Shown one piece after another: positions 1 through 64,000 of a DNA stretch of 64,000 nucleotides. Under the pieces are notes generated by a model. The model made no database searches. It was not told the origin of the DNA and saw nothing but the letters and a program-made list of their open reading frames with translations. This DNA comes from Embleya hyalina. GTDB lineage: Bacteria; Actinomycetota; Actinomycetes; Streptomycetales; Streptomycetaceae. The stretch lies in the NCBI RefSeq assembly GCF_003967355.1, contig NZ_BIFH01000016.1, positions 124,001-188,000 of the forward strand. Reading direction: 5' to 3'. Position 1 is the first letter of the stretch, and each line of letters begins with the position of its first letter. The translations under genes were made by a program, and so were the position numbers.

Positions 1-2
1 TG

Positions 3-326
3 CTGCCGAGCGGCACCGATACCGCGTACAGCCAGCACTCCCTGCACACCGACCCGCGCTTCTGCCGCCGGCCGGAGGCATTCTCCCCGGAGCGCTGGCT
101 CCCGGGCAGCGACTGGAAACCGCCGCGGCACTCCTTCGTGCCCTTCGGCGGTGGCCGGTTCAAGTGCATCGGCGACAACTTCGCCGTCGCCGAGATGATG
201 GCCACGCTGGTGGCGGTCGGCGGTTCGTGGCGCCTGACCCTGCGACCCGACACGCGGGTGCGAACATCCCTACGGGAGCCCATCCCCGGCCCGAGAGGAC
301 TGATGCTGGTTCCGGAGCCGATCTGA
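3..326 (+). CDS. Cytochrome P450, C-terminal fragment (5' end outside window)
   Basis: Only the last 107 codons are present; the gene enters from the left edge. The fragment carries the P450 'PERW' segment (after the meander) and then the haem-binding loop FGGGRFKCIG (residues about 49-58 of the fragment), which matches FxxGxxxCxG with the axial Cys thiolate. It ends with the usual beta-rich tail (PGPRGLMLVP). The family inserts one oxygen atom from O2 into a substrate using ferredoxin or reductase electrons. The substrate cannot be inferred from this tail. The stop codon is at 324-326. Confidence 0.93.
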   Translation: MPSGTDTAYSQHSLHTDPRFCRRPEAFSPERWLPGSDWKPPRHSFVPFGGGRFKCIGDNFAVAEMMATLVAVGGSWRLTLRPDTRVRTSLREPIPGPRGLMLVPEPI

Positions 327-382
327 CCCGCGCGTGGCGGCGGCTTCGCCGGTGCACGAACCGGCCACGCGGGGCCCGGCGT

Positions 383-1099
383 TCACCCGCCCGACGCCGG
401 GCCGCGCGCGTGGGCGAGCGCGCTGGGGGTCCGGCAGCCGACGATCGCCGGCGCCTCCCGGACGAGTTCGTCGTCGGTGAGCGCCGCCACCATGAACAGG
501 GCGAAGTCCACCCGGCGGGTGCGGTCGCTGGCCAGCACCGGGTCGCCCACGTGCCGGCTCCACACGGGCAGGCCCTCGCTGTCCCCCTCCTTCAGGGTGC
601 TGCCGCGCACCACCGTCCATCGGGTGTCGCTGTCGAACACCCGCCGGCACGCCTCGACCTGGTCGTCGATCTCCACGGCCCGGACGAGCCTGCCCAGCAC
701 GGTGGCGATCCGCACGCCCAGGGTGAACATCCGCGAGTACCGGTCCTCGCCGTCGCGCGTGATGTGCCAACCGCAGGAGAAGACCAGGCGCGCGCCCGGT
801 CGGGCGTGGTCGAGCACCGCCTGCGCCGTGCCGGACGCGTACTGCCGCACACCCCACGGCACCAGCACCGTCAGCACCCCATCGCACCCCTCGACCGCAC
901 GCCGGATCACGTCCGGGTCGTTCGTGGGCCCGGGAACGACGGTCATCCTGCCGTCGAACGCGGCCAGTTTCGGCACACTCTGCTCCCGGCACACACCGAC
1001 CACCTCGTAGCCGCGCTCCAGGCACCGCCGAACCATGTACTGCCCGAGCTTGCCCGAGGCTCCGACGACGCAGACCTTCCTCATGCCTTCCGCACCCAT
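383..1099 (-). CDS. NAD(P)-binding atypical SDR / NmrA-like oxidoreductase
   Basis: The 238-residue protein has a Rossmann nucleotide-binding start, VVGASGKLGQ (GxxGxxG), about ten residues in. It lacks an obvious YxxxK catalytic pair, as in atypical SDR/NmrA-type proteins that act as reductases or as NAD(P)-sensing regulators. The start at 1099 has AAGGG seven bases upstream; the alternative ATG at 1084 has its SD too close. It is divergent from the TetR gene at 1194 and shares an operator-containing gap, so TetR control is likely. The substrate is unknown. Confidence 0.85.
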   Translation of the reverse strand: MGAEGMRKVCVVGASGKLGQYMVRRCLERGYEVVGVCREQSVPKLAAFDGRMTVVPGPTNDPDVIRRAVEGCDGVLTVLVPWGVRQYASGTAQAVLDHARPGARLVFSCGWHITRDGEDRYSRMFTLGVRIATVLGRLVRAVEIDDQVEACRRVFDSDTRWTVVRGSTLKEGDSEGLPVWSRHVGDPVLASDRTRRVDFALFMVAALTDDELVREAPAIVGCRTPSALAHARGPASGG

Positions 1100-1135
1100 G
1101 GCGCAACCCTTCGTCGCAATGCCGACCTTATCTTG

Positions 1136-1153
1136 TAAGGCAAGTTAGCCTTA
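1136..1153. promoter_or_regulatory. Inverted-repeat operator between reductase and TetR gene
   Basis: TAAGGC (1136-1141) and GCCTTA (1148-1153) form a perfect 6-bp inverted repeat with a 6-nt spacer. It lies in the divergent gap, flanked by further TAAGG/CTTGT half-sites. This is the expected place for a TetR dimer to repress both genes. Confidence 0.65.
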
Positions 1154-1193
1154 TGTCGTAAGGTGGTCAACGGCAACGAACAAGGAGGGGTGC

Positions 1194-1895
1194 ATGACGG
1201 AGGCAGCCAGGCGACGCGGCGGCCGTTCGACCCGCACGCCGCTCAGTCGCGAGCGGGTGATCGCCACGGCGATGGCGGTGGCCGACGAGAAGGGCACGGC
1301 CGCCCTCACCATGCGCGCCATCGCCGAACCCCTGGGCGTCGAGGCGATGTCCCTCTACCACCACGTCGCGGGTCGCGAGGAGGTCCTGGACGGCATGGTG
1401 GACGCGGTCTTCGCCGAGATCGACCTACCGCCGCTCGGCACCGACTGGAAAGCCGCCATGCGCCACCGGGCGACCTCGGCCCGCACGGCGCTGCGCCGCC
1501 ACCCCTGGGCGGTGGCCCTCCTCGATTCCCGCGCCCACCCGGGCCCCGCGACCCTGCGTCACCACGACGCCGTCGTCGGCGCCCTGCGCACGGCGGGCTT
1601 CTCCGTCCCGATGACCGCGCACGCCGTCTCCCTGATCGACAGCTACGTGTACGGATACGTCATCCAGGAACTGAGCCTGCCGTTCGCCGGCACGGCGGAC
1701 CTGACCGAGATCACCGACGAATTCCTGCACGACCTCCCCGCCGACACCTACCCGCATCTGACCGAACTGGCCACGGAGTTGGCCCGAACCCCCGACTACG
1801 ACCCGGCCGGGGAATTCGCCTACGGCCTGACCCTGATCCTCGACGCCCTACACCCGACCGGCACTCGCCCCGCCGCCGGCATCGCCGACCAGTAG
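1194..1895 (+). CDS. TetR/AcrR family regulator (TetR_C-type)
   Basis: The 233-residue protein has an N-terminal HTH, with LTMRAIAEPLGVEAMSLYHHVAGREEVLDGM at about residues 38-68. The long ligand-binding half resembles the TetR class C-terminal domain (a VSLIDSYVYGYVIQE-type helix). AAGGAGG lies about five bases before the ATG. It is divergent from the reductase at 383-1099, its likely target. The last 48 bases overlap the 3' end of the convergent TetR gene at 1848. Confidence 0.93.
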   Translation: MTEAARRRGGRSTRTPLSRERVIATAMAVADEKGTAALTMRAIAEPLGVEAMSLYHHVAGREEVLDGMVDAVFAEIDLPPLGTDWKAAMRHRATSARTALRRHPWAVALLDSRAHPGPATLRHHDAVVGALRTAGFSVPMTAHAVSLIDSYVYGYVIQELSLPFAGTADLTEITDEFLHDLPADTYPHLTELATELARTPDYDPAGEFAYGLTLILDALHPTGTRPAAGIADQ

Positions 1896-2453
1896 CGGAA
1901 GAAAGATCTCGTCGACGATCTCTTCCAGGGCCCGGTCGGGGGCGGCGGCGAAGGTCGTCAGGAATTCGTGGCGCAGCAGGTCGAACGGGAGGGACTTGAT
2001 CCGCTCGGTGAGGCGGGCCGGGTCGATCTCGCCGCGGTCCACGGCTCGGGCGAAGAGGACGTCGACGGCCTCCTTGCGGCCGGTCACGAGCGGGTCGGTG
2101 ATGTCGCCGGGGCGGATTCCCGTCGCCTGGTAGTGGGCGGCCAGGTGCGCGATCACGATGGTGGCCAACTCGGCCCGGGTGCTGTTGATCTCGCGCATCA
2201 GGGTCAGCACGTCCTCGCGCAGGCTGCCCGTGTCGGGGATGGCCAGCCGGGCCTCCTTCATGGTGTGCGCGATGGCGGCCCGGACCAGTTCGTCGCGGTC
2301 CGACCAGCGGCGATACAGCACCGGCGGGCTGGTGCCGGCCCGCTTGACCACGGCGTCCACGGTGAATTTGGCGTAGCCGTGCAGGGTGAGTTCCGCCCAG
2401 GCCGCGTCCAGGAGCGCCTTCTCCAGTGCCGCCCCGCGGCGCCGCTCGGTCAT
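1848..2453 (-). CDS. TetR family regulator of the adjacent efflux pump
   Basis: About 201 residues with a TetR HTH (FTVDAVVKRAGTSPPVLYRRWSDRDELV) near the N-terminus and a TetR C-terminal domain ending in EEIVDEIFLPLL. I place the start at the ATG at 2453 because AGGAGG sits six bases upstream; a frame-open ATG at 2474 has no SD and lies against the operator. The gene is divergent from the DHA2 transporter at 2554, a typical repressor/efflux pair. The 3' end overlaps the convergent TetR gene by 48 bp. Confidence 0.92.
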   Translation of the reverse strand: MTERRRGAALEKALLDAAWAELTLHGYAKFTVDAVVKRAGTSPPVLYRRWSDRDELVRAAIAHTMKEARLAIPDTGSLREDVLTLMREINSTRAELATIVIAHLAAHYQATGIRPGDITDPLVTGRKEAVDVLFARAVDRGEIDPARLTERIKSLPFDLLRHEFLTTFAAAPDRALEEIVDEIFLPLLVGDAGGGASAGRV

Positions 2454-2476
2454 CCGCGACCTCCTCGTCCTCATTG

Positions 2477-2491
2477 GATAGGTTGCCTATC
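2477..2491. promoter_or_regulatory. TetR operator (GATAGG-N3-CCTATC)
   Basis: A perfect 6-bp inverted repeat, GATAGG TTG CCTATC, lies in the 100-bp divergent gap. Further related half-sites (CTTATC, AAGATAG) run towards the transporter start. It probably represses both divergent promoters. Confidence 0.7.
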
Positions 2492-2553
2492 TTATCGCGG
2501 CGCCCTACGCTGAGAATCGTAAGATAGAGGCCCTTTCTTAAGGAGCATCGTCC

Positions 2554-4059
2554 ATGACCGCCTCGGGCGCCCAGTCGCCACCCGCCGCCGACCCCACCGA
2601 TCCCACCGACCCCGCCGACCCCGACCGCATCGACCCCGCCCTGCGGCGGCTGACCTTCACCCTGATCATCGGCGCGCTCGCGGTCATGTTCGACGCCACG
2701 ATCATGAGCGTCGCCATCGACGACCTCGCCGGGCGGATGCACGCCTCGGTGTCCACCGTCCAGTGGGTGAGCACCGCCTACCTGCTGGCCCTGGCCACCG
2801 TGATGCCGGCCGTCGGCTGGCTCCAGGCGGCCCTGGGCGGCAAACGCCTGTGGATCGCGGCGCTGGGCGTGTTCTTCGTCGGCTCGCTGCTGTGTGCCGC
2901 GGCATGGAACGCGCCGAGCCTGATCGCCTTCCGGGTGGTCCAGGGCTTCGGCGGCGGCATCATGATGGTGCTGATGACCACGCTGATCATGCAGGCCGCC
3001 AAGGGCCGCAACATCGGCCGGGTGATGGCCTTGATCACCGTGCCCGCGGCCCTGGGACCGGTGCTCGGCCCGGTGCTCGGCGGGGTGATCCTGCACCTGG
3101 GCGACTGGCGCTGGATCTTCCTGTTCAACGTGCCCTTCTGCGTCGTCGGCGCCTTCCTCGCCGCCCGCGACCTGCCCCGGGACCGGCCCGTTTCCCGTCC
3201 CCGGCTCGACGTCGTCGGCATGCTGCTGCTCTCGCCCGGCGTCGCCGCCGTCATCTACGGCCTGTCCCGGATCGGCGGCTCGCGGGGGCCGGCCGACCCC
3301 GCGGTGTGGCTGCCCCTCCTCGCCGGACTCGCCCTCCTGCTCGGCTACGTCGGCTGGGCGCTGCGGCGCGGACCGCGCGCCCTGGTCGACATCCGCCTGT
3401 TCCGTCACCGCGCCCTGGCCTCGTCGTCGGTGCTGGTCTTCCTGTCCGGCGCGTCCCTGTACGGCACGATGCTGCTGTTGCCGCTGTACTGGCAGCAGGT
3501 ACGCGGTGCGGACGCGCTCGGCGCCGCGCTGCTCCTGATCCCGCAGGGGGTGGGCACCCTCGTCTCCCGCTCGCTCGCCGGGCGGTACATGGACCGCTTC
3601 GGTGCCCGCCCCGTCGCCGTCGTCGCGTGCGCCCTCGCCTGCGCGGCCACCCTGCCCTTCGCCTTCGTCACCGCCTCCACCGACAACGTCGTGCTGATGG
3701 CCGTGCTGTTCGTGCGCGGTGTCGGACTCGGTGGCGCGATGACCACGATCCTGGGCGCCGCCTACATCGGACTCGCGCCCGAGGAGATCCCGCAGGGCTC
3801 CGGCATCAGCCGCCTCGCCCAGCAGATCGGCGGCTCGGCGGGCACCGCGCTCCTCGTCATGATCCTGCAGCGCGCCTCCGCCGACGCCCACACGCCCGCC
3901 GCCCTGGCCTCGGGGTTCGGCGACGCCTTCCGGTGGGCCACCGCGTTCACCGCCGCCGCCGTCCCGCTGTGCCTGCTCCTGCCCGGCCGCCCCGCCGACC
4001 CGCCGGCGCGGGAGCCGGAACGGGACGCCGCGTCCGCCGGGGACTCCGCCGCGGTCTGA
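2554..4059 (+). CDS. MFS drug exporter, DHA2 (EmrB/QacA) type
   Basis: The 501-residue protein is hydrophobic throughout, with about 14 predicted membrane segments as in the DHA2 family. Seen motifs include an acidic residue in TM1 (MFDATIMSVAID), the antiporter motif C region (ALGPVLGPVLGGVI) and DWRWIFLFNVP. The N-terminus begins with a Pro/Asp/Thr repeat (DPTDPTDPADP). AAGGAG is eight bases before the ATG. Members exchange protons for hydrophobic drugs; the substrate is unknown. The divergent TetR gene and operator make it drug- or ligand-inducible. Confidence 0.93.
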   Translation: MTASGAQSPPAADPTDPTDPADPDRIDPALRRLTFTLIIGALAVMFDATIMSVAIDDLAGRMHASVSTVQWVSTAYLLALATVMPAVGWLQAALGGKRLWIAALGVFFVGSLLCAAAWNAPSLIAFRVVQGFGGGIMMVLMTTLIMQAAKGRNIGRVMALITVPAALGPVLGPVLGGVILHLGDWRWIFLFNVPFCVVGAFLAARDLPRDRPVSRPRLDVVGMLLLSPGVAAVIYGLSRIGGSRGPADPAVWLPLLAGLALLLGYVGWALRRGPRALVDIRLFRHRALASSSVLVFLSGASLYGTMLLLPLYWQQVRGADALGAALLLIPQGVGTLVSRSLAGRYMDRFGARPVAVVACALACAATLPFAFVTASTDNVVLMAVLFVRGVGLGGAMTTILGAAYIGLAPEEIPQGSGISRLAQQIGGSAGTALLVMILQRASADAHTPAALASGFGDAFRWATAFTAAAVPLCLLLPGRPADPPAREPERDAASAGDSAAV

Positions 4060-4132
4060 GCGATCCGTCCACCGACAAGCCCGGCTCGGGGAGGGCTCGG
4101 GACCGGCTCGGGGCGACCTCGAAGGCGCCGGG

Positions 4133-5713
4133 TCAGTGGGTGCCGGCCCAGCGGAGCCTGGCGGTGGCGAATCGCTCGGTGGCGGCGGCCGGTTCGTCCG
4201 TCTCGTGCGCGGCCCAGATCACGATGCCGTCGGGACGGACCAGCAGGCTCGGCCGGTCCGGGTCCGCGGTCGGATCGGCGACGTGCACGATCCGGTCGTC
4301 GAGCAGCCGGACCGCTTCCGCGAAGCGGCCGTCGGCCGTGCGGTCGACCAGGACGAAGCGGCCGTCGTGCGCGAAGTCGGCCAGGCGGCGGCCGGAGGTC
4401 AGGGGGACGTCGCCCACGATGGACCCGACGGGCGCGGCCGCGTCGTCCGCGACGTCGTAGTGCTGCATGATGCCCGAGGACAGGGCGACCATGCGGTTCG
4501 TCGCGCCCGGTACGGCGAACAGTTCGTCGCCGACGACTTTGCGCAGCTGTTCGGTGCGCTCGTCGCCGCGCATGAGGGCGACCTGGGCCCGGGTCCAGTC
4601 GAGCACCCAGTCGGCGATCGGGGCGCGCTCCGCGTGGTAGGTGTCCAGCAGTCCGGGCGGCGCCCAGCCCTGGACGGTCGCGGCCAGTTTCCATCCCAGG
4701 TTCACCGCGTCCCCGAAGCCGAGGTTCAGGCCCTGGGCGCTGAACGGCGAGTGCACGTGGGCGGCGTCGCCGGCGAAGAACACCCGGCCGCGGCGGTAGC
4801 GTTCGACCCGTCGGGCGTTGTCCGACCAGCGCGTCGCGCGGCCCTGTATCCCCTTCATGGTCACGTTCGTCCCGGTGACCTCGCGCACCGCCTCCTGGAG
4901 TTCGGCGAGGGAGACGGGCGCGTCGCGGTCCTCGGGTTGCGGACCGAAGCGGGCGACGAGGATGCGGCCGGCGATGGGGCCGTAGGCGTAGACGCCGGTG
5001 GGCGTCCAGTTCCACCCGTGTGCCAGACCGGTCGCGTCGAAGTCGGCGATGGCCTGATGGCCGACCAACTCCGGTGCGGTTCCGATGAATTCGACGCCGA
5101 GCTGCTTGCGGATCGCACTGCGTCCGCCGTCGGCCGCCACGACCCACTCGGCGATCCACTCGCCCGCGTCCGTGTCGACGACGACACGACCGTCGCCGTC
5201 GCCGAGCACGTCGCCGCGCACGCCCTCGACCGTGACACCCCGGTGGACGACGACCCCCAGCCGGGCGCAGCGCTCGGCGAGCAGCAGTTCCAGGTCGTAC
5301 TGTGGCACCGCGATCCCGCCCGCCACCGCCGTGTGCGAGGCCAGCACCGGGTCCGCCTGGTCGACCAGGTCGTTGCGGAACATGATGCCCGCGAAGTGGC
5401 CCATCACCGGAAAGCGCGGGGCGCCGTCCTCGAACGCGCCGACCAGTCCGCGGGTGACGGCGGTGCCGCCGCCGGCGGTGAACCGCCCCGCGGCGGCCAT
5501 CCGGCGGCGCTGGATCTCCTCCGCCGCCGGCAGCAGGCCGCGCCGGTCGAGGATCTCGGCGCTGGCCACGTTGATCGAGCCGGACTTGATGGTGGAGTCG
5601 GGCTCGGCGAGGCGTTCGAGCACGGTCACCCGTACGCCCTGGACGGCCAGTTCGGTGGCGAGCAGGAGCCCGGTGGGCCCGGCGCCGACGACGATCACAT
5701 CGCTCCGCTGCAT
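4133..5713 (-). CDS. FAD-dependent aromatic monooxygenase (PheA/TfdB class)
   Basis: The 526-residue flavoprotein hydroxylase has the dinucleotide fold GAGPTG at residues 10-15, a DG motif near 195, and the second FAD motif FAGDAAHVHSPFSAQGLN beginning at about 313. A C-terminal thioredoxin-like domain ends in RPDGIVIWAA. Architecture and length match phenol hydroxylase-like and rifampicin-monooxygenase-like enzymes acting on aromatic polyketides, phenols or antibiotics. AAGGGG precedes the ATG. It is divergent from the TetR gene at 5841 across a gap with repeated operators, so expression is likely induced by substrate. Detoxification or tailoring are both possible. Confidence 0.93.
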   Translation of the reverse strand: MQRSDVIVVGAGPTGLLLATELAVQGVRVTVLERLAEPDSTIKSGSINVASAEILDRRGLLPAAEEIQRRRMAAAGRFTAGGGTAVTRGLVGAFEDGAPRFPVMGHFAGIMFRNDLVDQADPVLASHTAVAGGIAVPQYDLELLLAERCARLGVVVHRGVTVEGVRGDVLGDGDGRVVVDTDAGEWIAEWVVAADGGRSAIRKQLGVEFIGTAPELVGHQAIADFDATGLAHGWNWTPTGVYAYGPIAGRILVARFGPQPEDRDAPVSLAELQEAVREVTGTNVTMKGIQGRATRWSDNARRVERYRRGRVFFAGDAAHVHSPFSAQGLNLGFGDAVNLGWKLAATVQGWAPPGLLDTYHAERAPIADWVLDWTRAQVALMRGDERTEQLRKVVGDELFAVPGATNRMVALSSGIMQHYDVADDAAAPVGSIVGDVPLTSGRRLADFAHDGRFVLVDRTADGRFAEAVRLLDDRIVHVADPTADPDRPSLLVRPDGIVIWAAHETDEPAAATERFATARLRWAGTH

Positions 5714-5740
5714 GGTGCACCCCTTAGACTGAGTCCGTGG

Positions 5741-5799
5741 ACTGACTCGGTAGCCTTACCCAGCATGTTTACCGAGTAGACTGACTCAGTAGCCTTACC
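5741..5799. promoter_or_regulatory. Tandem TetR operator, 20-bp direct repeats
   Basis: A 20-bp element occurs at 5741-5760 and again at 5780-5799 with one mismatch, offset 39 bp. Each contains ACTGACTC(A/G)GTAG followed by CCTTACC. Further CCGAGTA and CCGGTAAA partial copies run to about 5820. This covers both divergent promoters of the monooxygenase and TetR genes. Confidence 0.7.
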
Positions 5800-5840
5800 G
5801 AGTAAGCCTTACCCGGTAAATGTAACACGAGAGGTGGGGC

Positions 5841-6452
5841 ATGCCGAACCGAGGAGACCGAGGAGGCGCGAAAACACGCGCCCGGATCGCGGACGTCGCG
5901 ACGCGGATGTTCCTGGAGCGGGGCTTCGACGAGGTCACGGTCGCCCAGGTCGCGACCGCCGCCGGCGTCTCGAAGGTGACGGTTTTCTCGCACTTCGAGC
6001 GCAAGGAGGACCTCCTGCTCGACCGGCTTCCCGCCGCGATGGACACCCTGCGCACCGCGATCCGCGAGCGCGCCGAGGGCGTCGGCCCGGTACAGGCGTT
6101 CCGCACTCTCGCGGTCACCCTCGCGGAGCAGCGGCGCGCCCTGACCGGACTCGGTGACGGCGTGGAGCCGGTCCTGCGCACGGTCGCCGGCTCCCCCGCC
6201 CTCCTCGCCCGGCTCCGCGAATTCGAGCACGAGGTCGAGGCGGCACTGGCCGACGACCTGCGCGAGGATCCGCGCTTCACGGGCGACGCGGACCTGGTCG
6301 CGGCACTGATGGTGGCCGCCTACCGCACGGTCGCCGTGGACACCGCGCGGCGCCGGCTCGCCGGGGACGATCGTGCCGAGATCGTCGCCGCGCACCTCGA
6401 ACGACTCGACCGGGCGTTCGACGCGGTCGAGCACGGGGTCACGCCCGGCTGA
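5841..6452 (+). CDS. TetR family regulator of the monooxygenase
   Basis: The 203-residue protein has a clear HTH, VTVAQVATAAGVSKVTVFSHFERKEDLLLDR, at about residues 33-63 and a helical C-terminal domain. GAGAGG lies about six bases before the ATG. It is divergent from the FAD monooxygenase with repeated operators between them, so it is probably its local repressor. Confidence 0.93.
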   Translation: MPNRGDRGGAKTRARIADVATRMFLERGFDEVTVAQVATAAGVSKVTVFSHFERKEDLLLDRLPAAMDTLRTAIRERAEGVGPVQAFRTLAVTLAEQRRALTGLGDGVEPVLRTVAGSPALLARLREFEHEVEAALADDLREDPRFTGDADLVAALMVAAYRTVAVDTARRRLAGDDRAEIVAAHLERLDRAFDAVEHGVTPG

Positions 6453-6598
6453 CCCGGGGCGGGGCGCCGGCGCGAGCGCGGCCTACCGCGGCGCGACCAC
6501 GGGCCTACCGCCGCCACGGCCGGCCCGGGGCGTCGCACGGCTCCCGGGCCGCGCTCGGCTCGGACGGCGCGGGCGGATGGCCGCTCGTGCAGCGGCGT

Positions 6599-7243
6599 TC
6601 ACCCGCTCCGCCGCGCCAGCAGATACCCGCGTCGCGTCTGTGCCTCCTCCGGATAGTGCGCACGCTCCAACTGCGCCTCCACGGTGAAGCCCGCCGCGCT
6701 CAACTGCTCGACCACCGCCTCGATTTCGAGATAGTGGAAGTCCACGTCGACCTCCCGTCCCCACCACTCCGCCAGGTGCCGCACCTCGACGCCCAGGTGG
6801 AACGCCAGCAGCAGTCGCGCCCCGGGACGCAACACGCGGTGCAACTCGACGAAGGCGGGCCGCAGTTCACCGGCGTCGAGGTGGATGATCGAATAGAACG
6901 CGATCGCGGCGCCGAACTCGCCGTCGGACGCGGGCAGACGCAGGAAGTCGCCCTCGCGGAACTCCGCCTTCGGGTGCTCGCGCTCGGCGATGGCCACCAT
7001 GGCCGGCGAGAGGTCGATCCCGACCGCCCGCGCACCGCGCTCGGCGAGCCAGCCGGTGATGTGCCCGGGGCCGCAGCCCACGTCCGCCATCGGCGCGTCG
7101 GGATCGCTCTGCTCGATCAGCGCGCTCAACAGCGCGCGATCCAGCGGCTTGTGCGCGAGTTCGTCGCCGATCCGCACTCGATACTCCTGCGCCACGACGT
7201 CGTAGCTGCGCCGCACGCGACCGTGATCACTCGTAGTGGACAT
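6599..7243 (-). CDS. Class I SAM-dependent methyltransferase
   Basis: About 214 residues. Motif I is ADVGCGPGHITGWLAERG, followed by the acidic end of strand 2 (GIDLSPAMVAIA), a motif for strand 4 (GAAIAFYSIIHLD) and an LRPGARLLLAFH strand. This is a methyltransf_11/25-type small-molecule methyltransferase. I take the ATG at 7243; an in-frame ATG at 7255 adds four residues and neither has a good SD. Neighbours on both sides are on the opposite strand, so it is monocistronic. The acceptor is unknown. Confidence 0.9.
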   Translation of the reverse strand: MSTTSDHGRVRRSYDVVAQEYRVRIGDELAHKPLDRALLSALIEQSDPDAPMADVGCGPGHITGWLAERGARAVGIDLSPAMVAIAEREHPKAEFREGDFLRLPASDGEFGAAIAFYSIIHLDAGELRPAFVELHRVLRPGARLLLAFHLGVEVRHLAEWWGREVDVDFHYLEIEAVVEQLSAAGFTVEAQLERAHYPEEAQTRRGYLLARRSG

Positions 7244-7462
7244 GCCCGTCAGCATTCCACGCCGCCCGGAACCCCACGACCCGGTTTCTCCGGCCCACCG
7301 CGCGCTCGTCACCGCTGGTGGCACGTGGTGTTCCGGTGGCCCGACCTTCGCCGCGCCGACGCGATAATTCGGGTGCGGGGACTCACCCCGGCCGATCCGG
7401 ACCCACCCGCCGCCCGGTTCGCCGGCACGGACCACGGCGGGACGTACGCACGAAGGGGAATC

Positions 7463-8350
7463 GTGACCGAGGACGAGCCCGGCGGTACGCCCGCCGCCGA
7501 CCGCATCCTGACCCGACACGCGGCGCTGCTGGCCCGCCTGCTGCCCACCGACCCCCCGGCCGCGTTGACGGTGCGTCAGGGCCAGTTCCACCACGTGGTG
7601 ATGGGCGCGTCGCGGGTGGTCTGCCTCGCCCGCACCGACGCGGCCGAACGGCGACTGCCCCGGCGCGCCGCCCTGATCCGGCTGCTGGGCGGATTGTCGC
7701 TCGGCGTGCGCACTCCGCGGTTGCTGGACGCGGGCGAGGATCCGGGATACCTGCTGCTCGACCGGCTCCCGGGGGTGCCGCTCGCCCCGGACGCGGCCGT
7801 TCCCTCCGGCGCCGCCGCGCAGTACGCCGACCTGCTCACCGCGCTGACCCGGGCCGCCGCGCATCCCGAGGTGCGCGCGGCATTCGCGGCCGACAGGAGC
7901 GAAGTACCCGCGCCCACCGCGTGGTCCGTCTTCGCCGCCGACGTCCGCGCCGAGTTGTACCCCCTCATGTCGCCGACCGGCCGCGGCCGCGCCGACGCCG
8001 AACTCGGCGCCGTACAAGCCCTGTCCCCCGTGGTCTCCGCCCTGGTCCACGGTGACCTCGGCGGCGACAACCTGCTCTGGACGACCGTCGACGGCACGCC
8101 GCGGTTGAGCGGTGTCCTGGACTGGGACGAGGTCTCGCTCGGCGATCCGGCCGAGGACCTGGCCGCGATCGCCGCCACCCACGGCGACGCGCTCGTCGCG
8201 GACGTCCTGGACCGGATGGGCCGGCGCGACGCCGCCACCTCGACCCGAATCGCCGCGATCCGGGGCACGTTCGCGTTGCAGCAGGCGCTGTCCGCACTCC
8301 GCGACGGCGATCGTGACGAGTTGGCCGACGGGTTGAGCGCATACCGCTGA
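7463..8350 (+). CDS. Aminoglycoside phosphotransferase-family kinase
   Basis: The 295-residue kinase-like protein has the catalytic loop VHGDLGGDNLLW (HGDxxxxN) at about residue 195 and the metal-binding LDWDEVSLGDPAEDLA segment after it. These match APH(3')/choline-kinase-like enzymes. The N-lobe is degenerate, as usual in environmental members. The GTG at 7463 is chosen because GAAGGGGAA lies just upstream; the reading frame remains open further 5' but without coding character. It could phosphorylate an antibiotic or a metabolite; resistance is not established. Confidence 0.85.
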   Translation: MTEDEPGGTPAADRILTRHAALLARLLPTDPPAALTVRQGQFHHVVMGASRVVCLARTDAAERRLPRRAALIRLLGGLSLGVRTPRLLDAGEDPGYLLLDRLPGVPLAPDAAVPSGAAAQYADLLTALTRAAAHPEVRAAFAADRSEVPAPTAWSVFAADVRAELYPLMSPTGRGRADAELGAVQALSPVVSALVHGDLGGDNLLWTTVDGTPRLSGVLDWDEVSLGDPAEDLAAIAATHGDALVADVLDRMGRRDAATSTRIAAIRGTFALQQALSALRDGDRDELADGLSAYR

Positions 8351-8587
8351 CGCCCCGCCGGGCCGCGACCGCCGCGAAACCACGCGATGGTGGGGACTGG
8401 AAGCACGCGTCCCCCGTTCGGGGTGTACGCACGCCGCAGCGGTGCTTCCGCACTCGACTGTCGGTGACCGGTCGCGCTCTGTTGGGTTGATCCGGGCGCC
8501 GTCCAGCGTCCGCATCATGCGTCGCCCCCACCGCGCCTCGGCGTCGCGAGGCGACGTCCCGGGGGCGACACAGGGGGTTCGCAGGCC

Positions 8588-9733
8588 GTGACCGAGACGA
8601 CACCGCAGGTTTCCTCGACAGCGCAGGCGGCGCAGCCGGTCCAGACGGCGCACTCGACGCAGTCGCCGCACAAGCGTCGTCCGAGCCGACGGGCGCGCAC
8701 GGCGGGCGCGACCGCCAACGCGCCCACCCCGTACGAGCCGTGCGATCGCCCGGTGGTGGACGTACCGACCGTGCTGGCCGCCGAGTTCGCCCGCCGCTGG
8801 CCGAGCGAGGCGGACGGGATGGAGGCGGTGCATCGCTACGCGCTGCTGCCGACGGGGAAGTTGCTGCGGCCCGCGCTGGTGATGTACGCGGCGCTGGCGG
8901 TGGGTGGCGAGGTCGAGCACGCGTTGCCGGCCGCGGTCGGCATGGAGTGCGTGCACACCGGGAGCCTGGTCCACGACGACATCATCGACGCCGACGAGGA
9001 GCGCCGCGGGCGGCCCGCGGTGCATCGGGCGTACGGCCCCGAGCGGGCCGTCATCGCGGGCAGCGGCCTGTACTTCACGTGGTTCGCCACCCTCGCCGAG
9101 TGTGCCCGCAACGGGGTGCCGGCCGAGCGGATCGCGCGGGCGATGGCGGCCCAGGCCGAGGGCGGATACGCGATGTGCCGGGGCGTGTTCGACGAGTTGG
9201 GCTTCGCCGGGGACCTGGACTGCCCGGTCGAGGACTATCTCGCGATGGCCGGCGGCAAGACCGGCGCGCTGCTGGCCACGTCGTGCCGGGTGGGGGCGAT
9301 CCTGGGCGGCGGGGACGACGCGGCGGTGGAGGCGTTGAACGCGTTCGGGCGCCATGTCGGGCTCGCCTTCCAGATCCGCGACGACCTGCTCCCCTACGCC
9401 GACGCCTCGGCCGCGACGATGGGCAAGCCCGCCGACAGCGACGTGTGCAACCACCGGCCGACCCTTCCGGTACTGCTCGCCCACGAGCGCGGCACCCTCG
9501 ACCAGCGCGCCGCGATCCGGCACGCGCTGCTGCACGAGCGCAACCCGGAGATCGCGCTGAGCCGCATGCGCACGCTGGTCGAGGCGACCGGCGCGGCGGC
9601 CGACGCGCGAGCACTCGCCGAAAGCTACGAACAGAGCGCCCGGGACGCGATCTCCTGGCTTCCGGTCAACCCGTACACGGAGGTACTGCGCCAGTGGTCC
9701 CGGCGCGACCCGACACCGCCCACCGGCGCCTGA
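8588..9733 (+). CDS. Polyprenyl diphosphate synthase (trans-IPPS family)
   Basis: The 381-residue protein has the first Asp-rich motif DDIID (in LVHDDIIDADEERRGRP) and the second motif DDLLPYAD, the two Mg-diphosphate sites of farnesyl/geranylgeranyl diphosphate synthases. Residues just before the first motif (TGSLVH) are small rather than aromatic, compatible with chains of C20 or longer; this is an inference. The N-terminal ~50 residues are a low-complexity Thr/Ala/Gln-rich extension. The GTG start is assumed. No terpene cyclase or prenyltransferase partner lies nearby. Confidence 0.92.
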   Translation: MTETTPQVSSTAQAAQPVQTAHSTQSPHKRRPSRRARTAGATANAPTPYEPCDRPVVDVPTVLAAEFARRWPSEADGMEAVHRYALLPTGKLLRPALVMYAALAVGGEVEHALPAAVGMECVHTGSLVHDDIIDADEERRGRPAVHRAYGPERAVIAGSGLYFTWFATLAECARNGVPAERIARAMAAQAEGGYAMCRGVFDELGFAGDLDCPVEDYLAMAGGKTGALLATSCRVGAILGGGDDAAVEALNAFGRHVGLAFQIRDDLLPYADASAATMGKPADSDVCNHRPTLPVLLAHERGTLDQRAAIRHALLHERNPEIALSRMRTLVEATGAAADARALAESYEQSARDAISWLPVNPYTEVLRQWSRRDPTPPTGA

Positions 9734-9951
9734 CCCCGCCCCCGCACACCACCCCGCACACCGTCCGCTTCATCCCCGCGTCGCTGCGTCACCGAAAGTA
9801 CGCCTCGGCATGGCGAAAGCGGAGTCGCGAACGCCCCTTCCCGGGTAGGTTGTACGGCGCCGGCCGGGGTACGGACCGGCTCTAACAGGGCAATCGGGCG
9901 TACACGGACCGAAGTACCGTGATCGGCGCGGGAGTCGAAAGGTTGACCTAC

Positions 9952-10641
9952 GTGACGAACCGACCCGAGCCGACGGCGCGCCCGATCGCCGGCACACCGA
10001 GGCGACCACCGGTCGCGGATCCGGGCGGCGGTCCGGACCCGAGCCGACTTCGGCCGCGCACCCGGGTGTCGATCCGGGTCGCCGACGACCGGGCGTCCGT
10101 GCGCGAGCGCCTGACCGCGCTGATCGGCGCGTGCGGCGACATGGAGGTGATGGCCGACGGCGACGGGCGCGCACCGCAGGTGGTGTTGACGGACGGGCGC
10201 GCACTCGGCCCGGACGGCCGCCCCGAGAGCCCCGCCGACGTCCTCGCCCGGCATCCGGGCGCCGCGCTACTCGTGGTGTCCGCCGCCGCGGCCGATCCGG
10301 CCGCACCCGTCGCCGCGTACGGCCGCCTGGCCGAGGACGCGAGCGGCGAGCGGATCGCGACGGCGATCCGGGACGCCGCACGCGGGCGGGCCGCGATCGA
10401 CCCGGCGACCGTGGGGCGCCCACGCCGTCGCACCGGGCACCCGGATCGGCTCACCGATCGGGAGGTGGAGGTGTTGTGCCTGATCGCGTCCGGCCTGAAC
10501 AACGCGGAGATCGCCGCCGCCCTGCGGATCGGCGCGGCGACGGTCAAGACGCACATCAACAACACCTTCGCCAAGATCAACGTCCGCAACCGCGCCGACG
10601 CGGTGCACTACGTCGACCGCCAGGGACTGTCGCGCGGCTGA
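9952..10641 (+). CDS. LuxR/NarL-type transcriptional regulator with degenerate receiver
   Basis: About 229 residues. The C-terminal LuxR HTH is complete (LTDREVEVLCLIASGLNNAEIAAALRIGAATVKTHINNTFAKI, about 165-207). The N-terminal part resembles a shortened receiver, with a possible phospho-site Asp in VVLTDGR. No histidine kinase is adjacent, so it is an orphan regulator. GAAAGG nine bases upstream supports the GTG at 9952 over the GTG at 9919. The target is unknown; the prenyl synthase immediately upstream is on the same strand, about 220 bp away. Confidence 0.85.
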   Translation: MTNRPEPTARPIAGTPRRPPVADPGGGPDPSRLRPRTRVSIRVADDRASVRERLTALIGACGDMEVMADGDGRAPQVVLTDGRALGPDGRPESPADVLARHPGAALLVVSAAAADPAAPVAAYGRLAEDASGERIATAIRDAARGRAAIDPATVGRPRRRTGHPDRLTDREVEVLCLIASGLNNAEIAAALRIGAATVKTHINNTFAKINVRNRADAVHYVDRQGLSRG

Positions 10642-10689
10642 GCCGGGCCGAAGGGCCGACGGGCGGCCTCCGCCGACGTACGGCGGCGC

Positions 10690-11229
10690 CTACGCGGCCA
10701 GCGGCGCGAACACCGGCGACTCCGGCCGATCCGGATCGTCGGCCGCCACGAGCAGGGGCGAGGTGATCACGAAGTCGGCGGTCGCCCGATTGCAGGCCAC
10801 CGGGATGTCCGCGAGCACCGCGAGGCGCAGCAGCGCCCGAACGTCGGGCTCGTGCGGCTGGGGGCTGAGCGGGTCCCAGAAGAACACCAGCAGGTCCACG
10901 TCGCCCTCGGCGATCCGCGAGCCGATCTGCTGGTCGCCGCCCAGGGGGCCGCTGCGGAACCGGATGATCTCCAGGTCGAGTTCGTCGGCGAGGATGCCGC
11001 CGGTGGTTCCGGTCGCGTACAGGCGGTGCCGGGCCAGCGTCTCGCGGTGGATCCGGGCCCAGGCGAGCATCTCCGGCTTGCAGCGGTCGTGCGCCACCAG
11101 GGCGATGCCGCGCTCGCGGGGCTCGTGGGGCCCGGGGGCCTCCGATACCTCGCGGAGTTCGTGGCGCTCGGGGTCGAGCAGGTCGTTCGGTCGGGTCACA
11201 GGCATCTCCGATGTGTCGGTGTTTCGCAT
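10690..11229 (-). CDS. mgsA: Methylglyoxal synthase
   Basis: The 179-residue protein converts dihydroxyacetone phosphate to methylglyoxal plus phosphate in the cytosol. Diagnostic segments are all present: AHDRCKPEM, TGTTGG (phosphate binding), SGPLGGDQQIGSRI with the catalytic Asp of GGDQ at about 99, and FFWDPL followed by HEPDVRALLRLA and NRATADFVITSP. It is longer than E. coli MgsA (about 150) because of an acidic N-terminal extension of about 35 residues. The start at 11229 has only a close SD; 11205 is an alternative. Confidence 0.95.
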   Translation of the reverse strand: MRNTDTSEMPVTRPNDLLDPERHELREVSEAPGPHEPRERGIALVAHDRCKPEMLAWARIHRETLARHRLYATGTTGGILADELDLEIIRFRSGPLGGDQQIGSRIAEGDVDLLVFFWDPLSPQPHEPDVRALLRLAVLADIPVACNRATADFVITSPLLVAADDPDRPESPVFAPLAA

Positions 11230-11422
11230 GCCCTCAGTGTGGCCGGCCCGTGTTGCGACGGTATGGCCGCGACATGACGACCACGAGAAGTCGAACGGAT
11301 CATGTCGAGGGCACCGGCGCGTTCCACGAACGCCGGTGGCCGGCCGTCGTGTGCGGCTCGTGGTCGGCCGACGCCGCGCCGATCACGCGGGCGACCACAC
11401 CCCGGTACGAGGCGCCGCACGC

Positions 11423-11800
11423 GTGGATCGCGTCGGTGAGGTCGCCGACGAGGCGGGAGTGAGCGTCCGGGCGCTGCGCCACCACGAGCAGCAGGGGCTG
11501 CTCCCGGCGGCCGGCGGCACTGGCCCCGACACCACCGTCGGCCAGGTCCGGCCGATCCGACGGCTGTACGCCGCAGGCCGCCCGAGCAAGGTGTTCCGTG
11601 ACGTGTTGCCGTGCGTGGACTCGGGTGAGTCGCCGCCGGCGCTCCCGGACCGACCGGTGGCCGAGCGGGCCCGCCTCACCCGACGCGTCACCGACCTGCT
11701 CGCCGTGCACGACCGGCTCGACGACGTGATCGCCCTCTCGCGGGACCCCGACGCCGACCGCTCCCGCCTCCGGTGGCGGGCCGGTGCCGCAACGACTTCG
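11423..11800 (+). pseudogene. Degraded MerR-family regulator remnant
   Basis: From a GTG at 11423 the frame reads a MerR-like HTH (VGEVADEAGVSVRALRHHEQQGLL) and then elements of the MerR dimer region (IRRLYAAG, FRDVLPCVD, LLAVHDRLDDVIAL). The stretch between the HTH and IRRLYAAG, normally the wing with RxYxxxxV, is scrambled. There is no stop codon: the same frame stays open into the LCAT-like gene at 12026, with low-quality Gly/Arg sequence in between. A decayed gene is the simplest reading. The 3' boundary given is approximate. Confidence 0.5.
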
Positions 11801-12025
11801 GAAATCGCCTGCGCGCCCGCCGTTTCGCCGGCCAGGATGGATGGGCGGCACCGACGCGGGTGGGGCACGTACCGGCTGCCGGGGGAAGGCGGCCGCGTGC
11901 GTCGCGGCGGTGGGGGCGGGGCCCGCGGTCGGTGGGAGCGCGGGACCGCGAGGTGCGCGACGGAGGGGCCCGACGGCCCGTCCCCTGCGCGCCGGGGACG
12001 GCTTCGGCCGGGGATCGGGGCGACG

Positions 12026-13429
12026 ATGAACGACGCGGTGATCGTGCTGCCGGGGATGATGGGCAGCGAACTGGTGGAGGTGTCCACCGGTCGAACCCTG
12101 TGGGGGCCCGCCGACACGAGTTGGTACGCCGGGACCTGGACCACCGGCGGCGCACTGGACGCACTGGCCGTCACCGACGCGGAACGCTCCGGGCGCGTGG
12201 GGCGGATCCGGGCCACCCGGCTGCTGCACACCCCCGCGTGGGCACCGCTGCTGCGCGGCTTCGAGCCGTACACCGAACTGGTCCGGGCGCTGCGCGGCGC
12301 CGCCGCCGATCCGGCCGCGGTGCACGAATTCCCGTACGACTGGCGGCTGCCCGTCGACTACAACGCCGGTCTGCTGGCCATCGCCGCCTACGAACACCTG
12401 CGCCGCTGGCGCCGCCACCCGCTGGGCGGCCGAGACGCGCGTCTGGTGCTCGTGGCCCACTCGACGGGTGGCCTGGTCGCCCGCTACTTCACCGAAGTAC
12501 TGGGCGACGCGGCCGAGTTGCGCGCGCTGGTCACCCTGGGCACGCCGTTCCTGGGCGCGCCGAAGGCGCTCCACCTGCTCGGCGCCGCGCCCGCCGACCC
12601 CGGGAGCCGGTCCGCGTCGTCGCCGTCCGCGGCGCACCTGCCCGAGGCCCGGCTGCGCCGATTCGCCGCGACCGTGCCCGGGCTGTACGACCTGCTGCCG
12701 TCGTATCGCTGCCTGGACGAGGGGTCCGCGGTCCGCCGGCCGACCGCCGCCGACGTCGCGGCGGTCGGCGGCGACGAGTGCCTGGCCGAGGACGCCTTCG
12801 CCCGGCGCGAACGCCTGCTCGGTACCGGATCCTGGGACACGCTGTGGCCGGTGGTCGGCGTCGAGCAGCCGACCGTACAGTCCCTGGTGATCCGCGACGG
12901 GGTGGTCCGGCCGCGCTTCGTGACCTGCGCGAGCGACGGGGACGGCGGGATCGTGCGGGCCGACCGGCGCGGCGACGATACGGTGTGTCGCCGAGTGGCG
13001 GCCCCGGCCGCGCTCAAACCGTTCGCCGTGGTCCAGACGCACGGCGCGCTGGCCCGCTCCCGCGAGGCGATCGGGTACGTGTGCGCGGTCCTGCGCCAGG
13101 AGGACCCGGCCCCCGAACGCGTCGGGGACGTCGTCCCGTTGGCCCTGGACGTCGCGGATTCGGTGGCGGCCGGTGGCACCCTCGACATCGTCCTGGACGG
13201 GGTCGACGACCCGACCGCGATCAGCGTGCGCGTGGTCGACGTGGCCACCGGCGTCACGCTGCCCCGGGCCCTGCCGGTGGCTCGCGACGGCCGGGTGACG
13301 ATCCGCCAGATCCTGCCCGTGGAGGGCCTGTTCCGGGTCCTGGCCGGAGCGCGCGAGCAGTCCCCGGTCAGCCGACTCGTCCTGGCCACCGACCCCAGCG
13401 CCGCCTTCGACCCGACCGACCCGGGGTAG
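12026..13429 (+). CDS. LCAT/PDAT-like alpha/beta-hydrolase (lipase/acyltransferase)
   Basis: The 467-residue protein resembles lecithin:cholesterol acyltransferase-like hydrolases. It has VIVLPGMMGSEL at the N-terminus, the nucleophile elbow AHSTGG, then LGTPFLGAPKALHLLG, and a late His in VQTHGAL that could complete a Ser-Asp-His triad. A beta-sandwich-like tail follows. No signal peptide or lipobox is visible, so it is probably cytosolic. The frame remains open upstream into a MerR remnant, but codon quality and homology begin at this ATG. The substrate may be a phospholipid or acyl-glycerol; this is not determinable. Confidence 0.85.
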   Translation: MNDAVIVLPGMMGSELVEVSTGRTLWGPADTSWYAGTWTTGGALDALAVTDAERSGRVGRIRATRLLHTPAWAPLLRGFEPYTELVRALRGAAADPAAVHEFPYDWRLPVDYNAGLLAIAAYEHLRRWRRHPLGGRDARLVLVAHSTGGLVARYFTEVLGDAAELRALVTLGTPFLGAPKALHLLGAAPADPGSRSASSPSAAHLPEARLRRFAATVPGLYDLLPSYRCLDEGSAVRRPTAADVAAVGGDECLAEDAFARRERLLGTGSWDTLWPVVGVEQPTVQSLVIRDGVVRPRFVTCASDGDGGIVRADRRGDDTVCRRVAAPAALKPFAVVQTHGALARSREAIGYVCAVLRQEDPAPERVGDVVPLALDVADSVAAGGTLDIVLDGVDDPTAISVRVVDVATGVTLPRALPVARDGRVTIRQILPVEGLFRVLAGAREQSPVSRLVLATDPSAAFDPTDPG

Positions 13430-13458
13430 GCACGAGGGCGCCGCTGCCGCGCGACCCC

Positions 13459-14784
13459 TCAGTCCCGCGCGGCCCGATCGGCCCGCACCGAAGCCTCGGC
13501 GGGATCGCGCGGCAGCGGCGGCTCCCCGGCGGCGGCGACCACCACCGCCGGCCCCTCCGGAAGTGTGCGCAGCGCGCGGATCGGTGAGCGGAACACCGGC
13601 AGGAAGGCCGAAGCCATGCAGACGCCACCGACCCACATCGCCGCGTGCACCCCCGCGAACTCGCCGATCAGCGCCGCCGCCACCGCCCCGATCGCCGCCG
13701 CGCCGGTGAGCAGGCAGCGGAAGGTGGCGTTCATCCGGCCGAGCAGCGCGTCGGGGGTCAGCCGCTGCCGCAGACTCACCCCGAGCACGTTGTCCACGCC
13801 CATCCGGGCCGTGCACAGGAACCACCCGACGCCCGCGACCACCAGCCACGGCCCACGATCGAGCAGGGGGATCACCAGCGCGGCCGGCGCCAGACACAGT
13901 CCGGCCAGACCCATCGTGCGGCCGTAGCCGAGCCGGCGCGAGATCGGCCGCGCGGAGCGCGCGCCGACCAGGACGCCCACCCCGCCGATCGCCAGAAACA
14001 GACCCAACGCCCCGGAGGGGAGGTCGAGTTCGCGAACGAAGACCACCGGAAGCAGCACGGTGACCAGTTGTGAGCCGAAGTTGGTCAACGCCGCCGTGCA
14101 CATCAGCGCGCGCAGTTCCCGACCGCGCCACACGTGCCGCAGCCCCTCGCCGATCTCGGCGCGCAACCGGCGGGCGGGGCCCTCGGCGGCGGTCGGGGCG
14201 CCGTCGGTACGGATCCGGGCCAGCCCCAGGCCGGACGCGAGGTAGCCGACCACCGTGGACACCACCGCGAACGGCGCCGCGACCACCTGCACCAGGAACC
14301 CGCCCGCGCCGCGCCCGGCGATATTGGCCGTGGCCATCAGGCTGACGATGGCGGCGTTGGCCGGCACCAGCGCCTCGCGGCCGACCAGGTGCGGGACGAA
14401 GCTCTGCGAGCCCACGTCGAAGAAGACCGTCGCGCACCCGTTGAGCAGGACCACCGCGTACAACTGGGGCAGCGTCAGTACGTCCAGCCACCAGGCGAGC
14501 GGGATCGAGCCGATCAGCGCGGCGCGGACCAGGTCGGCGACCATCATCACCCGGCGCCGCCGCATCCGGTCCACCCAGGCGCCGGCGGGCAGGCCGATCA
14601 GCAGGAACGCCACCGTGCCGAGCGCGGCCAGCGCGCCGACCCGGCCGGGGCTCGCGTCCAGCGCCTCGACGGCGATCAGCGGGATGGCGACGTAGCCGAT
14701 GTTGGTGCCCAATTCGCTGAGCGCCGCCGCGGTGAACAGGGTGCGGAAGTCGGCGATCCGCCAGGGGGAGTGCGCGTGGCTCAT
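13459..14784 (-). CDS. MFS transporter, MFS_3/EntS-like
   Basis: 441 residues with about 12 membrane segments. It starts HSPWRIADFRTLFTAAALSELG and carries the MFS loop 2-3 motif GAWVDRMRRRRVM, typical of the small MFS exporters that resemble EntS or macrolide pumps. It is divergent from the DUF5937/ArsR regulator at 14882, about 100 bp away, which is the probable controller. Substrate unknown. Confidence 0.9.
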   Translation of the reverse strand: MSHAHSPWRIADFRTLFTAAALSELGTNIGYVAIPLIAVEALDASPGRVGALAALGTVAFLLIGLPAGAWVDRMRRRRVMMVADLVRAALIGSIPLAWWLDVLTLPQLYAVVLLNGCATVFFDVGSQSFVPHLVGREALVPANAAIVSLMATANIAGRGAGGFLVQVVAAPFAVVSTVVGYLASGLGLARIRTDGAPTAAEGPARRLRAEIGEGLRHVWRGRELRALMCTAALTNFGSQLVTVLLPVVFVRELDLPSGALGLFLAIGGVGVLVGARSARPISRRLGYGRTMGLAGLCLAPAALVIPLLDRGPWLVVAGVGWFLCTARMGVDNVLGVSLRQRLTPDALLGRMNATFRCLLTGAAAIGAVAAALIGEFAGVHAAMWVGGVCMASAFLPVFRSPIRALRTLPEGPAVVVAAAGEPPLPRDPAEASVRADRAARD

Positions 14785-14881
14785 GCCGGCAGCCTGCCCG
14801 GCTCCCCCACCGGCACCGCAATGATTCAGCCGGAGCCGAATCCTCGACCGAGTCCGTGTGGCCGCGGGTAGCCTGAACCGG

Positions 14882-15895
14882 GTGATCGAGATCGAGTTCA
14901 CCCCGGAGGACGTGGCCCGCACCCGCTTCGCGATCTCCCCGCTGTGGGAGGTCGTGGCGAGCGTGCGCGTCCTCAAGGGCGCCGACGAGCAGGGCATCCA
15001 CCGGGTCTGGAGCGAGCAGGTCCGCGACCGGCTGGCCGCCGCGAAGGTCGACCTGACCCCGCTCACCGACCTGATCCCGGTACCGACCCTGGCGCTCGCG
15101 GGTTTCCTGGCCCCGCCGCCGACCACCCCGCTGACCTCGCTGGAGGTCGAACTGGCGGCGCTGCGCGCGACGCCCCCGGAACTGCTGCGCACGTCGTCGG
15201 CGATCACCCCGGAACGCATCGCCGAGATCCGCGCCGACCCGGATCGAGAGCTGGGCCGGCTCGCGGAGACCATCCGGGCGTACTGGGAGGTGGCGCTCGC
15301 GCCGTACTGGCCGCGCGTCCTCGCCTTCCTGGAGGGCGACATCCTCTTCCGGGCCGGCCGGCTCGTCGAGGGCGGCGCGCGCGGCCTGTTCAACGACCTG
15401 GACCCGCAGGTCGCCTGGGACGCGGGCACGCTCCAGGTGCGGACCCGGTTCTGTCGCGATCGCCGCACGCTCGGCGGCCGGGGGCTGCTGCTCGTACCGT
15501 CGGCGTTCGTCTGGCCGCGCGTGTTCTCCGTGCTGGACGGACGTTGGCAGCCCACACTGCGCTATCCGCCGCGCGGCATCGGCACGCTGTGGTCGCCCGC
15601 ACCCGCGCCCACCGCCGTGCCCGACGCGCTCGCCGGCGTACTGGGCCGCTCCCGCGCCACGCTGGTGGCCGAACTCACCACGCCGGCCTCGACCACGGAC
15701 CTGGCCCGGCGTACCGGACTGAGCCCGGGCGGCGTCTCGCAACACCTGTCCGCGCTGCGCGCGGCGGGCCTGGTCGGCGCGCATCGGGCCGGGCGGGTGG
15801 TGCTGTACGCCCGCACGCGGGCGGCGGAGACGCTGCTGGCGGCGGCGGGTTCGGCCCAGGGCGGGTCTTCAAACCCCGCGGACTTCGCGGCGTAA
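14882..15895 (+). CDS. ArsR-like regulator with N-terminal DUF5937-type domain
   Basis: 337 residues from a GTG. The N-terminal three quarters matches the actinobacterial DUF5937 style (IEIEFTPEDVARTRFAISPLWEVVASVRVL). The C-terminus is an ArsR winged helix (TTDLARRTGLSPGGVSQHLSALRAAGLVGAHRAGRVVLYART). Such proteins commonly sit beside MFS exporters, as here. The last codons lie in the left arm of a long inverted repeat whose right arm reaches the stop codon of the convergent TetR gene. Confidence 0.9.
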   Translation: MIEIEFTPEDVARTRFAISPLWEVVASVRVLKGADEQGIHRVWSEQVRDRLAAAKVDLTPLTDLIPVPTLALAGFLAPPPTTPLTSLEVELAALRATPPELLRTSSAITPERIAEIRADPDRELGRLAETIRAYWEVALAPYWPRVLAFLEGDILFRAGRLVEGGARGLFNDLDPQVAWDAGTLQVRTRFCRDRRTLGGRGLLLVPSAFVWPRVFSVLDGRWQPTLRYPPRGIGTLWSPAPAPTAVPDALAGVLGRSRATLVAELTTPASTTDLARRTGLSPGGVSQHLSALRAAGLVGAHRAGRVVLYARTRAAETLLAAAGSAQGGSSNPADFAA

Positions 15896-16000
15896 GCACA
15901 GCGGGGAGCCCGAGGGGCGGGTTCCGTTCGCGGTTCCCCCGGGGCGGCGAGGCGCGGTGCCGGGCGTCGTGGAACTCGGCGGGGTTCGAAGACCCGCCCT
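15858..16000. terminator. Long-range inverted repeat between convergent genes
   Basis: Left arm 15858-15879 and right arm 15979-16000 are 22 bp and complementary at 21 positions. About 100 bp of GC-rich sequence with further small hairpins separates them. The arms coincide with the 3' end of the ArsR-like gene and the stop codon of the convergent TetR gene, so a bidirectional terminator is the simplest role. A related half-arm (gtcttcgaaccccc) recurs near 22905. Confidence 0.5.
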
Positions 16001-16613
16001 AACCCTCGGCGTCGGGCCAACCACGCATCGCCAGCTCCGCGACCCGCTCCAGCCGCTCGCGGCCGACGCCGTCGACGGCCTGGGTGGACATGCCCTGGAC
16101 GACGGCCGCGTAGTAGGTGGCGAGGTCGTCCGGGTCGGTGTCGGCGGGCAGTCGGCCGGCCGCCACGTCGGCGGCGATCCTGCGCCGGAACACCGCCTTG
16201 GACGCCTCGCGCAGCGCGCGCAGTTCGGCCTTGACCTCCTCGGCCGCCGCCGTGCAGTTCACCGCCGCCGTGATCACCATGCAGCCGGGCGGGTGGCCGG
16301 GCTCGGTGTACACCTCGGCCAGCGTGTGCAACATGCGCTCCATCCCCCGGCGCGCGTCCGGCTCGGCCTCGAACACCCGGCCCGCGACCGCGCCGTAGGT
16401 GGCCCCGTAGCGCTGGATCGCCTCGCTGAACAGGGTGCGCTTGTCGCCGAAGGCCGCGTACAGGCTGGGCGGCTTGATGCCCATCGCGGTGGTCAGCCCG
16501 GACACCGAGGTCGCCTCGTAGCCGTGCCGCCAGAACTCGACGACCGCGCGATCCAACGCGGCCTCGCGGTCGAAGCCGCGCGGGCGGCCTTGGGTACCGG
16601 ACATGCGAGCCAT
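15999..16613 (-). CDS. TetR family regulator of the adjacent hydrolase
   Basis: 204 residues (201 from the second ATG at 16604). The HTH reads SGLTTAMGIKPPSLYAAFGDKRTLFSEAI and the C-terminal domain is the TetR_C_16/YcdC-like type found in AefR/AcrR relatives (PGCMVITAAVNC). It is divergent from the alpha/beta hydrolase at 16710, with two matching operators between them, so it likely represses itself and that gene. Confidence 0.92.
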   Translation of the reverse strand: MARMSGTQGRPRGFDREAALDRAVVEFWRHGYEATSVSGLTTAMGIKPPSLYAAFGDKRTLFSEAIQRYGATYGAVAGRVFEAEPDARRGMERMLHTLAEVYTEPGHPPGCMVITAAVNCTAAAEEVKAELRALREASKAVFRRRIAADVAAGRLPADTDPDDLATYYAAVVQGMSTQAVDGVGRERLERVAELAMRGWPDAEG

Positions 16614-16616
16614 TCT

Positions 16617-16676
16617 ATAGCGCTCGCTATGGAAGTGGGGAATCTCTGTTACGGTGAAATCTGTAGCGACCGCTAC
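16617..16676. promoter_or_regulatory. Two matched TetR operators (RTAGCG-N2-CGCTAY)
   Basis: ATAGCG-CT-CGCTAT at 16617-16630 and GTAGCG-AC-CGCTAC at 16663-16676 are both perfect inverted repeats of the same consensus. They are 46 bp apart. One abuts the TetR start and the other lies upstream of the hydrolase, matching autoregulation plus target control. Confidence 0.78.
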
Positions 16677-16709
16677 GAAACTCGTCGCGCCGCATCCCCG
16701 GGGAGCACC

Positions 16710-17522
16710 ATGTCCACCACCACCGCCACCCTGCCCGTCCCGACCTTCGCCCGTACCGTCCGCGGCTCGGGTCCCGGCCTGCTCCTCGCGCACGGCGCGG
16801 GCGGTGGCGTGGCCGCCAACTACGGACCGATCCTGGCCGGCCTCGCCGCCGAACACCGCGTCGTCGGCGTCGACTTCCCCGGCTCCGGCGAGACCCCGCG
16901 CTCGTCCGGGCCGCTCGACCCGGACGAACTCGCCGACCAGCTGGTCGCGGCCGGTGTCGCCGAGGGCCTGGAGACCTTCGCGGTGTCCGGCTACTCGCTC
17001 GGTGGCGCGATCGCCGTGCGCGCCGCCACCCGGCACCCCGAGCGGGTCACCTCGCTGATCCTGACCTCGGCGTTCGCGCACGCCGACACCCGTCTCCGAC
17101 TGGCCGCGCGCGTCTGGCGCGGGTTGTACGAGTCCGGCGACCGGGCCACGTTCGCCGCCTTCCTGACCCCGTTCGCGCTCGGCCCGGCCGCCCTCGACGC
17201 GCTCTCCGCCGAGGAGCTGGCGGGCGTACTGCGGACGACCTCGGAGACCCCGCCGGTCGGCACGCCCGAGCACACCGAGTTGGTCGAGCGCGTCGACGTG
17301 CGCGCCGACCTGGCCGCGATCGAGGTCCCGACGCTGGTGGTGTCCACCACCGGCGACCGCCTCGTCGAGCCGAACCACCACCGCGCCGTCGCGGCCGCCC
17401 TGCGGACCGCCCGCGTGGTCGAACTCGACTCGGGCCACCTGCCGTTCGCGGAGCGCCCGGCGCAGTGGCTGGCGGCGATCACCGACTTCCTGGGCGAGGT
17501 CGAGGGCGACGCGGTTCGGTAG
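16710..17522 (+). CDS. Alpha/beta-hydrolase
   Basis: 270 residues. It has the oxyanion HGAGGG loop near the N-terminus, the nucleophile elbow SGYSLGG, an acidic residue in STTGDRLVEP and the catalytic His in DSGHLPFAERP: a complete triad. It is a standard esterase/lactonase-type fold with unknown substrate. GGGAG precedes the ATG. It is controlled by the divergent TetR gene through the two operators upstream. Confidence 0.9.
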   Translation: MSTTTATLPVPTFARTVRGSGPGLLLAHGAGGGVAANYGPILAGLAAEHRVVGVDFPGSGETPRSSGPLDPDELADQLVAAGVAEGLETFAVSGYSLGGAIAVRAATRHPERVTSLILTSAFAHADTRLRLAARVWRGLYESGDRATFAAFLTPFALGPAALDALSAEELAGVLRTTSETPPVGTPEHTELVERVDVRADLAAIEVPTLVVSTTGDRLVEPNHHRAVAAALRTARVVELDSGHLPFAERPAQWLAAITDFLGEVEGDAVR

Positions 17523-17559
17523 CGGGCGGCGGGGCGGGGCGCTTCGGGCCCAGGTGCCT

Positions 17560-18111
17560 TCACGCCTTCGGGAACGGCGCGGCCCACTCCTCGTCCGGCA
17601 GGCGCAGCGCGTTGGCCACGTAGGCGATCGTGCGATACCAACCGGCCAGGACCAGCACCTCCACGATCTGCCGTTCCTCGAACCGGGCCCGGAACTCGGC
17701 CCAGGTGCCGTCGCCGAGGTCGGCGTCGTCGTGCAACTCGTCGACCACGCGCACCAGGATCGCCTGGCGGGGCGTCCAGGCGGCCTCGTCGTCGACGACG
17801 GTGGCCCGGAGTTGACGCGGGGTCAGGCCGACCCGCCCCGCGAACACCTCGGCGTGCACGCCCCATTCGTACGAGCAGCCGGCCCGCGCGCACACCCGCT
17901 GCACCACGGTCTCCCGCTCGACGGCGGGCAACGTACCGTGCCCGAGCAGTCCCGAGCCGAGCACCCGCATCCGCGAGGCCAGGTCGGGGTGGTGCTCCAG
18001 GACCCGGAACAGGGCGAGGGGCTCACGGCCCCCGGCGGCGCCCATCCAGCGGGCCAGGGACGCCTCGGTCTCGGGGGCGTAGGGCGGGGACAGCGGCGTG
18101 ATCCGAGACAT
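17560..18111 (-). CDS. Carboxymuconolactone decarboxylase-family protein (AhpD-like)
   Basis: 183 residues. The core motif is VVQRVCARAGCSYEWGVH, the ERETVVQRV-type helix followed by the Cys/His active-site segment of the CMD/AhpD family. Members act in gamma-carboxymuconolactone decarboxylation or as thiol peroxidase partners. The canonical CxxC is spaced differently here (CARAGC), so redox activity is uncertain. It is divergent from the HxlR gene at 18230 over a 42-bp palindrome. Confidence 0.88.
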   Translation of the reverse strand: MSRITPLSPPYAPETEASLARWMGAAGGREPLALFRVLEHHPDLASRMRVLGSGLLGHGTLPAVERETVVQRVCARAGCSYEWGVHAEVFAGRVGLTPRQLRATVVDDEAAWTPRQAILVRVVDELHDDADLGDGTWAEFRARFEERQIVEVLVLAGWYRTIAYVANALRLPDEEWAAPFPKA

Positions 18112-18172
18112 GGTGTGCTCCTCCATCGGCCGGGACGACCGCTCGTGCGCCTCGGCGGCCGGCCACTCGGGT

Positions 18173-18214
18173 GCTTCGCTTTCGAAAGCACTATGCTGCT
18201 TTCGAAAGCGAAGC
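18173..18214. promoter_or_regulatory. 42-bp HxlR operator palindrome
   Basis: 18-bp arms at 18173-18190 and 18197-18214 are perfectly complementary around a 6-nt centre. Each arm itself contains the 12-bp palindrome GCTTTCGAAAGC, giving two identical dimer sites. It lies between the CMD-family gene and the HxlR gene. Confidence 0.8.
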
Positions 18215-18229
18215 ACAAGGGAGGCGGCC

Positions 18230-18595
18230 GTGGACCGGCACGACGAGGTGGATGCCCCGCATCCACGCCCCGGCAGCCCGGTGCGCGGGTCGACCACGGG
18301 CCGGGCCCCGATGGCCGCGCTCGACCTGCTCGGCCGGCGCTGGATCCTGCGCCTGATCTGGGAGCTGAGCCGGGAACCGGCCGGTTTCCGCGCCCTGCAA
18401 CGCCGGTGCGACGACATGTCCTCCAGCGTGCTCGACAACCGCCTGCGGGAGTTGGTGGGCGCCCGGATCGCCGACCGGGACCCGACCGGCCGCTACACCC
18501 TCACCCCCACCGGCACCCGGCTCGTCGCCGCCCTCGATCCGCTGCTGGAGTGGTCGGCGGAGTGGGCGAGCGAGCTGGATTCGGACAGGGACTGA
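18230..18595 (+). CDS. HxlR family winged-helix regulator
   Basis: 121 residues from the GTG at 18230, which follows AGGGAGG; the frame is open further 5' but runs through the operator. The HxlR core is clear: LDLLGRRWILRLIWEL, FRALQRRCDDMSSSVLDNRLRELV and the wing RYTLTPTG. It probably regulates the divergent CMD-family gene. HxlR proteins often respond to aldehydes or oxidative electrophiles. Confidence 0.92.
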   Translation: MDRHDEVDAPHPRPGSPVRGSTTGRAPMAALDLLGRRWILRLIWELSREPAGFRALQRRCDDMSSSVLDNRLRELVGARIADRDPTGRYTLTPTGTRLVAALDPLLEWSAEWASELDSDRD

Positions 18596-18601
18596 CGCCC
18601 G

Positions 18602-19492
18602 TCACCACCCGCCCTCGAAGAAGGCCGCGAGCGCCGGCTTCGGGTCGGCCGTGGTGCCCACGTTCGCCATCACCACCACGAGCACGACCAGCGCCGACGC
18701 CACCGCGAGCACCGCGAACCACCCCAGCAGGCGCCGGGTTCGCCGATCGGCGGCCTCGGTCGCGGCGAACCGCCGGCACAACACCGCGGCGAGCCCGATC
18801 AGGACGAGCGCCACGAGCGCGGCCACCACGGCCAGCGCCGCGTGATAGCGGGCGAAGTCGTCGATCATCAGGTCGAGGGCGGGCGGGGTGGGCGCGCCCG
18901 AGGGGGCGTCCAGTCCCTCCCGCACCCGGCGGAGCGTGACGCCCACCTCGCCCTCGGCCGCGCCGCTCGGCAGCAGCGTCAACAGCGACGAGAAGGGCGC
19001 CACCGCGCCCTGGATGTTGGCCATCACCGTGGCCAGCGCGCCCGCTCCGAGCACCGTGACGAGCACGCCGGCCGACGCGAGGCCGGCCCGGCGTCCCGGA
19101 CCGAGATCGCGAGCCCGCAGGAACGCCCGCCACACGAGCATGCCGAGCGCGACGACCACGACCAGCAGGATCGCAGCGATCACCGCCTTGACGACGTGGA
19201 ATCGGAACCAGTAGTCGACCGCTCGGTCCATGCCCGGGGTGAAGTCCCGCCGACCGGCGCCCCAGTACTCGACGAACGCCGTGCGGAAGGACGCGGCGAG
19301 GTTGTCCTGATCGACGGAGCCGTCGCCGGCGATGTGCTCCGCCACCACGGGCGGGACGACGAACAGGGCGGCTAGCAGGGCCACTACCGCGCCGACGAGC
19401 AGGGCGAGGGGGCGCGCGGCGATGCCCGCGAATCGCGACGGGGCCGCGGGACGCTGCCGCCGCCGGCCCGGGAGATGAGGCGTTGCTGTCAT
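18602..19492 (-). CDS. Multi-pass membrane protein of unknown function
   Basis: 296 residues with about five hydrophobic segments (ALLVGAVVALLAALFVV, VIAAILLVVVVALGMLV, GVLVTVLGAGALATVM, LAVVAALVALVLIGLAAVL, VLAVASALVVLVVVMA). A soluble loop between segments 1 and 2 carries RTAFVEYWGAGRRDFTPGMD. I do not recognise the family. It is convergent with the HxlR gene and ends six bases from it. Confidence 0.75.
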   Translation of the reverse strand: MTATPHLPGRRRQRPAAPSRFAGIAARPLALLVGAVVALLAALFVVPPVVAEHIAGDGSVDQDNLAASFRTAFVEYWGAGRRDFTPGMDRAVDYWFRFHVVKAVIAAILLVVVVALGMLVWRAFLRARDLGPGRRAGLASAGVLVTVLGAGALATVMANIQGAVAPFSSLLTLLPSGAAEGEVGVTLRRVREGLDAPSGAPTPPALDLMIDDFARYHAALAVVAALVALVLIGLAAVLCRRFAATEAADRRTRRLLGWFAVLAVASALVVLVVVMANVGTTADPKPALAAFFEGGW

Positions 19493-19670
19493 GCCGACCA
19501 CGCTTCCGCAGCGCCGCCGCGCGGTCACCGGAGCAGACCGGACACCCGGAGGTATGGCAGGCCACACCCCCGAGACAAATCAGGCGCAACGACCGCCGCA
19601 CAGTCCGCCACGCACCCCCGAGACCCCGGCCCGACGCTCCCACCCACACCACCGCCCCGGCGCTCGACAC

Positions 19671-19758
19671 CGCGACACCGCCCCGACGCTCAGCCCCGCG
19701 ACACCGGCCCGACGGTCGGCCCCGCGACACCGTCCGGACGCTCAGCCCCGCGACACCG
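19671..19758. repeat. 26-bp tandem repeat at the 3' end of the response regulator
   Basis: CGCGACACCG recurs at 19671, 19697, 19723 and 19749, exactly 26 bp apart, with related sequence (CCCGACG-TC-GCC) between. The last unit covers the stop codon of the response regulator. It is probably neutral slippage in a 250-bp gap that holds no gene. Confidence 0.7.
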
Positions 19759-20458
19759 GTCCTCGGCCACCGAGGTACGTGAGTACGGCCAGCACGCGGC
19801 GATGGCGGGTGTCGTCGTCGGGCGGCAGGCCGAGTTTGGCGAAGATGTTGCCGATGTGCTTCTCCACCGCACTGGCCGAGATCACCAACCGCCGCGCGAC
19901 GGCCGCGTTCGAGCAACCCTCGGCCATCAGCGCCAGGATCTCGCGTTCGCGGGCGGTCAGGGCGCTCACCCCGCCGTCCCGGCGACGCGCGGCCAGCAAC
20001 CGGGCGACCACCTGCGGATCGAGCACCGTGGCGCCGTGCGCGACCCGGTCCAGCGCGTCCAGGAACTCCTCGACCCTGGCCACCCGGTCCTTGAGGAGGT
20101 AGCCGACCGAGCCCGTGCCGTCCGCGAGCAGGTCGCCGGCGTAGGACGCCTCCACGTACTGACTCAGCATCAGCATCGGCGCGCCGGGCACGTACGAGCG
20201 GGCGCTGATCGCCGCGCGCAGGCCCTCGTCGGTATGCGTCGGCGGCATCCGCACGTCGACGATCGACACGTCCGGCCGGTGTTCGAGCACCGCCGCGACC
20301 AGGGCGGGTCCGTCGCCGACCGCGGCCTGCACCCGGTGACCGTCCTCGACGAGCAGGCGGACCAGGCCCTCGCGCAGCAGTACCGAGTCGTCGGCCACCA
20401 CGATCCGCAGCGGGCGGCGCTCGGCGCGGTCCGGCGCCGCGTCCGGGTTCAGTCGCAT
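19742..20458 (-). CDS. NarL/FixJ-family response regulator
   Basis: 238 residues: receiver domain with VVADDSVLLREG (acidic pocket), phosphoacceptor Asp in SIVDVRMPP and Lys in YLLKD, then a LuxR HTH (LTAREREILALMAEGCSNAAVARRLVISASAVEKHIGNIFAKLGL). The ATG at 20458 overlaps the end of the kinase gene by 10 bp, implying translational coupling and a cognate pair. The receiver lacks the usual TDIRMPP Thr, a mild variation. Confidence 0.94.
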   Translation of the reverse strand: MRLNPDAAPDRAERRPLRIVVADDSVLLREGLVRLLVEDGHRVQAAVGDGPALVAAVLEHRPDVSIVDVRMPPTHTDEGLRAAISARSYVPGAPMLMLSQYVEASYAGDLLADGTGSVGYLLKDRVARVEEFLDALDRVAHGATVLDPQVVARLLAARRRDGGVSALTAREREILALMAEGCSNAAVARRLVISASAVEKHIGNIFAKLGLPPDDDTRHRRVLAVLTYLGGRGPVSRG

Positions 20459-21777
20459 GGCAGTACGGCGGTGATCGTCGTCGGGCCGCCGACCGGGCTG
20501 TCCACCCGCAACCGCCCGCCGACGGCGAGCGACCGCTCCGCCAGGCCGCGCAGTCCGTGGCCCTTGGCCAGGGCCGCGCCGCCCGTGCCGTCGTCCCTCA
20601 CCCAGACCGTCAAGTCGCCCCCATCGTGCCGTAGTCCGAGCACGCACCGGTGTGCGTGGCTGTGTTTGGCCACATTGGTCAGGGCCTCGGCCACGACGAA
20701 GTACGCGGCCGTCTCGACGCCGGCGTCGAGACGCCGGGCCGGCGCGACGATGTCCAGGTCGGCGGGAACGGTGGACAGCGCGGCCAGCGCCGCGAGCGCG
20801 TCGGGCAGGCCGCGGTCGACCAGGATCGGCGGGGCGATGCCGCGCGAGAGGGCGCGCAACTCGTCCAGCGCCTCCTGGGCCTGGACCATCGCGTCGGCGA
20901 GGGCCGCCCGGGCGGTCTCCGGTCTGCGGTCGAGATGGTGCTCGGCGCGGCCCAGTTCCATGGCCAGGCGGACCAGGCGCTGCTGCGGCCCGTCGTGGAT
21001 GTCCCGTTCGAGCCGGCGCAGCGCGCCCGCCTCGGCCGTGACGGCGGCGACGGTCTGCGCGCGGGCGGTGTCGCGTTCCCGTTCGAGGCCGAGGATCCGG
21101 CGGTGCAGGGCGGAGGCGTCAAAGAGCAGCGCCTGGCCGAGACCGGTCTGGGCGGTGGTGAAGACGCGGGTGACCAGCGGCAGGGTGCACAGGAGCAGCA
21201 GGCCGACCGTGGTCCCGAAGGCGACCCGATCGACCGGCGAGAGCAATCCGAGGCTCACGGTGACGTGCGATCGCTCGCCGCCGGCGTTCAGGGACAGCGG
21301 CCGCAGCGGCTCGGACGCCGCGTACTCGTAGCGCAGCGCGCAGGTGGCGCAGGCCACCCCGACGAACCACCACAGCGCGGTCACCAGCGCCGTGACCACG
21401 GCGACCGGGAACAGCACCACGGCATGGGCGGCATCGAGCCACGGTCCGGGGCCGGGACCGGACGGGCTCGCCGCCGGCTCGGCACGCGCGGCCCCGAAGC
21501 CGGCGGGACGCACCCTGGCGATCCGCCACCGCTCCAGATCGGCACACCACCGCGCGGGCGCGAGCGCACGGGCCACCAGCGGAGCACCGCCGGGCAGCAC
21601 GAGTCCGAGCGCCGCGAAGAACACCCCGCCCAGCACCACGAACAACCCGACGACGGCGAGCAGCGGCGCGGTCAACAGGTATACCGACCGCACGAGCGTG
21701 CGCCGCGCCACGCGCGAGAGCACCCCGACGCCCGGCCACGATCGACCCCGGACGGCGGCGGAGAGCGATTTGGTCAT
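20449..21777 (-). CDS. Sensor histidine kinase (HisKA_3, NarL-partner type)
   Basis: 442 residues. The N-terminal half has about four to five membrane segments of the actinobacterial 'putative sensor' type. It is followed by the dimerisation/phosphoacceptor helix RRLERDIHDGPQQRLVRLAMELG (phospho-His in DIHDG) and an HATPase domain (ALTNVAKHSHA, VRDDGTGG, HGLRGLAER). It is cotranscribed with and overlaps its response regulator. The signal is unknown. Confidence 0.94.
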   Translation of the reverse strand: MTKSLSAAVRGRSWPGVGVLSRVARRTLVRSVYLLTAPLLAVVGLFVVLGGVFFAALGLVLPGGAPLVARALAPARWCADLERWRIARVRPAGFGAARAEPAASPSGPGPGPWLDAAHAVVLFPVAVVTALVTALWWFVGVACATCALRYEYAASEPLRPLSLNAGGERSHVTVSLGLLSPVDRVAFGTTVGLLLLCTLPLVTRVFTTAQTGLGQALLFDASALHRRILGLERERDTARAQTVAAVTAEAGALRRLERDIHDGPQQRLVRLAMELGRAEHHLDRRPETARAALADAMVQAQEALDELRALSRGIAPPILVDRGLPDALAALAALSTVPADLDIVAPARRLDAGVETAAYFVVAEALTNVAKHSHAHRCVLGLRHDGGDLTVWVRDDGTGGAALAKGHGLRGLAERSLAVGGRLRVDSPVGGPTTITAVLPCD

Positions 21778-21951
21778 GCACCAAAGCTAATACCGCGCCC
21801 GGGCCCCGGAAGCGGCCCGTTCGCGGTGGACCGGCGCCGTCACCGTCGAATGCCGGACCGGGGTCGGGGACCGCTTCCAGACACCACGACCCCACGATGT
21901 GGCCGACGCGCCGCGTAGCCCGAGCCGGCGCGGCGGCACCCGGTTTCGGGA

Positions 21952-22233
21952 TCAGGGGATCAGCAGGTTGTGAACCTCCATCACCTTCGTCTCGAACGGG
22001 GGTGCGCCGATCTCCTGCGCCACGGGGGCGACCACGTCCCGCATGAAGTCGCGGAACTGCGCCTCCGTCTCCCAGACGTCGATGACCTGCCAGCCGCCAT
22101 CGGGCAGCGGCGCGCCGATGTGAACGACCAGGCCCGCCGGAGGCTTGCTCCGGTCCGGCATGATGCGGTCGAAGGCGGTCTGATACAGCTCTCGCGTCCA
22201 GCTCACACCCTTGTTGTAGACCAGGACCGTCAT
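21952..22233 (-). CDS. Small dimeric alpha/beta-barrel (ABM-like) protein
   Basis: 93 residues (MTVLVYNKGVSWTRELYQ...). The pattern of short strands and helices, with WQVIDVWETEAQFRDFMRDVVAP, resembles antibiotic-biosynthesis-monooxygenase-like ferredoxin-fold proteins often annotated as hypothetical in actinomycetes. GAGGAA lies eight bases before the ATG. It follows the phosphodiesterase gene by 14 bp, so the two are probably cotranscribed. Function unassigned. Confidence 0.75.
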   Translation of the reverse strand: MTVLVYNKGVSWTRELYQTAFDRIMPDRSKPPAGLVVHIGAPLPDGGWQVIDVWETEAQFRDFMRDVVAPVAQEIGAPPFETKVMEVHNLLIP

Positions 22234-22247
22234 CGCGATTCCTCGAT

Positions 22248-22817
22248 TCACGGCGGAAAACGCATACGAATCCCTTTTCCACCGTAGGACCGGGAGGCAG
22301 GCGCGGCGACCGGTGCCGCGCGTCGGTCCAGGTGGTGCAGCACGACGTCGCCGATCCGGCCCGCCTCGGCCGTGAGCGTCATGTAGGTGTGATGCGGTTG
22401 GCGGCGGCGGTCGGTCGGCGAGCCCGGGTTGAGCAGGCGCAGTCCCGAGTCCGCGACCGTGTCCCACGGGATGTGGCTGTGCCCGAACACGAGTACGTCC
22501 GCGTCGGGATACCGCGCCGCGCACCGGCGTTCGCGGCCCTCGGCCGGCCCCGTCTCGTGCACGACGGCGAAGCGGACCCCGCCGAGTTCGACCCGGGCGA
22601 CCTCCGGCAGCCGCGCCCGCAGGTCCGCGCCGTCGTTGTTGCCGTAGACCCCCACCACCCGACGCGAGGACGCCTCGAACAGGTCGAGCACGTCGACATC
22701 GACCCAGTCCCCCGCGTGGATCACCACATCGGCGATCGCCGCCTCGACCAGCACCTGCTCCGGAACGGCCTTGGCACGACGGGCGACATGGGTGTCGGAC
22801 ACCAGCAGAACGCGCAT
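22248..22817 (-). CDS. Metallophosphoesterase, YfcE/MJ0936-like
   Basis: 189 residues with the full metallophosphoesterase set: SDTHVARR (DxH), HAGDWVD (GD), GVYGNND (GNxD), VVHETG and FGHSHIPW (GHxH). This family hydrolyses phosphodiesters with a bimetal centre. It is a cytosolic enzyme of unknown physiological substrate, first gene of a two-gene unit with the small protein at 21952. Confidence 0.92.
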   Translation of the reverse strand: MRVLLVSDTHVARRAKAVPEQVLVEAAIADVVIHAGDWVDVDVLDLFEASSRRVVGVYGNNDGADLRARLPEVARVELGGVRFAVVHETGPAEGRERRCAARYPDADVLVFGHSHIPWDTVADSGLRLLNPGSPTDRRRQPHHTYMTLTAEAGRIGDVVLHHLDRRAAPVAAPASRSYGGKGIRMRFPP

Positions 22818-22915
22818 GCCCACCACGGTACGACGCCGACCACGCGTCGGAGACGAACGCGACCCTCGCGTCCGCCGGCCGAGGACTTCGCCGCGCCGGG
22901 GCGTGTCTTCGAACC

Positions 22916-22959
22916 CCCGTCGGGCTCCGCCGCGTGATGGCGGCGACAAGCCCGACGGG
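22916..22959 (-). terminator. Strong hairpin downstream of HxlR gene
   Basis: Arms 22916-22926 and 22949-22959 (11 bp, perfect) enclose a second stem, 22928-22933 with 22940-22945. It lies 78 bp after the stop of the minus-strand HxlR gene and upstream of the next minus-strand gene, as expected for a terminator. No U-tract, which is usual for actinomycetes. Confidence 0.65.
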
Positions 22960-23036
22960 CGGATGCCGTGGGCCCCACCGGGGCGATGCGGTCGGCCATG
23001 GTCATCTCGGGCGCACGCCCCGGTGCGCTCGTCCGG

Positions 23037-23552
23037 TCAGGGAGCCGTTTCGGGTTGCCGCGCCTGCTTCGGTGCCCGCCACGCGGGGTTCCTGCGCACG
23101 CCGACCTGTTCGAGTTCGAGCGTGTCGCCGGTTTCGCTGCGGAGTTCGACGTGGACCGGCACGCCCGTTTCGTGGTCGACGTAGTGCAGCGGCGCCGTGC
23201 CGTCCTGGAGGTACCGGTCGCCCCACTGCATCAGGGCCACGATCACCGGGAACAGGTCGCGGCCCATGTCGGTGAGCACGTATTCGTCGCGGGTGCGCCC
23301 GCCGTCCTCCCGATAGGGGCGCTTGGCGAGCAGGCCGGCCTCGGTCAGGCGCCGCAACTGCTGGGCGGCGGCGCGGTCGGTGATCCCGACGCGGCCGGCG
23401 AAGCCGCCGAAACGGGTCGTGCCGTAACACGCCTCGCGCAGGATCAGCAGCGCGGAGCGGGTTCCGACCACCTCCAGCGCCTTGACCAGCGAGCAGTGAT
23501 CGGTCTTCCACGCGCCGAGATCGGCCAGCGCGCCCTCCATGACAACCGGCAT
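23037..23552 (-). CDS. HxlR family regulator
   Basis: 171 residues: HxlR winged helix (LEVVGTRSALLILREACYGTTRFGGFAGRVGITDRAAAQQLRRLTEAGLL, wing RDEYVLTDMG) plus a C-terminal extension with HYVDHETGVPVHVELRSETGD, common in the longer HxlR group. It is divergent from a transporter that is now only an N-terminal stub, so its original target seems to be lost. Confidence 0.92.
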   Translation of the reverse strand: MPVVMEGALADLGAWKTDHCSLVKALEVVGTRSALLILREACYGTTRFGGFAGRVGITDRAAAQQLRRLTEAGLLAKRPYREDGGRTRDEYVLTDMGRDLFPVIVALMQWGDRYLQDGTAPLHYVDHETGVPVHVELRSETGDTLELEQVGVRRNPAWRAPKQARQPETAP

Positions 23553-23586
23553 GGCCCCATCGTACCCACCCCGACTATCTCCTTGT

Positions 23587-23604
23587 ATAGCCAGACCCAG
23601 CTAT
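23587..23604. promoter_or_regulatory. Putative HxlR operator
   Basis: ATAGC (23587-23591) and GCTAT (23600-23604) form an inverted repeat, with an extra CTATCT upstream and CTATAC downstream. It is AT-rich for this genome and sits in the HxlR/transporter divergent gap. Confidence 0.5.
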
Positions 23605-23705
23605 CTATACTCCAGGAAAGTCAGCCCCCGCCGCGCCCCTCGGAGGCGGACGGAGCGGCGCTGCCTTCGACCGGACCATCCGACCCGCATCACAGGGGGA
23701 TCCCC

Positions 23706-23885
23706 ATGGCCACGCAGGCCGCGCCGGACGCCGACGAACGGCGGCACGTCCCCGACGGACCAACGGCCATCACGTTCGTCGTGTGCGCCGCGGCGTTCAT
23801 GGCGATGCTCGACGTGTTCGTGGTCAACGTCGCCTTCACCGACATCGGCGCCGCACTCGGCATCACCGGCCGCCCCCGGAGTTGA
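23706..23885 (+). pseudogene. Truncated DHA2-type MFS transporter (N-terminal stub)
   Basis: Reads 59 residues: a hydrophilic lead and then a typical first membrane helix of EmrB/QacA pumps (AITFVVCAAAFMAMLDVFVVNVAFTDIGAALG). It then stops at 23883-23885 in unrelated sequence. A whole pump would need about 450 more residues. A deletion appears to have joined the stub directly to the acetyltransferase that follows six bases later. Confidence 0.8.
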
Positions 23886-23890
23886 TCACC

Positions 23891-24514
23891 GTGACCGTCA
23901 TGGCCTCCACAACCACCGCCGACACCGTACGCCTGCGCCCGTGGCGCTCGGGCGACGTCGACGAACTCGCCCGAGCCGCCGCGCACTTCTCGCCGAACGC
24001 GCTCGCCGCGCGGTTCGGCGCGGCGAGCACCACGATCCCCGACTGGTACCGGGCCCACATCGTCGAGGCCCGGGCACGCGGCAGGTGGAACGCGTGTGTG
24101 GCCCACAGCGGGGGTCACATCGTGGGCTGGGCGGAGTACGGACTCGACGCCGACCCCGGCCACGCCGACATCGCCGCGCTGGTCGGCGACCGGTACCGGG
24201 GAAACGGCCTCGGCACCCGGTTGATCAAACATGTCGCCGCCCTGGCCCGGTCGGTCGGGGTACACGTGCTGCACGCCCAGATCCGGGTCGACAACCACGC
24301 CGCCCGCAAGGCGCTGTACGCGGCGTTTCCGAACCTGCGCCAGACGGAACTGCAGGACGGACAGTGGCACTACGCCGTGGACCTGCCGCGCGCCCCGAAC
24401 CGGCCGGGCCCGATCGGCCGCGGCCGACCCGACGACGTCACCCCCGCTCCGCGACCACCCTCCTCCTCCCGCTCCCGACGCGGGACGAGGCGCGGGGTGG
24501 ACGCGTCGTCATGA
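23891..24514 (+). CDS. GNAT family N-acetyltransferase
   Basis: About 207 residues. The acetyl-CoA-binding motif A is DRYRGNGLGTRLIKHV, with the preceding strand ADIAALV and the following segment NHAARKALYAAF. GTG at 23891 and ATG at 23900 are both possible starts. The C-terminal ~40 residues are Pro/Arg/Ser-rich and unstructured, ending inside a 36-bp palindrome. It acetylates an unknown amine. Confidence 0.88.
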   Translation: MTVMASTTTADTVRLRPWRSGDVDELARAAAHFSPNALAARFGAASTTIPDWYRAHIVEARARGRWNACVAHSGGHIVGWAEYGLDADPGHADIAALVGDRYRGNGLGTRLIKHVAALARSVGVHVLHAQIRVDNHAARKALYAAFPNLRQTELQDGQWHYAVDLPRAPNRPGPIGRGRPDDVTPAPRPPSSSRSRRGTRRGVDASS

Positions 24515-24529
24515 CGACGCGTCCACCCC
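24494..24529. terminator. Perfect 36-bp palindrome at convergent gene ends
   Basis: 18-bp arms, no loop, centred at 24511/24512. It contains the stop codons of both the acetyltransferase (+) and the convergent small ORF (-), so both proteins end in the same residues, GVDASS. Most likely a bidirectional terminator. Confidence 0.7.
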
Positions 24530-24781
24530 GGCGACGGCCGCTTGGGCGCCGGCCGGCCGGGTCGGCGGCTCGACCCCGTTGGCGGCGCCGGTCGCCGGCC
24601 GTCCCGTGCCCGGTGGCTTGACGCCGTTGGTGCGCCCGATCGATCCGCTGCCGCGCGTCGACCGGGTGTCGCCCTCGGCCCGGTCGCCGTGGCGCCGGGC
24701 CGGCTCCGTCGTTTCCCCGGACTCCCCCGAGTCCCGGAACTCCGTTGCCGATCGCCCGAGTTCCCCGTTGTCCCCGTTCAT
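24509..24781 (-). CDS. Small hydrophilic hypothetical protein
   Basis: 90 residues, rich in Gly, Thr, Arg and Pro, with no membrane segment or known domain. Third-codon positions are almost all G/C, which supports coding. GAGGAG is about 11 bases before the ATG. It resembles a disordered protein. Two near-repeats occur inside (NGVKPPGTGRPAT and NGVEPPTRPAG). Function unknown. Confidence 0.5.
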   Translation of the reverse strand: MNGDNGELGRSATEFRDSGESGETTEPARRHGDRAEGDTRSTRGSGSIGRTNGVKPPGTGRPATGAANGVEPPTRPAGAQAAVAGVDASS

Positions 24782-24880
24782 GCCCGTTCGCTCTCCTCGA
24801 TTCCCGCGAACCGTGCGATCGCTCGGATCCCTGTGCTCCGAGCGACCGCCCCCCGATCCGGTCGATTCCTGGTCTTACGG

Positions 24881-24910
24881 GTGTTGTCGGACATGGCCGA
24901 GTGACAACAC
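24881..24910. promoter_or_regulatory. 8-bp inverted repeat GTGTTGTC-N14-GACAACAC
   Basis: Perfect arms at 24881-24888 and 24903-24910 lie in the gene-free gap between the small ORF and the SIS gene. It could be the operator of the small ORF at 24509-24781 or a weak hairpin downstream of the SIS gene. Confidence 0.45.
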
Positions 24911-24984
24911 ACCACATAGTCAGATACGTACCGGGGCGTCGAACGGTTCGGCGTTCTCGGGACGAGATTTGCGAACCGGGCGCG

Positions 24985-26055
24985 TCAGGTCGTCGGCGTC
25001 ACCTTCGCCAGGCCCGCCGGGGCGTCCGGGTTCGCGCCTCGGCGCAGCGCGAACATGCGGGCCAGATTCTGCAGGTGCACGGTGGTGGCGATGGCCCGGG
25101 CGGCTTCCGTCCGCAGGCCGCCGAGTTCGGGGGCCACCGTCGCGTGCGGGACGCCGTCGGCGACCAGGCGCTCGCGCAGTGCGCCGATGTCGGGCGTGGT
25201 GGGGCCGCCCACATCGATCAGCAGGACCGGAACGCGGGCGCCGAGTGCGGCGATCGGGCCGTGCAGCAGGTCGGCGACCGAGATGCCCTCGGCGAATACG
25301 CCGGAGGTCTCGCGGATCTTGAGCGCCCCCTCCAGCGCCACCGCGCCGCCGAGGCCCCGGCCGGCCACGACGAGGCGGTCGTGGTGCGCCCAGTCGGCGG
25401 CCAACGTCTCGCACGCGTCGGTGTCGGCCAGCACCCGGCGTACCGCGTCGGGGAGTTCGGCCAGGTCGGCGAGATCGGCGACGGTCGGCGGCAGCGGGCC
25501 GAGGGCGAGCGCGATGCCGACCACGGCCAGGAGTTGGGCGGTGACGGTCTTGGTCGCCGGGACCGCGATCTCGGTGCCGGCGTCGGTCGCGACCAGGACG
25601 TCGGCCTCGGCGGCGAGCAGGCTGTCCGCCTCGTTGGTGATCGCCACGACCCTGGCGCCCCGTTCGCGCGCGGCCCGGACCGCCGTGACGATCTCGGGGG
25701 TGCGGCCCGACTGGCTCAGCGCGGTGACCAGGTAGCCGGAGTAGTCGGTGCGCGCGCCGTAGCGGGTCACCAGGCTGGGCGCGGCCAGGCCCGCCGGGCG
25801 ACCGGACGCCGGCTCGAACAGGTAGCGGCCGAACACGGCGGCGTTGTCCGACGATCCGCGCGCGATCAGCGTGGAGCCGAGCAGCGGCGTCGGCAGCGCG
25901 CCCCGCACGGCCTCGCCGAGTTCGGGCAGGCGGGCGACCAGGCGGCCCAGGACGTCGGGCTGTTCGGCCATCTCGGCGGCCATCACGGCCCCGGGGGCGG
26001 TGGTGGGATCGTCGGCGGTCGGCGTACTCGGCGTGCTCGGGGTTGCGGAGGTCAC
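24985..26055 (-). CDS. SIS-domain sugar-phosphate isomerase/deglycase-like enzyme
   Basis: 356 residues with two SIS domains: RGSSDNA and SQSGRTPEIV in the first, and GRGLGGAVALEGALKIRETSG then DLLHGP in the second. Glu249 and His265 have the 16-residue spacing of the catalytic pair of GlmS isomerase and of FraB/FrlB deglycases. It lacks a glutaminase domain, so it is a stand-alone isomerase, deaminase or deglycase of a 6-phospho amino-sugar or Amadori product. GTG start with AAGGGA eight bases upstream. Last gene of the ROK-APC-YhfX-ROK-SIS cluster. The exact substrate is inferred only. Confidence 0.85.
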   Translation of the reverse strand: MTSATPSTPSTPTADDPTTAPGAVMAAEMAEQPDVLGRLVARLPELGEAVRGALPTPLLGSTLIARGSSDNAAVFGRYLFEPASGRPAGLAAPSLVTRYGARTDYSGYLVTALSQSGRTPEIVTAVRAARERGARVVAITNEADSLLAAEADVLVATDAGTEIAVPATKTVTAQLLAVVGIALALGPLPPTVADLADLAELPDAVRRVLADTDACETLAADWAHHDRLVVAGRGLGGAVALEGALKIRETSGVFAEGISVADLLHGPIAALGARVPVLLIDVGGPTTPDIGALRERLVADGVPHATVAPELGGLRTEAARAIATTVHLQNLARMFALRRGANPDAPAGLAKVTPTT

Positions 26056-26149
26056 GGTGTTGGTCCCTTCGGTCGGCTTCGCTTCGGTCGGCTTCGCTTC
26101 GGTCCGCGCCGGGTCGATCGGTTCGGGAGGGGCGGTTCGGGGGCCGGGC

Positions 26150-27130
26150 TCATCGCGTCACCAGCGCCCACCCGGGGCGTTCGCCGCGGGCGATGTCCCA
26201 GGCCAGGGCCGCGGCACCACGCAGCGCGCCGTCGTGGACGTGCCGCGCCGCGACGATCACCTCGTCCGAGGCGGCGCCGCCTGGCGCGTGCTCGGCGACG
26301 AAGCCGCGCACCGCGTCGAGGACCCGGTCGGCCGCGGCCATCAACCCGCCGCCGAGGGCGATCCGGGTCGGGTCCAGGGCCAGATACAGGTTGAGCACAT
26401 GGCCCGCGAGCACGTCGAGCGCCCGGTCGGCGACCGCACGCAGCCGGGGGTCGGCGGAGGTCAGGATCGCCGCCGCGTCGGGGGCCGGGCCGGTGCCGCC
26501 GAGCGCGTACAGGGCCGCCGTGCGGGCGAGCAGCGGGCCGCCGCCGATCAGCGACTCCAGGTCCGGCTCGTCCGGGCGGCCGGGCGCCAGCGCGTAGCCG
26601 ATCTCGCCCGCCACGCCCCGGGCGCCGCCCACGACCCGGCCGCCGACGGTGAGCGCGGCGGCGACGCCCGTACCCAGATTGACGAACAGCCCCGGATCGG
26701 CGCCGACGAGCGCGCCGGAGCGCACCTCGGCCAGCCCCGCCGCCTTGACGTCGTTGGCCACCACCACCGGCAGCGCCCCGAACGCCTCCCGGGCCCGGCC
26801 CAGCACGTCCACCCGCTCGATGCCGGGCAGGTTCGGCGACAGTTCCACCCCGGCCGAGGTCACCGTCCCGGGACACACCAGACCCACGGCCACCACCTCG
26901 TGCCGCCCGCCCCGGGACGCCGCCGCGACCTGGTCCCGGGCCGCCCCGAGCAGCCGATCGAACGCGTGCCCCATGTCCTCGCCCGGCGCCCGCGTGGGCA
27001 CCCGCCGCCCGGCCGACATCGCCCCGGCGGCATCGATCGTGGCCATGGCGGTCTTGGTGCCGCCGATGTCCAGCGCGACTATCGCGCGGGGGTCGGCGAG
27101 GGCATCGGCGGTGTCGGGCACGGTGGTCAC
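26150..27130 (-). CDS. ROK family sugar kinase lacking the Cys cluster
   Basis: 326 residues: phosphate motif VALDIGGTKTAMATID, catalytic Asp in VVANDVKAAGLAEV, and GTGVAAALTVGGRVVGGARGVAGEIGY. The ROK zinc motif CxCGxxGCxE and its preceding His are absent; that region reads ALAPGRPDEPDLESLIGG. The fold and nucleotide site are still intact, so it is probably a kinase for a sugar or sugar conjugate. GTG at 27130 or 27121. It lies between the YhfX-like and SIS genes on the same strand. Confidence 0.87.
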   Translation of the reverse strand: MTTVPDTADALADPRAIVALDIGGTKTAMATIDAAGAMSAGRRVPTRAPGEDMGHAFDRLLGAARDQVAAASRGGRHEVVAVGLVCPGTVTSAGVELSPNLPGIERVDVLGRAREAFGALPVVVANDVKAAGLAEVRSGALVGADPGLFVNLGTGVAAALTVGGRVVGGARGVAGEIGYALAPGRPDEPDLESLIGGGPLLARTAALYALGGTGPAPDAAAILTSADPRLRAVADRALDVLAGHVLNLYLALDPTRIALGGGLMAAADRVLDAVRGFVAEHAPGGAASDEVIVAARHVHDGALRGAAALAWDIARGERPGWALVTR

Positions 27131-27233
27131 GGTCCTTGGGTCCGGCGGGCGACGGGAGGGGATACGGGTTCGGTTCGGAACCGCCACACGCGGCCTCCGG
27201 ACGACCCCGGCGGGGCCATCCGGCCCGAACGCC

Positions 27234-28448
27234 TCACGACGGATCCCCCACCACCCGCGCCTCCGCGTCGTACCTGCTCCCCCACACCGGCGCACCCCCT
27301 TCGGCGCCCGCGTGCAGCCCGGAAACCGCCTGGGTGCGCCCACGCGTGACGAACACCTGCGGCCGGAAGCACATCACCACCGTGTCGCCGGGCCGGATGT
27401 CCAGGCGCCGCGCGTCCCGCAGCACCGTGTAGTAGTGGATCGCCCCGTCGGGCGCGGTATCCACGCGCGCCGGCCGCTCGGTCGCGGTCGCCGCGTCCCG
27501 GCCGACCAGCGCGGTCAGGCCGAAGTCGCCGAGGACCTTGTCGATGTAGTGGCCGGCGGCGAAGGTGTACGCGTCGTCCCCGTCCACGTGCGACACCTCG
27601 GTCACGTACACGATCGCCGGCTGCTCCGGCGCGTCCTCGGAGAACACGTGCAGCGGCGTGGTCCCGTGGATCGCGTTGCCCGGCTCGACGTGCGTGGCCC
27701 CGGCGTCGGCGGCGATGGCCAGCGAACGGGCCGAGGTGGTGCCGGGCGCGTTGACCTGACGGATGTCGAACCCGGCCGAGCGCAGGCGTTCGGCCGCCGT
27801 GACGAGCGTGGTCAGGTTGGGGGTGGCCGCGATCCGCCGGTTGTCCGGGTCGGCGAGCAGGGCCGGGAACGTGGTGACGCCGTGTACCGCGACGCCCTCG
27901 ATCGTGTCCACCGCCCGCGCGGCGGCCACCACGTCGGCGGCCGGGAAACCGCCGCCGTGGCCGAAGTAGAACCGGTCCCCCTCGCCGTGCACCCGCAGCA
28001 GCACCGACACGGGCGGGCCGCCCCGACGCAGCGCCGCCGCGCCGACGCGCCGCGCGGCGTCGAGCGAGAACACGGTGACCACCTCGGGGTCGGCGCCGAC
28101 CACGAAGTCCTCGCTGCCCCGGTGCGGTTGCACCAGGTGTCCGACGTGGCCGACCGGCAGCCCGTGGCGCACCGCCGCCGACACGCAGGCGGTGTCCACC
28201 GCGACGACGGGGCCGAGACCGGCCTCGATCGCGGTGCGGGTCACATCGGGGTTGCGCCCGTACTGCTTGGCCATCACGTAGGTGGACAACCCGCGCGCCC
28301 GGGCCGCCTCGGCGATGGCGGCGGCGTTGCGGGCGACCGTGTCCAGGTCCACCACGTAGGTGTTGGCGAGCAGTTCGCCGGCCTGATGGGCGCTCACGAC
28401 GGCGTCGATCAGGGGGCGGTTGTGGGCGAGCAGTCGGTCCAGGAACAT
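27234..28448 (-). CDS. YhfX-family PLP-dependent enzyme (alanine-racemase fold)
   Basis: 404 residues closely following E. coli YhfX in order: TYVVDLDTVARNA, the putative PLP Lys61 in YVMAKQYGRNP, VGHLVQPH, VNAPGTTSARSL, THVEPGNAIHGTTP, SGLHAG and GSRYD at the end. This fold III family includes amino-acid racemases and D-threonine aldolases; the YhfX reaction is not known to me. AAGGAG is eight bases before the ATG. It sits between the amino-acid-type permease and the kinase, suggesting that it works on the amino moiety of the imported compound. Confidence 0.88.
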   Translation of the reverse strand: MFLDRLLAHNRPLIDAVVSAHQAGELLANTYVVDLDTVARNAAAIAEAARARGLSTYVMAKQYGRNPDVTRTAIEAGLGPVVAVDTACVSAAVRHGLPVGHVGHLVQPHRGSEDFVVGADPEVVTVFSLDAARRVGAAALRRGGPPVSVLLRVHGEGDRFYFGHGGGFPAADVVAAARAVDTIEGVAVHGVTTFPALLADPDNRRIAATPNLTTLVTAAERLRSAGFDIRQVNAPGTTSARSLAIAADAGATHVEPGNAIHGTTPLHVFSEDAPEQPAIVYVTEVSHVDGDDAYTFAAGHYIDKVLGDFGLTALVGRDAATATERPARVDTAPDGAIHYYTVLRDARRLDIRPGDTVVMCFRPQVFVTRGRTQAVSGLHAGAEGGAPVWGSRYDAEARVVGDPS

Positions 28449-28508
28449 CGGGGTCTCCTTGGCGCGGGCGGGGTTTGCGACGAAGGGGCGTACGACGGGG
28501 CGTACGGA

Positions 28509-30053
28509 TCAGGTCCGGCCGGTCGGCACCGACACCACCCCCGTCGACGCGGCCCCGGACGCCCCGGTCGAAGCGTCCGTCGCGCCCGTCGTGTCCGCCG
28601 CGTCGGCGCCCGGTTCGTTCTCGAACACCCGCCCCATCGCGGCCAGCACCTCCGGTCGCGAGCGATGCGCCCACACCAGATACGCGGCGCCGAGCACCAT
28701 CCAGCCGACGATCACGTACGGCACGAGGTTGTTCGGATGCTCCGGCACCGGCCACAGCTGGCCATAGATCGGCAGCAGCATCAGCAGCACCGTCGCGCCC
28801 GGCAGGATCCCGTGCCGCAACAGGGCGAACTCGCCCCGGTGTTCGCGCAGGTAGAACCGGATCACCGCGATGCTCATCAGGATGTAGACGATCACCATGC
28901 CGAGCCCGAGAACGGTGCCGGCGAACCCGTACACGCCCAGCGGACCGAGATCGCCGCCGAAGCCGCTGCCCAGGGCCAGCGCGAACACGAGCGAGAAGCC
29001 CAGATACGCGGTGATCGCCGACTGCGGCACGTGGCGCTCGTTGGTCCGGCCCAGGAAGCGCGGCAGCACCCCCTCGCGGCCCATCGAGAACAACACCCGT
29101 ACGGCCGCGTTCGAGCCGGAGACCACGTTGGCGAACTGGCTGACGATCACGGTCAGCGCGAGGATCCAGGTCACGCCCCAGTAGCGGTCGACCAGCGTGG
29201 TCAGCGGCGCGGCGTCGCCGGCCAGGTCCGAGCCGTGTGCGGAGCCGAAGCCGATCGAGGTCGAATAGGCCATCAACACGTAGAAGGTGCCGATCACCGC
29301 GACGGCCGTGAACAGCGCGAGCGGGATGCTGCGCTTGGCGCCGCGCGCCTCCTCGCCGAGGGTGGCCACCGACTCGAAGCCGATGAACATCAGGATGCCC
29401 CAGAGCATGCCGGTACCCAGGCCGCTGAACCCGTCGATGGATTCGGCCGGGTTGAACGGCGCGACCGACAGGCCCGAGTCGCCGCCGTCGCCGAGGATCA
29501 CCCCGGCCAGGCCGAGCAGTACGCCGACCTCCAGGACCAGGAAGATCAGCGCGGTCCTGGCCGAACTGGACACGCCGAGCGAGTTGACGCCCCACACGAC
29601 GGCGGCGAACGCCAGCGACATCACCTGCCACGGCACCCGGATGTCGAACCGGTCGTCCAGGAAGTCGTGGCTGTACCCGCCGAGCGCGGCGAACAACATC
29701 GGCCCGACCATGCCGTACGTGAGCAGCAGCAGCCATCCGGACAGGAAGCCGCCGGACTTGCCGAACCCGTGGCTGTTGTAGGTGTAGGCGAAGCCGGCCG
29801 CCGGGAGCTTGCGGGCGAAGGCGGCGATGGTGTTGGCCACCAGGAGGCTGGCGACCATGGCCAGCACGATGGCGAGCGGCAGCGCGTACCCGGCGCCGGC
29901 CGCGGCGGGCGGCGTGTTGAACGCGACGCTGGTGGCGGGGCCCATGAAGGCCATGCACATGGCGACGGCGCCGAACACGGACAGTGTGTTGCGGCGGAGC
30001 GACCCGCCTTTCGGGTTCGGGCTCGCGGGCGGCGAGGGCAGTGCGGTGGACAT
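28509..30053 (-). CDS. APC-superfamily amino-acid-type permease
   Basis: 514 residues and about 12 membrane segments. It begins with the APC signature region (LRRNTLSVFGAVAMCMAFMGPATSVAFNTPPAAAGAGYALPLAI) and has GFESVATLGEEARGAKRSIPLAL in the middle, as in amino-acid/polyamine/organocation permeases. The C-terminal ~40 residues are hydrophilic and Ala/Asp/Thr-rich. GGAG is eight bases before the ATG. It is the predicted importer of the catabolic cluster and lies directly after its ROK repressor. Confidence 0.93.
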   Translation of the reverse strand: MSTALPSPPASPNPKGGSLRRNTLSVFGAVAMCMAFMGPATSVAFNTPPAAAGAGYALPLAIVLAMVASLLVANTIAAFARKLPAAGFAYTYNSHGFGKSGGFLSGWLLLLTYGMVGPMLFAALGGYSHDFLDDRFDIRVPWQVMSLAFAAVVWGVNSLGVSSSARTALIFLVLEVGVLLGLAGVILGDGGDSGLSVAPFNPAESIDGFSGLGTGMLWGILMFIGFESVATLGEEARGAKRSIPLALFTAVAVIGTFYVLMAYSTSIGFGSAHGSDLAGDAAPLTTLVDRYWGVTWILALTVIVSQFANVVSGSNAAVRVLFSMGREGVLPRFLGRTNERHVPQSAITAYLGFSLVFALALGSGFGGDLGPLGVYGFAGTVLGLGMVIVYILMSIAVIRFYLREHRGEFALLRHGILPGATVLLMLLPIYGQLWPVPEHPNNLVPYVIVGWMVLGAAYLVWAHRSRPEVLAAMGRVFENEPGADAADTTGATDASTGASGAASTGVVSVPTGRT

Positions 30054-30177
30054 GGGTGGTACTCCAGGCGGTTCGGTGGGGCGGGACGGGCCCCGGGGGT
30101 GCGGGAGGTGGGGACGCGCGCCTGTGCGGTGGGGGTCGGTGCGCTCGGGGGCGCGGACGGTCGACCGGGGATCGGGC

Positions 30178-31392
30178 TCAGTGCGAGCGTGGCGTCAGCA
30201 AGGCCGCGAGGTCGAGGTCGGCTCGGACCGCCGCCGCCGCGTCGGGCGCGACGTCGAAGCGCCCGCGCAATGCGGTGAGGCCACGCGACACCGCGCCCAA
30301 CGCGCCTGCCAGGTCGGCCAGTTCGGAGTGCACCAGCTCGGGGCAGGCGGGCAGTCGTCGGCGTACCCGCTCGCGCAACCGGGTGGTCATCGCGGTGTCG
30401 ATGGAGGCGGAGACCCGGCCGCCGAGGACGACCAGTTCGGGTTCGTACGCGATGGTGACCGCGGTCAGCGCGATGCCGAGGGCACGCTCGAAACGTTCGA
30501 CCACGGCGCGGGCGGCCGGCGCGGTCGCGGTGAAGACGTCGGCGGCGGTGGCCACGTCGAGGCCGGCCTCGCGGGCGGCGCGCATCAGGCCCTCGGCGCC
30601 GACCAGTTCCTCCACGGTGTGGTCGTCGGAGTCGACGGGCAGGAAGCCGAATTCGCCGACCAGGCCGGTCGGTCCGCCCCGGATGTGCCGGTCCACGGCC
30701 ACACCCGCGCCGAAGCCCGCGCCGACCGTGAACATCACGGCGGTCTCGGCGGTCCGCGCGGCCCCGTGCCGGAGTTCGCCCTCCAGGGCCAGGTCGGCGT
30801 CGTTGCCGAAAGCGACGGTGCCCTCCAGGGCGCGGCGCAGTCGGCGGGTGAACAGGTCGCCCTCGATCTGCGGGAGGTTGGTCGCGCCGCGCACGCCCAG
30901 CCCGTCGGCCGCGACCGCTCCGGGCAGACCTATCACGCCCGCGCGCAGCACGTCGGGCGCGGCGGCGTCGGGCCGGGCGGCCGCGGCCCCGGCGGCGGCG
31001 TACAGCGCGCGAACCCGCTCGGCGAGCCAGTCCGCGAGGTGGTCGGCGGCGAGGTGTCGGGGCGTCGGCTCCTCGTGGTAGCGCGGCGAGCGGCCGAGCA
31101 GGTCGGTGGCCAGGAACCGGCAGGTCGTGCCGCCGAGGTCGACACCGACCGCGACACCGCGCTCCGCGGCGACCTCGATCACCACGCCCTGACGACCCCG
31201 CCGGCCGGTCTGGAGCACGGCGCCCTCACGGACCAGGCCCTCGTCCAGCAGCCCCTCGACCACCCGGGACACGGTGGCGGCGCTGAGTCCGGTCTGCTGG
31301 GTGAGGCCCGCGCGACTGTGCCGCCCACCGGCCAGCAACACCGCGAGCAGGCTGGAACGGTTGGCCCACCGGGCGTCCGCCGTCTCCGCCAT
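30178..31392 (-). CDS. ROK family transcriptional repressor
   Basis: 404 residues: N-terminal winged helix (RHSRAGLTQQTGLSAATVSRVVEGLLDEGLV) fused to a ROK sensor domain (VGVDLGGTTCRFLATDLLG, AFGNDADLALEGEL, GLVGEFGFLPVD). It lacks the CxCGxxGCxE cluster. AGAGG five bases upstream supports the ATG at 31392 over the GTG at 31398. It is the first gene of the same-strand cluster and probably senses the sugar substrate or its phosphate. Confidence 0.93.
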   Translation of the reverse strand: MAETADARWANRSSLLAVLLAGGRHSRAGLTQQTGLSAATVSRVVEGLLDEGLVREGAVLQTGRRGRQGVVIEVAAERGVAVGVDLGGTTCRFLATDLLGRSPRYHEEPTPRHLAADHLADWLAERVRALYAAAGAAAARPDAAAPDVLRAGVIGLPGAVAADGLGVRGATNLPQIEGDLFTRRLRRALEGTVAFGNDADLALEGELRHGAARTAETAVMFTVGAGFGAGVAVDRHIRGGPTGLVGEFGFLPVDSDDHTVEELVGAEGLMRAAREAGLDVATAADVFTATAPAARAVVERFERALGIALTAVTIAYEPELVVLGGRVSASIDTAMTTRLRERVRRRLPACPELVHSELADLAGALGAVSRGLTALRGRFDVAPDAAAAVRADLDLAALLTPRSH

Positions 31393-31402
31393 GTTCACCT
31401 CT

Positions 31403-31426
31403 CAGAGTGAAAATATTTCAGAGTGA
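31403..31426. promoter_or_regulatory. Likely ROK-repressor operator/promoter of the catabolic cluster
   Basis: CAGAGTGA occurs at 31403-31410 and 31419-31426, and the inverted repeat TGAAA-ATA-TTTCA overlaps them. The stretch is markedly AT-rich for this genome and directly precedes the first gene. Confidence 0.6.
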
Positions 31427-31592
31427 GAGAAAATTAAGCCTGGAGGAGGGAGGTGTCAAGAGTCCGTCAAGACGACGCCGAACGTCGGAGAACCGGATCG
31501 GCCGGACACGCGTGCGCCCCGAGCGGCGGCCGGTGGGCCGGGTCTCGCTCGGGGCGGGTGGGGGACGGGCGCGGGGCGGGGCGAGCGGGGCG

Positions 31593-32117
31593 TCAGCCCT
31601 GCCGCCGGCCGGTCTCGAGGTAGATCCGCAGGTGGTCGAGGCCGCGTTCGAGGATGTCGCCGACGGCGAGGTCGGTGTCCGTGCCGACCGCCCGGTGTCG
31701 GGTCAGGGCGTCGACCGACAACGACTCGCCGCCCTTCTTGCCGCCGAACTGCGCCGAGTCGTGGACGCGCTCGCGCTCGACCGCGGCCGGGTCGAGCGGA
31801 TCCCGGCCGTCGTCGACCATGACGGTGACGATGCTGTCGATGTCGCTGGGGCCGTCCTGGACGATCACGATGCCGGTGTACGGCGTACCGCGCACGGCCC
31901 ACTCGATCCGGGTGCCGGGGCCGTCCCGATCCAGGTCGACCTCGGCCGCGACGGACTGCGCGGCCTCGCCGGCGGTCACCACGACCGCGTGGGCCGAGGT
32001 GGTCCGGACGGCGGTCACCGGCGGGAAGTATTCGGGGAGCCTGTCGGTGTCCGACAGCACCATGTACGCCTGGTCGGTGGACGCTGCGACCTGCACGGAA
32101 CGCGTGTGAAGAACCAT
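31593..32117 (-). CDS. SRPBCC-superfamily protein
   Basis: 174 residues with the START/polyketide-cyclase-like pattern (RSVQVAASTDQAYMVLSDTDRLPEYFPPVTAVRT, TRIEWAVRGTPYTGIVIVQDG, a C-terminal helix DILERGLDHLRIYLE). These cavities bind lipids or aromatic ligands or act as cyclases. It stands alone between the ROK cluster and the MarR gene. Function not assigned. Confidence 0.78.
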   Translation of the reverse strand: MVLHTRSVQVAASTDQAYMVLSDTDRLPEYFPPVTAVRTTSAHAVVVTAGEAAQSVAAEVDLDRDGPGTRIEWAVRGTPYTGIVIVQDGPSDIDSIVTVMVDDGRDPLDPAAVERERVHDSAQFGGKKGGESLSVDALTRHRAVGTDTDLAVGDILERGLDHLRIYLETGRRQG

Positions 32118-32283
32118 GCGCGTACTGCTATCCGTTCAAACGGCGTTCCATTCGCGATCGCGCCGGGGCGAGAGCCGGGGCCGGGCGGCGGCACGGCCGG
32201 GCGCGGCGCGGCCGACGGGATCGGCGCGGCGTCACGGGTCGGGTCGGCGTTCGACCCGCCGTCCACCGCCGACGCCCACCTCC

Positions 32284-32354
32284 GGCCCGCGCTCACCCTT
32301 GACCCGCGCTCACCCTCGGCCCGCGCCCACCCCCCGGCCCGCGCTCACGCCCTC
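32284..32354. repeat. 17-19-bp tandem repeat reaching into the MarR gene
   Basis: Four units of (G)GCCCGCGCTCACCCTY start at 32284, 32301, 32318 and 32336. The last covers the stop codon of the MarR gene at 32345. Probably slippage-derived; the remainder of the 227-bp gap shows no gene. Confidence 0.6.
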
Positions 32355-32842
32355 GCGTCGCCGAGCGATTCCAGCAACACCCGCAGGCCGTCCGCGATGG
32401 CGGTCCGTTGCCTGGGGGTGAGCGCGGCGAGCAGGCGCTGTTCGGTGTCGATGTGCGCCGGCAGCACCTCGTCGATCAGTTCCCGGCCCGCGTCCGTGAG
32501 GGCGACCAACACGCTGCGGCCGTCCGACTCGTCGGCGCCGCGGGACACCAGGCCGCGCGCCTCGAGGCGGTCCAGCCGCTGGGTGATCGCGCCCGAGGTG
32601 ACCATGGACGACCGCATCAGCTCGGTGGGGCTCAGCCGATGCGGCGGCGGGTTGCGGCGCAGGGTCGCCAGTACGTCGAACGACGAGGCGTCGAGCCCGT
32701 GTTCGGTGAATGTCCGGGTCAGCTCGGTGCCGACCAGACGCGCGGCGCGGGACAGTCGGGCGAGCACCGCCATGGGTGACGCGTCCAGATCGGGGCGCTG
32801 CGTACCCCATTGCTCCAGCACAAGGTCGACGTGATCTGCCAC
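32345..32842 (-). CDS. MarR family regulator
   Basis: 165 residues from a GTG. The winged helix is clear (HRLSPTELMRSSMVTSGAITQRLDRLEARGLVSRGADESDGRSVLVALTDAG). It is divergent from a NAD(P)-binding gene that has suffered internal deletions, across a gap with two palindromic operators. Confidence 0.93.
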   Translation of the reverse strand: MADHVDLVLEQWGTQRPDLDASPMAVLARLSRAARLVGTELTRTFTEHGLDASSFDVLATLRRNPPPHRLSPTELMRSSMVTSGAITQRLDRLEARGLVSRGADESDGRSVLVALTDAGRELIDEVLPAHIDTEQRLLAALTPRQRTAIADGLRVLLESLGDARA

Positions 32843-32899
32843 GGCGTCAGGCTAGCCGAATCCACCCGTCGAAGCGGGTCGCGACGCCCCTCGCATTTA

Positions 32900-32934
32900 C
32901 CTTAACGCTGAGGTACATTTCCCTTAGCGCTAAG
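32900..32934. promoter_or_regulatory. Two MarR operators (CTTAGCGCTAAG type)
   Basis: CTTAGCGCTAAG at 32923-32934 is a perfect 12-bp palindrome. CCTTAACGCTGAGG at 32900-32913 is a weaker copy of the same site. Both lie in the MarR/oxidoreductase divergent gap. Confidence 0.7.
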
Positions 32935-32980
32935 AAATCGACCGTCCGGTCGACCGCACCCCGGGAAGGATTGCCCCACC

Positions 32981-33202
32981 ATGCGCATCACCGTATTCGG
33001 AGCGGCCGGCGGCGTAGCCGGCCGCGCGGTCTCCGAGGCCCCGTGCCGGGGCCACGAGGTCACCGCCGTGGTCCGCGACCCGGCCCGCCTCCCCGACCCG
33101 GATCCCCGCGCCGGAACCTTCCGCGTCGGGGGCGACGAACTCCCGGTCGACGAGGCGGAGCACCCCCGCCACCGCCGTGCGCGCTTCACGGTGGCGTACT
33201 GA
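32981..33202 (+). pseudogene. NAD(P)-binding oxidoreductase with in-frame internal deletions
   Basis: The first ~40 residues are a normal Rossmann start (MRITVFGAAGGVAGRAVSEA...GHEVTAVVRDP). The last ~30 match the usual C-terminus of the same family (FRVGGDELPVDE, then EHPRHRRARFTVAY). The family is normally about 200 residues; about 130 from the middle are missing, yet the frame is intact, giving 73 residues. The start of the fold is kept but the catalytic core is lost, so it is presumably non-functional. Confidence 0.75.
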
Positions 33203-33320
33203 CATGGGCGGCGGAACGGTACGCCGGCGCCGGCGGAGCGAAACGGGGGCCTCGCCCGCCCCGGCCGGGAGGATCGCCGCGGCGCGACCCTCCCGACCGC
33301 GGACCGCGTCGGCGGCGGGC

Positions 33321-33920
33321 TCAGCCGGCCCGCAGCAGGGCGCGCAACTCGGCGGTGTCGATGACGTGGGCCCGGGTCGGGAACACATGGTCGAGCAGGG
33401 CGCGATGGACCTCGGGATCCGGGTCGGCGACGCCGTCGGAGAGCACGTACAGCCGATAGTCGCGGTCGGCCGCGTCGACGACGGTGGACAACACGGCGCC
33501 GCCGGTACTGACGCCGGCCACGACCAGGGTGTCGATACCGCGCTCGCGTAGGCGCCGGTCCAGGTCGGTGGTGGACATCGCGCCGTAGCGCACCTTGCGG
33601 ACCACGATGTCGCCGTCGCGCGGAGCCAGCCGTTCGTGGATGGCGACGGCGGGGTCCTCGTGGTGCATGAGCCGGTGTCGGGCGACCGGCGCGAAGGACT
33701 TGTTGGCGGCCGGAATCGTGTCCCAGTCGGCCGCGGTGAAGCCGACCCGGACATGGGCGACGGTACCGCCGATGGCCCGCACGTCGGAGACGATCCCTTC
33801 CACGCGAGCCAGGAGGGCGGCGCGATGCCCGTGCTCCTCCCCGTCGGGCAACGCGGCGAGGATGGCGGGCTGGTAGTCCAGCACGAGCAGGGCGGTGTGT
33901 ACGGGGTTGAGCATGGTCAC
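33321..33920 (-). CDS. Isochorismatase-like hydrolase without the catalytic Cys
   Basis: 199 residues. The Asp (ALLVLDYQ) and Lys (VRKVRYGA) of the isochorismatase/nicotinamidase triad are present. The Cys position in the VxGVxTxxCV loop is Ala here (VAGVSTGGAVLSTV). PhzD-type isochorismatases also work without Cys, so activity on an enol-ether is possible, but amidase activity is unlikely. The GTG at 33920 overlaps the MFS stop (GTGA) with GGGAAG eight bases upstream, so translation is coupled to the transporter. Confidence 0.88.
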   Translation of the reverse strand: MTMLNPVHTALLVLDYQPAILAALPDGEEHGHRAALLARVEGIVSDVRAIGGTVAHVRVGFTAADWDTIPAANKSFAPVARHRLMHHEDPAVAIHERLAPRDGDIVVRKVRYGAMSTTDLDRRLRERGIDTLVVAGVSTGGAVLSTVVDAADRDYRLYVLSDGVADPDPEVHRALLDHVFPTRAHVIDTAELRALLRAG

Positions 33921-35266
33921 GCGGGGGTCTTCCCTTCCGATGGTGCGTGGTCGCTGTGCGCCCGATCGGGAGCCTTGCCACTCGGCTCCCGATCGGCGGC
34001 TTCGTGGGACGCCTGATCGGCGGTTTCGCGAGGCGCCGGATCGATGGCCTCGCCGGCCGGCTGCTCGTCGCGCCCCGGAAGCAGCAGCGGAGTGGCCAGA
34101 AGCAGCATCCCGGCGACGGCGATCGCGGTGCGGGTGCCTGCGGCGGCGGCCAGCAGGCCGGCCAGCGCGGTCAGCACCGCGATGGAGGCGGTACTGCTGA
34201 CCGACCACGCGGTCAGCGTGCGGGCGACCCGATCGGGATCGGTGTGGTCCAGTCGATAGGTGGCCTGTACGGGATTGAACACACCGCAACAAAGCACCAG
34301 GCCGAACTGAAGAACGATGACGAGCACCATCCCGGAAACCCCGGGCCGGACGAACGCCAGCCCCAGCGGCCAACACGCGCGCAGCACCCCGGACACGAGC
34401 AACACCTCACGCCGCCCGAACCGCGCCACGAGTCGCCGCGCCGACCGCGAACCGACCAGCCCACCCACACACGGAGCCGCGAACATCAGCCCGTACTGCC
34501 ACGGTTCGAACCCGAGGGGACCCAACAGGAGTACGGCGAGCAGCGGCTCACCGGCCATGATCAACCCGTTGACCACGACCGTATTGAAGAACAACGGCCG
34601 CAAGCCGGGGTGACCGAGGATGTAGCGCCACCCGTCGAGCAGATCACCGGCCCGCAACCGGGGCGCACCGGTGCGATCGGGCGGCGACTCGGTACCGCCG
34701 ATGGCGCGAATGCCCAGCGCCGACAACACATAGCTGACCGCGTCGGCCATCACGGTCGTCACCGGACCGAAGTAGCCGATCGCGGCCCCACCGAGCGGCG
34801 GCCCGACCGTGATGGCGGTCCAACTCGTGGACTCGAACCGGCTGTTCGCAACGAGCAGGTCGGCCGGCGGCAACAGCGCCTTCAGATACGCCCCGCTCGC
34901 CGCCTTGAACGCGATGTCGGCGGCGGCCACGACCACCGAAACCACGAGAAGTTGTACAAAGCTCAGCCGGCCGAACGCGAACGCGACCGGAATACTCGTC
35001 AGCGCCGCGAACCGAACCAGGTCCATCGCCACCATCACCGACCGCTTGCGACGAAACTCCACCCAGGGCCCGAGCGGCACCGCGATCACCGCACCCACCA
35101 CCCGCCCCGCGGCCGCCAACACCGCCACCTGAGCCGGCCCCGAGTGCAACACCAGCACCGCGATCAGCGGAAACGCCCCGAACCCGAAGGCCGTCCCATA
35201 CGCACTGACGGCATACGCCCCCCAGAGCCACCCGAACCCGCGCCCCGGATCCCGCCCACCCACCAT
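33917..35266 (-). CDS. MFS transporter (MFS_3 type)
   Basis: About 449 residues with 12 predicted membrane segments and the segment GPWVEFRRKRSVMVAMDLVRFAAL after TM2. Other features: VGPPLGGAAIGYFGPV and a His/Asp/Glu/Ala-rich soluble tail (about 60 residues) with repeated 'EAxD' words. I prefer the ATG at 35266 (GAGGGG nine bases upstream); the frame is open to a GTG at 35302. It overlaps the isochorismatase-like gene by 4 bp. Confidence 0.88.
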   Translation of the reverse strand: MVGGRDPGRGFGWLWGAYAVSAYGTAFGFGAFPLIAVLVLHSGPAQVAVLAAAGRVVGAVIAVPLGPWVEFRRKRSVMVAMDLVRFAALTSIPVAFAFGRLSFVQLLVVSVVVAAADIAFKAASGAYLKALLPPADLLVANSRFESTSWTAITVGPPLGGAAIGYFGPVTTVMADAVSYVLSALGIRAIGGTESPPDRTGAPRLRAGDLLDGWRYILGHPGLRPLFFNTVVVNGLIMAGEPLLAVLLLGPLGFEPWQYGLMFAAPCVGGLVGSRSARRLVARFGRREVLLVSGVLRACWPLGLAFVRPGVSGMVLVIVLQFGLVLCCGVFNPVQATYRLDHTDPDRVARTLTAWSVSSTASIAVLTALAGLLAAAAGTRTAIAVAGMLLLATPLLLPGRDEQPAGEAIDPAPRETADQASHEAADREPSGKAPDRAHSDHAPSEGKTPA

Positions 35267-35449
35267 CCGCGCCCACCCCTCACCACCCGAACTCCCAAGC
35301 ACCGACCGCAGCCATCAAAGCGACCGACGATCCCCGACTTCAAACAACGAGCCGGCACCCACCGCACAACCAAGAGTTGTACTTCAGGCTCCACCCGGAG
35401 GCGGAGTTCGCCGATCGAGTCGATCGGGTCCCCGGGGGCGGTGCCCCGG

Positions 35450-36394
35450 TCAGTGGGCCAGTGCGGTCATGCGGTCGCGGTGGTGGGCGGCGACGTCGTG
35501 GGCGGCTCGGACGAAGGCGGCGACGGCCGCGGATCGTGAGGTCTCCGGCCAGGCGACCATGACCGCGCTGGGGCTGAGGCCGGTGACCGGCCGGTACACG
35601 ATGTCGGGGCGCCGATGCCGCTCGGTGGTGGAGAGGGACAGGAACGCCACCGCCTGTCCCAGCGCCACCACCTCCAGAAGTTGCTCGACACTGGCCACGA
35701 GCGGCCCTTCGGGAGGGTCGGCCGGCGCCGAGCCCGGGTCGCCGTCGCCCGCTTCCGCTCCGTCGCGTCCGGCGTAGTAGGCGGTGGCGGAGGGGGCGGC
35801 CCCCTTCCAGCGCGGGATCGGTTCGCCCTCGAGGTCGGCCGGCCGCAGTCGCCGACGTCCGGCCAGGCGGTGCGCGGCGGGGAGAACCGCCAGTCGCGGC
35901 TCGACCACGAGCGTCTGGGAATCCAATCCGCGACCGTCGAACGGGCTGCGCAGCAGCGCCACGTCGGCACGGCCGTCGCGCAGCATGGCGATCGGCTGTC
36001 CGCTGCCGCCGACCACGACTTCGGGCGCCGGATGCGAACCCGTTCCCCGGTAGCCGGCGAGGATCTCCCGCAGCAGCCCGGCATCGCCTCCCGGTTTGAC
36101 CGCCACGACGAGCCGGGGTGTCGGCTGACCCGCCCGGCGTGCTCGCCGGGCCGCCGCGTGCACCGCGTCGACCGCGATCCGGGCCTGGTCGAGCAGCACT
36201 CGACCGGCGTCGGTCAGCCTCACCTGCCGGGTGGTGCGCTCGAACAGGCGTACCCCGAGCCGGGATTCCATCCGAGCGATCGCCTTCGACAGCGGGGGCT
36301 GCGCCATCCCCAGGCGTTGCGCGGCCCGGCTGAAGTTCAGCTCCTCGGCGACCGCGATGAAGTACCGCAGCTCCCGCACCTCCAGCTCACTCAT
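35450..36394 (-). CDS. LysR family regulator
   Basis: 314 residues: HTH at the N-terminus (LRYFIAVAEELNFSRAAQRLGMAQPPLSKAIARMESRLGVRLFERT) and a substrate-binding domain. An unusual Asp/Gly/Ala/Pro-rich insertion (RDGAEAGDGDPGSAPADPPEG) lies in the second half. It is divergent from the SDR gene at 36466 and probably controls it. Confidence 0.94.
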   Translation of the reverse strand: MSELEVRELRYFIAVAEELNFSRAAQRLGMAQPPLSKAIARMESRLGVRLFERTTRQVRLTDAGRVLLDQARIAVDAVHAAARRARRAGQPTPRLVVAVKPGGDAGLLREILAGYRGTGSHPAPEVVVGGSGQPIAMLRDGRADVALLRSPFDGRGLDSQTLVVEPRLAVLPAAHRLAGRRRLRPADLEGEPIPRWKGAAPSATAYYAGRDGAEAGDGDPGSAPADPPEGPLVASVEQLLEVVALGQAVAFLSLSTTERHRRPDIVYRPVTGLSPSAVMVAWPETSRSAAVAAFVRAAHDVAAHHRDRMTALAH

Positions 36395-36465
36395 ATCCGT
36401 GGACTATAGATCCAGAGTCATCCGGTCTTTCCCCGCCGCCCATGGGTGAAGGGAGGCTGAGCGCC

Positions 36466-37200
36466 ATGACGACTTCGCACAGGACCGCTCTGATCACCGG
36501 CGCGAACAAGGGCATCGGGAAGGAAACGGCGCGCGGACTCGCGGCGCTCGGCATCACCGTGCTGATCGGCGCCCGCGACGCCGAGCGTGGCGAGGCGGCG
36601 GCCGAGGAGCTTCGCGCCGACGGCGCCGACGTACGGTTCGTCACGCTGGACGTCACCGACGAGACCTCGGTCCGGGCCGCCGCCGAGCACATCGACGCCA
36701 CGTTCGACCGCCTCGACATCCTCGTCAACAACGCCGCGATCGCCGCCGGACCGCGAAAGCCGAGTGAAACCCCCGCCGCCACCGTCCGACAGGTCTACGA
36801 GACCAACGTGTTCGGCGTCATCGCGGTGACCCACGCCATGCTCCCCCTGCTCCGGCGCTCCGCCGCCGCGCGCATCGTCAACATGTCCAGCGAACTCGGC
36901 TCCCTCACCCACCTGGCCGACCCGGGCAGCCCGTGGTCCGCCCACTCCTCGATCCTTCTCCCCTACTGCACCTCGAAGAGCGCGCTGAACGCGATCACCG
37001 CGCTCTACGCCGACGAACTGCGCGCCGAAGGGATCCTGGTCAACGCGGTGAGTCCCGGCTACTGCGCGACCGACCTCAACCGCCACACCGGGATACGCAC
37101 GCCGGAGGAGGGCGCGGCCGTCGCGGTCGCCCTGGCGACGGCGGGCGAGGACGGCCCGACGGGCGCCTTTCTGGCCGAGGACGGGCCGATTCCCTGGTAG
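36466..37200 (+). CDS. Short-chain dehydrogenase/reductase
   Basis: 244 residues, classical SDR: cofactor motif TGANKGIG, DVTD, NNAA, catalytic Ser in NMSSELG and YCTSK (Tyr-x3-Lys), then PGYCATDLN. The ATG at 36466 follows GGGAGG; the frame-open ATG at 36442 is less likely. It is an NADP(H)-type enzyme of the carbonyl reductase-like group. Probably regulated by the divergent LysR protein. Confidence 0.93.
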   Translation: MTTSHRTALITGANKGIGKETARGLAALGITVLIGARDAERGEAAAEELRADGADVRFVTLDVTDETSVRAAAEHIDATFDRLDILVNNAAIAAGPRKPSETPAATVRQVYETNVFGVIAVTHAMLPLLRRSAAARIVNMSSELGSLTHLADPGSPWSAHSSILLPYCTSKSALNAITALYADELRAEGILVNAVSPGYCATDLNRHTGIRTPEEGAAVAVALATAGEDGPTGAFLAEDGPIPW

Positions 37201-37315
37201 GACCATGCCGCACCGTCTCCACCCGAAGCCTGTTCACCACCTCGGCCTTCGGCGGTGCCCCCGCCGGTGGCCGGCGCAGCCGGGTCACGGCGAGCGGAGC
37301 CGCGTGCTTTGACGT

Positions 37316-37714
37316 TCAGGCCCGGTCGGCGGTTTCGTTGGCGCTGTCGATCTCGGCCATGTGCTCCTCCGCCCACGTCCGCAGCCCCGCGAGCGCGGTT
37401 TCCAGGGACAGTCCGAGTGCGGTGAGTCGGTAGAAGACCTGCGGCGGCACGGTCGGTTCGACCCGGCGCGACACCAGTCCGTCGCGGGTCAGGCTGCGCA
37501 GCGTCACGGACAACATCTTCTGCGAGACACCGGGAATCCGGCGTCGCAGCTCCGCGAAGCGCACCTCGTCCGGTGCGGCGTCGGCGAGCGTCTTGACGGC
37601 CATGGACGTCCACTTCGTACCGATGCGGTCCAGCAACTGCCGCGTAGGGCATCGGGGATCGAACACGTCACCGCGTGTCCCGCGACCGGCGGCCCGGGTT
37701 CCTCCGGTGGTCAC
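37316..37714 (-). CDS. HxlR family regulator
   Basis: 132 residues from a GTG. HxlR core: LLDRIGTKWTSMAVKTLADA, FAELRRRIPGVSQKMLSVTLRSLTRDGLVSRRVEPTVPPQVFYRLTALG. It is divergent from an epoxide-hydrolase-like gene with an inverted repeat between them, its likely target. Confidence 0.93.
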   Translation of the reverse strand: MTTGGTRAAGRGTRGDVFDPRCPTRQLLDRIGTKWTSMAVKTLADAAPDEVRFAELRRRIPGVSQKMLSVTLRSLTRDGLVSRRVEPTVPPQVFYRLTALGLSLETALAGLRTWAEEHMAEIDSANETADRA

Positions 37715-37780
37715 CTGTGGCTCACCACGTTCCGTGAAAGTGCCGTCTGGGAAGCGGCCGGACGGTTTCCTATCGTTCTA

Positions 37781-37799
37781 TGGTCACCAATGGTAACCA
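37781..37799. promoter_or_regulatory. HxlR operator (TGGTCACC-N3-GGTAACCA)
   Basis: An inverted repeat with 7 of 8 pairs matching, between the divergent HxlR and hydrolase genes, 16 bp before the hydrolase start. It also overlaps the hydrolase ribosome site, so binding could block initiation directly. Confidence 0.6.
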
Positions 37800-37814
37800 G
37801 ACGGAGGAGCCATC

Positions 37815-38672
37815 ATGCCCGCCACCGCCGCACACCGACAGCGTCGCATCGCGACGAACGGCGTCCAGCTCAACGTCGCGATCGCCGGGGACGGACCCGC
37901 GGTACTCCTGCTGCACGGCTTCCCGCACACCTGGCGACTGTGGAGCACCGTCATGGACCGACTGGCCGGGCAGTACCGGGTCATCGCCCCGGACCTGCGG
38001 GGCTTCGGCGCCAGTACGCGTGCCGTCGAGGGTTACGACGCGGGTACCCTCGCCGCCGACGCCGAAGGGCTGCTCGACGCACTCGGCGAGCCCTCCGCGG
38101 CGGTGGTCGGCATCGACGCGGGCACCGCCCCCGCCGTCCTGCTCGCGCTGCGCCGGCCCGACCTCGTCCGGCGCCTGGTCGTGATGGAGGCACTGCTCGG
38201 CCGCCTGCCCGGAGCCGAACACGTCGTCGCGAACGGCGCCCCGTGGTGGTTCGGCTTCCACGCCGTCCCCGGCCTCGCCGAGACCGTGCTGGCCGGCAAC
38301 GAGGCCGCGTACATCGACTTCTTCCTCGACTCGGGAACACTCGGGCGAGGAGTACCCGACGACATCCGCGCGGCCTTCGTCCACGCGTACACCGGGAGCG
38401 AGGCCCTGCGTTGCGCGTTCTCCTACTACCGGGCCCTGCCCACCAGCGCGCGCCAGATCCGGGACGCCGTCGCGACGGCTCGGCTGACCATGCCCACCAT
38501 GGCCGTCGGCTCCCACCCCGTGGGCCCCGGGCTCGAACGCCAACTCCGTCCCGTCACCGACGACCTGGTCGCACACCAACTCCCGGACTGTGGCCACATC
38601 ATCCCCCTCGACCGCCCCGACGCATTGCTCGACCTCCTCACCCCCTTCCTCTCCCCCGACCTGCCCGACTGA
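37815..38672 (+). CDS. Alpha/beta-hydrolase with Asp nucleophile (epoxide hydrolase/dehalogenase-like)
   Basis: 285 residues. It has the oxyanion motif HGFPHTWRLW and nucleophile elbow VGIDAGTAP with Asp where most esterases have Ser. This fits the epoxide hydrolase/haloalkane dehalogenase branch. The cap domain follows, then PDCGHIIPLDRP for the catalytic His. GGAGG precedes the ATG. Detoxification of an electrophile under HxlR control is a reasonable inference. Confidence 0.88.
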   Translation: MPATAAHRQRRIATNGVQLNVAIAGDGPAVLLLHGFPHTWRLWSTVMDRLAGQYRVIAPDLRGFGASTRAVEGYDAGTLAADAEGLLDALGEPSAAVVGIDAGTAPAVLLALRRPDLVRRLVVMEALLGRLPGAEHVVANGAPWWFGFHAVPGLAETVLAGNEAAYIDFFLDSGTLGRGVPDDIRAAFVHAYTGSEALRCAFSYYRALPTSARQIRDAVATARLTMPTMAVGSHPVGPGLERQLRPVTDDLVAHQLPDCGHIIPLDRPDALLDLLTPFLSPDLPD

Positions 38673-38906
38673 GCCGAAACGAGCCGAAGGATCACGATCG
38701 GCGGCACGGACGTTCGTCCCGAGGGTGAAACCGGCCGGTCCCCACGTGGCCGCGCACTCTCAAGCACGCCGACCGCGCACTGGTGCCGGCTCCATACCTG
38801 CGGCTCAACAGTGTGACGGCACGCGGTCGATGACTACGAATCGCCGCACGGGGACCGCTCGAACCGATGGGCCGTCGAGCCGTCCTGCCGTGCGAAACTG
38901 CACACC

Positions 38907-39362
38907 ATGGCGCCTTCGACAGTCCGTGGACTCGCCCTCCCCACCCCCTTGACCTCTCTCATCGATCGCGGCCGTTGGCGACACCCCGGTGATGCCGTGT
39001 TGGCGGAGGTCATCCCGTGGTTCGAGGATCCGCTCGTCTTCGTATCGAACGCGGAGCAAATGGAGTTCGAGTCCCGATCGATGGACATGTTCGCGGACGA
39101 TGCCCGCTGCGCCTTCTTTCGCGAGGCACGCGGAAGCACCACCACCAGCCCCCTCGAACTCCCTTGGCTCGACGTCGAACAGGCAGTGTTGATTGCCGTC
39201 AATCGCAACCCTGGGGACGACGTTGCGCTGGCACTCGACTATCGAACCGACCCAACCGATCCCCGCGTTGTAGGCAGTGACTTCCGGACGAACCCTCACG
39301 AGTGCCAGTGGCGGGTCGTGGCACCCGCTTTCTCGACCTTCGCCACGAGGTTGGGCCTGTAG
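38907..39362 (+). CDS. Hypothetical protein, SMI1/KNR4-like character
   Basis: 151 residues, no membrane segment. The pattern ending LPWLDVEQAVLIAVNRNPGDDVALALDYRTDPTDPRVVGSDF resembles the core of SMI1/KNR4-type (immunity-like) proteins, but I cannot confirm it. Codon use is less G/C-biased than in its neighbours, which may mean recent acquisition. No good SD precedes the ATG. No toxin gene is seen next to it. Confidence 0.55.
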   Translation: MAPSTVRGLALPTPLTSLIDRGRWRHPGDAVLAEVIPWFEDPLVFVSNAEQMEFESRSMDMFADDARCAFFREARGSTTTSPLELPWLDVEQAVLIAVNRNPGDDVALALDYRTDPTDPRVVGSDFRTNPHECQWRVVAPAFSTFATRLGL

Positions 39363-39521
39363 ATCCCGTGGCCACCCTCATCCTCGACGGGTGACAGCGA
39401 ACTCGTCCGTCCGCGTGACCGGACCGCACCACCGCTCGGGCGGCCGGGGCATGTTCGGCGGTTCCCGGTGGGTCGCGTCGTGTCGCGCCGAGCGGCACCG
39501 ACGTGCCGGACAGGCCCTAAC

Positions 39522-40499
39522 ATGCGCCGGGTGGATCTCGATGCTGTTCGGACCTTCGTCGCCGTCGTGGACGCGGGGAGGTTTCGGGACGCCGCCGCCG
39601 AGTTGTCGCTCACCCAGCAGGCCGTGTCGAAGCGGGTCGCCGCGCTGGAGAAGTCCCTGGGCGTACGGCTGTTCACCCGCACCGCGCGCGGCGCGAAGCT
39701 CACCGTCGACGGGCAGGCGTTCCTGGCGCACGCCCGCGATGTCGTTCGGGCCGAGGCGCGGGCGGTGGCCTCGGTGGCTCCCGGTCGCCGCCCGCTGCGT
39801 ATCGACGTGATCGGTCGGCGACTCGCCCCGGCCGGGCGGCTGGGCGAATTCCATCGGGCGCACCCCGGGCTCGAACTCGACGTGGTGACGCTCTTCGACG
39901 CCGACGCGGCCATCGCCGGCATCCGGGCCGGGACGATCGACGCGTCCTTCCGCGCCGTCACCATGCCGGGCCGGCGACTCCCCGACGACATCCGGGCCAC
40001 CCGGGCCTTCGCCGAACCCATCGAACTGCTCACGGGACCGGACCACGAACTCGCCGGCGCCCGCGCGGTCACCCCCGCCGAACTCGCCGGACACCGGATC
40101 TGGATGCCCGGCATCGTGGCCGGCACCGAGTGGGCCGCGTACTACGACGCGCTCGCCGCGACGTTCGGCCTCACCATCGAGGTCACCGGCCCCGACTTCG
40201 GCACCGAGCCGCTGCTCGACACGATCGCCGACTCCCGGACCCTGGCCACCTTCGTCGGCGAACAGACCCGCCTGGTCTGGCCCGCGGACCAGGGCCTGCG
40301 CCGCGTCCCCGTACGGGCGCCGACCCCGATCTACCCCCACTCCCTGCTCTCCCACCGCGACAGCCCACACCCGACGGTCACGATGCTCCGTACACACCTC
40401 CACACCCGCCGACGCACCGACACCGATACCGAGACCTGGGCCCCGAGGTGGGCGAGGTGGCCGCGCCGACCGGGGAACCCGGCCTCGACCACGGGATGA
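39522..40499 (+). CDS. LysR family regulator
   Basis: 325 residues. HTH: LDAVRTFVAVVDAGRFRDAAAELSLTQQAVSKRVAALEKSLGVRLFTRTARG, followed by a LysR substrate-binding domain. The C-terminal 30 residues (THLHTRRRTDTDTETWAPRWARWPRR...) are Arg/Thr-rich and look like extension by read-through of the original end. No divergent partner is adjacent; its target is not obvious. Confidence 0.9.
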   Translation: MRRVDLDAVRTFVAVVDAGRFRDAAAELSLTQQAVSKRVAALEKSLGVRLFTRTARGAKLTVDGQAFLAHARDVVRAEARAVASVAPGRRPLRIDVIGRRLAPAGRLGEFHRAHPGLELDVVTLFDADAAIAGIRAGTIDASFRAVTMPGRRLPDDIRATRAFAEPIELLTGPDHELAGARAVTPAELAGHRIWMPGIVAGTEWAAYYDALAATFGLTIEVTGPDFGTEPLLDTIADSRTLATFVGEQTRLVWPADQGLRRVPVRAPTPIYPHSLLSHRDSPHPTVTMLRTHLHTRRRTDTDTETWAPRWARWPRRPGNPASTTG

Positions 40500-40632
40500 A
40501 CGGGAAGATCCGGCCGACCCGCGAGCGGCGTCGACACGCGCTCGGCTCTCCTTCTTCGCCGACCGCCGACCACCACCCGCTCCGCGCCACGAGTCGCCCA
40601 CGCCGGCCCGCCCAGCACCTAAGGAGCGCACC

Positions 40633-41322
40633 GTGCCTCAGCCCCCACCAGCCCCCCGCCCCATCGCCGTCTTCGACCTCGACGGCACCCTCGTCCGAGG
40701 CGACTCCTTCACCCACTTCACCCGCGCCCTGCTGCGCCGATCCCCCTGGCGCGCCGTCGCCGCGATCCTGTGCGTACCGGTACTCGCCCCCCTGTACGCC
40801 CTCCACCCCACCCGTCGCCGCGCCTTCGCGCTGCTCCTCCGACTCGCCACCATCGGCCTCCCCCCACACCGATTCGCGGCCCTCGCAACGGAGTTCGCCG
40901 CCGAACGCACATCCGAGGGCAACCGAATCCCGCACACCGTCGACCGCGCCCGAGCCCACCTCGCCGCCGGCGACCGCGTCGTGGTCGCGACGTCCTGCGC
41001 CGAGCCCCTCGCCGCCGCCATCTGCCGCGAACTCGGACTGGCCCCGGTGGACGTGATCGCCTCCCGGCTGACCGCGAGCCGAACCGGCATGCGGCCGCTG
41101 CCGGCGTGCCGGGGCGTCCGCAAGGTCGAGCGGATCCGCGCGGCCGGCATCACCGGCCCGATCACCCATGCCTACACGGACAGTTCCGTCGACCTCCCCC
41201 TGCTCACCGCCGCCGCCCACCGCTATCTGATCGACCCCTCCCCCACCCACCTCACCCGGATCCACACCCGCCTCGGCCCCACCTACGTGGTCCTTCGCTC
41301 CACCGAACCGTCCACGCCGTAG
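40633..41322 (+). CDS. HAD-IB family phosphatase (SerB-like)
   Basis: 229 residues from a GTG six bases after AAGGAG. HAD motif I is FDLDGTLV, motif II VVATSC, the Lys in GVRKVERI, and motif III YTDSSVDLPLL. A helical cap (SFTHFTRALLRRSPW..., with a hydrophobic stretch VAAILCVPVLAPLYAL) follows motif I, as in the HAD-IB group that includes CicA- and acyltransferase-associated phosphatases. Substrate unknown. Confidence 0.88.
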   Translation: MPQPPPAPRPIAVFDLDGTLVRGDSFTHFTRALLRRSPWRAVAAILCVPVLAPLYALHPTRRRAFALLLRLATIGLPPHRFAALATEFAAERTSEGNRIPHTVDRARAHLAAGDRVVVATSCAEPLAAAICRELGLAPVDVIASRLTASRTGMRPLPACRGVRKVERIRAAGITGPITHAYTDSSVDLPLLTAAAHRYLIDPSPTHLTRIHTRLGPTYVVLRSTEPSTP

Positions 41323-41406
41323 CCCGAACCACGGCGCCCCCACCCACCCGGCCTCGTCATACACACCCTCGAACCCGCCCCACGCCCCGCCCTCTACGCT
41401 GCCCAC

Positions 41407-42384
41407 ATGGACATCACACGGCGCGCCGCCGGGGCCGTCGTCGGCTCGGCGGTCGGGGACGCGCTGGGAGCGCCCTTCGAGTTCGGGCTTCCGGGCGGCT
41501 TCGGCACGCGGTTTCCCGAGGCACCGCCCGGAAGATCCCGGACCGAGGCGCGCTACGCGAACGAGATGTGCGGTGGCGGCGGTTGGGACCCGGGCGAGGC
41601 CACCGACGACACCCAGATGGCCGTGCACGTGGCGTACTCCCTCCTGGAACGCGGTGCATCGGACCTGCCCGACATCTTCGACCGCTTCCGCCGCTGGGCC
41701 CGCTCCGAACCCAAGGACATCGGTCTGCAGACCGAGGACGTACTCACCAACGGCCTGCCCTGGGACCTCGCCGCGAGCGTGCACTTCCAAACGACCGGAC
41801 GCGCGGCCGGCAACGGCTCGCTGATGCGCGCCACCACCCCCGCGGTCTGGTTCGCGGCCGACGGCCGTACGGCCACCATGGCCGCCGCCCGCCGCATCGC
41901 CGCGCTGACCCACGGCGACCGGGCGGCGTGGGAGGGCACCGCGATCCTCCACGAGTTGCTGCGGGTGGCCCTGAACGGCGACGACCCGGTGGTCGCGCTG
42001 CCCCGCACCCTCGACGAGGTACACCCCGACCATCGCGACCGCTACGCCGTCGTGCTGTCCCCGACCTGGCACCCCACCGACGCCACCGAGTTCAACGGCG
42101 CGGTCTGGCCCTGCCTCGGCTCGGCGGTTTGGGCGCTGCGGACGACGACGTCGTACGAGTACGCCCTGCGCGCCGCCGTCGACCTCGGCGGCGACACCGA
42201 TACGGTCGGCGCGGTCACCGGGGCGCTCGCCGGAGCCGTGTACGGCCTCGCGGCCATCCCGAGCCGCTGGACCGACCGCCTGCACGTGCCGATCCCGGGC
42301 TCGGCCGGCGAAGTCCTGCGCGCGGACGACCTGTTGCGGTTGTCCCACGATCTGCTGAAGCGTACGCCGCGCACGGCTCGTTGA
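41407..42384 (+). CDS. ADP-ribosylglycohydrolase (DraG-like)
   Basis: 325 residues with the complete metal-site set: GSAVGDALGAPFEF at the N-terminus, ATDDTQMA (Thr-Asp-Asp), GNGSLMR and the C-terminal GGDTDTVGAVTGALAGAVYG. Enzymes of this family hydrolyse ADP-ribose from proteins or small molecules using a dinuclear Mg centre. It stands alone; no ADP-ribosyltransferase is visible in the window. Confidence 0.94.
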   Translation: MDITRRAAGAVVGSAVGDALGAPFEFGLPGGFGTRFPEAPPGRSRTEARYANEMCGGGGWDPGEATDDTQMAVHVAYSLLERGASDLPDIFDRFRRWARSEPKDIGLQTEDVLTNGLPWDLAASVHFQTTGRAAGNGSLMRATTPAVWFAADGRTATMAAARRIAALTHGDRAAWEGTAILHELLRVALNGDDPVVALPRTLDEVHPDHRDRYAVVLSPTWHPTDATEFNGAVWPCLGSAVWALRTTTSYEYALRAAVDLGGDTDTVGAVTGALAGAVYGLAAIPSRWTDRLHVPIPGSAGEVLRADDLLRLSHDLLKRTPRTAR

Positions 42385-42442
42385 CGCCCGTGAGCCGACG
42401 CGGCCCACGGCCCGCCCGGCCCACCGCGAGTCCCGCTCGCCG

Positions 42443-43123
42443 TCAGTCCGCCGTCCCCCGGGTCCGGCGCGCGTAGGCCCGCGCCGCCCGGACCCGGTCG
42501 CCGCATCGGGTCGAGCACCACTGCCGGGACGCGTGCGTACGGACCAGGAAGCGGCGGCAGGGGGTGGCGCCGCAGGGGGTGAGCCGTGCCGCGTCGGGCG
42601 CGGTCAGCAGGTCGGCGGCGTCGGCGGCCAGCACGGCGATGGCGTGGTTGACGATCTGGTCGATCGGGTGCGCCTGCGCCCGATACGGACCGTGTACGTC
42701 GTCCCAGTGCAGCAGCGCGGCCGACGGCGCGCTGGTGAGCGCGTCGTTGACGGCGCGTACCGCGTCGGCGGGCGCCACCGCGTCCTCGACCCGCGCCGAC
42801 AACAGCGCTCGCACCGCGTCGCGCAGCGCCCGCAGGCGTCCCGCGCACACGTCGTAGAGCACGGTCTCCGCCGGTGCCAACTCGCGCGTGACCAGCCACT
42901 CCCTCGCCGACTCGGGCGTGCCGAGCAGATCCACGTCCCGGCTGCCGGGGAAGGCGAGATCGCTGTTGGCCAGGTCCAGGGCCAGGTACCGATCCGCGCC
43001 CGGCGCGAGCGGCGGGCCCGAGCGCACGGGCCGGGCGGCGGCGAGATCGGCCGCGAGGTCGGCGACGGGATCGGCGGCGGGGTCGGCGGGCGCGGCCGGG
43101 GCGGTCTCCTTCATGAGTCTCAT
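42443..43123 (-). CDS. CGNR zinc-finger regulator (ABATE-CGNR)
   Basis: 226 residues. The N-terminal ABATE-type domain contains LALDLANSDLAFPGSRDVDLLGTPESAREWL; the C-terminal zinc finger is CGATPCRRFLVRTHASRQWCSTRCGDRVRAARAYARR. It is a stress-type DNA-binding protein common in actinomycetes. The start at 43123 has AAGG about six bases upstream; the frame is open to 43177. It is divergent from the MBL-fold gene, with repeated CCGTGAG sites between. Confidence 0.9.
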   Translation of the reverse strand: MRLMKETAPAAPADPAADPVADLAADLAAARPVRSGPPLAPGADRYLALDLANSDLAFPGSRDVDLLGTPESAREWLVTRELAPAETVLYDVCAGRLRALRDAVRALLSARVEDAVAPADAVRAVNDALTSAPSAALLHWDDVHGPYRAQAHPIDQIVNHAIAVLAADAADLLTAPDAARLTPCGATPCRRFLVRTHASRQWCSTRCGDRVRAARAYARRTRGTAD

Positions 43124-43141
43124 GTTAAGCCTTGCCGTTCT

Positions 43142-43193
43142 CCGTGAGGATCGGCTAGCTTTTCTCACGGCAAACACAACGATTATCCGTGAG
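43142..43193. promoter_or_regulatory. Triple CCGTGAG operator
   Basis: CCGTGAG occurs at 43142-43148 and 43187-43193, and its complement CTCACGG at 43164-43170. The first two form an inverted repeat with a 15-nt spacer; the third overlaps the ribosome site of the MBL gene. Probably the CGNR protein's binding sites. Confidence 0.65.
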
Positions 43194-43200
43194 GTGTGCA

Positions 43201-43971
43201 GTGACCGGTATCGACGCGACCAACGAGCAGATCGCCATTCGGGTCTTCGGCGGCCCCTCCGCCCTGATCGAGTACGGCGGCCTCACGTTCCTCACCGACC
43301 CCGCCTTCGACGCCCCCGGCGAGTACCCCGTCGGCGACGGCCGCTTCCTCACCAAGACCGCCCCGGCCTCGGTCGACCCGGCCGACCTGGGCCCGATCGA
43401 CGTGGTCCTGCTCTCCCACGACGAACACCCGGACAACCTCGACCACTCCGGCCGCGCGCTGCTCGCCGACGTCCCGCTCGTACTGACCACCCCCGGCGGC
43501 GCGGGCCGACTCGGCGGCACCGCCCGTCCGCTGGCCCCGTGGGCGACGATCGACGTCCCCCGCCCCGACGGCGGCACCGTGACCGTCACGGCCACCCCCG
43601 CCCAGCACGGCCCCGACGGCTGCGAGCCGATCACCGGCGAGGTCGTCGGCTTCGTCCTGACCGCCGCCGACCTCCCGACCGTCTACGTCAGCGGCGACAA
43701 CGCGTCCCTGCCCGTGGTCGAGAAGATCGCGGCCCGGGTCGGCCCGGTCGACACGGCCGTACTCTTCGCCGGCGCCGCCCGCACCCCGCTGTTCGACGGC
43801 GCCCTGCTGACCCTGGACAGCGCCCAGGCCGCCGAGGCCGCCGCCATCCTCGGCGCGCGCCGCGTCGTCCCGGTCCACTTCGACAGCTGGGGCCACTTCA
43901 CGGAGGGCCGCACCGCCCTCGTCGAGGCCTTCACCGCGGCCGGCCTGATCGACCGCCTGCAACTCGCCTGA
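43201..43971 (+). CDS. MBL-fold (UlaG-like) metal-dependent hydrolase
   Basis: 256 residues from a GTG with GAGGTG upstream. The metal-site loop reads LSHDEHPDNLDHSGR, a variant of HxHxDH typical of the UlaG/YycJ branch, followed by ATPAQHGPDG, VYVSGDN and PVHFDSWGHFTEG. The family includes lactonases and phosphodiesterases. Substrate unknown; likely regulated by the divergent CGNR protein. Confidence 0.9.
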   Translation: MTGIDATNEQIAIRVFGGPSALIEYGGLTFLTDPAFDAPGEYPVGDGRFLTKTAPASVDPADLGPIDVVLLSHDEHPDNLDHSGRALLADVPLVLTTPGGAGRLGGTARPLAPWATIDVPRPDGGTVTVTATPAQHGPDGCEPITGEVVGFVLTAADLPTVYVSGDNASLPVVEKIAARVGPVDTAVLFAGAARTPLFDGALLTLDSAQAAEAAAILGARRVVPVHFDSWGHFTEGRTALVEAFTAAGLIDRLQLA

Positions 43972-44016
43972 GCAGCACGCGAACCGGCCGGCACGGCGGC
44001 GGATCGAAACAACGCT

Positions 44017-44868
44017 TCAGTGCACCAAGTGGTCGGCCCCGACGCCCGGCTCGCCATCCGGGTCTCGGGGCGATCCGGCCAGGACGGCGTCGAGGAACTC
44101 CGCGCGTGCCGCCGCGTTCGCCCGAAACCACAACCCGAGCTTGTGACCCGCACGCGGGAACACCAGCCGGGTGAACCGCGCGGCCGACGCACCGAGCGCG
44201 GCCGCGATGGCCTCGGTCACGGCCTCGGGGATGACCTCGTCGACCACCGGGGTCGCCAACACCGCACGCGCCGCCACACCGCGGAAGGCATCGAGCGCCG
44301 GGGACCGCCGCCAACTGCCGGGCGCGCGAATGATCCCGGTGAAGCCCGCCGCGAACGGAACACTCCACGCCTCGGCGGCATAGACGGCGGGCGCGCACAG
44401 CCCGATGGCCCGCACCCGGTCACCGTAGTGAGCCGCCAGATCCGCCACCGTGTGCCCGCTCATGCTGAACCCGACCATGATCAGCCGGTGATCCGCGGGC
44501 ACACCCGCGTCGACGACCGCGCGGGCCTGAACGAACCGGCGTTCCAGGCTCAGTTCGCCAAGGGTCCCGGAACTGTCGCCGTGCCCCGAGAAGTCGAGCG
44601 CACAAGCCGGGAAACCACGACCGGCACAGTCGCTCATCAGCTCGACGAGACGCCCTTTGTTCCCGTTCCCGGCACCGTGCATCACGACAACGGTCGACGG
44701 CGCCCCGAGATCGTGCGCACCCTCGACCGCGGCACCGACACCGGCACCACGACCGGCTCCGGCGCCGGCAGCGGGGACAACCCGCACACAACTCAGCCGC
44801 TCGCCATCGCACTCCACCACGAAACGCTCGAACACCGCCGAACCACCCGGAGGTTGCTCACCGCTCAC
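44017..44868 (-). CDS. Alpha/beta-hydrolase (dienelactone-hydrolase-like)
   Basis: 283 residues. It has VVVMHGAGNGNKGR near the oxyanion hole, the nucleophile elbow VGFSMSGHT, an acidic residue in TPVVDEVIPEAV and the late His in FPRAGHKLGLW. An Ala/Gly-rich insertion (AAGAGAGRGAGVGAAVEGAHD) near residue 35 interrupts the first strands. Substrate unknown. Confidence 0.88.
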   Translation of the reverse strand: MSGEQPPGGSAVFERFVVECDGERLSCVRVVPAAGAGAGRGAGVGAAVEGAHDLGAPSTVVVMHGAGNGNKGRLVELMSDCAGRGFPACALDFSGHGDSSGTLGELSLERRFVQARAVVDAGVPADHRLIMVGFSMSGHTVADLAAHYGDRVRAIGLCAPAVYAAEAWSVPFAAGFTGIIRAPGSWRRSPALDAFRGVAARAVLATPVVDEVIPEAVTEAIAAALGASAARFTRLVFPRAGHKLGLWFRANAAARAEFLDAVLAGSPRDPDGEPGVGADHLVH

Positions 44869-44924
44869 TCAGGCACTCCCGCACGGAATCCGACCGTGCC
44901 CAACACGATCGTTCCACCCCGACC

Positions 44925-45593
44925 TCACTCCACCGCCAACCGCTCGGCCCGCCCCGCGTTCCCCACCGCGGCCCGGGCAACGGCGTGCCCGATCCGCTCG
45001 GTCAAAGTGCCCCACGGCCGGCATTCGACGACCGGCAGCCCGTACCGCGTCGCCTCCTCCGCCAGCCACCGCGAGTATCGAACACCGACCTCCGCCCGCT
45101 GCGTCTGGACCCCGCCCTCCGGCTCCCGCTCGGCGTAGTTGGCGAGGATCCGGGCACCGTCGTCCTCGTGCAGGAACACCCCTCGCACGCTGCGCCCGGC
45201 CTCGACGCCCTCCCGCATGGCCTGCGCCACGGCGGCCGGTGTGAGGTAGTCGCCCTCGACCACCGCCGGGACATCGACGGTGAGCCGATTGCGCACGACG
45301 CCGACGACGGCGGGATCCAGCGCTCGGGCGGTGGCGATCTGGAGATCCAGCACCCGCTCGACACCGAGCCCGTCGACATCGGCGATCCCGTCGAAGAGAT
45401 GCAGCCCGGGATGCCCCCCGGCCGTCGTGATGTGCTGCACCGCACTCACCACGTCATCGAACTCGACCACGAACGCCCCGGCCGACAGGGCCAGTTCCGC
45501 GGCCGCCCGGCTCTTGCCCACCCCGGAGGCCCCGCCGACGAGCAGCACATCCCACCACGTCCCGATCACCCCCAGACCGTACCCCCAAACCAC
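44925..45593 (-). CDS. P-loop NTPase, small-molecule-kinase-like
   Basis: 222 residues. The Walker A is GGASGVGKSRAA close to the N-terminus; a DD motif (VVEFDDVV) and a lid region rich in Arg (VGVRYSRWLAEEATRYG) resemble 2-phosphoglycerate kinase or zeta-toxin-like kinases. The GTG at 45593 is the longest start; GTG at 45569 is an alternative. No antitoxin-like partner is adjacent. Exact substrate unknown. Confidence 0.8.
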   Translation of the reverse strand: MVWGYGLGVIGTWWDVLLVGGASGVGKSRAAAELALSAGAFVVEFDDVVSAVQHITTAGGHPGLHLFDGIADVDGLGVERVLDLQIATARALDPAVVGVVRNRLTVDVPAVVEGDYLTPAAVAQAMREGVEAGRSVRGVFLHEDDGARILANYAEREPEGGVQTQRAEVGVRYSRWLAEEATRYGLPVVECRPWGTLTERIGHAVARAAVGNAGRAERLAVE

Positions 45594-45845
45594 CCATGTC
45601 GTTACGCATGCCCCGCCCGGCCGCGCGGCACGGCGCCGCTCCGCGCGATGCGGTGCGCCGGCGTCGTCGCCACGCCCATCACCTCGCGTATTCGCGGGTC
45701 TCCCGATCGTGACATGGGAAGGTACTCACGGCATGATGCCCGTTACGCGGCGCCGTCGGCGCGGTCGGCGCGGTCGGCCGTGATGCCGTCGCCCGCCGGC
45801 CCGTCCGGTCGCGTGCCGAGGACCGTCGACGGGGGATACGAACTC

Positions 45846-46883
45846 GTGTTGTGCTCAGCCTGCGGTGCCCGATCGACGTTGCCGGATCGCTGTACGAACT
45901 GTGGTCATCGCGAGTACGCCCCTCCCACCACCCCCACCGACGCCGCCCTGGACGCGCGCTTCGCCCACTTCGGGCCCGTCGGGACGCCGATGCCGGATCC
46001 GCGGTTTCGGCCGGGTCCGATCTTCCGGTCGTTGCGCGGGCCGGCCATCGCGCTCTACGTCCTGTTGGGCGTCACGGCCGTCGCCTGTCTGCTCGCCGCC
46101 ATCGCGTTCTTCCACCGCGCGAGCCTGGTCGACCAGTTGTTGCGCAGCAGGTGGTCCGCGCCCGATTCGGACGGGGCAAACCACTCCATCGCCGTGTGGT
46201 GGGGGCTCGCGACCCTGGCGATGGTCGCGACGGCCGTGGTCTTCGTGGTCTGGTTCCATCGCGCGCGGCGCAATGTCGAACTGTTCCCGCCGTCCGTGCA
46301 GCGCCTGTCCGGCGGTTGGGCGATCGGCGGCTGGTTCTGCCCGGTGGTCAACCTGTGGTTCCCGCCGCTGATCGCACACGACATCTGGAAGGCCAGCGAT
46401 CCCCGCGCGCCGATGCGCGGCGGCGCCACCCCCGGGCGGCATCCGCTGCTCTGGGCCTGGTGGTCGACCTATCTCGCCGCGAACGTCGTCCTCGCCGTCG
46501 GCCTGAGCGGTCGCGAGAGCGACGGCGGCGACGCGATGACCGGCAGCGACGCGTGGGTCGCCTACCACGAGTCCTACCGCACCTCGGACACCGCGGCCGG
46601 CTGGGCCTTCCTCCTGATGATCATCGCCGCCGGCACGGCCATCGCGGTCGTGGCCCGGATCACCGGGTTCCAGATCGAGCGCGAATACGCCTTCCTCGTG
46701 CCGCCGACGATGCACCCGGCGCACCCCATGCATCCGATGCACACCCTGTACGCGGCCCAGCCGACCCACCCCGAAGTCGCCGCGTCCGGCCCGGTTCCCG
46801 GCTCGGCGCCGCCCGTGGCGCCCCCGATCCCGCGCCAGCCGCCGCCCCCGCCCCGTCCGAAGGACCCGCCGGCTCCGTTCTGA
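45846..46883 (+). CDS. DUF4328-like membrane protein with N-terminal zinc ribbon
   Basis: About 345 residues. The N-terminus has a CxxC...CxxC ribbon (LCSACGARSTLPDRCTNCG); four membrane segments follow (ALYVLLGVTAVACLLAAIAF, LATLAMVATAVVFVVWF, YLAANVVLAVGL, FLLMIIAAGTAIAVVA) with WFHRARRNVELF and GWFCPVVNLWFPP, typical of DUF4328. The tail is Pro-rich. I choose the GTG at 45846 because GGGGGA lies eight bases upstream and the ribbon begins there; ATGs at 45714 and 45783 are also open. Confidence 0.8.
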   Translation: MLCSACGARSTLPDRCTNCGHREYAPPTTPTDAALDARFAHFGPVGTPMPDPRFRPGPIFRSLRGPAIALYVLLGVTAVACLLAAIAFFHRASLVDQLLRSRWSAPDSDGANHSIAVWWGLATLAMVATAVVFVVWFHRARRNVELFPPSVQRLSGGWAIGGWFCPVVNLWFPPLIAHDIWKASDPRAPMRGGATPGRHPLLWAWWSTYLAANVVLAVGLSGRESDGGDAMTGSDAWVAYHESYRTSDTAAGWAFLLMIIAAGTAIAVVARITGFQIEREYAFLVPPTMHPAHPMHPMHTLYAAQPTHPEVAASGPVPGSAPPVAPPIPRQPPPPPRPKDPPAPF

Positions 46884-46970
46884 CCGGGCACGCGCCGGTT
46901 CCGTTCCGAGCGGCGCCGCCGACTCGCGGGCGGCGCCCACCGGCCGCCCCCGCGAACAACGCCGGGCCGG

Positions 46971-47498
46971 TCAGGCTCCGCGCCGCCGCCCCGCGGTCCG
47001 CGGTGCCTCGGTGGCCGCGGCGATCTCGCGCAGTGCGAGCGTCGCCGCCTCGATCGCCGCCGCCGGGGCGCCCCGCCAGACCTCGGCGTGCGCGGCGGCG
47101 TTCGCCCGGACCGCCTCCTCGGCGACCCGTACCCCGCGCGGCGTCAGGCAGATCAGCGTGCCCCGACCGTCGCCCTGATCCGGAAGGCGCTCGGCCAACC
47201 CCTCCGCGACCAGGTGATTCGTCACGTTGCTGGTGCCGCCCGAGGACAGCAGCAGCGCACGACTCAACTCCGTCGGCTTGAGCCGATACGGCGCGCCCGC
47301 ACGCCGCAGCGCGACCAGTACGCCGAACTGAGCCGGGGTCAGGCCGAATTCGGGCAGCTCACGGCGAGTGGCCTCGTCCAGGTCGGCCGCGAGCAGCATG
47401 ATCCGCTTGCTCAACTCCGTCGTCGCATCCAGCACGTCGGGCAGTTCGGCCTGCCACGCGCTGACGAGCGCGCTCGCGCGGTCCTCGGATGCGGTCAT
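46971..47498 (-). CDS. MarR family regulator
   Basis: 175 residues; winged helix YRLKPTELSRALLLSSGGTSNVTNHLVAEGLAERLPDQGDGRGTLICLTPRG. It is divergent from the amidohydrolase at 47575, across an AT-rich gap with a palindrome, so it likely controls that enzyme. Confidence 0.93.
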   Translation of the reverse strand: MTASEDRASALVSAWQAELPDVLDATTELSKRIMLLAADLDEATRRELPEFGLTPAQFGVLVALRRAGAPYRLKPTELSRALLLSSGGTSNVTNHLVAEGLAERLPDQGDGRGTLICLTPRGVRVAEEAVRANAAAHAEVWRGAPAAAIEAATLALREIAAATEAPRTAGRRRGA

Positions 47499-47525
47499 CT
47501 TGACAGCGTATTACACACAACTGAT

Positions 47526-47541
47526 AGCTTTCTAAAAAGCT
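47526..47541. promoter_or_regulatory. MarR operator (AGCTTT-CTAA-AAAGCT)
   Basis: A perfect 6-bp inverted repeat in the 76-bp divergent gap of MarR and amidohydrolase genes. The surrounding DNA is AT-rich compared with the genome and must also contain both promoters. Confidence 0.65.
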
Positions 47542-47574
47542 TTCCAGTGAATATGACTCGTTGTGAGGCTCCCC

Positions 47575-48876
47575 ATGTCCGGCTCTCCCACCGGCCCCGC
47601 CCGACTCCTCCTCCGCGGCGGCACCGTCGTCGACACCGACCCGCACGTCACGGCCCGCCCCGACACCGACGTACTGATCGAGCACGGGGTGATCGCCGCC
47701 GTCGGCCCCGACCTGCCCGCCGAGGGAGCCGAAGTCCTCGACGCACGCGAGCGGATCGTGCTGCCGGGCTTCGTCGACACCCATCGCCACGTCTGGCAGT
47801 CCGTACTGCGCGCGGTGGCCGTCGACAGCGACCTCGGCGACTACCTCGGCCTGGTCCTCGGCCGGCTCTCCCCCGCGATGCGCCCCGAGGACGTGTACGC
47901 CGGCAACCTGGTCGGCGCGCTCGAATGCCTCGACGGCGGCATCACCACCGTCCAGGACTTCTCACACGTCCAGCACCGGGCCGAACACGGCGACGCGGCG
48001 GTCCGCGCTCTGCGCGCGGCGGGCATCCGGGCGGTGTTCGGCTACGGCTACCCGCCGTTCGACCCGGCCGCCCGCGACCCGCGACACGTCCGCGACCTGC
48101 GCGAACGCCTGTTCGCCGGAGACGGCCCGGACGAGCTGGTCACGCTCGCGCTCGCCCCCGGCGGCCCCTCGTACACCCCGATCGAACTCGTCGAGGAGGA
48201 CTGGCGACTGGCCGCCGACCTCGACATCCCGCTGGCCGTACACGTCGGCAGCGGCCCCGTCGCCTGCCGGCCCATCGAGGCGCTGCGCGAGCGCGGCCTG
48301 CTCGACGCGCGCACGCTGTACGTCCACGGCAACTCGCTGCCCGACGACGAGCTCGCGATGATCGCCGATTCCGGCGGCGCACTCTCGATCGCACCGGCCA
48401 TCGAGGCGCAGATGGGACACGGCGCGCCGATGATCAACCGGGCCCGTGCCCTGGGCCTGGTCACCGGGCTCGGCGTGGACGTGGTCACCAGCACCCCGGG
48501 GGACATGTTCTCGCTGCTTCGGGCGGCCCTGCTGACCAGCCGACTCGCGGACGGTACGCGGCTGTTCGCGGCCGATGTACTGCGCATCGCGACCATCGGC
48601 GGCGCCGCCGCGCTGGGTCTGGCCGACCGGATCGGATCGTTGGCCGTCGGCAAGCAGGCGGACCTGGTCCTGCTGCGCACGGACACGGTCAACATGGTCG
48701 GCGCCGCACACGACCCGGCCGGCGCGGTGGTGGCGTCGGCGCATCCGGGCAACGTCGACACGGTCCTGGTCGCGGGCCGCACGGTCAAGCAGGCGGGCCG
48801 GCTCACCCACCCCGCCGGGATCGAGGCCGTCACCGCCGCACGAGCAGCCGCCGAACACGTGGCAACCGCAATCTGA
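47575..48876 (+). CDS. Amidohydrolase, TRZ/ATZ (chlorohydrolase/deaminase) type
   Basis: 433 residues. Metal ligands are seen in DTHRHVWQS (HxH), LAVHVGSG, YVHGNSL and GLGVDVVTS, the AtzA/TrzN/guanine-deaminase arrangement. The C-terminal beta-sandwich half ends with LADRIGSLAVGKQADLVLLRTD and VDTVLVAGRTVKQAG. GTGAGG lies six bases before the ATG. It probably deaminates or hydrolyses an N-heterocycle. Regulated by the divergent MarR protein. Confidence 0.93.
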   Translation: MSGSPTGPARLLLRGGTVVDTDPHVTARPDTDVLIEHGVIAAVGPDLPAEGAEVLDARERIVLPGFVDTHRHVWQSVLRAVAVDSDLGDYLGLVLGRLSPAMRPEDVYAGNLVGALECLDGGITTVQDFSHVQHRAEHGDAAVRALRAAGIRAVFGYGYPPFDPAARDPRHVRDLRERLFAGDGPDELVTLALAPGGPSYTPIELVEEDWRLAADLDIPLAVHVGSGPVACRPIEALRERGLLDARTLYVHGNSLPDDELAMIADSGGALSIAPAIEAQMGHGAPMINRARALGLVTGLGVDVVTSTPGDMFSLLRAALLTSRLADGTRLFAADVLRIATIGGAAALGLADRIGSLAVGKQADLVLLRTDTVNMVGAAHDPAGAVVASAHPGNVDTVLVAGRTVKQAGRLTHPAGIEAVTAARAAAEHVATAI

Positions 48877-48941
48877 CAACACCACCGCGAACCCCGACGC
48901 CACGCACCACGCACGGGACCTCCCGAACGAACCGCCACCGC

Positions 48942-49065
48942 ATGCCCGGTTCGGTCCACGACGCCGAGGACCTCGTCCGGGAGACGTGTCTCCGGACGTG
49001 GCGCTCGTACGAGGCATTCGAGGGGCGGGCGTCGCTCCCGCCCGTCCTACCTCGAATGACCTGCC
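48942..49065 (+). pseudogene. ECF sigma factor remnant (region 2 only)
   Basis: Reads MPGSVHDAEDLVRETCLRTWRSYEAFEGRASLPPVL, a clear match to region 2 of SigJ/ECF41-like sigma factors (usual GSVHDAEDLVQETxLRAWRSY-FEGRxSLRTWLY). The remaining ~270 residues are missing; unrelated sequence with short repeats follows. The end coordinate is approximate. Confidence 0.75.
49023..49043. terminator. GGGCGGG/CCCGCCC hairpin
   Basis: 7-bp perfect stem, 7-nt loop, in the sigma-factor remnant region. A modest intrinsic-terminator candidate ahead of the clamp gene. Confidence 0.4.
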
Positions 49066-49120
49066 CTACCTCGAATGACCGAGATCTGCCGAGATTCGCC
49101 GAGATTCGCCGAGATCCGGG
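49046..49120. repeat. Short direct repeats upstream of the clamp gene
   Basis: A 16-bp direct repeat, CCTACCTCGAATGACC, occurs at 49046-49061 and 49065-49080. It is followed by four 10-bp units of GAGATTCGCC type at 49081-49120. They lie 100-180 bp before the clamp start and could be protein-binding sites or slippage products. Confidence 0.65.
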
Positions 49121-49224
49121 CGCGCTGTCCGAGCGCCCCGGTAGTGTCGCCCTTCCTGGAATCGAACAAATATTCGATCACCACGCGACCATCCTCCTCG
49201 TCGAGTTCTCGGAAAGGGCCCGTT

Positions 49225-50439
49225 GTGAAGGTTCGAATAACACGCGACCGCCTCGTCGAGGGCATCGCCTGGGCCGTTCGCGCCCTGCCCGCCCGGCCGG
49301 TCGTCCCCGCCCTCGCCGCGTTCCGACTCGAGGCGGACGGCGGCACCCTCACGATCTCCGCGTACAACTACGAGGTCTCGACCGGGATCGAGGTTCCGGC
49401 CGAGGTCACCCGCCCCGGGAGGATCCTCGTCCCGGGGCGACTGCTCGCCGAGATCGCCCGATCCCTGCCCCGCGAGCACCCCGTGGACCTCACCGTCGAC
49501 GCGAGAAGGGTGACCAGGTCGTCGTCGCCGTCCCCGGCGAGTCGGGCCCGACTGACCTGCGCCGGCGCCTACTTCGCACTGCCGCTGTCGGCCCCGACCG
49601 ACTATCCGGCCACCCCGCTGCTCCCGGAGACCGTCGGAGTGGTGGGCGCGTCCGCCTTCACCGAGGCCGTCGCGCAGGTGACGATCGCGGCGTCCCGGGA
49701 CGAGAGCGTGCCCGCACTCACCGCCGTCCGCCTCCACCTGACCCACGACTCGCTCGTCCTGGCCGCCACCGATCGTTATCGCCTGGCGGTCCGCCGCATG
49801 CCCTGGCAGCCCATCACCGAGGACCCCGCCCGCACCGCCCTGATCCCGGCCCGAGTCCTGGCCGAACTCGCCCGCAACCCGGACATCGGAGCGGACCTGC
49901 GCCTGGCCCTCGGCCCGGAGGCCGGCCGCCGCGGCCTGCTCGGGCTGATCTCCGCCGGACGGCAGGCCACCACACGACTGCTCGACTACGAGTTCCCGCA
50001 CTACGACCGGCTGTTCGACAACGAGACCACCGCCGTGGCGACCGTCGACACGACGGCGCTGATCGAGGCGGTTCGGCGGGTATCCCTCGTGGTCACCCGC
50101 AACGCGCCCATCCGCCTGACGTTCGAACACGACGCACTGCGGGTCGAGGCCGGCACCACCGACGAGGCCGAGGCGGGCGCGACCGTCCCGGTACACCTGA
50201 CGGGCGAACCCACCAGGTCCGCCTTCAACCCGGCCCACCTCCTGGACGGCCTGACCGCCCTCCGCACGCCAACCGCACAAATGTTGTTCAGCACGCCGAC
50301 CAAGCCGACCGTACTCACAGAGGGCCCACCGACGACAAACCCGAACACCGCCCCAAACAACCAACCTTCCCCCCAGAGCATCACAAACCAAGACACTCGG
50401 GACTACCGCTACCTACTGATGCCCATGCGCAGCGCCTGA
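49225..50439 (+). CDS. dnaN: DNA polymerase III beta sliding clamp paralog with compensated frameshifts
   Basis: 404 residues. Three clamp domains are recognisable: VKVRITRDRLVEGIAWAVRALPARPVVPAL at the start, a middle domain with AFTEAVAQVTIAASRDESVPALTAVRLHL and AATDRYRLAVR, and the C-terminal YLLMPMR. Replicative clamps encircle DNA and hold polymerases. Between 49501 and about 49560 the correct clamp sequence (GDQVVVAVPGESGPTDL) is in the +2 frame, while the gene frame reads a Ser/Arg-rich segment; two net-compensating indels explain this. A Thr/Asn/Gln-rich insert precedes the last strand. GTG start eight bases after GAAAGG. Probably a replicon-borne second dnaN. Confidence 0.85.
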   Translation: MKVRITRDRLVEGIAWAVRALPARPVVPALAAFRLEADGGTLTISAYNYEVSTGIEVPAEVTRPGRILVPGRLLAEIARSLPREHPVDLTVDARRVTRSSSPSPASRARLTCAGAYFALPLSAPTDYPATPLLPETVGVVGASAFTEAVAQVTIAASRDESVPALTAVRLHLTHDSLVLAATDRYRLAVRRMPWQPITEDPARTALIPARVLAELARNPDIGADLRLALGPEAGRRGLLGLISAGRQATTRLLDYEFPHYDRLFDNETTAVATVDTTALIEAVRRVSLVVTRNAPIRLTFEHDALRVEAGTTDEAEAGATVPVHLTGEPTRSAFNPAHLLDGLTALRTPTAQMLFSTPTKPTVLTEGPPTTNPNTAPNNQPSPQSITNQDTRDYRYLLMPMRSA

Positions 50440-50929
50440 CCAACGAGCGCCCACGCCTGCTCCCCTATATAGGGATGCGCGCCCCGCCACCTCACCCGCC
50501 CCCACCCGGCAACGCACACAGCACCTCGACCGCGCACGTATGTACGACCGATCGTCGCGTCGCCGCTCCTCACCAAGCCCGACCCCCACCAAACACACCC
50601 CCCGACACCCACACACGCATGCGCCCCACCGCCGCCTCGCCCACGGTCACAAGCCCGCCCCGACCCGGGTCCCCACCAGGCAACGAACCCAACCCCTCAA
50701 CCACGCCCGCAAGCCCAGCCCACCACCGCCTCACCCGCCGTCACCAAGCCTCAAACCGAGCCAATCCCCACCGAACCCCGCACACAACACCTCGGCGACG
50801 CACGCAGGTACGCCCCACTACCGCCTCACCCGCCATCACCAAGCCTCGGCCCGAGTCGAATCCTTACCGGACAGCGAACCCAGCGCCCGCCAAGCAGGCT
50901 CGCCCGCCCCGCCACCGCCTCACCCGCCG
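50440..50929. repeat. C-rich gap with ~94-bp tandem repeats
   Basis: No gene seen. ACCGCCTCACCCGCCGTCACC-type words start at about 50632, 50725, 50820 and 50913, a 93-95-bp period. Related ACGCACGCAGGTACG words precede the units. A 12-bp palindrome, CCCTATATAGGG, lies at 50463-50474. The plus strand is very rich in C and A. The last unit touches the 3' end of the HAD gene. Confidence 0.65.
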
Positions 50930-51664
50930 TCACCAGCCCGAGCCGCGATCCGGCCCGCCGCCCAGCAGCGCGCTCAGCACCTCCTCCGTGTCGGCGAGGT
51001 CGGTGAGGACGACATCGGCGCCCGCCGCCCTCAGCGCGGCCGCGCTCGTCGAGCCGGTCGCCACCGCCACACTTCGCGCGCCCACCGCGCGGGCGGTGGC
51101 CACGTCGCGCAGGGTGTCGCCGACGATCACGGTGTCGGCGCCCGCGTGCCGCCGGCCCAGGTGCTCCTCGGTCCGCGCGAACGCCCGGGCGGGCAGGTCG
51201 ATTCGCTCGTAGGCGTCCTCGCCGTACGCACCGACGCGGAAGTCCACGTGGTCGGCCAGGCCGAAGACGTTCATCTTCAATACGGCGAGCGCGTACAGGT
51301 TGCCGGTCAGCACCGACTGCCGCACATCGCACATCGTGCCCAGCGCCGTCAGGGCCTCCAGCGCCCCCGCCAACACTCGCCCCTCCGCCGCCAACTCGGC
51401 TTCACGCTGCCGTAGTTCGACGACGATCAGGTCCAGGAAAGCAGCCAACAGGCCATCCTCGGGCGACAACCCGTGCAGCCGCAGCACCTCGCTCGCCGCG
51501 GCCATCTCGGTGCGACCGTCGAATTGCCACGGTTGTTCCAGAGTCCGCCCGGCCACCTGCCGAAACGCGGCCGCGTACGCCCGCCGCGACACCTTCCCCC
51601 CGTCGATCAGGGTGTGATCGATGTCCCACAACACCAGCCGGGGGCCGGATCCACCGGTCGCCAT
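50930..51664 (-). CDS. HAD superfamily hydrolase (phosphoglycolate phosphatase-like)
   Basis: 244 residues. Motif I LWDIDHTLID (DxDxT), motif II SVLTGN, Lys in VLKMNVFGL, motif III VIVGDTLRDVATARAVG. A helical C1 cap lies between motifs I and II. The ATG at 51664 matches the family start; the open frame continues upstream without homology. Substrate unknown. Confidence 0.9.
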   Translation of the reverse strand: MATGGSGPRLVLWDIDHTLIDGGKVSRRAYAAAFRQVAGRTLEQPWQFDGRTEMAAASEVLRLHGLSPEDGLLAAFLDLIVVELRQREAELAAEGRVLAGALEALTALGTMCDVRQSVLTGNLYALAVLKMNVFGLADHVDFRVGAYGEDAYERIDLPARAFARTEEHLGRRHAGADTVIVGDTLRDVATARAVGARSVAVATGSTSAAALRAAGADVVLTDLADTEEVLSALLGGGPDRGSGW

Positions 51665-52149
51665 CAGCACTCCGATCCTCCCGACCGCCCCGCGCGGCCG
51701 CTGCCCCGAGCATGGCATCCGCCCGCCCGACGCGGACCCGCAGACCCGACCGCACAGGAAAACACCCCGCAACGAACCGCCGAACGCAAGGAAGGAAGGC
51801 ACCCCAACCCAACCAACCGGCGTTTCGACGGCGACGGCAAACCCTCCGGCGCCGGAATCGACACGCGCCCGCTCACCGCGAAGGCGCGGAATCACAACCA
51901 CCACTCGTCCCTCTCCCACCCCCTGAGGCCGCGCGCCCTCCCGACTCCACCACCGCCCACCCCGCCCCCCGCGTCCCGCACACGGCACCACACCGCAATG
52001 CGGCACACCATCCCAACCGTCCCGTCGGTTCGGTGTACCCCACCCGATCCTTCCCCCACCCCCTCCCCCGAGCCGGCCCTCCACCCCTTCCCAATGACTG
52101 TAAAAGCTGGCTTCCCCACCTTTTAAGGTGATTTTCACTCCCGCTTCAA
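51665..52149. other. Gene-free C/A-rich stretch
   Basis: No convincing gene. The plus strand is dominated by C and A (runs such as CCCCAACCCAACC), continuing the skew seen from about 50.25 kb. A 6-bp inverted repeat CACCTT-TT-AAGGTG is at 52117-52130, where composition changes abruptly. Confidence 0.6.
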
Positions 52150-52660
52150 TCCCTGACTCAAGCCTTCGAAAGCCCCTCCGCCGAGCCCTTGCACCACCTC
52201 GTCAGGCCATTCTCGCAGCACCCTCAAATGGCCCTTGACCTGCAACTTGCATGGCAAGCTGTCCGGCAATCCGGAGCGGGATCTGTGCGTGCGGCTGTGC
52301 GGCGAGATGTCCTTTGATATGTCCGGGACATTGCAGCCCAACACGTTCGTCAATCCGCATCGCTGTACGGGCGGGTGTGCGGGCGGGTGTACGGCACGAA
52401 CGACGGACGCGCGGTGTCGTGGGCGGCCGGCCGGAGCAGTGGGCGGGGCGACGGCACGCGCGCTGGAACCGCCGATGGCTCTGGCGATGGCTCCTGCGAC
52501 GGCTCTCACGACGGGCCCCGCGGTGGGCGGCACGGCGGATCGCACGATCGGTCACACGGTCGCTCTCGCGATGGTCCGAACGGCGGAACCCACACTCGAT
52601 CGAGCACTGGATCACGCGACAGAACACACACTCGGCGCCTGGGTATTCATGCGTGACAGG
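52150..52660. repeat. Degenerate 12-nt-period array upstream of the rep-like genes
   Basis: The sequence can be cut into 12-nt units that resemble neighbours, for example GTGCGTGCGGCT, GTGCGGCGAGAT, GTCCTTTGATAT, GTCCGGGACATT, and further on GATGGCTCTGGC, GATGGCTCCTGC, GACGGCTCTCAC. All reading frames therefore give tetrapeptide-like repeats, which explains several open but unconvincing ORFs here. No gene is supported. Position just before the replication-type genes suggests iterons. Confidence 0.6.
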
Positions 52661-52844
52661 GGATGGGTGGGCGGGCGGATCTTCCAACATGCAGATCGAA
52701 CACAACGGCAATGCCTTATTTTCTGGGCTTTTGTGGCATTGCCGTGCCGGCTTCACTGCAACGAGCGACACGCCGACTCTCCTGACAGGAAGTTATTTGC
52801 CGGAGATCGCGATAGGCTTCGGTCGTTGACACGAAAGGACGGTC

Positions 52845-53312
52845 ATGGCCACTTCCCGGGAGCGTTGGACCGTGGCAAGGCTCGCGGCCATCGCGGGTCT
52901 GCCCAGCAAGGTGGGCTACGAGGCACGGGACCGAAACGTGCTGCACCCGACGGTGCTCTCGCCCAGCGATGTATTGCCCCTGCTCACCTTCGAGGCCCTG
53001 CGAAGGATCAGCTGGCCGGGTGAGAACTATGCGCGCAACACACCGCAACGCCTGCGCCTCTGGGAGCACCTGGCCATCGAACACTCACGCGTCGGCGACC
53101 TTGCCGACGTCGACCCGATGACCGGCCTCTACGTCCACCCGTCGGGTGCCGACCTGGCCGTTCGACCGAGTGAACACGCCGCACTCGCACTGCGGTTCGT
53201 CGAGGAGAACACGCCGTACCAGTACCTCACCCTCGGCGCGTGGGCCCAGCAGGCCCTGCGCGCCCTGGCTGCCGAACAGGAACAGGTCGGACGACGGCAT
53301 GGTGCGGCCTGA
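52845..53312 (+). CDS. Small putative DNA-binding protein
   Basis: 155 residues. The N-terminus WTVARLAAIAGLPSKVGYEARDRNVLHPTVLSPSDVLPLLTFEALR looks like a MerR-type winged HTH in which a Pro-rich wing leads to a second helix; the rest is helical with no known domain. AAAGGA is six bases before the ATG. It is followed by two hairpins and then the large rep-like gene. It could be a copy-control or partition accessory regulator; this is inferred from position. Confidence 0.6.
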   Translation: MATSRERWTVARLAAIAGLPSKVGYEARDRNVLHPTVLSPSDVLPLLTFEALRRISWPGENYARNTPQRLRLWEHLAIEHSRVGDLADVDPMTGLYVHPSGADLAVRPSEHAALALRFVEENTPYQYLTLGAWAQQALRALAAEQEQVGRRHGAA

Positions 53313-53347
53313 GCGCCGGGCAGCGCCGTCGGAAGTCCACAAAAGCA

Positions 53348-53411
53348 GAGCGAGTGGCCTAGGAGTCCAGCCCTAGTCCACTCGCTCGCAGCTCAGCGCC
53401 CCTAGGGGCGC
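53348..53411. promoter_or_regulatory. Two adjacent strong hairpins before the rep-like gene
   Basis: Stem 1: 53348-53363 with 53372-53387, 15 of 16 pairs, 8-nt loop. Stem 2: a perfect 16-bp palindrome at 53396-53411. An AAAGGAGG ribosome-type site follows at about 53420 without a nearby start codon. They may terminate the upstream gene or act as a control or attenuation site for the downstream gene. Confidence 0.6.
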
Positions 53412-53628
53412 CGTCGGAGAAAGGAGGCCTGCCGGCCGCTTACACAACCGAACAGTGAGACCCAGCCGTTCCGGTACTTCCACGCGCCGAACGGTCGGGT
53501 CGCCCATACCTCTTTCTCTTCACCAGCTTCAGGAGCAGATCATACCTGCGATCCCCGAGGCAGGCCCAGTGCTGTCTTCAGCCAGGTCCTTGCCCTCTTC
53601 AAGTGTGCCCGAATCCTCTGGATTCACG

Positions 53629-55614
53629 ATGCAGTCCCGGGTGCGTGCCGCCTTGCGCGCGGCCCGAGTTCGGGTCAGCGGCGCCCGCGGCGTCGATCCG
53701 ACCATGCCGGACTCGGTCCGCCGTGCCTCGGTCAAGGTCCCGCTGCGTGTGGTGACCGGCGAGGCGTACAACGACCTGGCCTTCGTGTTCGCCGCCAAGG
53801 TCGGCCACCTGGCCGCCGGCCCGAACCAGCCCGGCTGCATCGCCGACCTGACCACGATCGCCCGCTACCTGGGCCTGACCGTGCGCTCGGTGACCCAGGC
53901 GGACGGCCGTGTCGCGCTCAAGGCCCCGTCGTCCCTGTACGCCGCGCAGAAGCAGCTCACCGCCGGCGAGGAACTGACCGTGGTCCGCCGCACGAAGCCC
54001 TCCGGCACCGGGACGTCCGCCGTACGCCGCCTGCGCGCCCCGGAAAAGGGCGAGCCGTGGGTGATGGTGCCCGTCGCGCTCCTGGGCGCGGTCCCGCACC
54101 GGCACGCCCGGGCGTACGCCGTCATCAGCTACGCCCGCGCCCGCGGCCACCACCTGACCTACGCCGAACTCGCCGACGTGCTGCGCCACCAGTCGGGCCG
54201 CCGGATCGGCGAACCGGTGAGCGTACGCGCCGCCCGCGGCGTGGTGTCCGACCTGGAGCGATGGGGCTGGGTCGAGGTGGGCCGTCGGGAGGGGTGGCAG
54301 GGGCGCAACATGATGGTCCCGCTCCGACCCTTCGAACCCGGAAGCGACGACGAGTCGATCGCCGAGGCCGGTGTGGCCGATGTGGCGACCGAGGCCGACG
54401 AGACCGTGGACATCTTCGCCGGACACATGTTCGGGGAAGCGGAGGATTCGCCGGCGGACGAGGGCATGGCCGAGACCGACTCGACGGGGGCTGCCGGGGC
54501 TGCCGGGACGGCGGGGGAGACCTCGGCGAACTCGCGGACCGAGCGTCCGGTCGTTCTCGGGGCGGCCTTTCACGTGGGCGCCGGAGCGGTGGCCTTTCCG
54601 ATGCTCCGATCAACCGTCAACAAGGTTGTCGAAACGCCCGTCGAAGCATCCGTCGTAACACCCGCCGGGACACCGACCGAAGCCGCCTCTCGAACCGTCG
54701 TCCGAACCTCGTCCGAGCCGCCGGAGAACGGCGTTTCGGCGGCTCGGAACCCAGGTGCGGAGGGTCAATGGACGTCGGGTTCGCAGGGGGTTCGGACCTC
54801 CGTCACGGATAAGGAAGACACTCCGACTGACCTACGAATGAACGTGGCTTCCCGAGGGGGTTCCGCCCGAAGGGCGCTCTCGGTGGTAGACGTGCCCGAG
54901 CCCGCGAACAGCGCCCGAATCGGCTTCGCGACGTCCCCGGCGAACGAGGCGCCTGCGGCGGAACCCCGTCGATTGCGACACGTGACGGTCCGGAACCACC
55001 GAACCACCATCTCCCCGATCGCGGCGAGGGCGTTCGCCGGAATCGGGTCGCTGGTGGACCGGATGAGCACCGGTCAGCGGGTCGTGGCGGCGGCGCTGGT
55101 GGACCGCGCCGTGGCCGAAGTCGGCGACGCGGACCGGGTCTTCGCCCGGCTGGCGGACCGGTGGCGGACCCAGGAAGGGCCCGTACGCAGCCCCGTGGGC
55201 TGGCTGGGCGGCCGTGGGCTGGCCCGGCGTGGGTGCGCCGACCCGAACTGCGAGGACGGCCGTCTGTGGCTGCCCACGGCCGGTCCGGGGGCGGGCCTGG
55301 CGGGCGACCCGTTCGCCTGCCACAACTGCGCCCGGCAGGACCAGGATCGCCGCGCCGCGGCGGACGAGCGGTTCGGCGCGGACCGACGGGCGGCGAACCG
55401 GGCCCGGTCGGGGCGGGAGCCGATCGTGGGCACGGGGTCGGCGGTCGGGGCGGCGGTCCGCCCGGTGGCCGCGCCGGCGCCGATCGGGACCTGCGACGAC
55501 TGCGACCGGGCGGTCCGGGGCCTGCGGGCCGACGGGGTGTGCGCGGACTGTCGCGAGGATCGCGAGGCCGCCGCCGCCGAGGGGGCCTCCGGAGCGCTCC
55601 AGGGGGCGTTCTGA
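53629..55614 (+). CDS. Putative replication initiator: two HTH-like regions and C-terminal zinc ribbons
   Basis: About 661 residues; the start is uncertain (ATG 53629 used; ATG 53704 or GTG 53455 possible, the latter with poor coding bias). Two HTH-like regions are visible: one around IADLTTIARYLGLTVRSVTQ, the other RARGHHLTYAELADVLRHQ...ARGVVSDLERWGWVEVGRREG. A ~270-residue acidic/Thr-rich linker follows, then CADPNCEDGRLW...CHNC and CDDCDRAVRGLRADGVCADC zinc-ribbon motifs. Tandem winged helices are typical of theta-type plasmid initiators; the assignment to replication is inferred from this and from the neighbouring parAB-like operon. Confidence 0.6.
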   Translation: MQSRVRAALRAARVRVSGARGVDPTMPDSVRRASVKVPLRVVTGEAYNDLAFVFAAKVGHLAAGPNQPGCIADLTTIARYLGLTVRSVTQADGRVALKAPSSLYAAQKQLTAGEELTVVRRTKPSGTGTSAVRRLRAPEKGEPWVMVPVALLGAVPHRHARAYAVISYARARGHHLTYAELADVLRHQSGRRIGEPVSVRAARGVVSDLERWGWVEVGRREGWQGRNMMVPLRPFEPGSDDESIAEAGVADVATEADETVDIFAGHMFGEAEDSPADEGMAETDSTGAAGAAGTAGETSANSRTERPVVLGAAFHVGAGAVAFPMLRSTVNKVVETPVEASVVTPAGTPTEAASRTVVRTSSEPPENGVSAARNPGAEGQWTSGSQGVRTSVTDKEDTPTDLRMNVASRGGSARRALSVVDVPEPANSARIGFATSPANEAPAAEPRRLRHVTVRNHRTTISPIAARAFAGIGSLVDRMSTGQRVVAAALVDRAVAEVGDADRVFARLADRWRTQEGPVRSPVGWLGGRGLARRGCADPNCEDGRLWLPTAGPGAGLAGDPFACHNCARQDQDRRAAADERFGADRRAANRARSGREPIVGTGSAVGAAVRPVAAPAPIGTCDDCDRAVRGLRADGVCADCREDREAAAAEGASGALQGAF

Positions 55615-55927
55615 GCGCCCGTGGAGCCGTCGGCGGGTTGATCGATGACCGGCGGGTCGCGGGGCCGCAGGAGGGCCGCTCAGCGACTCGGTGGGTGGTG
55701 GGTCGACCCGAAATCCCCGCGAACAGAACGAATCGGGCGGCATGTTCGGGTTCGGCGCGGCAGCGACGTGGCCGACGGCAACGCGCCGACGACGCGGACA
55801 GGGCCGTCACCGGAAGCGAAGCCCGGCCCGCCGCGCGCTCGACTCCGGATCCGCCCCCGACCCCGCACGCGAAACGCCGTCGGCGGGCGCGGGGGACCGG
55901 AAGTCCGCCACGCCCGCCGACGGCGGA
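55615..55927. other. Gap between convergent rep-like and par genes
   Basis: 313 bp without a supported gene. It contains only shadow frames and no strong hairpin that I could see. Confidence 0.6.
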
Positions 55928-57298
55928 TTACTGCTGGGGCGAGAAGATCTCGGGGCGGCCGAGGGCGCCCTCGGCGTCGAGGCGTTCGAGGAACAGTTCG
56001 ACGGCGGCCGAGAACAGGTACACGACCAGACCGCGCTTCTCCGTCGCGGTGAGCTCGGTGTCGAGATCGCGGGCGAGTTCGTACACGGCCGGGCTGACCC
56101 GGTAGCTGGAGGACTGGCTGGGGTCGGTGATCCCGCCCCTGGCACGCAGGAACGAGCGGATCATCTCGATCTGCTCGTCGTTGTCCTCGGGGAGTTCCAG
56201 CAACGCGGCGTTGAGGTAGTGCCCCAGCGCCAGGCGCCGATTCTGCGACGAACGTTTGTCGGCGGTGAGCCGCTTGCCCAGACGCGCCTTCACGTCGGGC
56301 AGGAGCCGGAATCCCCAGGTTTCCCAGCCCTTGGAGTTTATCCGCGCGTCGAGAAAGCTCTCCAGGAGCGCGGCGTGTGCCGACTGCTCGTCGGCGGAGC
56401 CGGTGGCGACCGGAGCCGGCGCGGCGGGCGCGGGAGCGTTGCGCCGGGACGCACGCGGAGCCGAGGCGGCCTTCGCGGGCGCGGACGTCTTCGCCGGCTG
56501 GGCGGCCGGCGCGGACCGGGTCGGTGCGGCCGCTCGGGGGGCGGGCTCGGCGGCGCGGTCCGGCGTCCGCTCCGCCCGCGCGGCCGGAGCCGGGGTCGAG
56601 ACCGGCTCCGGCCGCGGCGTCGGAGCCTGGGCCTCCTCGCGGGACACCTCGAACCGCGCCAACCGGGCGAGCACGGGTTCCTCGTCGGGTTCGACTTCCC
56701 GCCGAGGCCTGGGAGGCGACGCTTCGGCAGGTACGGACGCGACCGAACCCGAGCCTGCGGCCGTGGACGCCGCCGCGCGCGCGAATTCCGGCTCCGGAGT
56801 CGACGCCTGCACCGATTCCGAAGCCGCCACCGGCTTCGTGTCCGACACGTGCTCCGTGACCTGAACCGGCTCCGCGCGCGCCGGGACGGGCTCGACGATG
56901 GGCGAGGCCGCGGCGTGTACCGCTTCGGGCTCGGACGCGGGTTCGGGTTCGGGCGCCGTGTCGGCGGCCACACCCGAAGTCGCGTCAGGGGCCGCTTCCT
57001 CCGGCTCGGGCTTCGGTTCGGGCTCCGGCTCGGGCTTCGGTTCGGGCTCGGCCGCCGGTGCCGGTACGGCGGCCGCGGCGGTCTTGAACGGCGGCCCCGA
57101 GGACGTGGCCCCGGAACCGCCGCCGCTGCCGCTGCCGCCGCCCATCTGGGCCAGCAGCGCGGCCGTCGAGTCGGTGCCCGAGTTCAGGAAGCTGCCGTTC
57201 ATGGCGTCCTGCAGCGCCGCCGCCAGGACGGACGACTGAACGGCGGGTGCCTTCCTCGCTTTTGCCTTGGACTTGGGCACGGGCTTCTCGTCGGTCAT
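55928..57298 (-). CDS. ParA partner: centromere-binding-like protein with duplicated RHH-type module
   Basis: 456 residues. A basic N-terminus (KSKAKARK) is followed by about 280 residues rich in Pro, Ala, Glu and Ser (PEPKPEPEPEPKPEPE). The folded C-terminus shows two similar modules, 327-370 (GFRLLPDVKARLGKRL...YLNAALLEL) and 397-441 (SYRVSPAVYELARDLD...YLFSAAVELFL), each like a strand-helix-helix ribbon-helix-helix. It has no ParB/Spo0J HTH. The start codon overlaps the parA stop (TGATG). Such pairs (ParA with an RHH adaptor) segregate plasmids by binding tandem repeats; the 15-bp array upstream fits. RHH assignment is inference. Confidence 0.72.
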   Translation of the reverse strand: MTDEKPVPKSKAKARKAPAVQSSVLAAALQDAMNGSFLNSGTDSTAALLAQMGGGSGSGGGSGATSSGPPFKTAAAAVPAPAAEPEPKPEPEPEPKPEPEEAAPDATSGVAADTAPEPEPASEPEAVHAAASPIVEPVPARAEPVQVTEHVSDTKPVAASESVQASTPEPEFARAAASTAAGSGSVASVPAEASPPRPRREVEPDEEPVLARLARFEVSREEAQAPTPRPEPVSTPAPAARAERTPDRAAEPAPRAAAPTRSAPAAQPAKTSAPAKAASAPRASRRNAPAPAAPAPVATGSADEQSAHAALLESFLDARINSKGWETWGFRLLPDVKARLGKRLTADKRSSQNRRLALGHYLNAALLELPEDNDEQIEMIRSFLRARGGITDPSQSSSYRVSPAVYELARDLDTELTATEKRGLVVYLFSAAVELFLERLDAEGALGRPEIFSPQQ

Positions 57299-58125
57299 CA
57301 GACGGCCTGCTTCACACGGTCGAACAGTTCGATGGCCAGCTCGGTGTAGGCAACGCTCGCGGCGATGTTCGGTTGCTCTATGCAGACGGGGCGCCCGATC
57401 TCGTACGCCTGCGAGATCCGGCTGTCCCGGCGGATCTGCGTCTGGAAGGGGTCGAGGCCGTAGTCGGCCAGCCGCTGCTCGACCTGGTCGTCCTCGCTGG
57501 TGCGCCGGGACGGGGCGTTGGCCTTGTTGATCACGGTGCCGAGGAAGCGCGGCTCACACTCGCCGAGGGTGCGCTCGGAGGTGGCGGCGGTCAGCCCCTT
57601 GATCACGGCGGCGCCCTGGACGGTCGCGTACAGCGGCTCGCAGACCGCGACCACGAAGTCGGCGGCGGCGAGGGCGACGGCGGACAGGGCGCTCACGCTG
57701 GGCGGCGTGTCGATCAGGATGATCGTCGGAGTCCGGCGAATCGGCTCGAGGATGCGGCGGAGGATCCCGGTGGTGGAGAAGTCCATCCCGGCGATCTTGC
57801 GCTCGGCGTCGACCATCGTGCTCTGCACGGAGCCGAAGAGGCTGAGGCTGCCGGTGGTCTCGAACGACTTGAGCAGTTCGCTGCGGTCGAAGATCATCTC
57901 CGGCACGTCGGGCGTCATGCCGTTGAGCTGGGCGTAGAGCGCGAAGCCGACCGAGCGCTGAGGCTGTGGCACCACACCGAGGGCGACGCCGGCCTGCGCC
58001 TGCGGCTCGAGGTCGACCACGAGGGCGTGAAAGCCGTTGATGGCCAGAGCACTCGCGAGGTTCACCGTCGTCGTCGTCTTCCCGGGACCCCCCTTCTGGC
58101 TGGCCACCGCCACAACTGCACCCAT
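57298..58125 (-). CDS. parA: ParA-family Walker ATPase
   Basis: 275 residues. Deviant Walker A at the very N-terminus (ASQKGGPGKTTTTVNLASALA), Walker A' VVDLEPQAQ, Walker B IILIDTPPS. It lacks an N-terminal HTH, so it is the short (type Ib-like) class, which usually relies on the partner protein for repression. The ATG at 58125 has GAGAGGA seven bases upstream; the frame stays open to 58308 without homology. It forms a coupled operon with the RHH-like partner. Confidence 0.93.
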   Translation of the reverse strand: MGAVVAVASQKGGPGKTTTTVNLASALAINGFHALVVDLEPQAQAGVALGVVPQPQRSVGFALYAQLNGMTPDVPEMIFDRSELLKSFETTGSLSLFGSVQSTMVDAERKIAGMDFSTTGILRRILEPIRRTPTIILIDTPPSVSALSAVALAAADFVVAVCEPLYATVQGAAVIKGLTAATSERTLGECEPRFLGTVINKANAPSRRTSEDDQVEQRLADYGLDPFQTQIRRDSRISQAYEIGRPVCIEQPNIAASVAYTELAIELFDRVKQAV

Positions 58126-58186
58126 CGCGCGTCCTCTCGGAGTAGAGCGGCCGAACGCCTGCGTGAGCCGGGGTTCCGCCCGGTGG

Positions 58187-58217
58187 CCTGTCAGAGCCGT
58201 CCACTGAACCTGACAGG
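58187..58217. promoter_or_regulatory. Inverted repeat CCTGTCAG-N15-CTGACAGG upstream of parA
   Basis: Perfect 8-bp arms at 58187-58194 and 58210-58217. A third CTGTCAG lies at 58341-58347. Probable operator for autoregulation of the par operon. Confidence 0.6.
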
Positions 58218-58527
58218 GAAGACGACGTACCTCCGGGATAGCTGCTCGATACTTCCGCCGGAAGCCCGAAAGCGCAACGAACCAGGATCTAGCGGGCAGA
58301 ACCTCCAAGGTGTCCTTGAGGGGTCCGACCTAAGTTTTGTCTGTCAGGTTAGCAGCGGAATCCCAAAATTCACTGTGACACTCGGAAAACCCACCCGTAT
58401 GTCCCGGTTAACCCGTTTGGTCGGCCCGATCTTCGCCCCCAACAGACTCTTTTGGCGCACCAATTCCCCCCAACCTCTCGTTCTCCGAACCACCTGTACG
58501 ACATATCGAGACACCCATCCCCGCCTC

Positions 58528-58750
58528 GCGTCCCCGGCTCCGCGTCCCCGGGCTTTGCGTCCCCGGGCTTTGCGCCGCAGGGTTTCGCGTCCTCGGGCTA
58601 CGCGTCCTCGGGCTACGCGTCCTCGGGCTTCGCGCCCCGGGGTTCCGCGTCCTCGGGCTTTGCGCCCCGGGGCTTCGCGTCCTCGGCTTCGCGTTGTGGG
58701 GCTCGCGTCCCCAGGGCCCGCGTCCCCCGGCTCTGCGTCTTCGGGCTCTG
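58528..58750. repeat. 15-bp tandem array upstream of parA (candidate centromere)
   Basis: Sixteen head-to-tail units, nearly all exactly 15 bp (three of 14), of the form GCGTCCTCGGGCTWC, with starts at 58528, 58542, 58557, 58572 and so on to 58735. Unit-to-unit identity is high in the middle (GCGTCCTCGGGCTAC is exact at 58587 and 58602). It lies about 400 bp upstream of the par operon. Tandem sites of this kind are the classic target of RHH-type partition adaptors. Confidence 0.85.
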
Positions 58751-59849
58751 CGGCCTTGGGCCCAGGCCCTGGACTCCGCGCGCCCGGCCCGGACTCCCCG
58801 GCCCCGGGCCCAGGTGTCCCGGCCCCAAGCCCCCGCCCCCACATCCCCGATTTCTGCCCCGACCGCCTACGTGCCGGCCCACCCCGGCAAGCCAGCGAAG
58901 CCAGCGAAGCCAGCCAAGCCAAGACACGAACACCCCACCCAGCCTGCGCGCCGCAGGCTGCGCGTTCCTGTCTGCGTGTCCTTGACCGGTCCCCTGCGGC
59001 CTGTGTGCGTCCTCAGCCTGCATGCCCTTGGCCCTGGTCCCGGCTCTTGTGCCCTGCCCTGCCTGCCCTGCCTGGCTTGCTTGACTAGAGACGAGGCGCG
59101 GGACCCAAGGCCACGTGGAGGCCGCTTTCAACGGAAGCCACGCCGCGCACCGGACGGATCCCAGCCGCAAGCCAGTAACTCACGCGCGCAGGGCCCGAGA
59201 ACCCGCTGAACGTGGGCCCGTGCCGTCTTTGCCAGCCAGGTCGTGCCGCCCGTGCCGCGCGGTGTCGTGGCAGCGTCCGGCCGACCGCATCCGCTCGTTG
59301 GGGCCGCATCTGCTGAGCCGAGTAGTGGAACCCACATGCCGTACTTCGCCGATTCGTTCGCGCCGGCATCGGCCTACCCGTCCCAAGGCAGCCTGATTCG
59401 GTCCTTCGACGAGTCCGTTCAGACGCGGCCGTGCTCGGCCGTCTCGTTCGGCCTGCCTGCTCTACGCCAGGCGGCCTGCCGCCGTGGTTCCGGCGGCCAG
59501 GCGGCCCGGCTCGTCCAGGTCGCCGGTCTTCGGTCCGCCTGCTCTGCGGCGGGGCGGTGTTGTGCGTCGTGCGGTTCGGGTGGGTGCGCATCCGGCGACG
59601 GGGCCGCGAGAACTGGGGTGGCCGCTCGCGTGCCAGGCAGCGCGTAATGCCCAGCCGGCGCTGTCCCGTGCGGGGCCGAAGGGCGGGGGAGTCGGGGAGC
59701 GGCGTGAAGGGCGATGCTCGGATCGACACGTCGTATGTTCCGTCGCACCAACGGATGTTCGCCGGATCGCTCTGTCGCTCCTGAGAGCCGCTGTGCGGGT
59801 GTTCGCTTGTTCGTCTGCCCCTACCGCCCGGACATCCCGCCACAGAGCC
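58751..59849. other. Gene-free low-complexity DNA between arrays
   Basis: No gene is supported. A short 9-bp tandem (AAGCCAGCG, four copies) lies at about 58888-58925. Around 58940-59085, CTGCG- and CCTGC-type words recur irregularly. Open frames on both strands have proline/arginine composition without codon bias. Confidence 0.55.
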
Positions 59850-60960
59850 GCTGAGAGGCCGTCCCGGCCGCAGATCCACCCGCCGTGGCGTTGCGTGCTT
59901 CGACCGTACGCCGATTCGTTGTCGGATCCGCGCGCCCGTGCGTTCGTCCACGGAGCCTTCGTGCGTGCCGTGGCCTGAGCGTTCCGCAGCTCTGTCCGCC
60001 CGGTGAGCCGCAGCCGGATTGTGTGTGGGAGTGTCGGAGCGCACCACAGGCAGACCGGCCCGAAGGCAGGCCCGTCCGGAGATTCGGCCGCCCACCGCGC
60101 GGTTCGTGGATAGACCGATCGGCCCACCCGCCGATACAGCCGATCGGCCATCCACCCGCCGCTGCACCGAAACGCCCGTTGCTCCGACCGCCCGCCCGTC
60201 GCTGCGCACGCAGAACGATCCGCCCGCAGGACGGCCCGTCCGCAGGACCGCCCGTCCGTCCGGCCGTCGAGCCATCGCTCCGACCGACCGAACGCCTGCC
60301 CATCGTTCCGCACACAGGAACATCTGCACACAGCAATACCCAGCGCTCCGCACGCCGACCGGCCCGCCGTTCGTTCGCTCCGGCCGTCCGTCCGCCCACC
60401 CGTACATCCGACCATCCAGCCGTACGCCCGTAGTTCGAGCCGTCCGCAGATCCATCCGCCCATAGTTCCGGCCGTAGACCCGCCCACAGGTCCACCCGTC
60501 CACCGATCGATCCGCCCACAGAAACGTCCGTCCGCACGCCCATCGATGGATCCGCCCATCCATTCATTCATCGCTCCACCCACCCGTACACATATCCGTG
60601 CACCCAGCGATAGACCCATCCGCACGCCCGTCGTTCGCTCTACACAGTCATCGTTTCGTCCGCCCACTCATAGATCCGCCCACCCATCTCAGCACCCATC
60701 CATCCATCCGAACACAGCAATACCCATACCAACACCCGTCCCTACATCCATCGAGCCATCCATCCGTACGGCCATACGCCCGGTGATAGACCCGCACATT
60801 CACCGACCCACACGACCAAACACGGACTCAGAGAGCCGTCCGCAGACAGATCTACCCATCCGTCGATCCGACCGTTGACCCGACCACACAGAGGTACGCC
60901 CACCCATACGCCCAAACACCCGCCGCTACAGACACCCGCACACCCGCCCACACAGCCGCC
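59850..60960. repeat. Long degenerate tetranucleotide-like (CCRT/CCAC) repeat region
   Basis: About 1.1 kb dominated on the plus strand by CCATCC, CCGTCC, CCGCCC and CCCAC words with a loose 4-nt and 12-nt periodicity. Because 4 is not a multiple of 3, all frames read similar Pro/His/Arg or Asp/Gly/Arg repeats, and several long frames stay open. No coding gene is supported. Confidence 0.7.
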
Positions 60961-60966
60961 GTTTTA

Positions 60967-61152
60967 GTGTTGCAGGTCGTCGAACTTATCTCGTTGCAGT
61001 CTCTCGAACATACTGTGTTGCATGACGTCGAACTTGCCACCATGCAGTCGGAGCAACATGTCCTTGCACATCTTGACGTATATCTGCCCGTGCTACTTGG
61101 CGCGCAGCTGTCAGTGCACCTTGCCGAACATCTTGCGTTGCATGAGTTGTGA
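60967..61152. repeat. 24-bp degenerate tandem array
   Basis: Units of 24 bp of the type TTGCAKNTCNTCGAACWTNNC start at 60967, 60991, 61015, 61039 and onwards for almost eight units; each half is also a 12-nt subunit. GC content is distinctly lower than in the surrounding DNA. The 61-residue Leu/His-rich frame across it is a by-product of the repeat. Confidence 0.7.
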
Positions 61153-61170
61153 ACTTGTGAACTATGCAGG

Positions 61171-62050
61171 TCAGAGGCCATGACCTCGCGGATGAGGAAG
61201 GTTTGTTGCTCTGCAAAAACACCAGTTGGCCAGCCGACTCAAACCCAGCGAAGTCCGTTGCCCTGGTGACTGCTGGAGCGTTGATTCAGCAAAGGCGATG
61301 CTGGCGATATTTAGGTCAGGGCGAAGGTTCCCATCGGTTGGCTCGGCTCGCCGGTGGGCGCACCCTTGATCATCGCCGCCTTGCGGACTACGGGGTATAC
61401 CTTGAGAAGTGCCATAACTTCCTCCCAGGTTCCTGCGGTCCGGGCGGGGCATGACGACGGCACCGACGACGAGACTCCCTTGGGCGAAGAGGGAGACGCG
61501 GGAGAGTAGTTGGCTTTCCGAGGCCTGCTTCCTGGTGCTTGGGTGAGGTGGGCTTCGGTTTGGCACGGGCTCCGGTCATGTTTAGCGGCGCCGAGCGTCA
61601 AGTCGTGCGAGGCGGTGCCGGTTAATCGATTGCCGGTTGGTGCCGTTCAAACTTTGAGCCGGGTTGCCGAAGAGGTGGGCTCTGGATGCCGCAGGTGGGT
61701 GTAGCGGAGCCCGCTTGTGTGTGTTGTGTGCGACGAGTTGCTCTTGGTCGGTTGCGTGCCTAGGCGGTGATGTTCCGAGCGCGATCCGTCCGCAAGGGTT
61801 CGGGATCCCTCTGATGGTCGGTGATCTTGGCATCGCAGGTTTCGTGTGGCCGGGCCATCCGCGGCCGTTGCACTGGTTCCGGATAGCGCCACTCCCGCTC
61901 CGGGCTCCGCTCCCCCGCCGGAAATTTGTTCGCGTGATCGTTCTTTGATCGGTTCAAATGAGCGGCTGTCGGGCCTGAGTGAGCCGGTGTGGCTTCTGGA
62001 GGGGCCTCATCGGGATCGGGGAAATGCTCGGGAAAGGTGACCGCAGTTGG
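61171..62050. other. Intergenic remnant zone
   Basis: About 0.9 kb with lower GC and several short frames (for example 61311-61601 on the minus strand, which ends AGTWEEVMALLKVYPVVRK). None has a recognised domain or a good ribosome site. I call no gene here. Confidence 0.5.
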
Positions 62051-62057
62051 GCTCCTC

Positions 62058-62330
62058 TCGGCTGCTGCGTTCCGCTCCATGGCGCTGAGCATCATGCCGG
62101 CCGTCGCCTTCGTGCCCGCCGCCACCCTCAGGCTGCTCCCCGCCGTGCTCGGCCGCCTCGGCCACGAGGTCAACGCCGCCGCCCCGCCCTGGACCCGCCG
62201 CAACGCGGACCGGGCAGGCGCCTCCTGAGGCGAGCGGCTGTGGCGCCATCCGCTGCGCTACGGCATCCCCACCCCGCTGGTGTGGATTGCGCTCGCCGCC
62301 ACGCTCATGTTCAACTCGGCGAGTCGTTGG
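62058..62330 (+). pseudogene. MMPL-family transporter remnant with in-frame stop
   Basis: The frame reads AAFRSMALSIMPAVAFVPAATLRLLPAVLGRLGHEVNAAAPPW, a close match to the last helices of an MMPL half and the start of the central loop. It then hits TGA at 62226-62228, and continues in the same frame with GERLWRHPLRYGIPTPLVWIALAATLMF, the next MMPL helix. The rest of the ~700-residue protein is missing on both sides. A degraded fragment. Confidence 0.65.
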
Positions 62331-63226
62331 GCACGTCGACGCGCCGTTGTCCGTACGGCCCGATTCGGCGACGTCTGTGTATGGGATGTCGGGTTGGGGC
62401 GTCTGCCGGTCAGGGACGACAGCGATCCTTTGTGGGGAACTCTTGGCAGCGGCGTTGGGTGCTTCGTTGCGGACTTGGCGAGGTGGTTGTCTCGTCGGCG
62501 CCTGTTGCCCATGGCGCGTTGGGTCGGTTGTGGCTGTGGCGTCGGGTACGCGCTCGTGGCCTCCGCCGGTGTTCGGATCACTTGGCGGATCCCCGCTCGC
62601 GCCGATGGTCGCGCGTCGTATGCCTCCGATGTACGCGATCGGGCATCCCGAGGCCCCGAGGTTGGGCCGTAGGGGCGGTTCGGCGTTGGCTACGGGGGTG
62701 CTGAACGGAGATTTGGCCATCATGGCTGCTGGCACCCCGTCTGACCTGCGCGTTTACAGAAATTCCCGGGTAAGCCACGAAATCTCATTACCTGGCATGA
62801 TCCGATGCACATGATCTTGTTCGGCCCTTAGAACGCCGTCTGTGGCATCGTTGCAGGTCAGCGGGTTGCCCCGGCGAGGGGAAACGGTGTGCGTGGCCAG
62901 TATGGCCCTCCGTCTCAATGTGCCGGTCGGCGGGGTTTCCGAGTCGGGCAGACGTGGGTGCGTGTTGCGCGCTATCTCCCCGGAAGGATGCCGAGTCGCA
63001 GGAACTACGAACTGGCGATAGGCGAGTGCCCGGGCACTCTGTTGGCGACCGACCCGCCGGTGACCGTGGTTGACCAGCGTGTTCAGCGGTCTGCGGCGAA
63101 GTACGCGGGCCGGTTGTGAAGCTCTATGCCTCGCTACGGTGGATCGCGGCGCGAGCCCGTGGCCAGGGCTGACCTGCGGCGTTCGCAGAACATGCGAAAG
63201 GTTCGCATGGGATGCGAGGGATGAAC
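62331..63226. other. Intergenic remnant zone
   Basis: About 0.9 kb with no recognised gene. An open frame at 62889-63119 (+, 76 codons, GTG start) has mixed codon quality and no recognised domain. Composition is less G/C-biased than the left part of the window. Confidence 0.5.
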
Positions 63227-63251
63227 GTCCGGTCCGGAAGGGTCCGCGAAC

Positions 63252-63690
63252 TTGTTTCTGGCGGCCGGTCTGCCGCTGCTGCATCCCGAAGCCGAGGTCT
63301 TCCAGGCAATGCTGGACGGCTGGCGCAACCAACAATTCGCCCGCAACCTGGGCTTCGGCACGGTCGACGCCGCGAGTTCCGGGACTTTGCCGACTGCCAC
63401 CCATGGGACTGGTCGGCCGCGGACACCGACGACTTCTTCACCGACGCGCGGGCGGTGAAGAATCTCAGCCACTCAACCCTGCTCGGCTTCCAGAGCGCGC
63501 TGCGGTTGTTCATGACCTACCTGACCGACCCGCACTATGGCCGGCCGGCCGAATGCCTGGAGCGGTTCTGCACCCATCCGGTCCAGATCTGCCACGAGTG
63601 GAACACCGCTCGCCACGTCCAGGAGGCCCAGGGGCGCCCCGGCAAACGCGCATTGACCCACGACGAACGCGGCGACAGGCTCACCGTCTG
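63252..63690 (+). pseudogene. Tyrosine recombinase/integrase fragment, frameshifted and truncated
   Basis: Frame 1 gives PLLHPEAEVFQAMLDGWRNQQFARNLGFGTVD; after a one-base loss near 63369-63370 the sequence continues in another frame as REFRDFADCHPWDW...THPVQICHEWNTARHVQEAQGRPGKRALTHDE. This is the N-terminal SAM-like core-binding domain of actinobacterial phage-type integrases. The catalytic Arg/His/Tyr domain is absent; the next gene begins at 63738. Confidence 0.75.
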
Positions 63691-63737
63691 CATGGTCAGC
63701 ACGAACCTCTGTCACCTCGCGCCGCTACGTTCCCGCC

Positions 63738-64000
63738 ATGGGCTACTGGGGCTACATCGTCGTCGCCAAAGGCGACCACAAACTCGCCGAGCATCCTGCC
63801 GTCGCCGCGTTCGGCAACGGCGTCCTGGACGATTACCCCAGGGGCTCGTGGCGGGAGATCTGGATGTATTCGCGTCCCGGCGACGCCGACATCACCGCCG
63901 TGGTTGCCGCGACCGGCGCCCCCGCGATGGCCTTCTACGTCATGGCCGAAGACTGCGCGATCGGCGAGGCCGCCACGCCCTCCGGCCTGCGCTGGGACGG
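63738..64000 (+). CDS. Hypothetical protein (MGYWGYIVVAK family), 3' end outside window
   Basis: 87 codons to the window edge. The start MGYWGYIVVAKGDHKLAEHPAVAAFGNGVLDD, then GSWREIWMYS and AATGAPAMAFYVMAEDCAIGEAATPSG, matches a small protein family widespread in Streptomyces with no assigned function. Codon bias is good and the frame is intact, unlike the integrase remnant before it. Confidence 0.75.
   Translation, partial: MGYWGYIVVAKGDHKLAEHPAVAAFGNGVLDDYPRGSWREIWMYSRPGDADITAVVAATGAPAMAFYVMAEDCAIGEAATPSGLRWD

Follow-up and report, generated by a model that had tools for sequence, protein, structure and literature searches.

The second dnaN gene of Embleya hyalina, dnaN2, lies in the window analysed here (the whole stretch of 64,000 nucleotides from contig NZ_BIFH01000016.1) and very probably encodes an intact β sliding clamp of the secondary chromosome EEC1, most likely working like any DnaN, with 12 codons gained in frame in a common ancestor with E. 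scabrispora NF3. A first-pass annotation of the same DNA had recognised a second, replicon-associated clamp, which is borne out by the match to TIGR00663, the Pfam domains and the synteny with EEC1, and had read two compensating frameshifts into it. The frameshift finding dissolves, and what remains is a documented case of a replication clamp that tolerates a lengthened loop. Coordinates of the gene and of the neighbouring features are given in Table 1.

Table 1. Features at and around dnaN2 (positions within the window; a dot marks a feature without assigned strand)
Position	Strand	Feature	Basis or remark
49225..50439	+	dnaN2, second DnaN-type sliding clamp, 404 aa	Begins with GTG, preceded by GGAAAGG
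49501..49536	+	36-bp in-frame insertion, residues 93-104, ARRVTRSSSPSP, domain-1 β-hairpin	Alignments, profile scores, pLDDT
50335..50397	+	Second species-variable loop, domain 3, directly before the conserved C-terminus YRYLLMPMR	Alignments; pLDDT <50 at residues 374-390
50930..52138	-	HAD-family hydrolase adjoining dnaN2, true start probably internal	Neighbour in other Embleya too
52435..52614	.	Array with 12-nt periodicity ahead of the 155-aa gene (best window of 180 nt)	Lag-12/24 autocorrelation, 0/1000 shuffles (best window picked before shuffling; shuffles preserve base composition only)
52845..53312	+	155-aa protein, function not assigned	Homologue adjoins parA on Streptomyces linear plasmids
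53455..55614	+	Protein with plasmid-type N-terminal domain and Cys-rich C-terminus	Winged-helix character from sequence reading only
55928..57298	-	Gene immediately following parA, putative ParB-like partner	Middle part looks disordered; C-terminal domain conserved
57298..58308	-	parA, true start probably near 58125	97-99% identical across Embleya
60050..60956	.	Tract of ~0.9 kb with 4-nt periodicity, non-coding, upstream of parA	
60957..61175	+	AT-rich 12/24-nt-periodic array, CGCCGTTTTAGTGTTGCA (60957) to GAGTTGTGAACTTGTGAA (61144)	Candidate EEC1 centromere/origin element

DnaN2 matches DnaN over its whole length, with no stop codon across the 404 residues and a TIGR00663 score of 211.7 bits, above the equivalog cutoff of 137.65. 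AlphaFold2 (17 sequences) returned the full clamp fold (pLDDT 87.5, pTM 0.85), and the best Foldseek matches of this model were mycobacterial clamps (E 2e-43; nearest 8djq, 8dj6 and 5ah2). With these and other bacterial DnaN proteins (TIGR00663) it shares all three Pfam clamp domains, the predicted fold and the partner-binding segments AATDRYRLAV (which includes TDRYRL) and C-terminal MPMR, read from alignments, the binding itself being predicted. It differs from them in the 12-residue hairpin insertion of domain 1, a variable loop in domain 3, an identity of ~45% and a faster evolution. Stretches of at least three residues with pLDDT below 50 were confined to the insert (95–102) and the domain-3 loop (374–390). 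The insert sits between strands 87–91 and 107–112 of the model, which depicts it as a floppy, disordered surface loop. As a ring dimer on DNA, DnaN2 would tether polymerase and repair proteins through its conserved pocket; the 12 codons would have entered the hairpin turn of domain 1 in the ancestor shared by the window species and E. scabrispora NF3 and would only lengthen a flexible surface loop. The genome encodes a third protein related to DnaN, whose sequence reads as a MerR-type regulator joined to a weak clamp-like domain.

The insertion, whose borders depend on the alignment and may shift by a few codons, is absent from four other Embleya DnaN2 proteins (E. scabrispora DSM 41855, NBC_00888, NBC_00896 and the fragmented assembly G003), and ordinary and housekeeping clamps have no counterpart of the residues that it encodes. 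The identical 12 residues are found in a sister species fitting E. scabrispora NF3 (93% protein identity). Between positions 49501 and 49560, the window and the sister differ at five bases, four of them third-position changes and one a silent first-position change. In the gene frame none of the five alters a residue; read in the alternative frame, each affected codon specifies a different residue. An insertion shared with another species, identical in protein and differing only silently in DNA, agrees with an earlier suggestion that an altered domain-1 loop is tolerated. A short-match search within the window gave no convincing match for the source of the inserted DNA.

The first-pass annotation had seen conserved clamp text in another frame from 49501 to about 49560, and proposed losses of one base near 49501 and of five bases near 49557, by which some 19 residues in domain 1 were replaced. 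Such losses would imply an ancestral loop that was longer, and we regard this reading as highly improbable. The alternative frame of the zone, EKGDQVVVAVPGESGPTDL, is open and contains VVVAV, which resembles a clamp strand. When scored against a clamp profile built without the two insertion carriers, the frameshift hybrid reached 494.4 bits, slightly above the 489–490 bits of shuffled zones, and this explains the earlier clamp-like impression. However, the gene as read scored higher (498.2 bits) and the gene with the 12 residues removed higher still (513.7 bits), the 3' end of the zone (RARLTC), read in the gene frame, agrees with the sister genes, and only in that frame are the substitutions between carriers silent. 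The insert-less relatives are shorter here by 12 residues, in frame, and not longer, so no base losses are needed. As judged from the aligned sequences, the orthologues settle the frame question, and dnaN2 carries no compensating frameshifts. A sequencing or assembly error in an ordinary clamp, which had also been raised and to which a draft of 78 contigs lends some colour, has a negligible probability. The separate genome of the other species carries the same 36 bp with silent differences, and we consider such an error excluded for practical purposes.

DnaN2 is under purifying selection, yet it evolves faster than the housekeeping DnaN, which is encoded on a different contig of the same genome: in comparisons between species, DnaN2 has a dN/dS of 0.22–0.38, the housekeeping clamp one of no more than 0.10. 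The gene was present in every Embleya examined, and its six products group together in the tree with support 1.0, outside the clade of the housekeeping clamps (0.998). The earlier idea of a gene perhaps drifting is contradicted by these ratios, the intact frame and the conservation of the insertion at the protein level. It is rather unlikely that DnaN2 is left over from a plasmid, lacks a specific role and evolves under relaxed selection. The higher dN/dS, the variable loops and the presence of dnaN genes on many Streptomyces linear plasmids are consistent with a relic, but none of the six genomes has a disrupted copy, dN/dS is well below 1, and the pocket segments and MPMR are kept. The linear-plasmid clamps of the pFRL1 type are also encoded on linear replicons, whereas in the tree they form a clade of their own, on a long branch and apart from DnaN2, branches being long here in general.

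Alternatively, DnaN2 could be a drug-resistant clamp of the GriR or MypR kind, guarding against a clamp-binding antibiotic. Precedent comes from the griselimycin and mycoplanecin gene clusters, whose second dnaN genes are described as self-resistance genes (PMC10817943). Unlike a cluster-linked resistance gene, however, dnaN2 is kept in all Embleya examined and, where the flanks suffice, at the same syntenic place near parA, and no nonribosomal peptide synthetase domain was detected in the 20 large window ORFs scanned, which leaves resistance an improbable role. As an ordinary clamp, DnaN2 would be expressed, dimerise, be loaded and serve EEC1 replication or repair. Considering its faster evolution than housekeeping DnaN, this role may be dispensable or specialised.

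EEC1 is a secondary chromosome of Embleya, for which the main text of PMC13152386 reports a size of 4.2 Mb, a dnaN (ACMXN5_39850) and a distant parA, with no dnaA and no parB found, and a replication mechanism described as unidentified. The window is syntenic with the complete replicons of NBC_00888 and NBC_00896, including a conserved parA nearby. In both, dnaN2 is located mid-replicon: its position is 2.875 Mb in the 5.73-Mb linear replicon of NBC_00888 and 1.446 Mb in the 3.13-Mb replicon of NBC_00896. The assignment of the window contig to EEC1 rests on this synteny, the assembly being in 78 contigs, and on that basis the window clamp is the EEC1 dnaN, a gene already known. Its surroundings resemble those in the main text of PMC13152386, where a second dnaN likewise has a conserved parA and a conserved hypothetical gene close by, and where neither dnaA nor chromosomal parS was found nearby. 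We detected no DnaA boxes near dnaN2 and no chromosomal-type parS in the window or its relatives. The insertion, the parB-like gene and the repeat arrays of the window are absent from that main text, the likeness to E. australiensis being drawn from its description only. A compact conserved locus makes the replication and segregation of the largest reported secondary chromosome directly testable.

Family searches identified a ParA ATPase close to dnaN2. The product of the gene that follows parA retrieved no Pfam partition family and no PHROG match, and its C-terminal domain is common to hypothetical proteins on Streptomyces plasmids. It is likely a ParB-like partner missed by family searches, a role suggested by its operon position. 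The 155-aa protein is 100% identical in four genomes and 98% identical in NBC_00896; its single-sequence fold prediction was unusable (pLDDT 36). Its gene occurs in two copies in the fragmented Embleya assembly G003 (7% contamination), perhaps from two replicons or a mixed assembly. The N-terminal domain of the 53455–55614 product is encoded by 68 Streptomyces plasmids. A plasmid of S. goshikiensis has a homologue of this gene with a DciA-family gene (helicase loading) behind it. A role as initiator, considered because of this neighbour, was not upheld, as three other plasmids checked have no DciA neighbour. No relatives of two neighbouring proteins were found in viral contigs.

Homologues of parA, of the ParB-like C-terminal domain and of the 155-aa gene lie together in the same order on the linear plasmid of S. 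avidinii NBC_01157 and on pSCAT, and the 12-nt-periodic arrays of both plasmids fit into that order too. The window differs from these plasmids in that the 53455–55614 gene splits the 155-aa gene from the ParB-like gene, and in that these two genes are on different strands. In addition, the window locus belongs to a multi-megabase replicon and has dnaN2 ~7 kb from parA.

Five Embleya (including NBC_00888 and NBC_00896), pSCAT and the S. avidinii plasmid have a 12-nt-periodic array ahead of the 155-aa gene. The periodicity of the main array (60957–61175) was reached in 0/5000 mononucleotide shuffles, which preserve base composition only. In each of six Embleya genomes or replicons, either end motif of this array has exactly one copy, and the spacing between the two is 175 or 187 nt, so that it varies by one 12-nt unit. 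In all six, the array adjoins a 4-nt-periodic tract and lies upstream of parA. Sought on other plasmids as a DNA match, the main array was retrieved only from Embleya, save for one weak, chance-level match; despite this, similar periodicity adjoins parA on Streptomyces plasmids, and TGTGAACTTGTGAA, an end motif of the main array, is also present on the S. avidinii plasmid, adjoining its own array.

The 12-nt arrays are candidate substitutes for parS, and from its gene and repeat content the locus looks like a plasmid-type partition centre, possibly also the replication centre, of EEC1. We tentatively propose, with more doubt than confidence, that DnaN2 is a dedicated part of EEC1 maintenance, at the centre of which a plasmid-derived cassette of parA, a new ParB-like partner and the near-invariant 155-aa protein would act on two degenerate 12-nt arrays by a 4-nt-periodic tract. 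If true, EEC1 would derive from a plasmid and would possess a centromere or origin of a type not yet described. Sampled GC skew showed no sign change at the array in NBC_00896 and a weak one in NBC_00888 (P 0.047), where the main array lies at 2,864,352 of 5,731,424, or 49.98% of the replicon.
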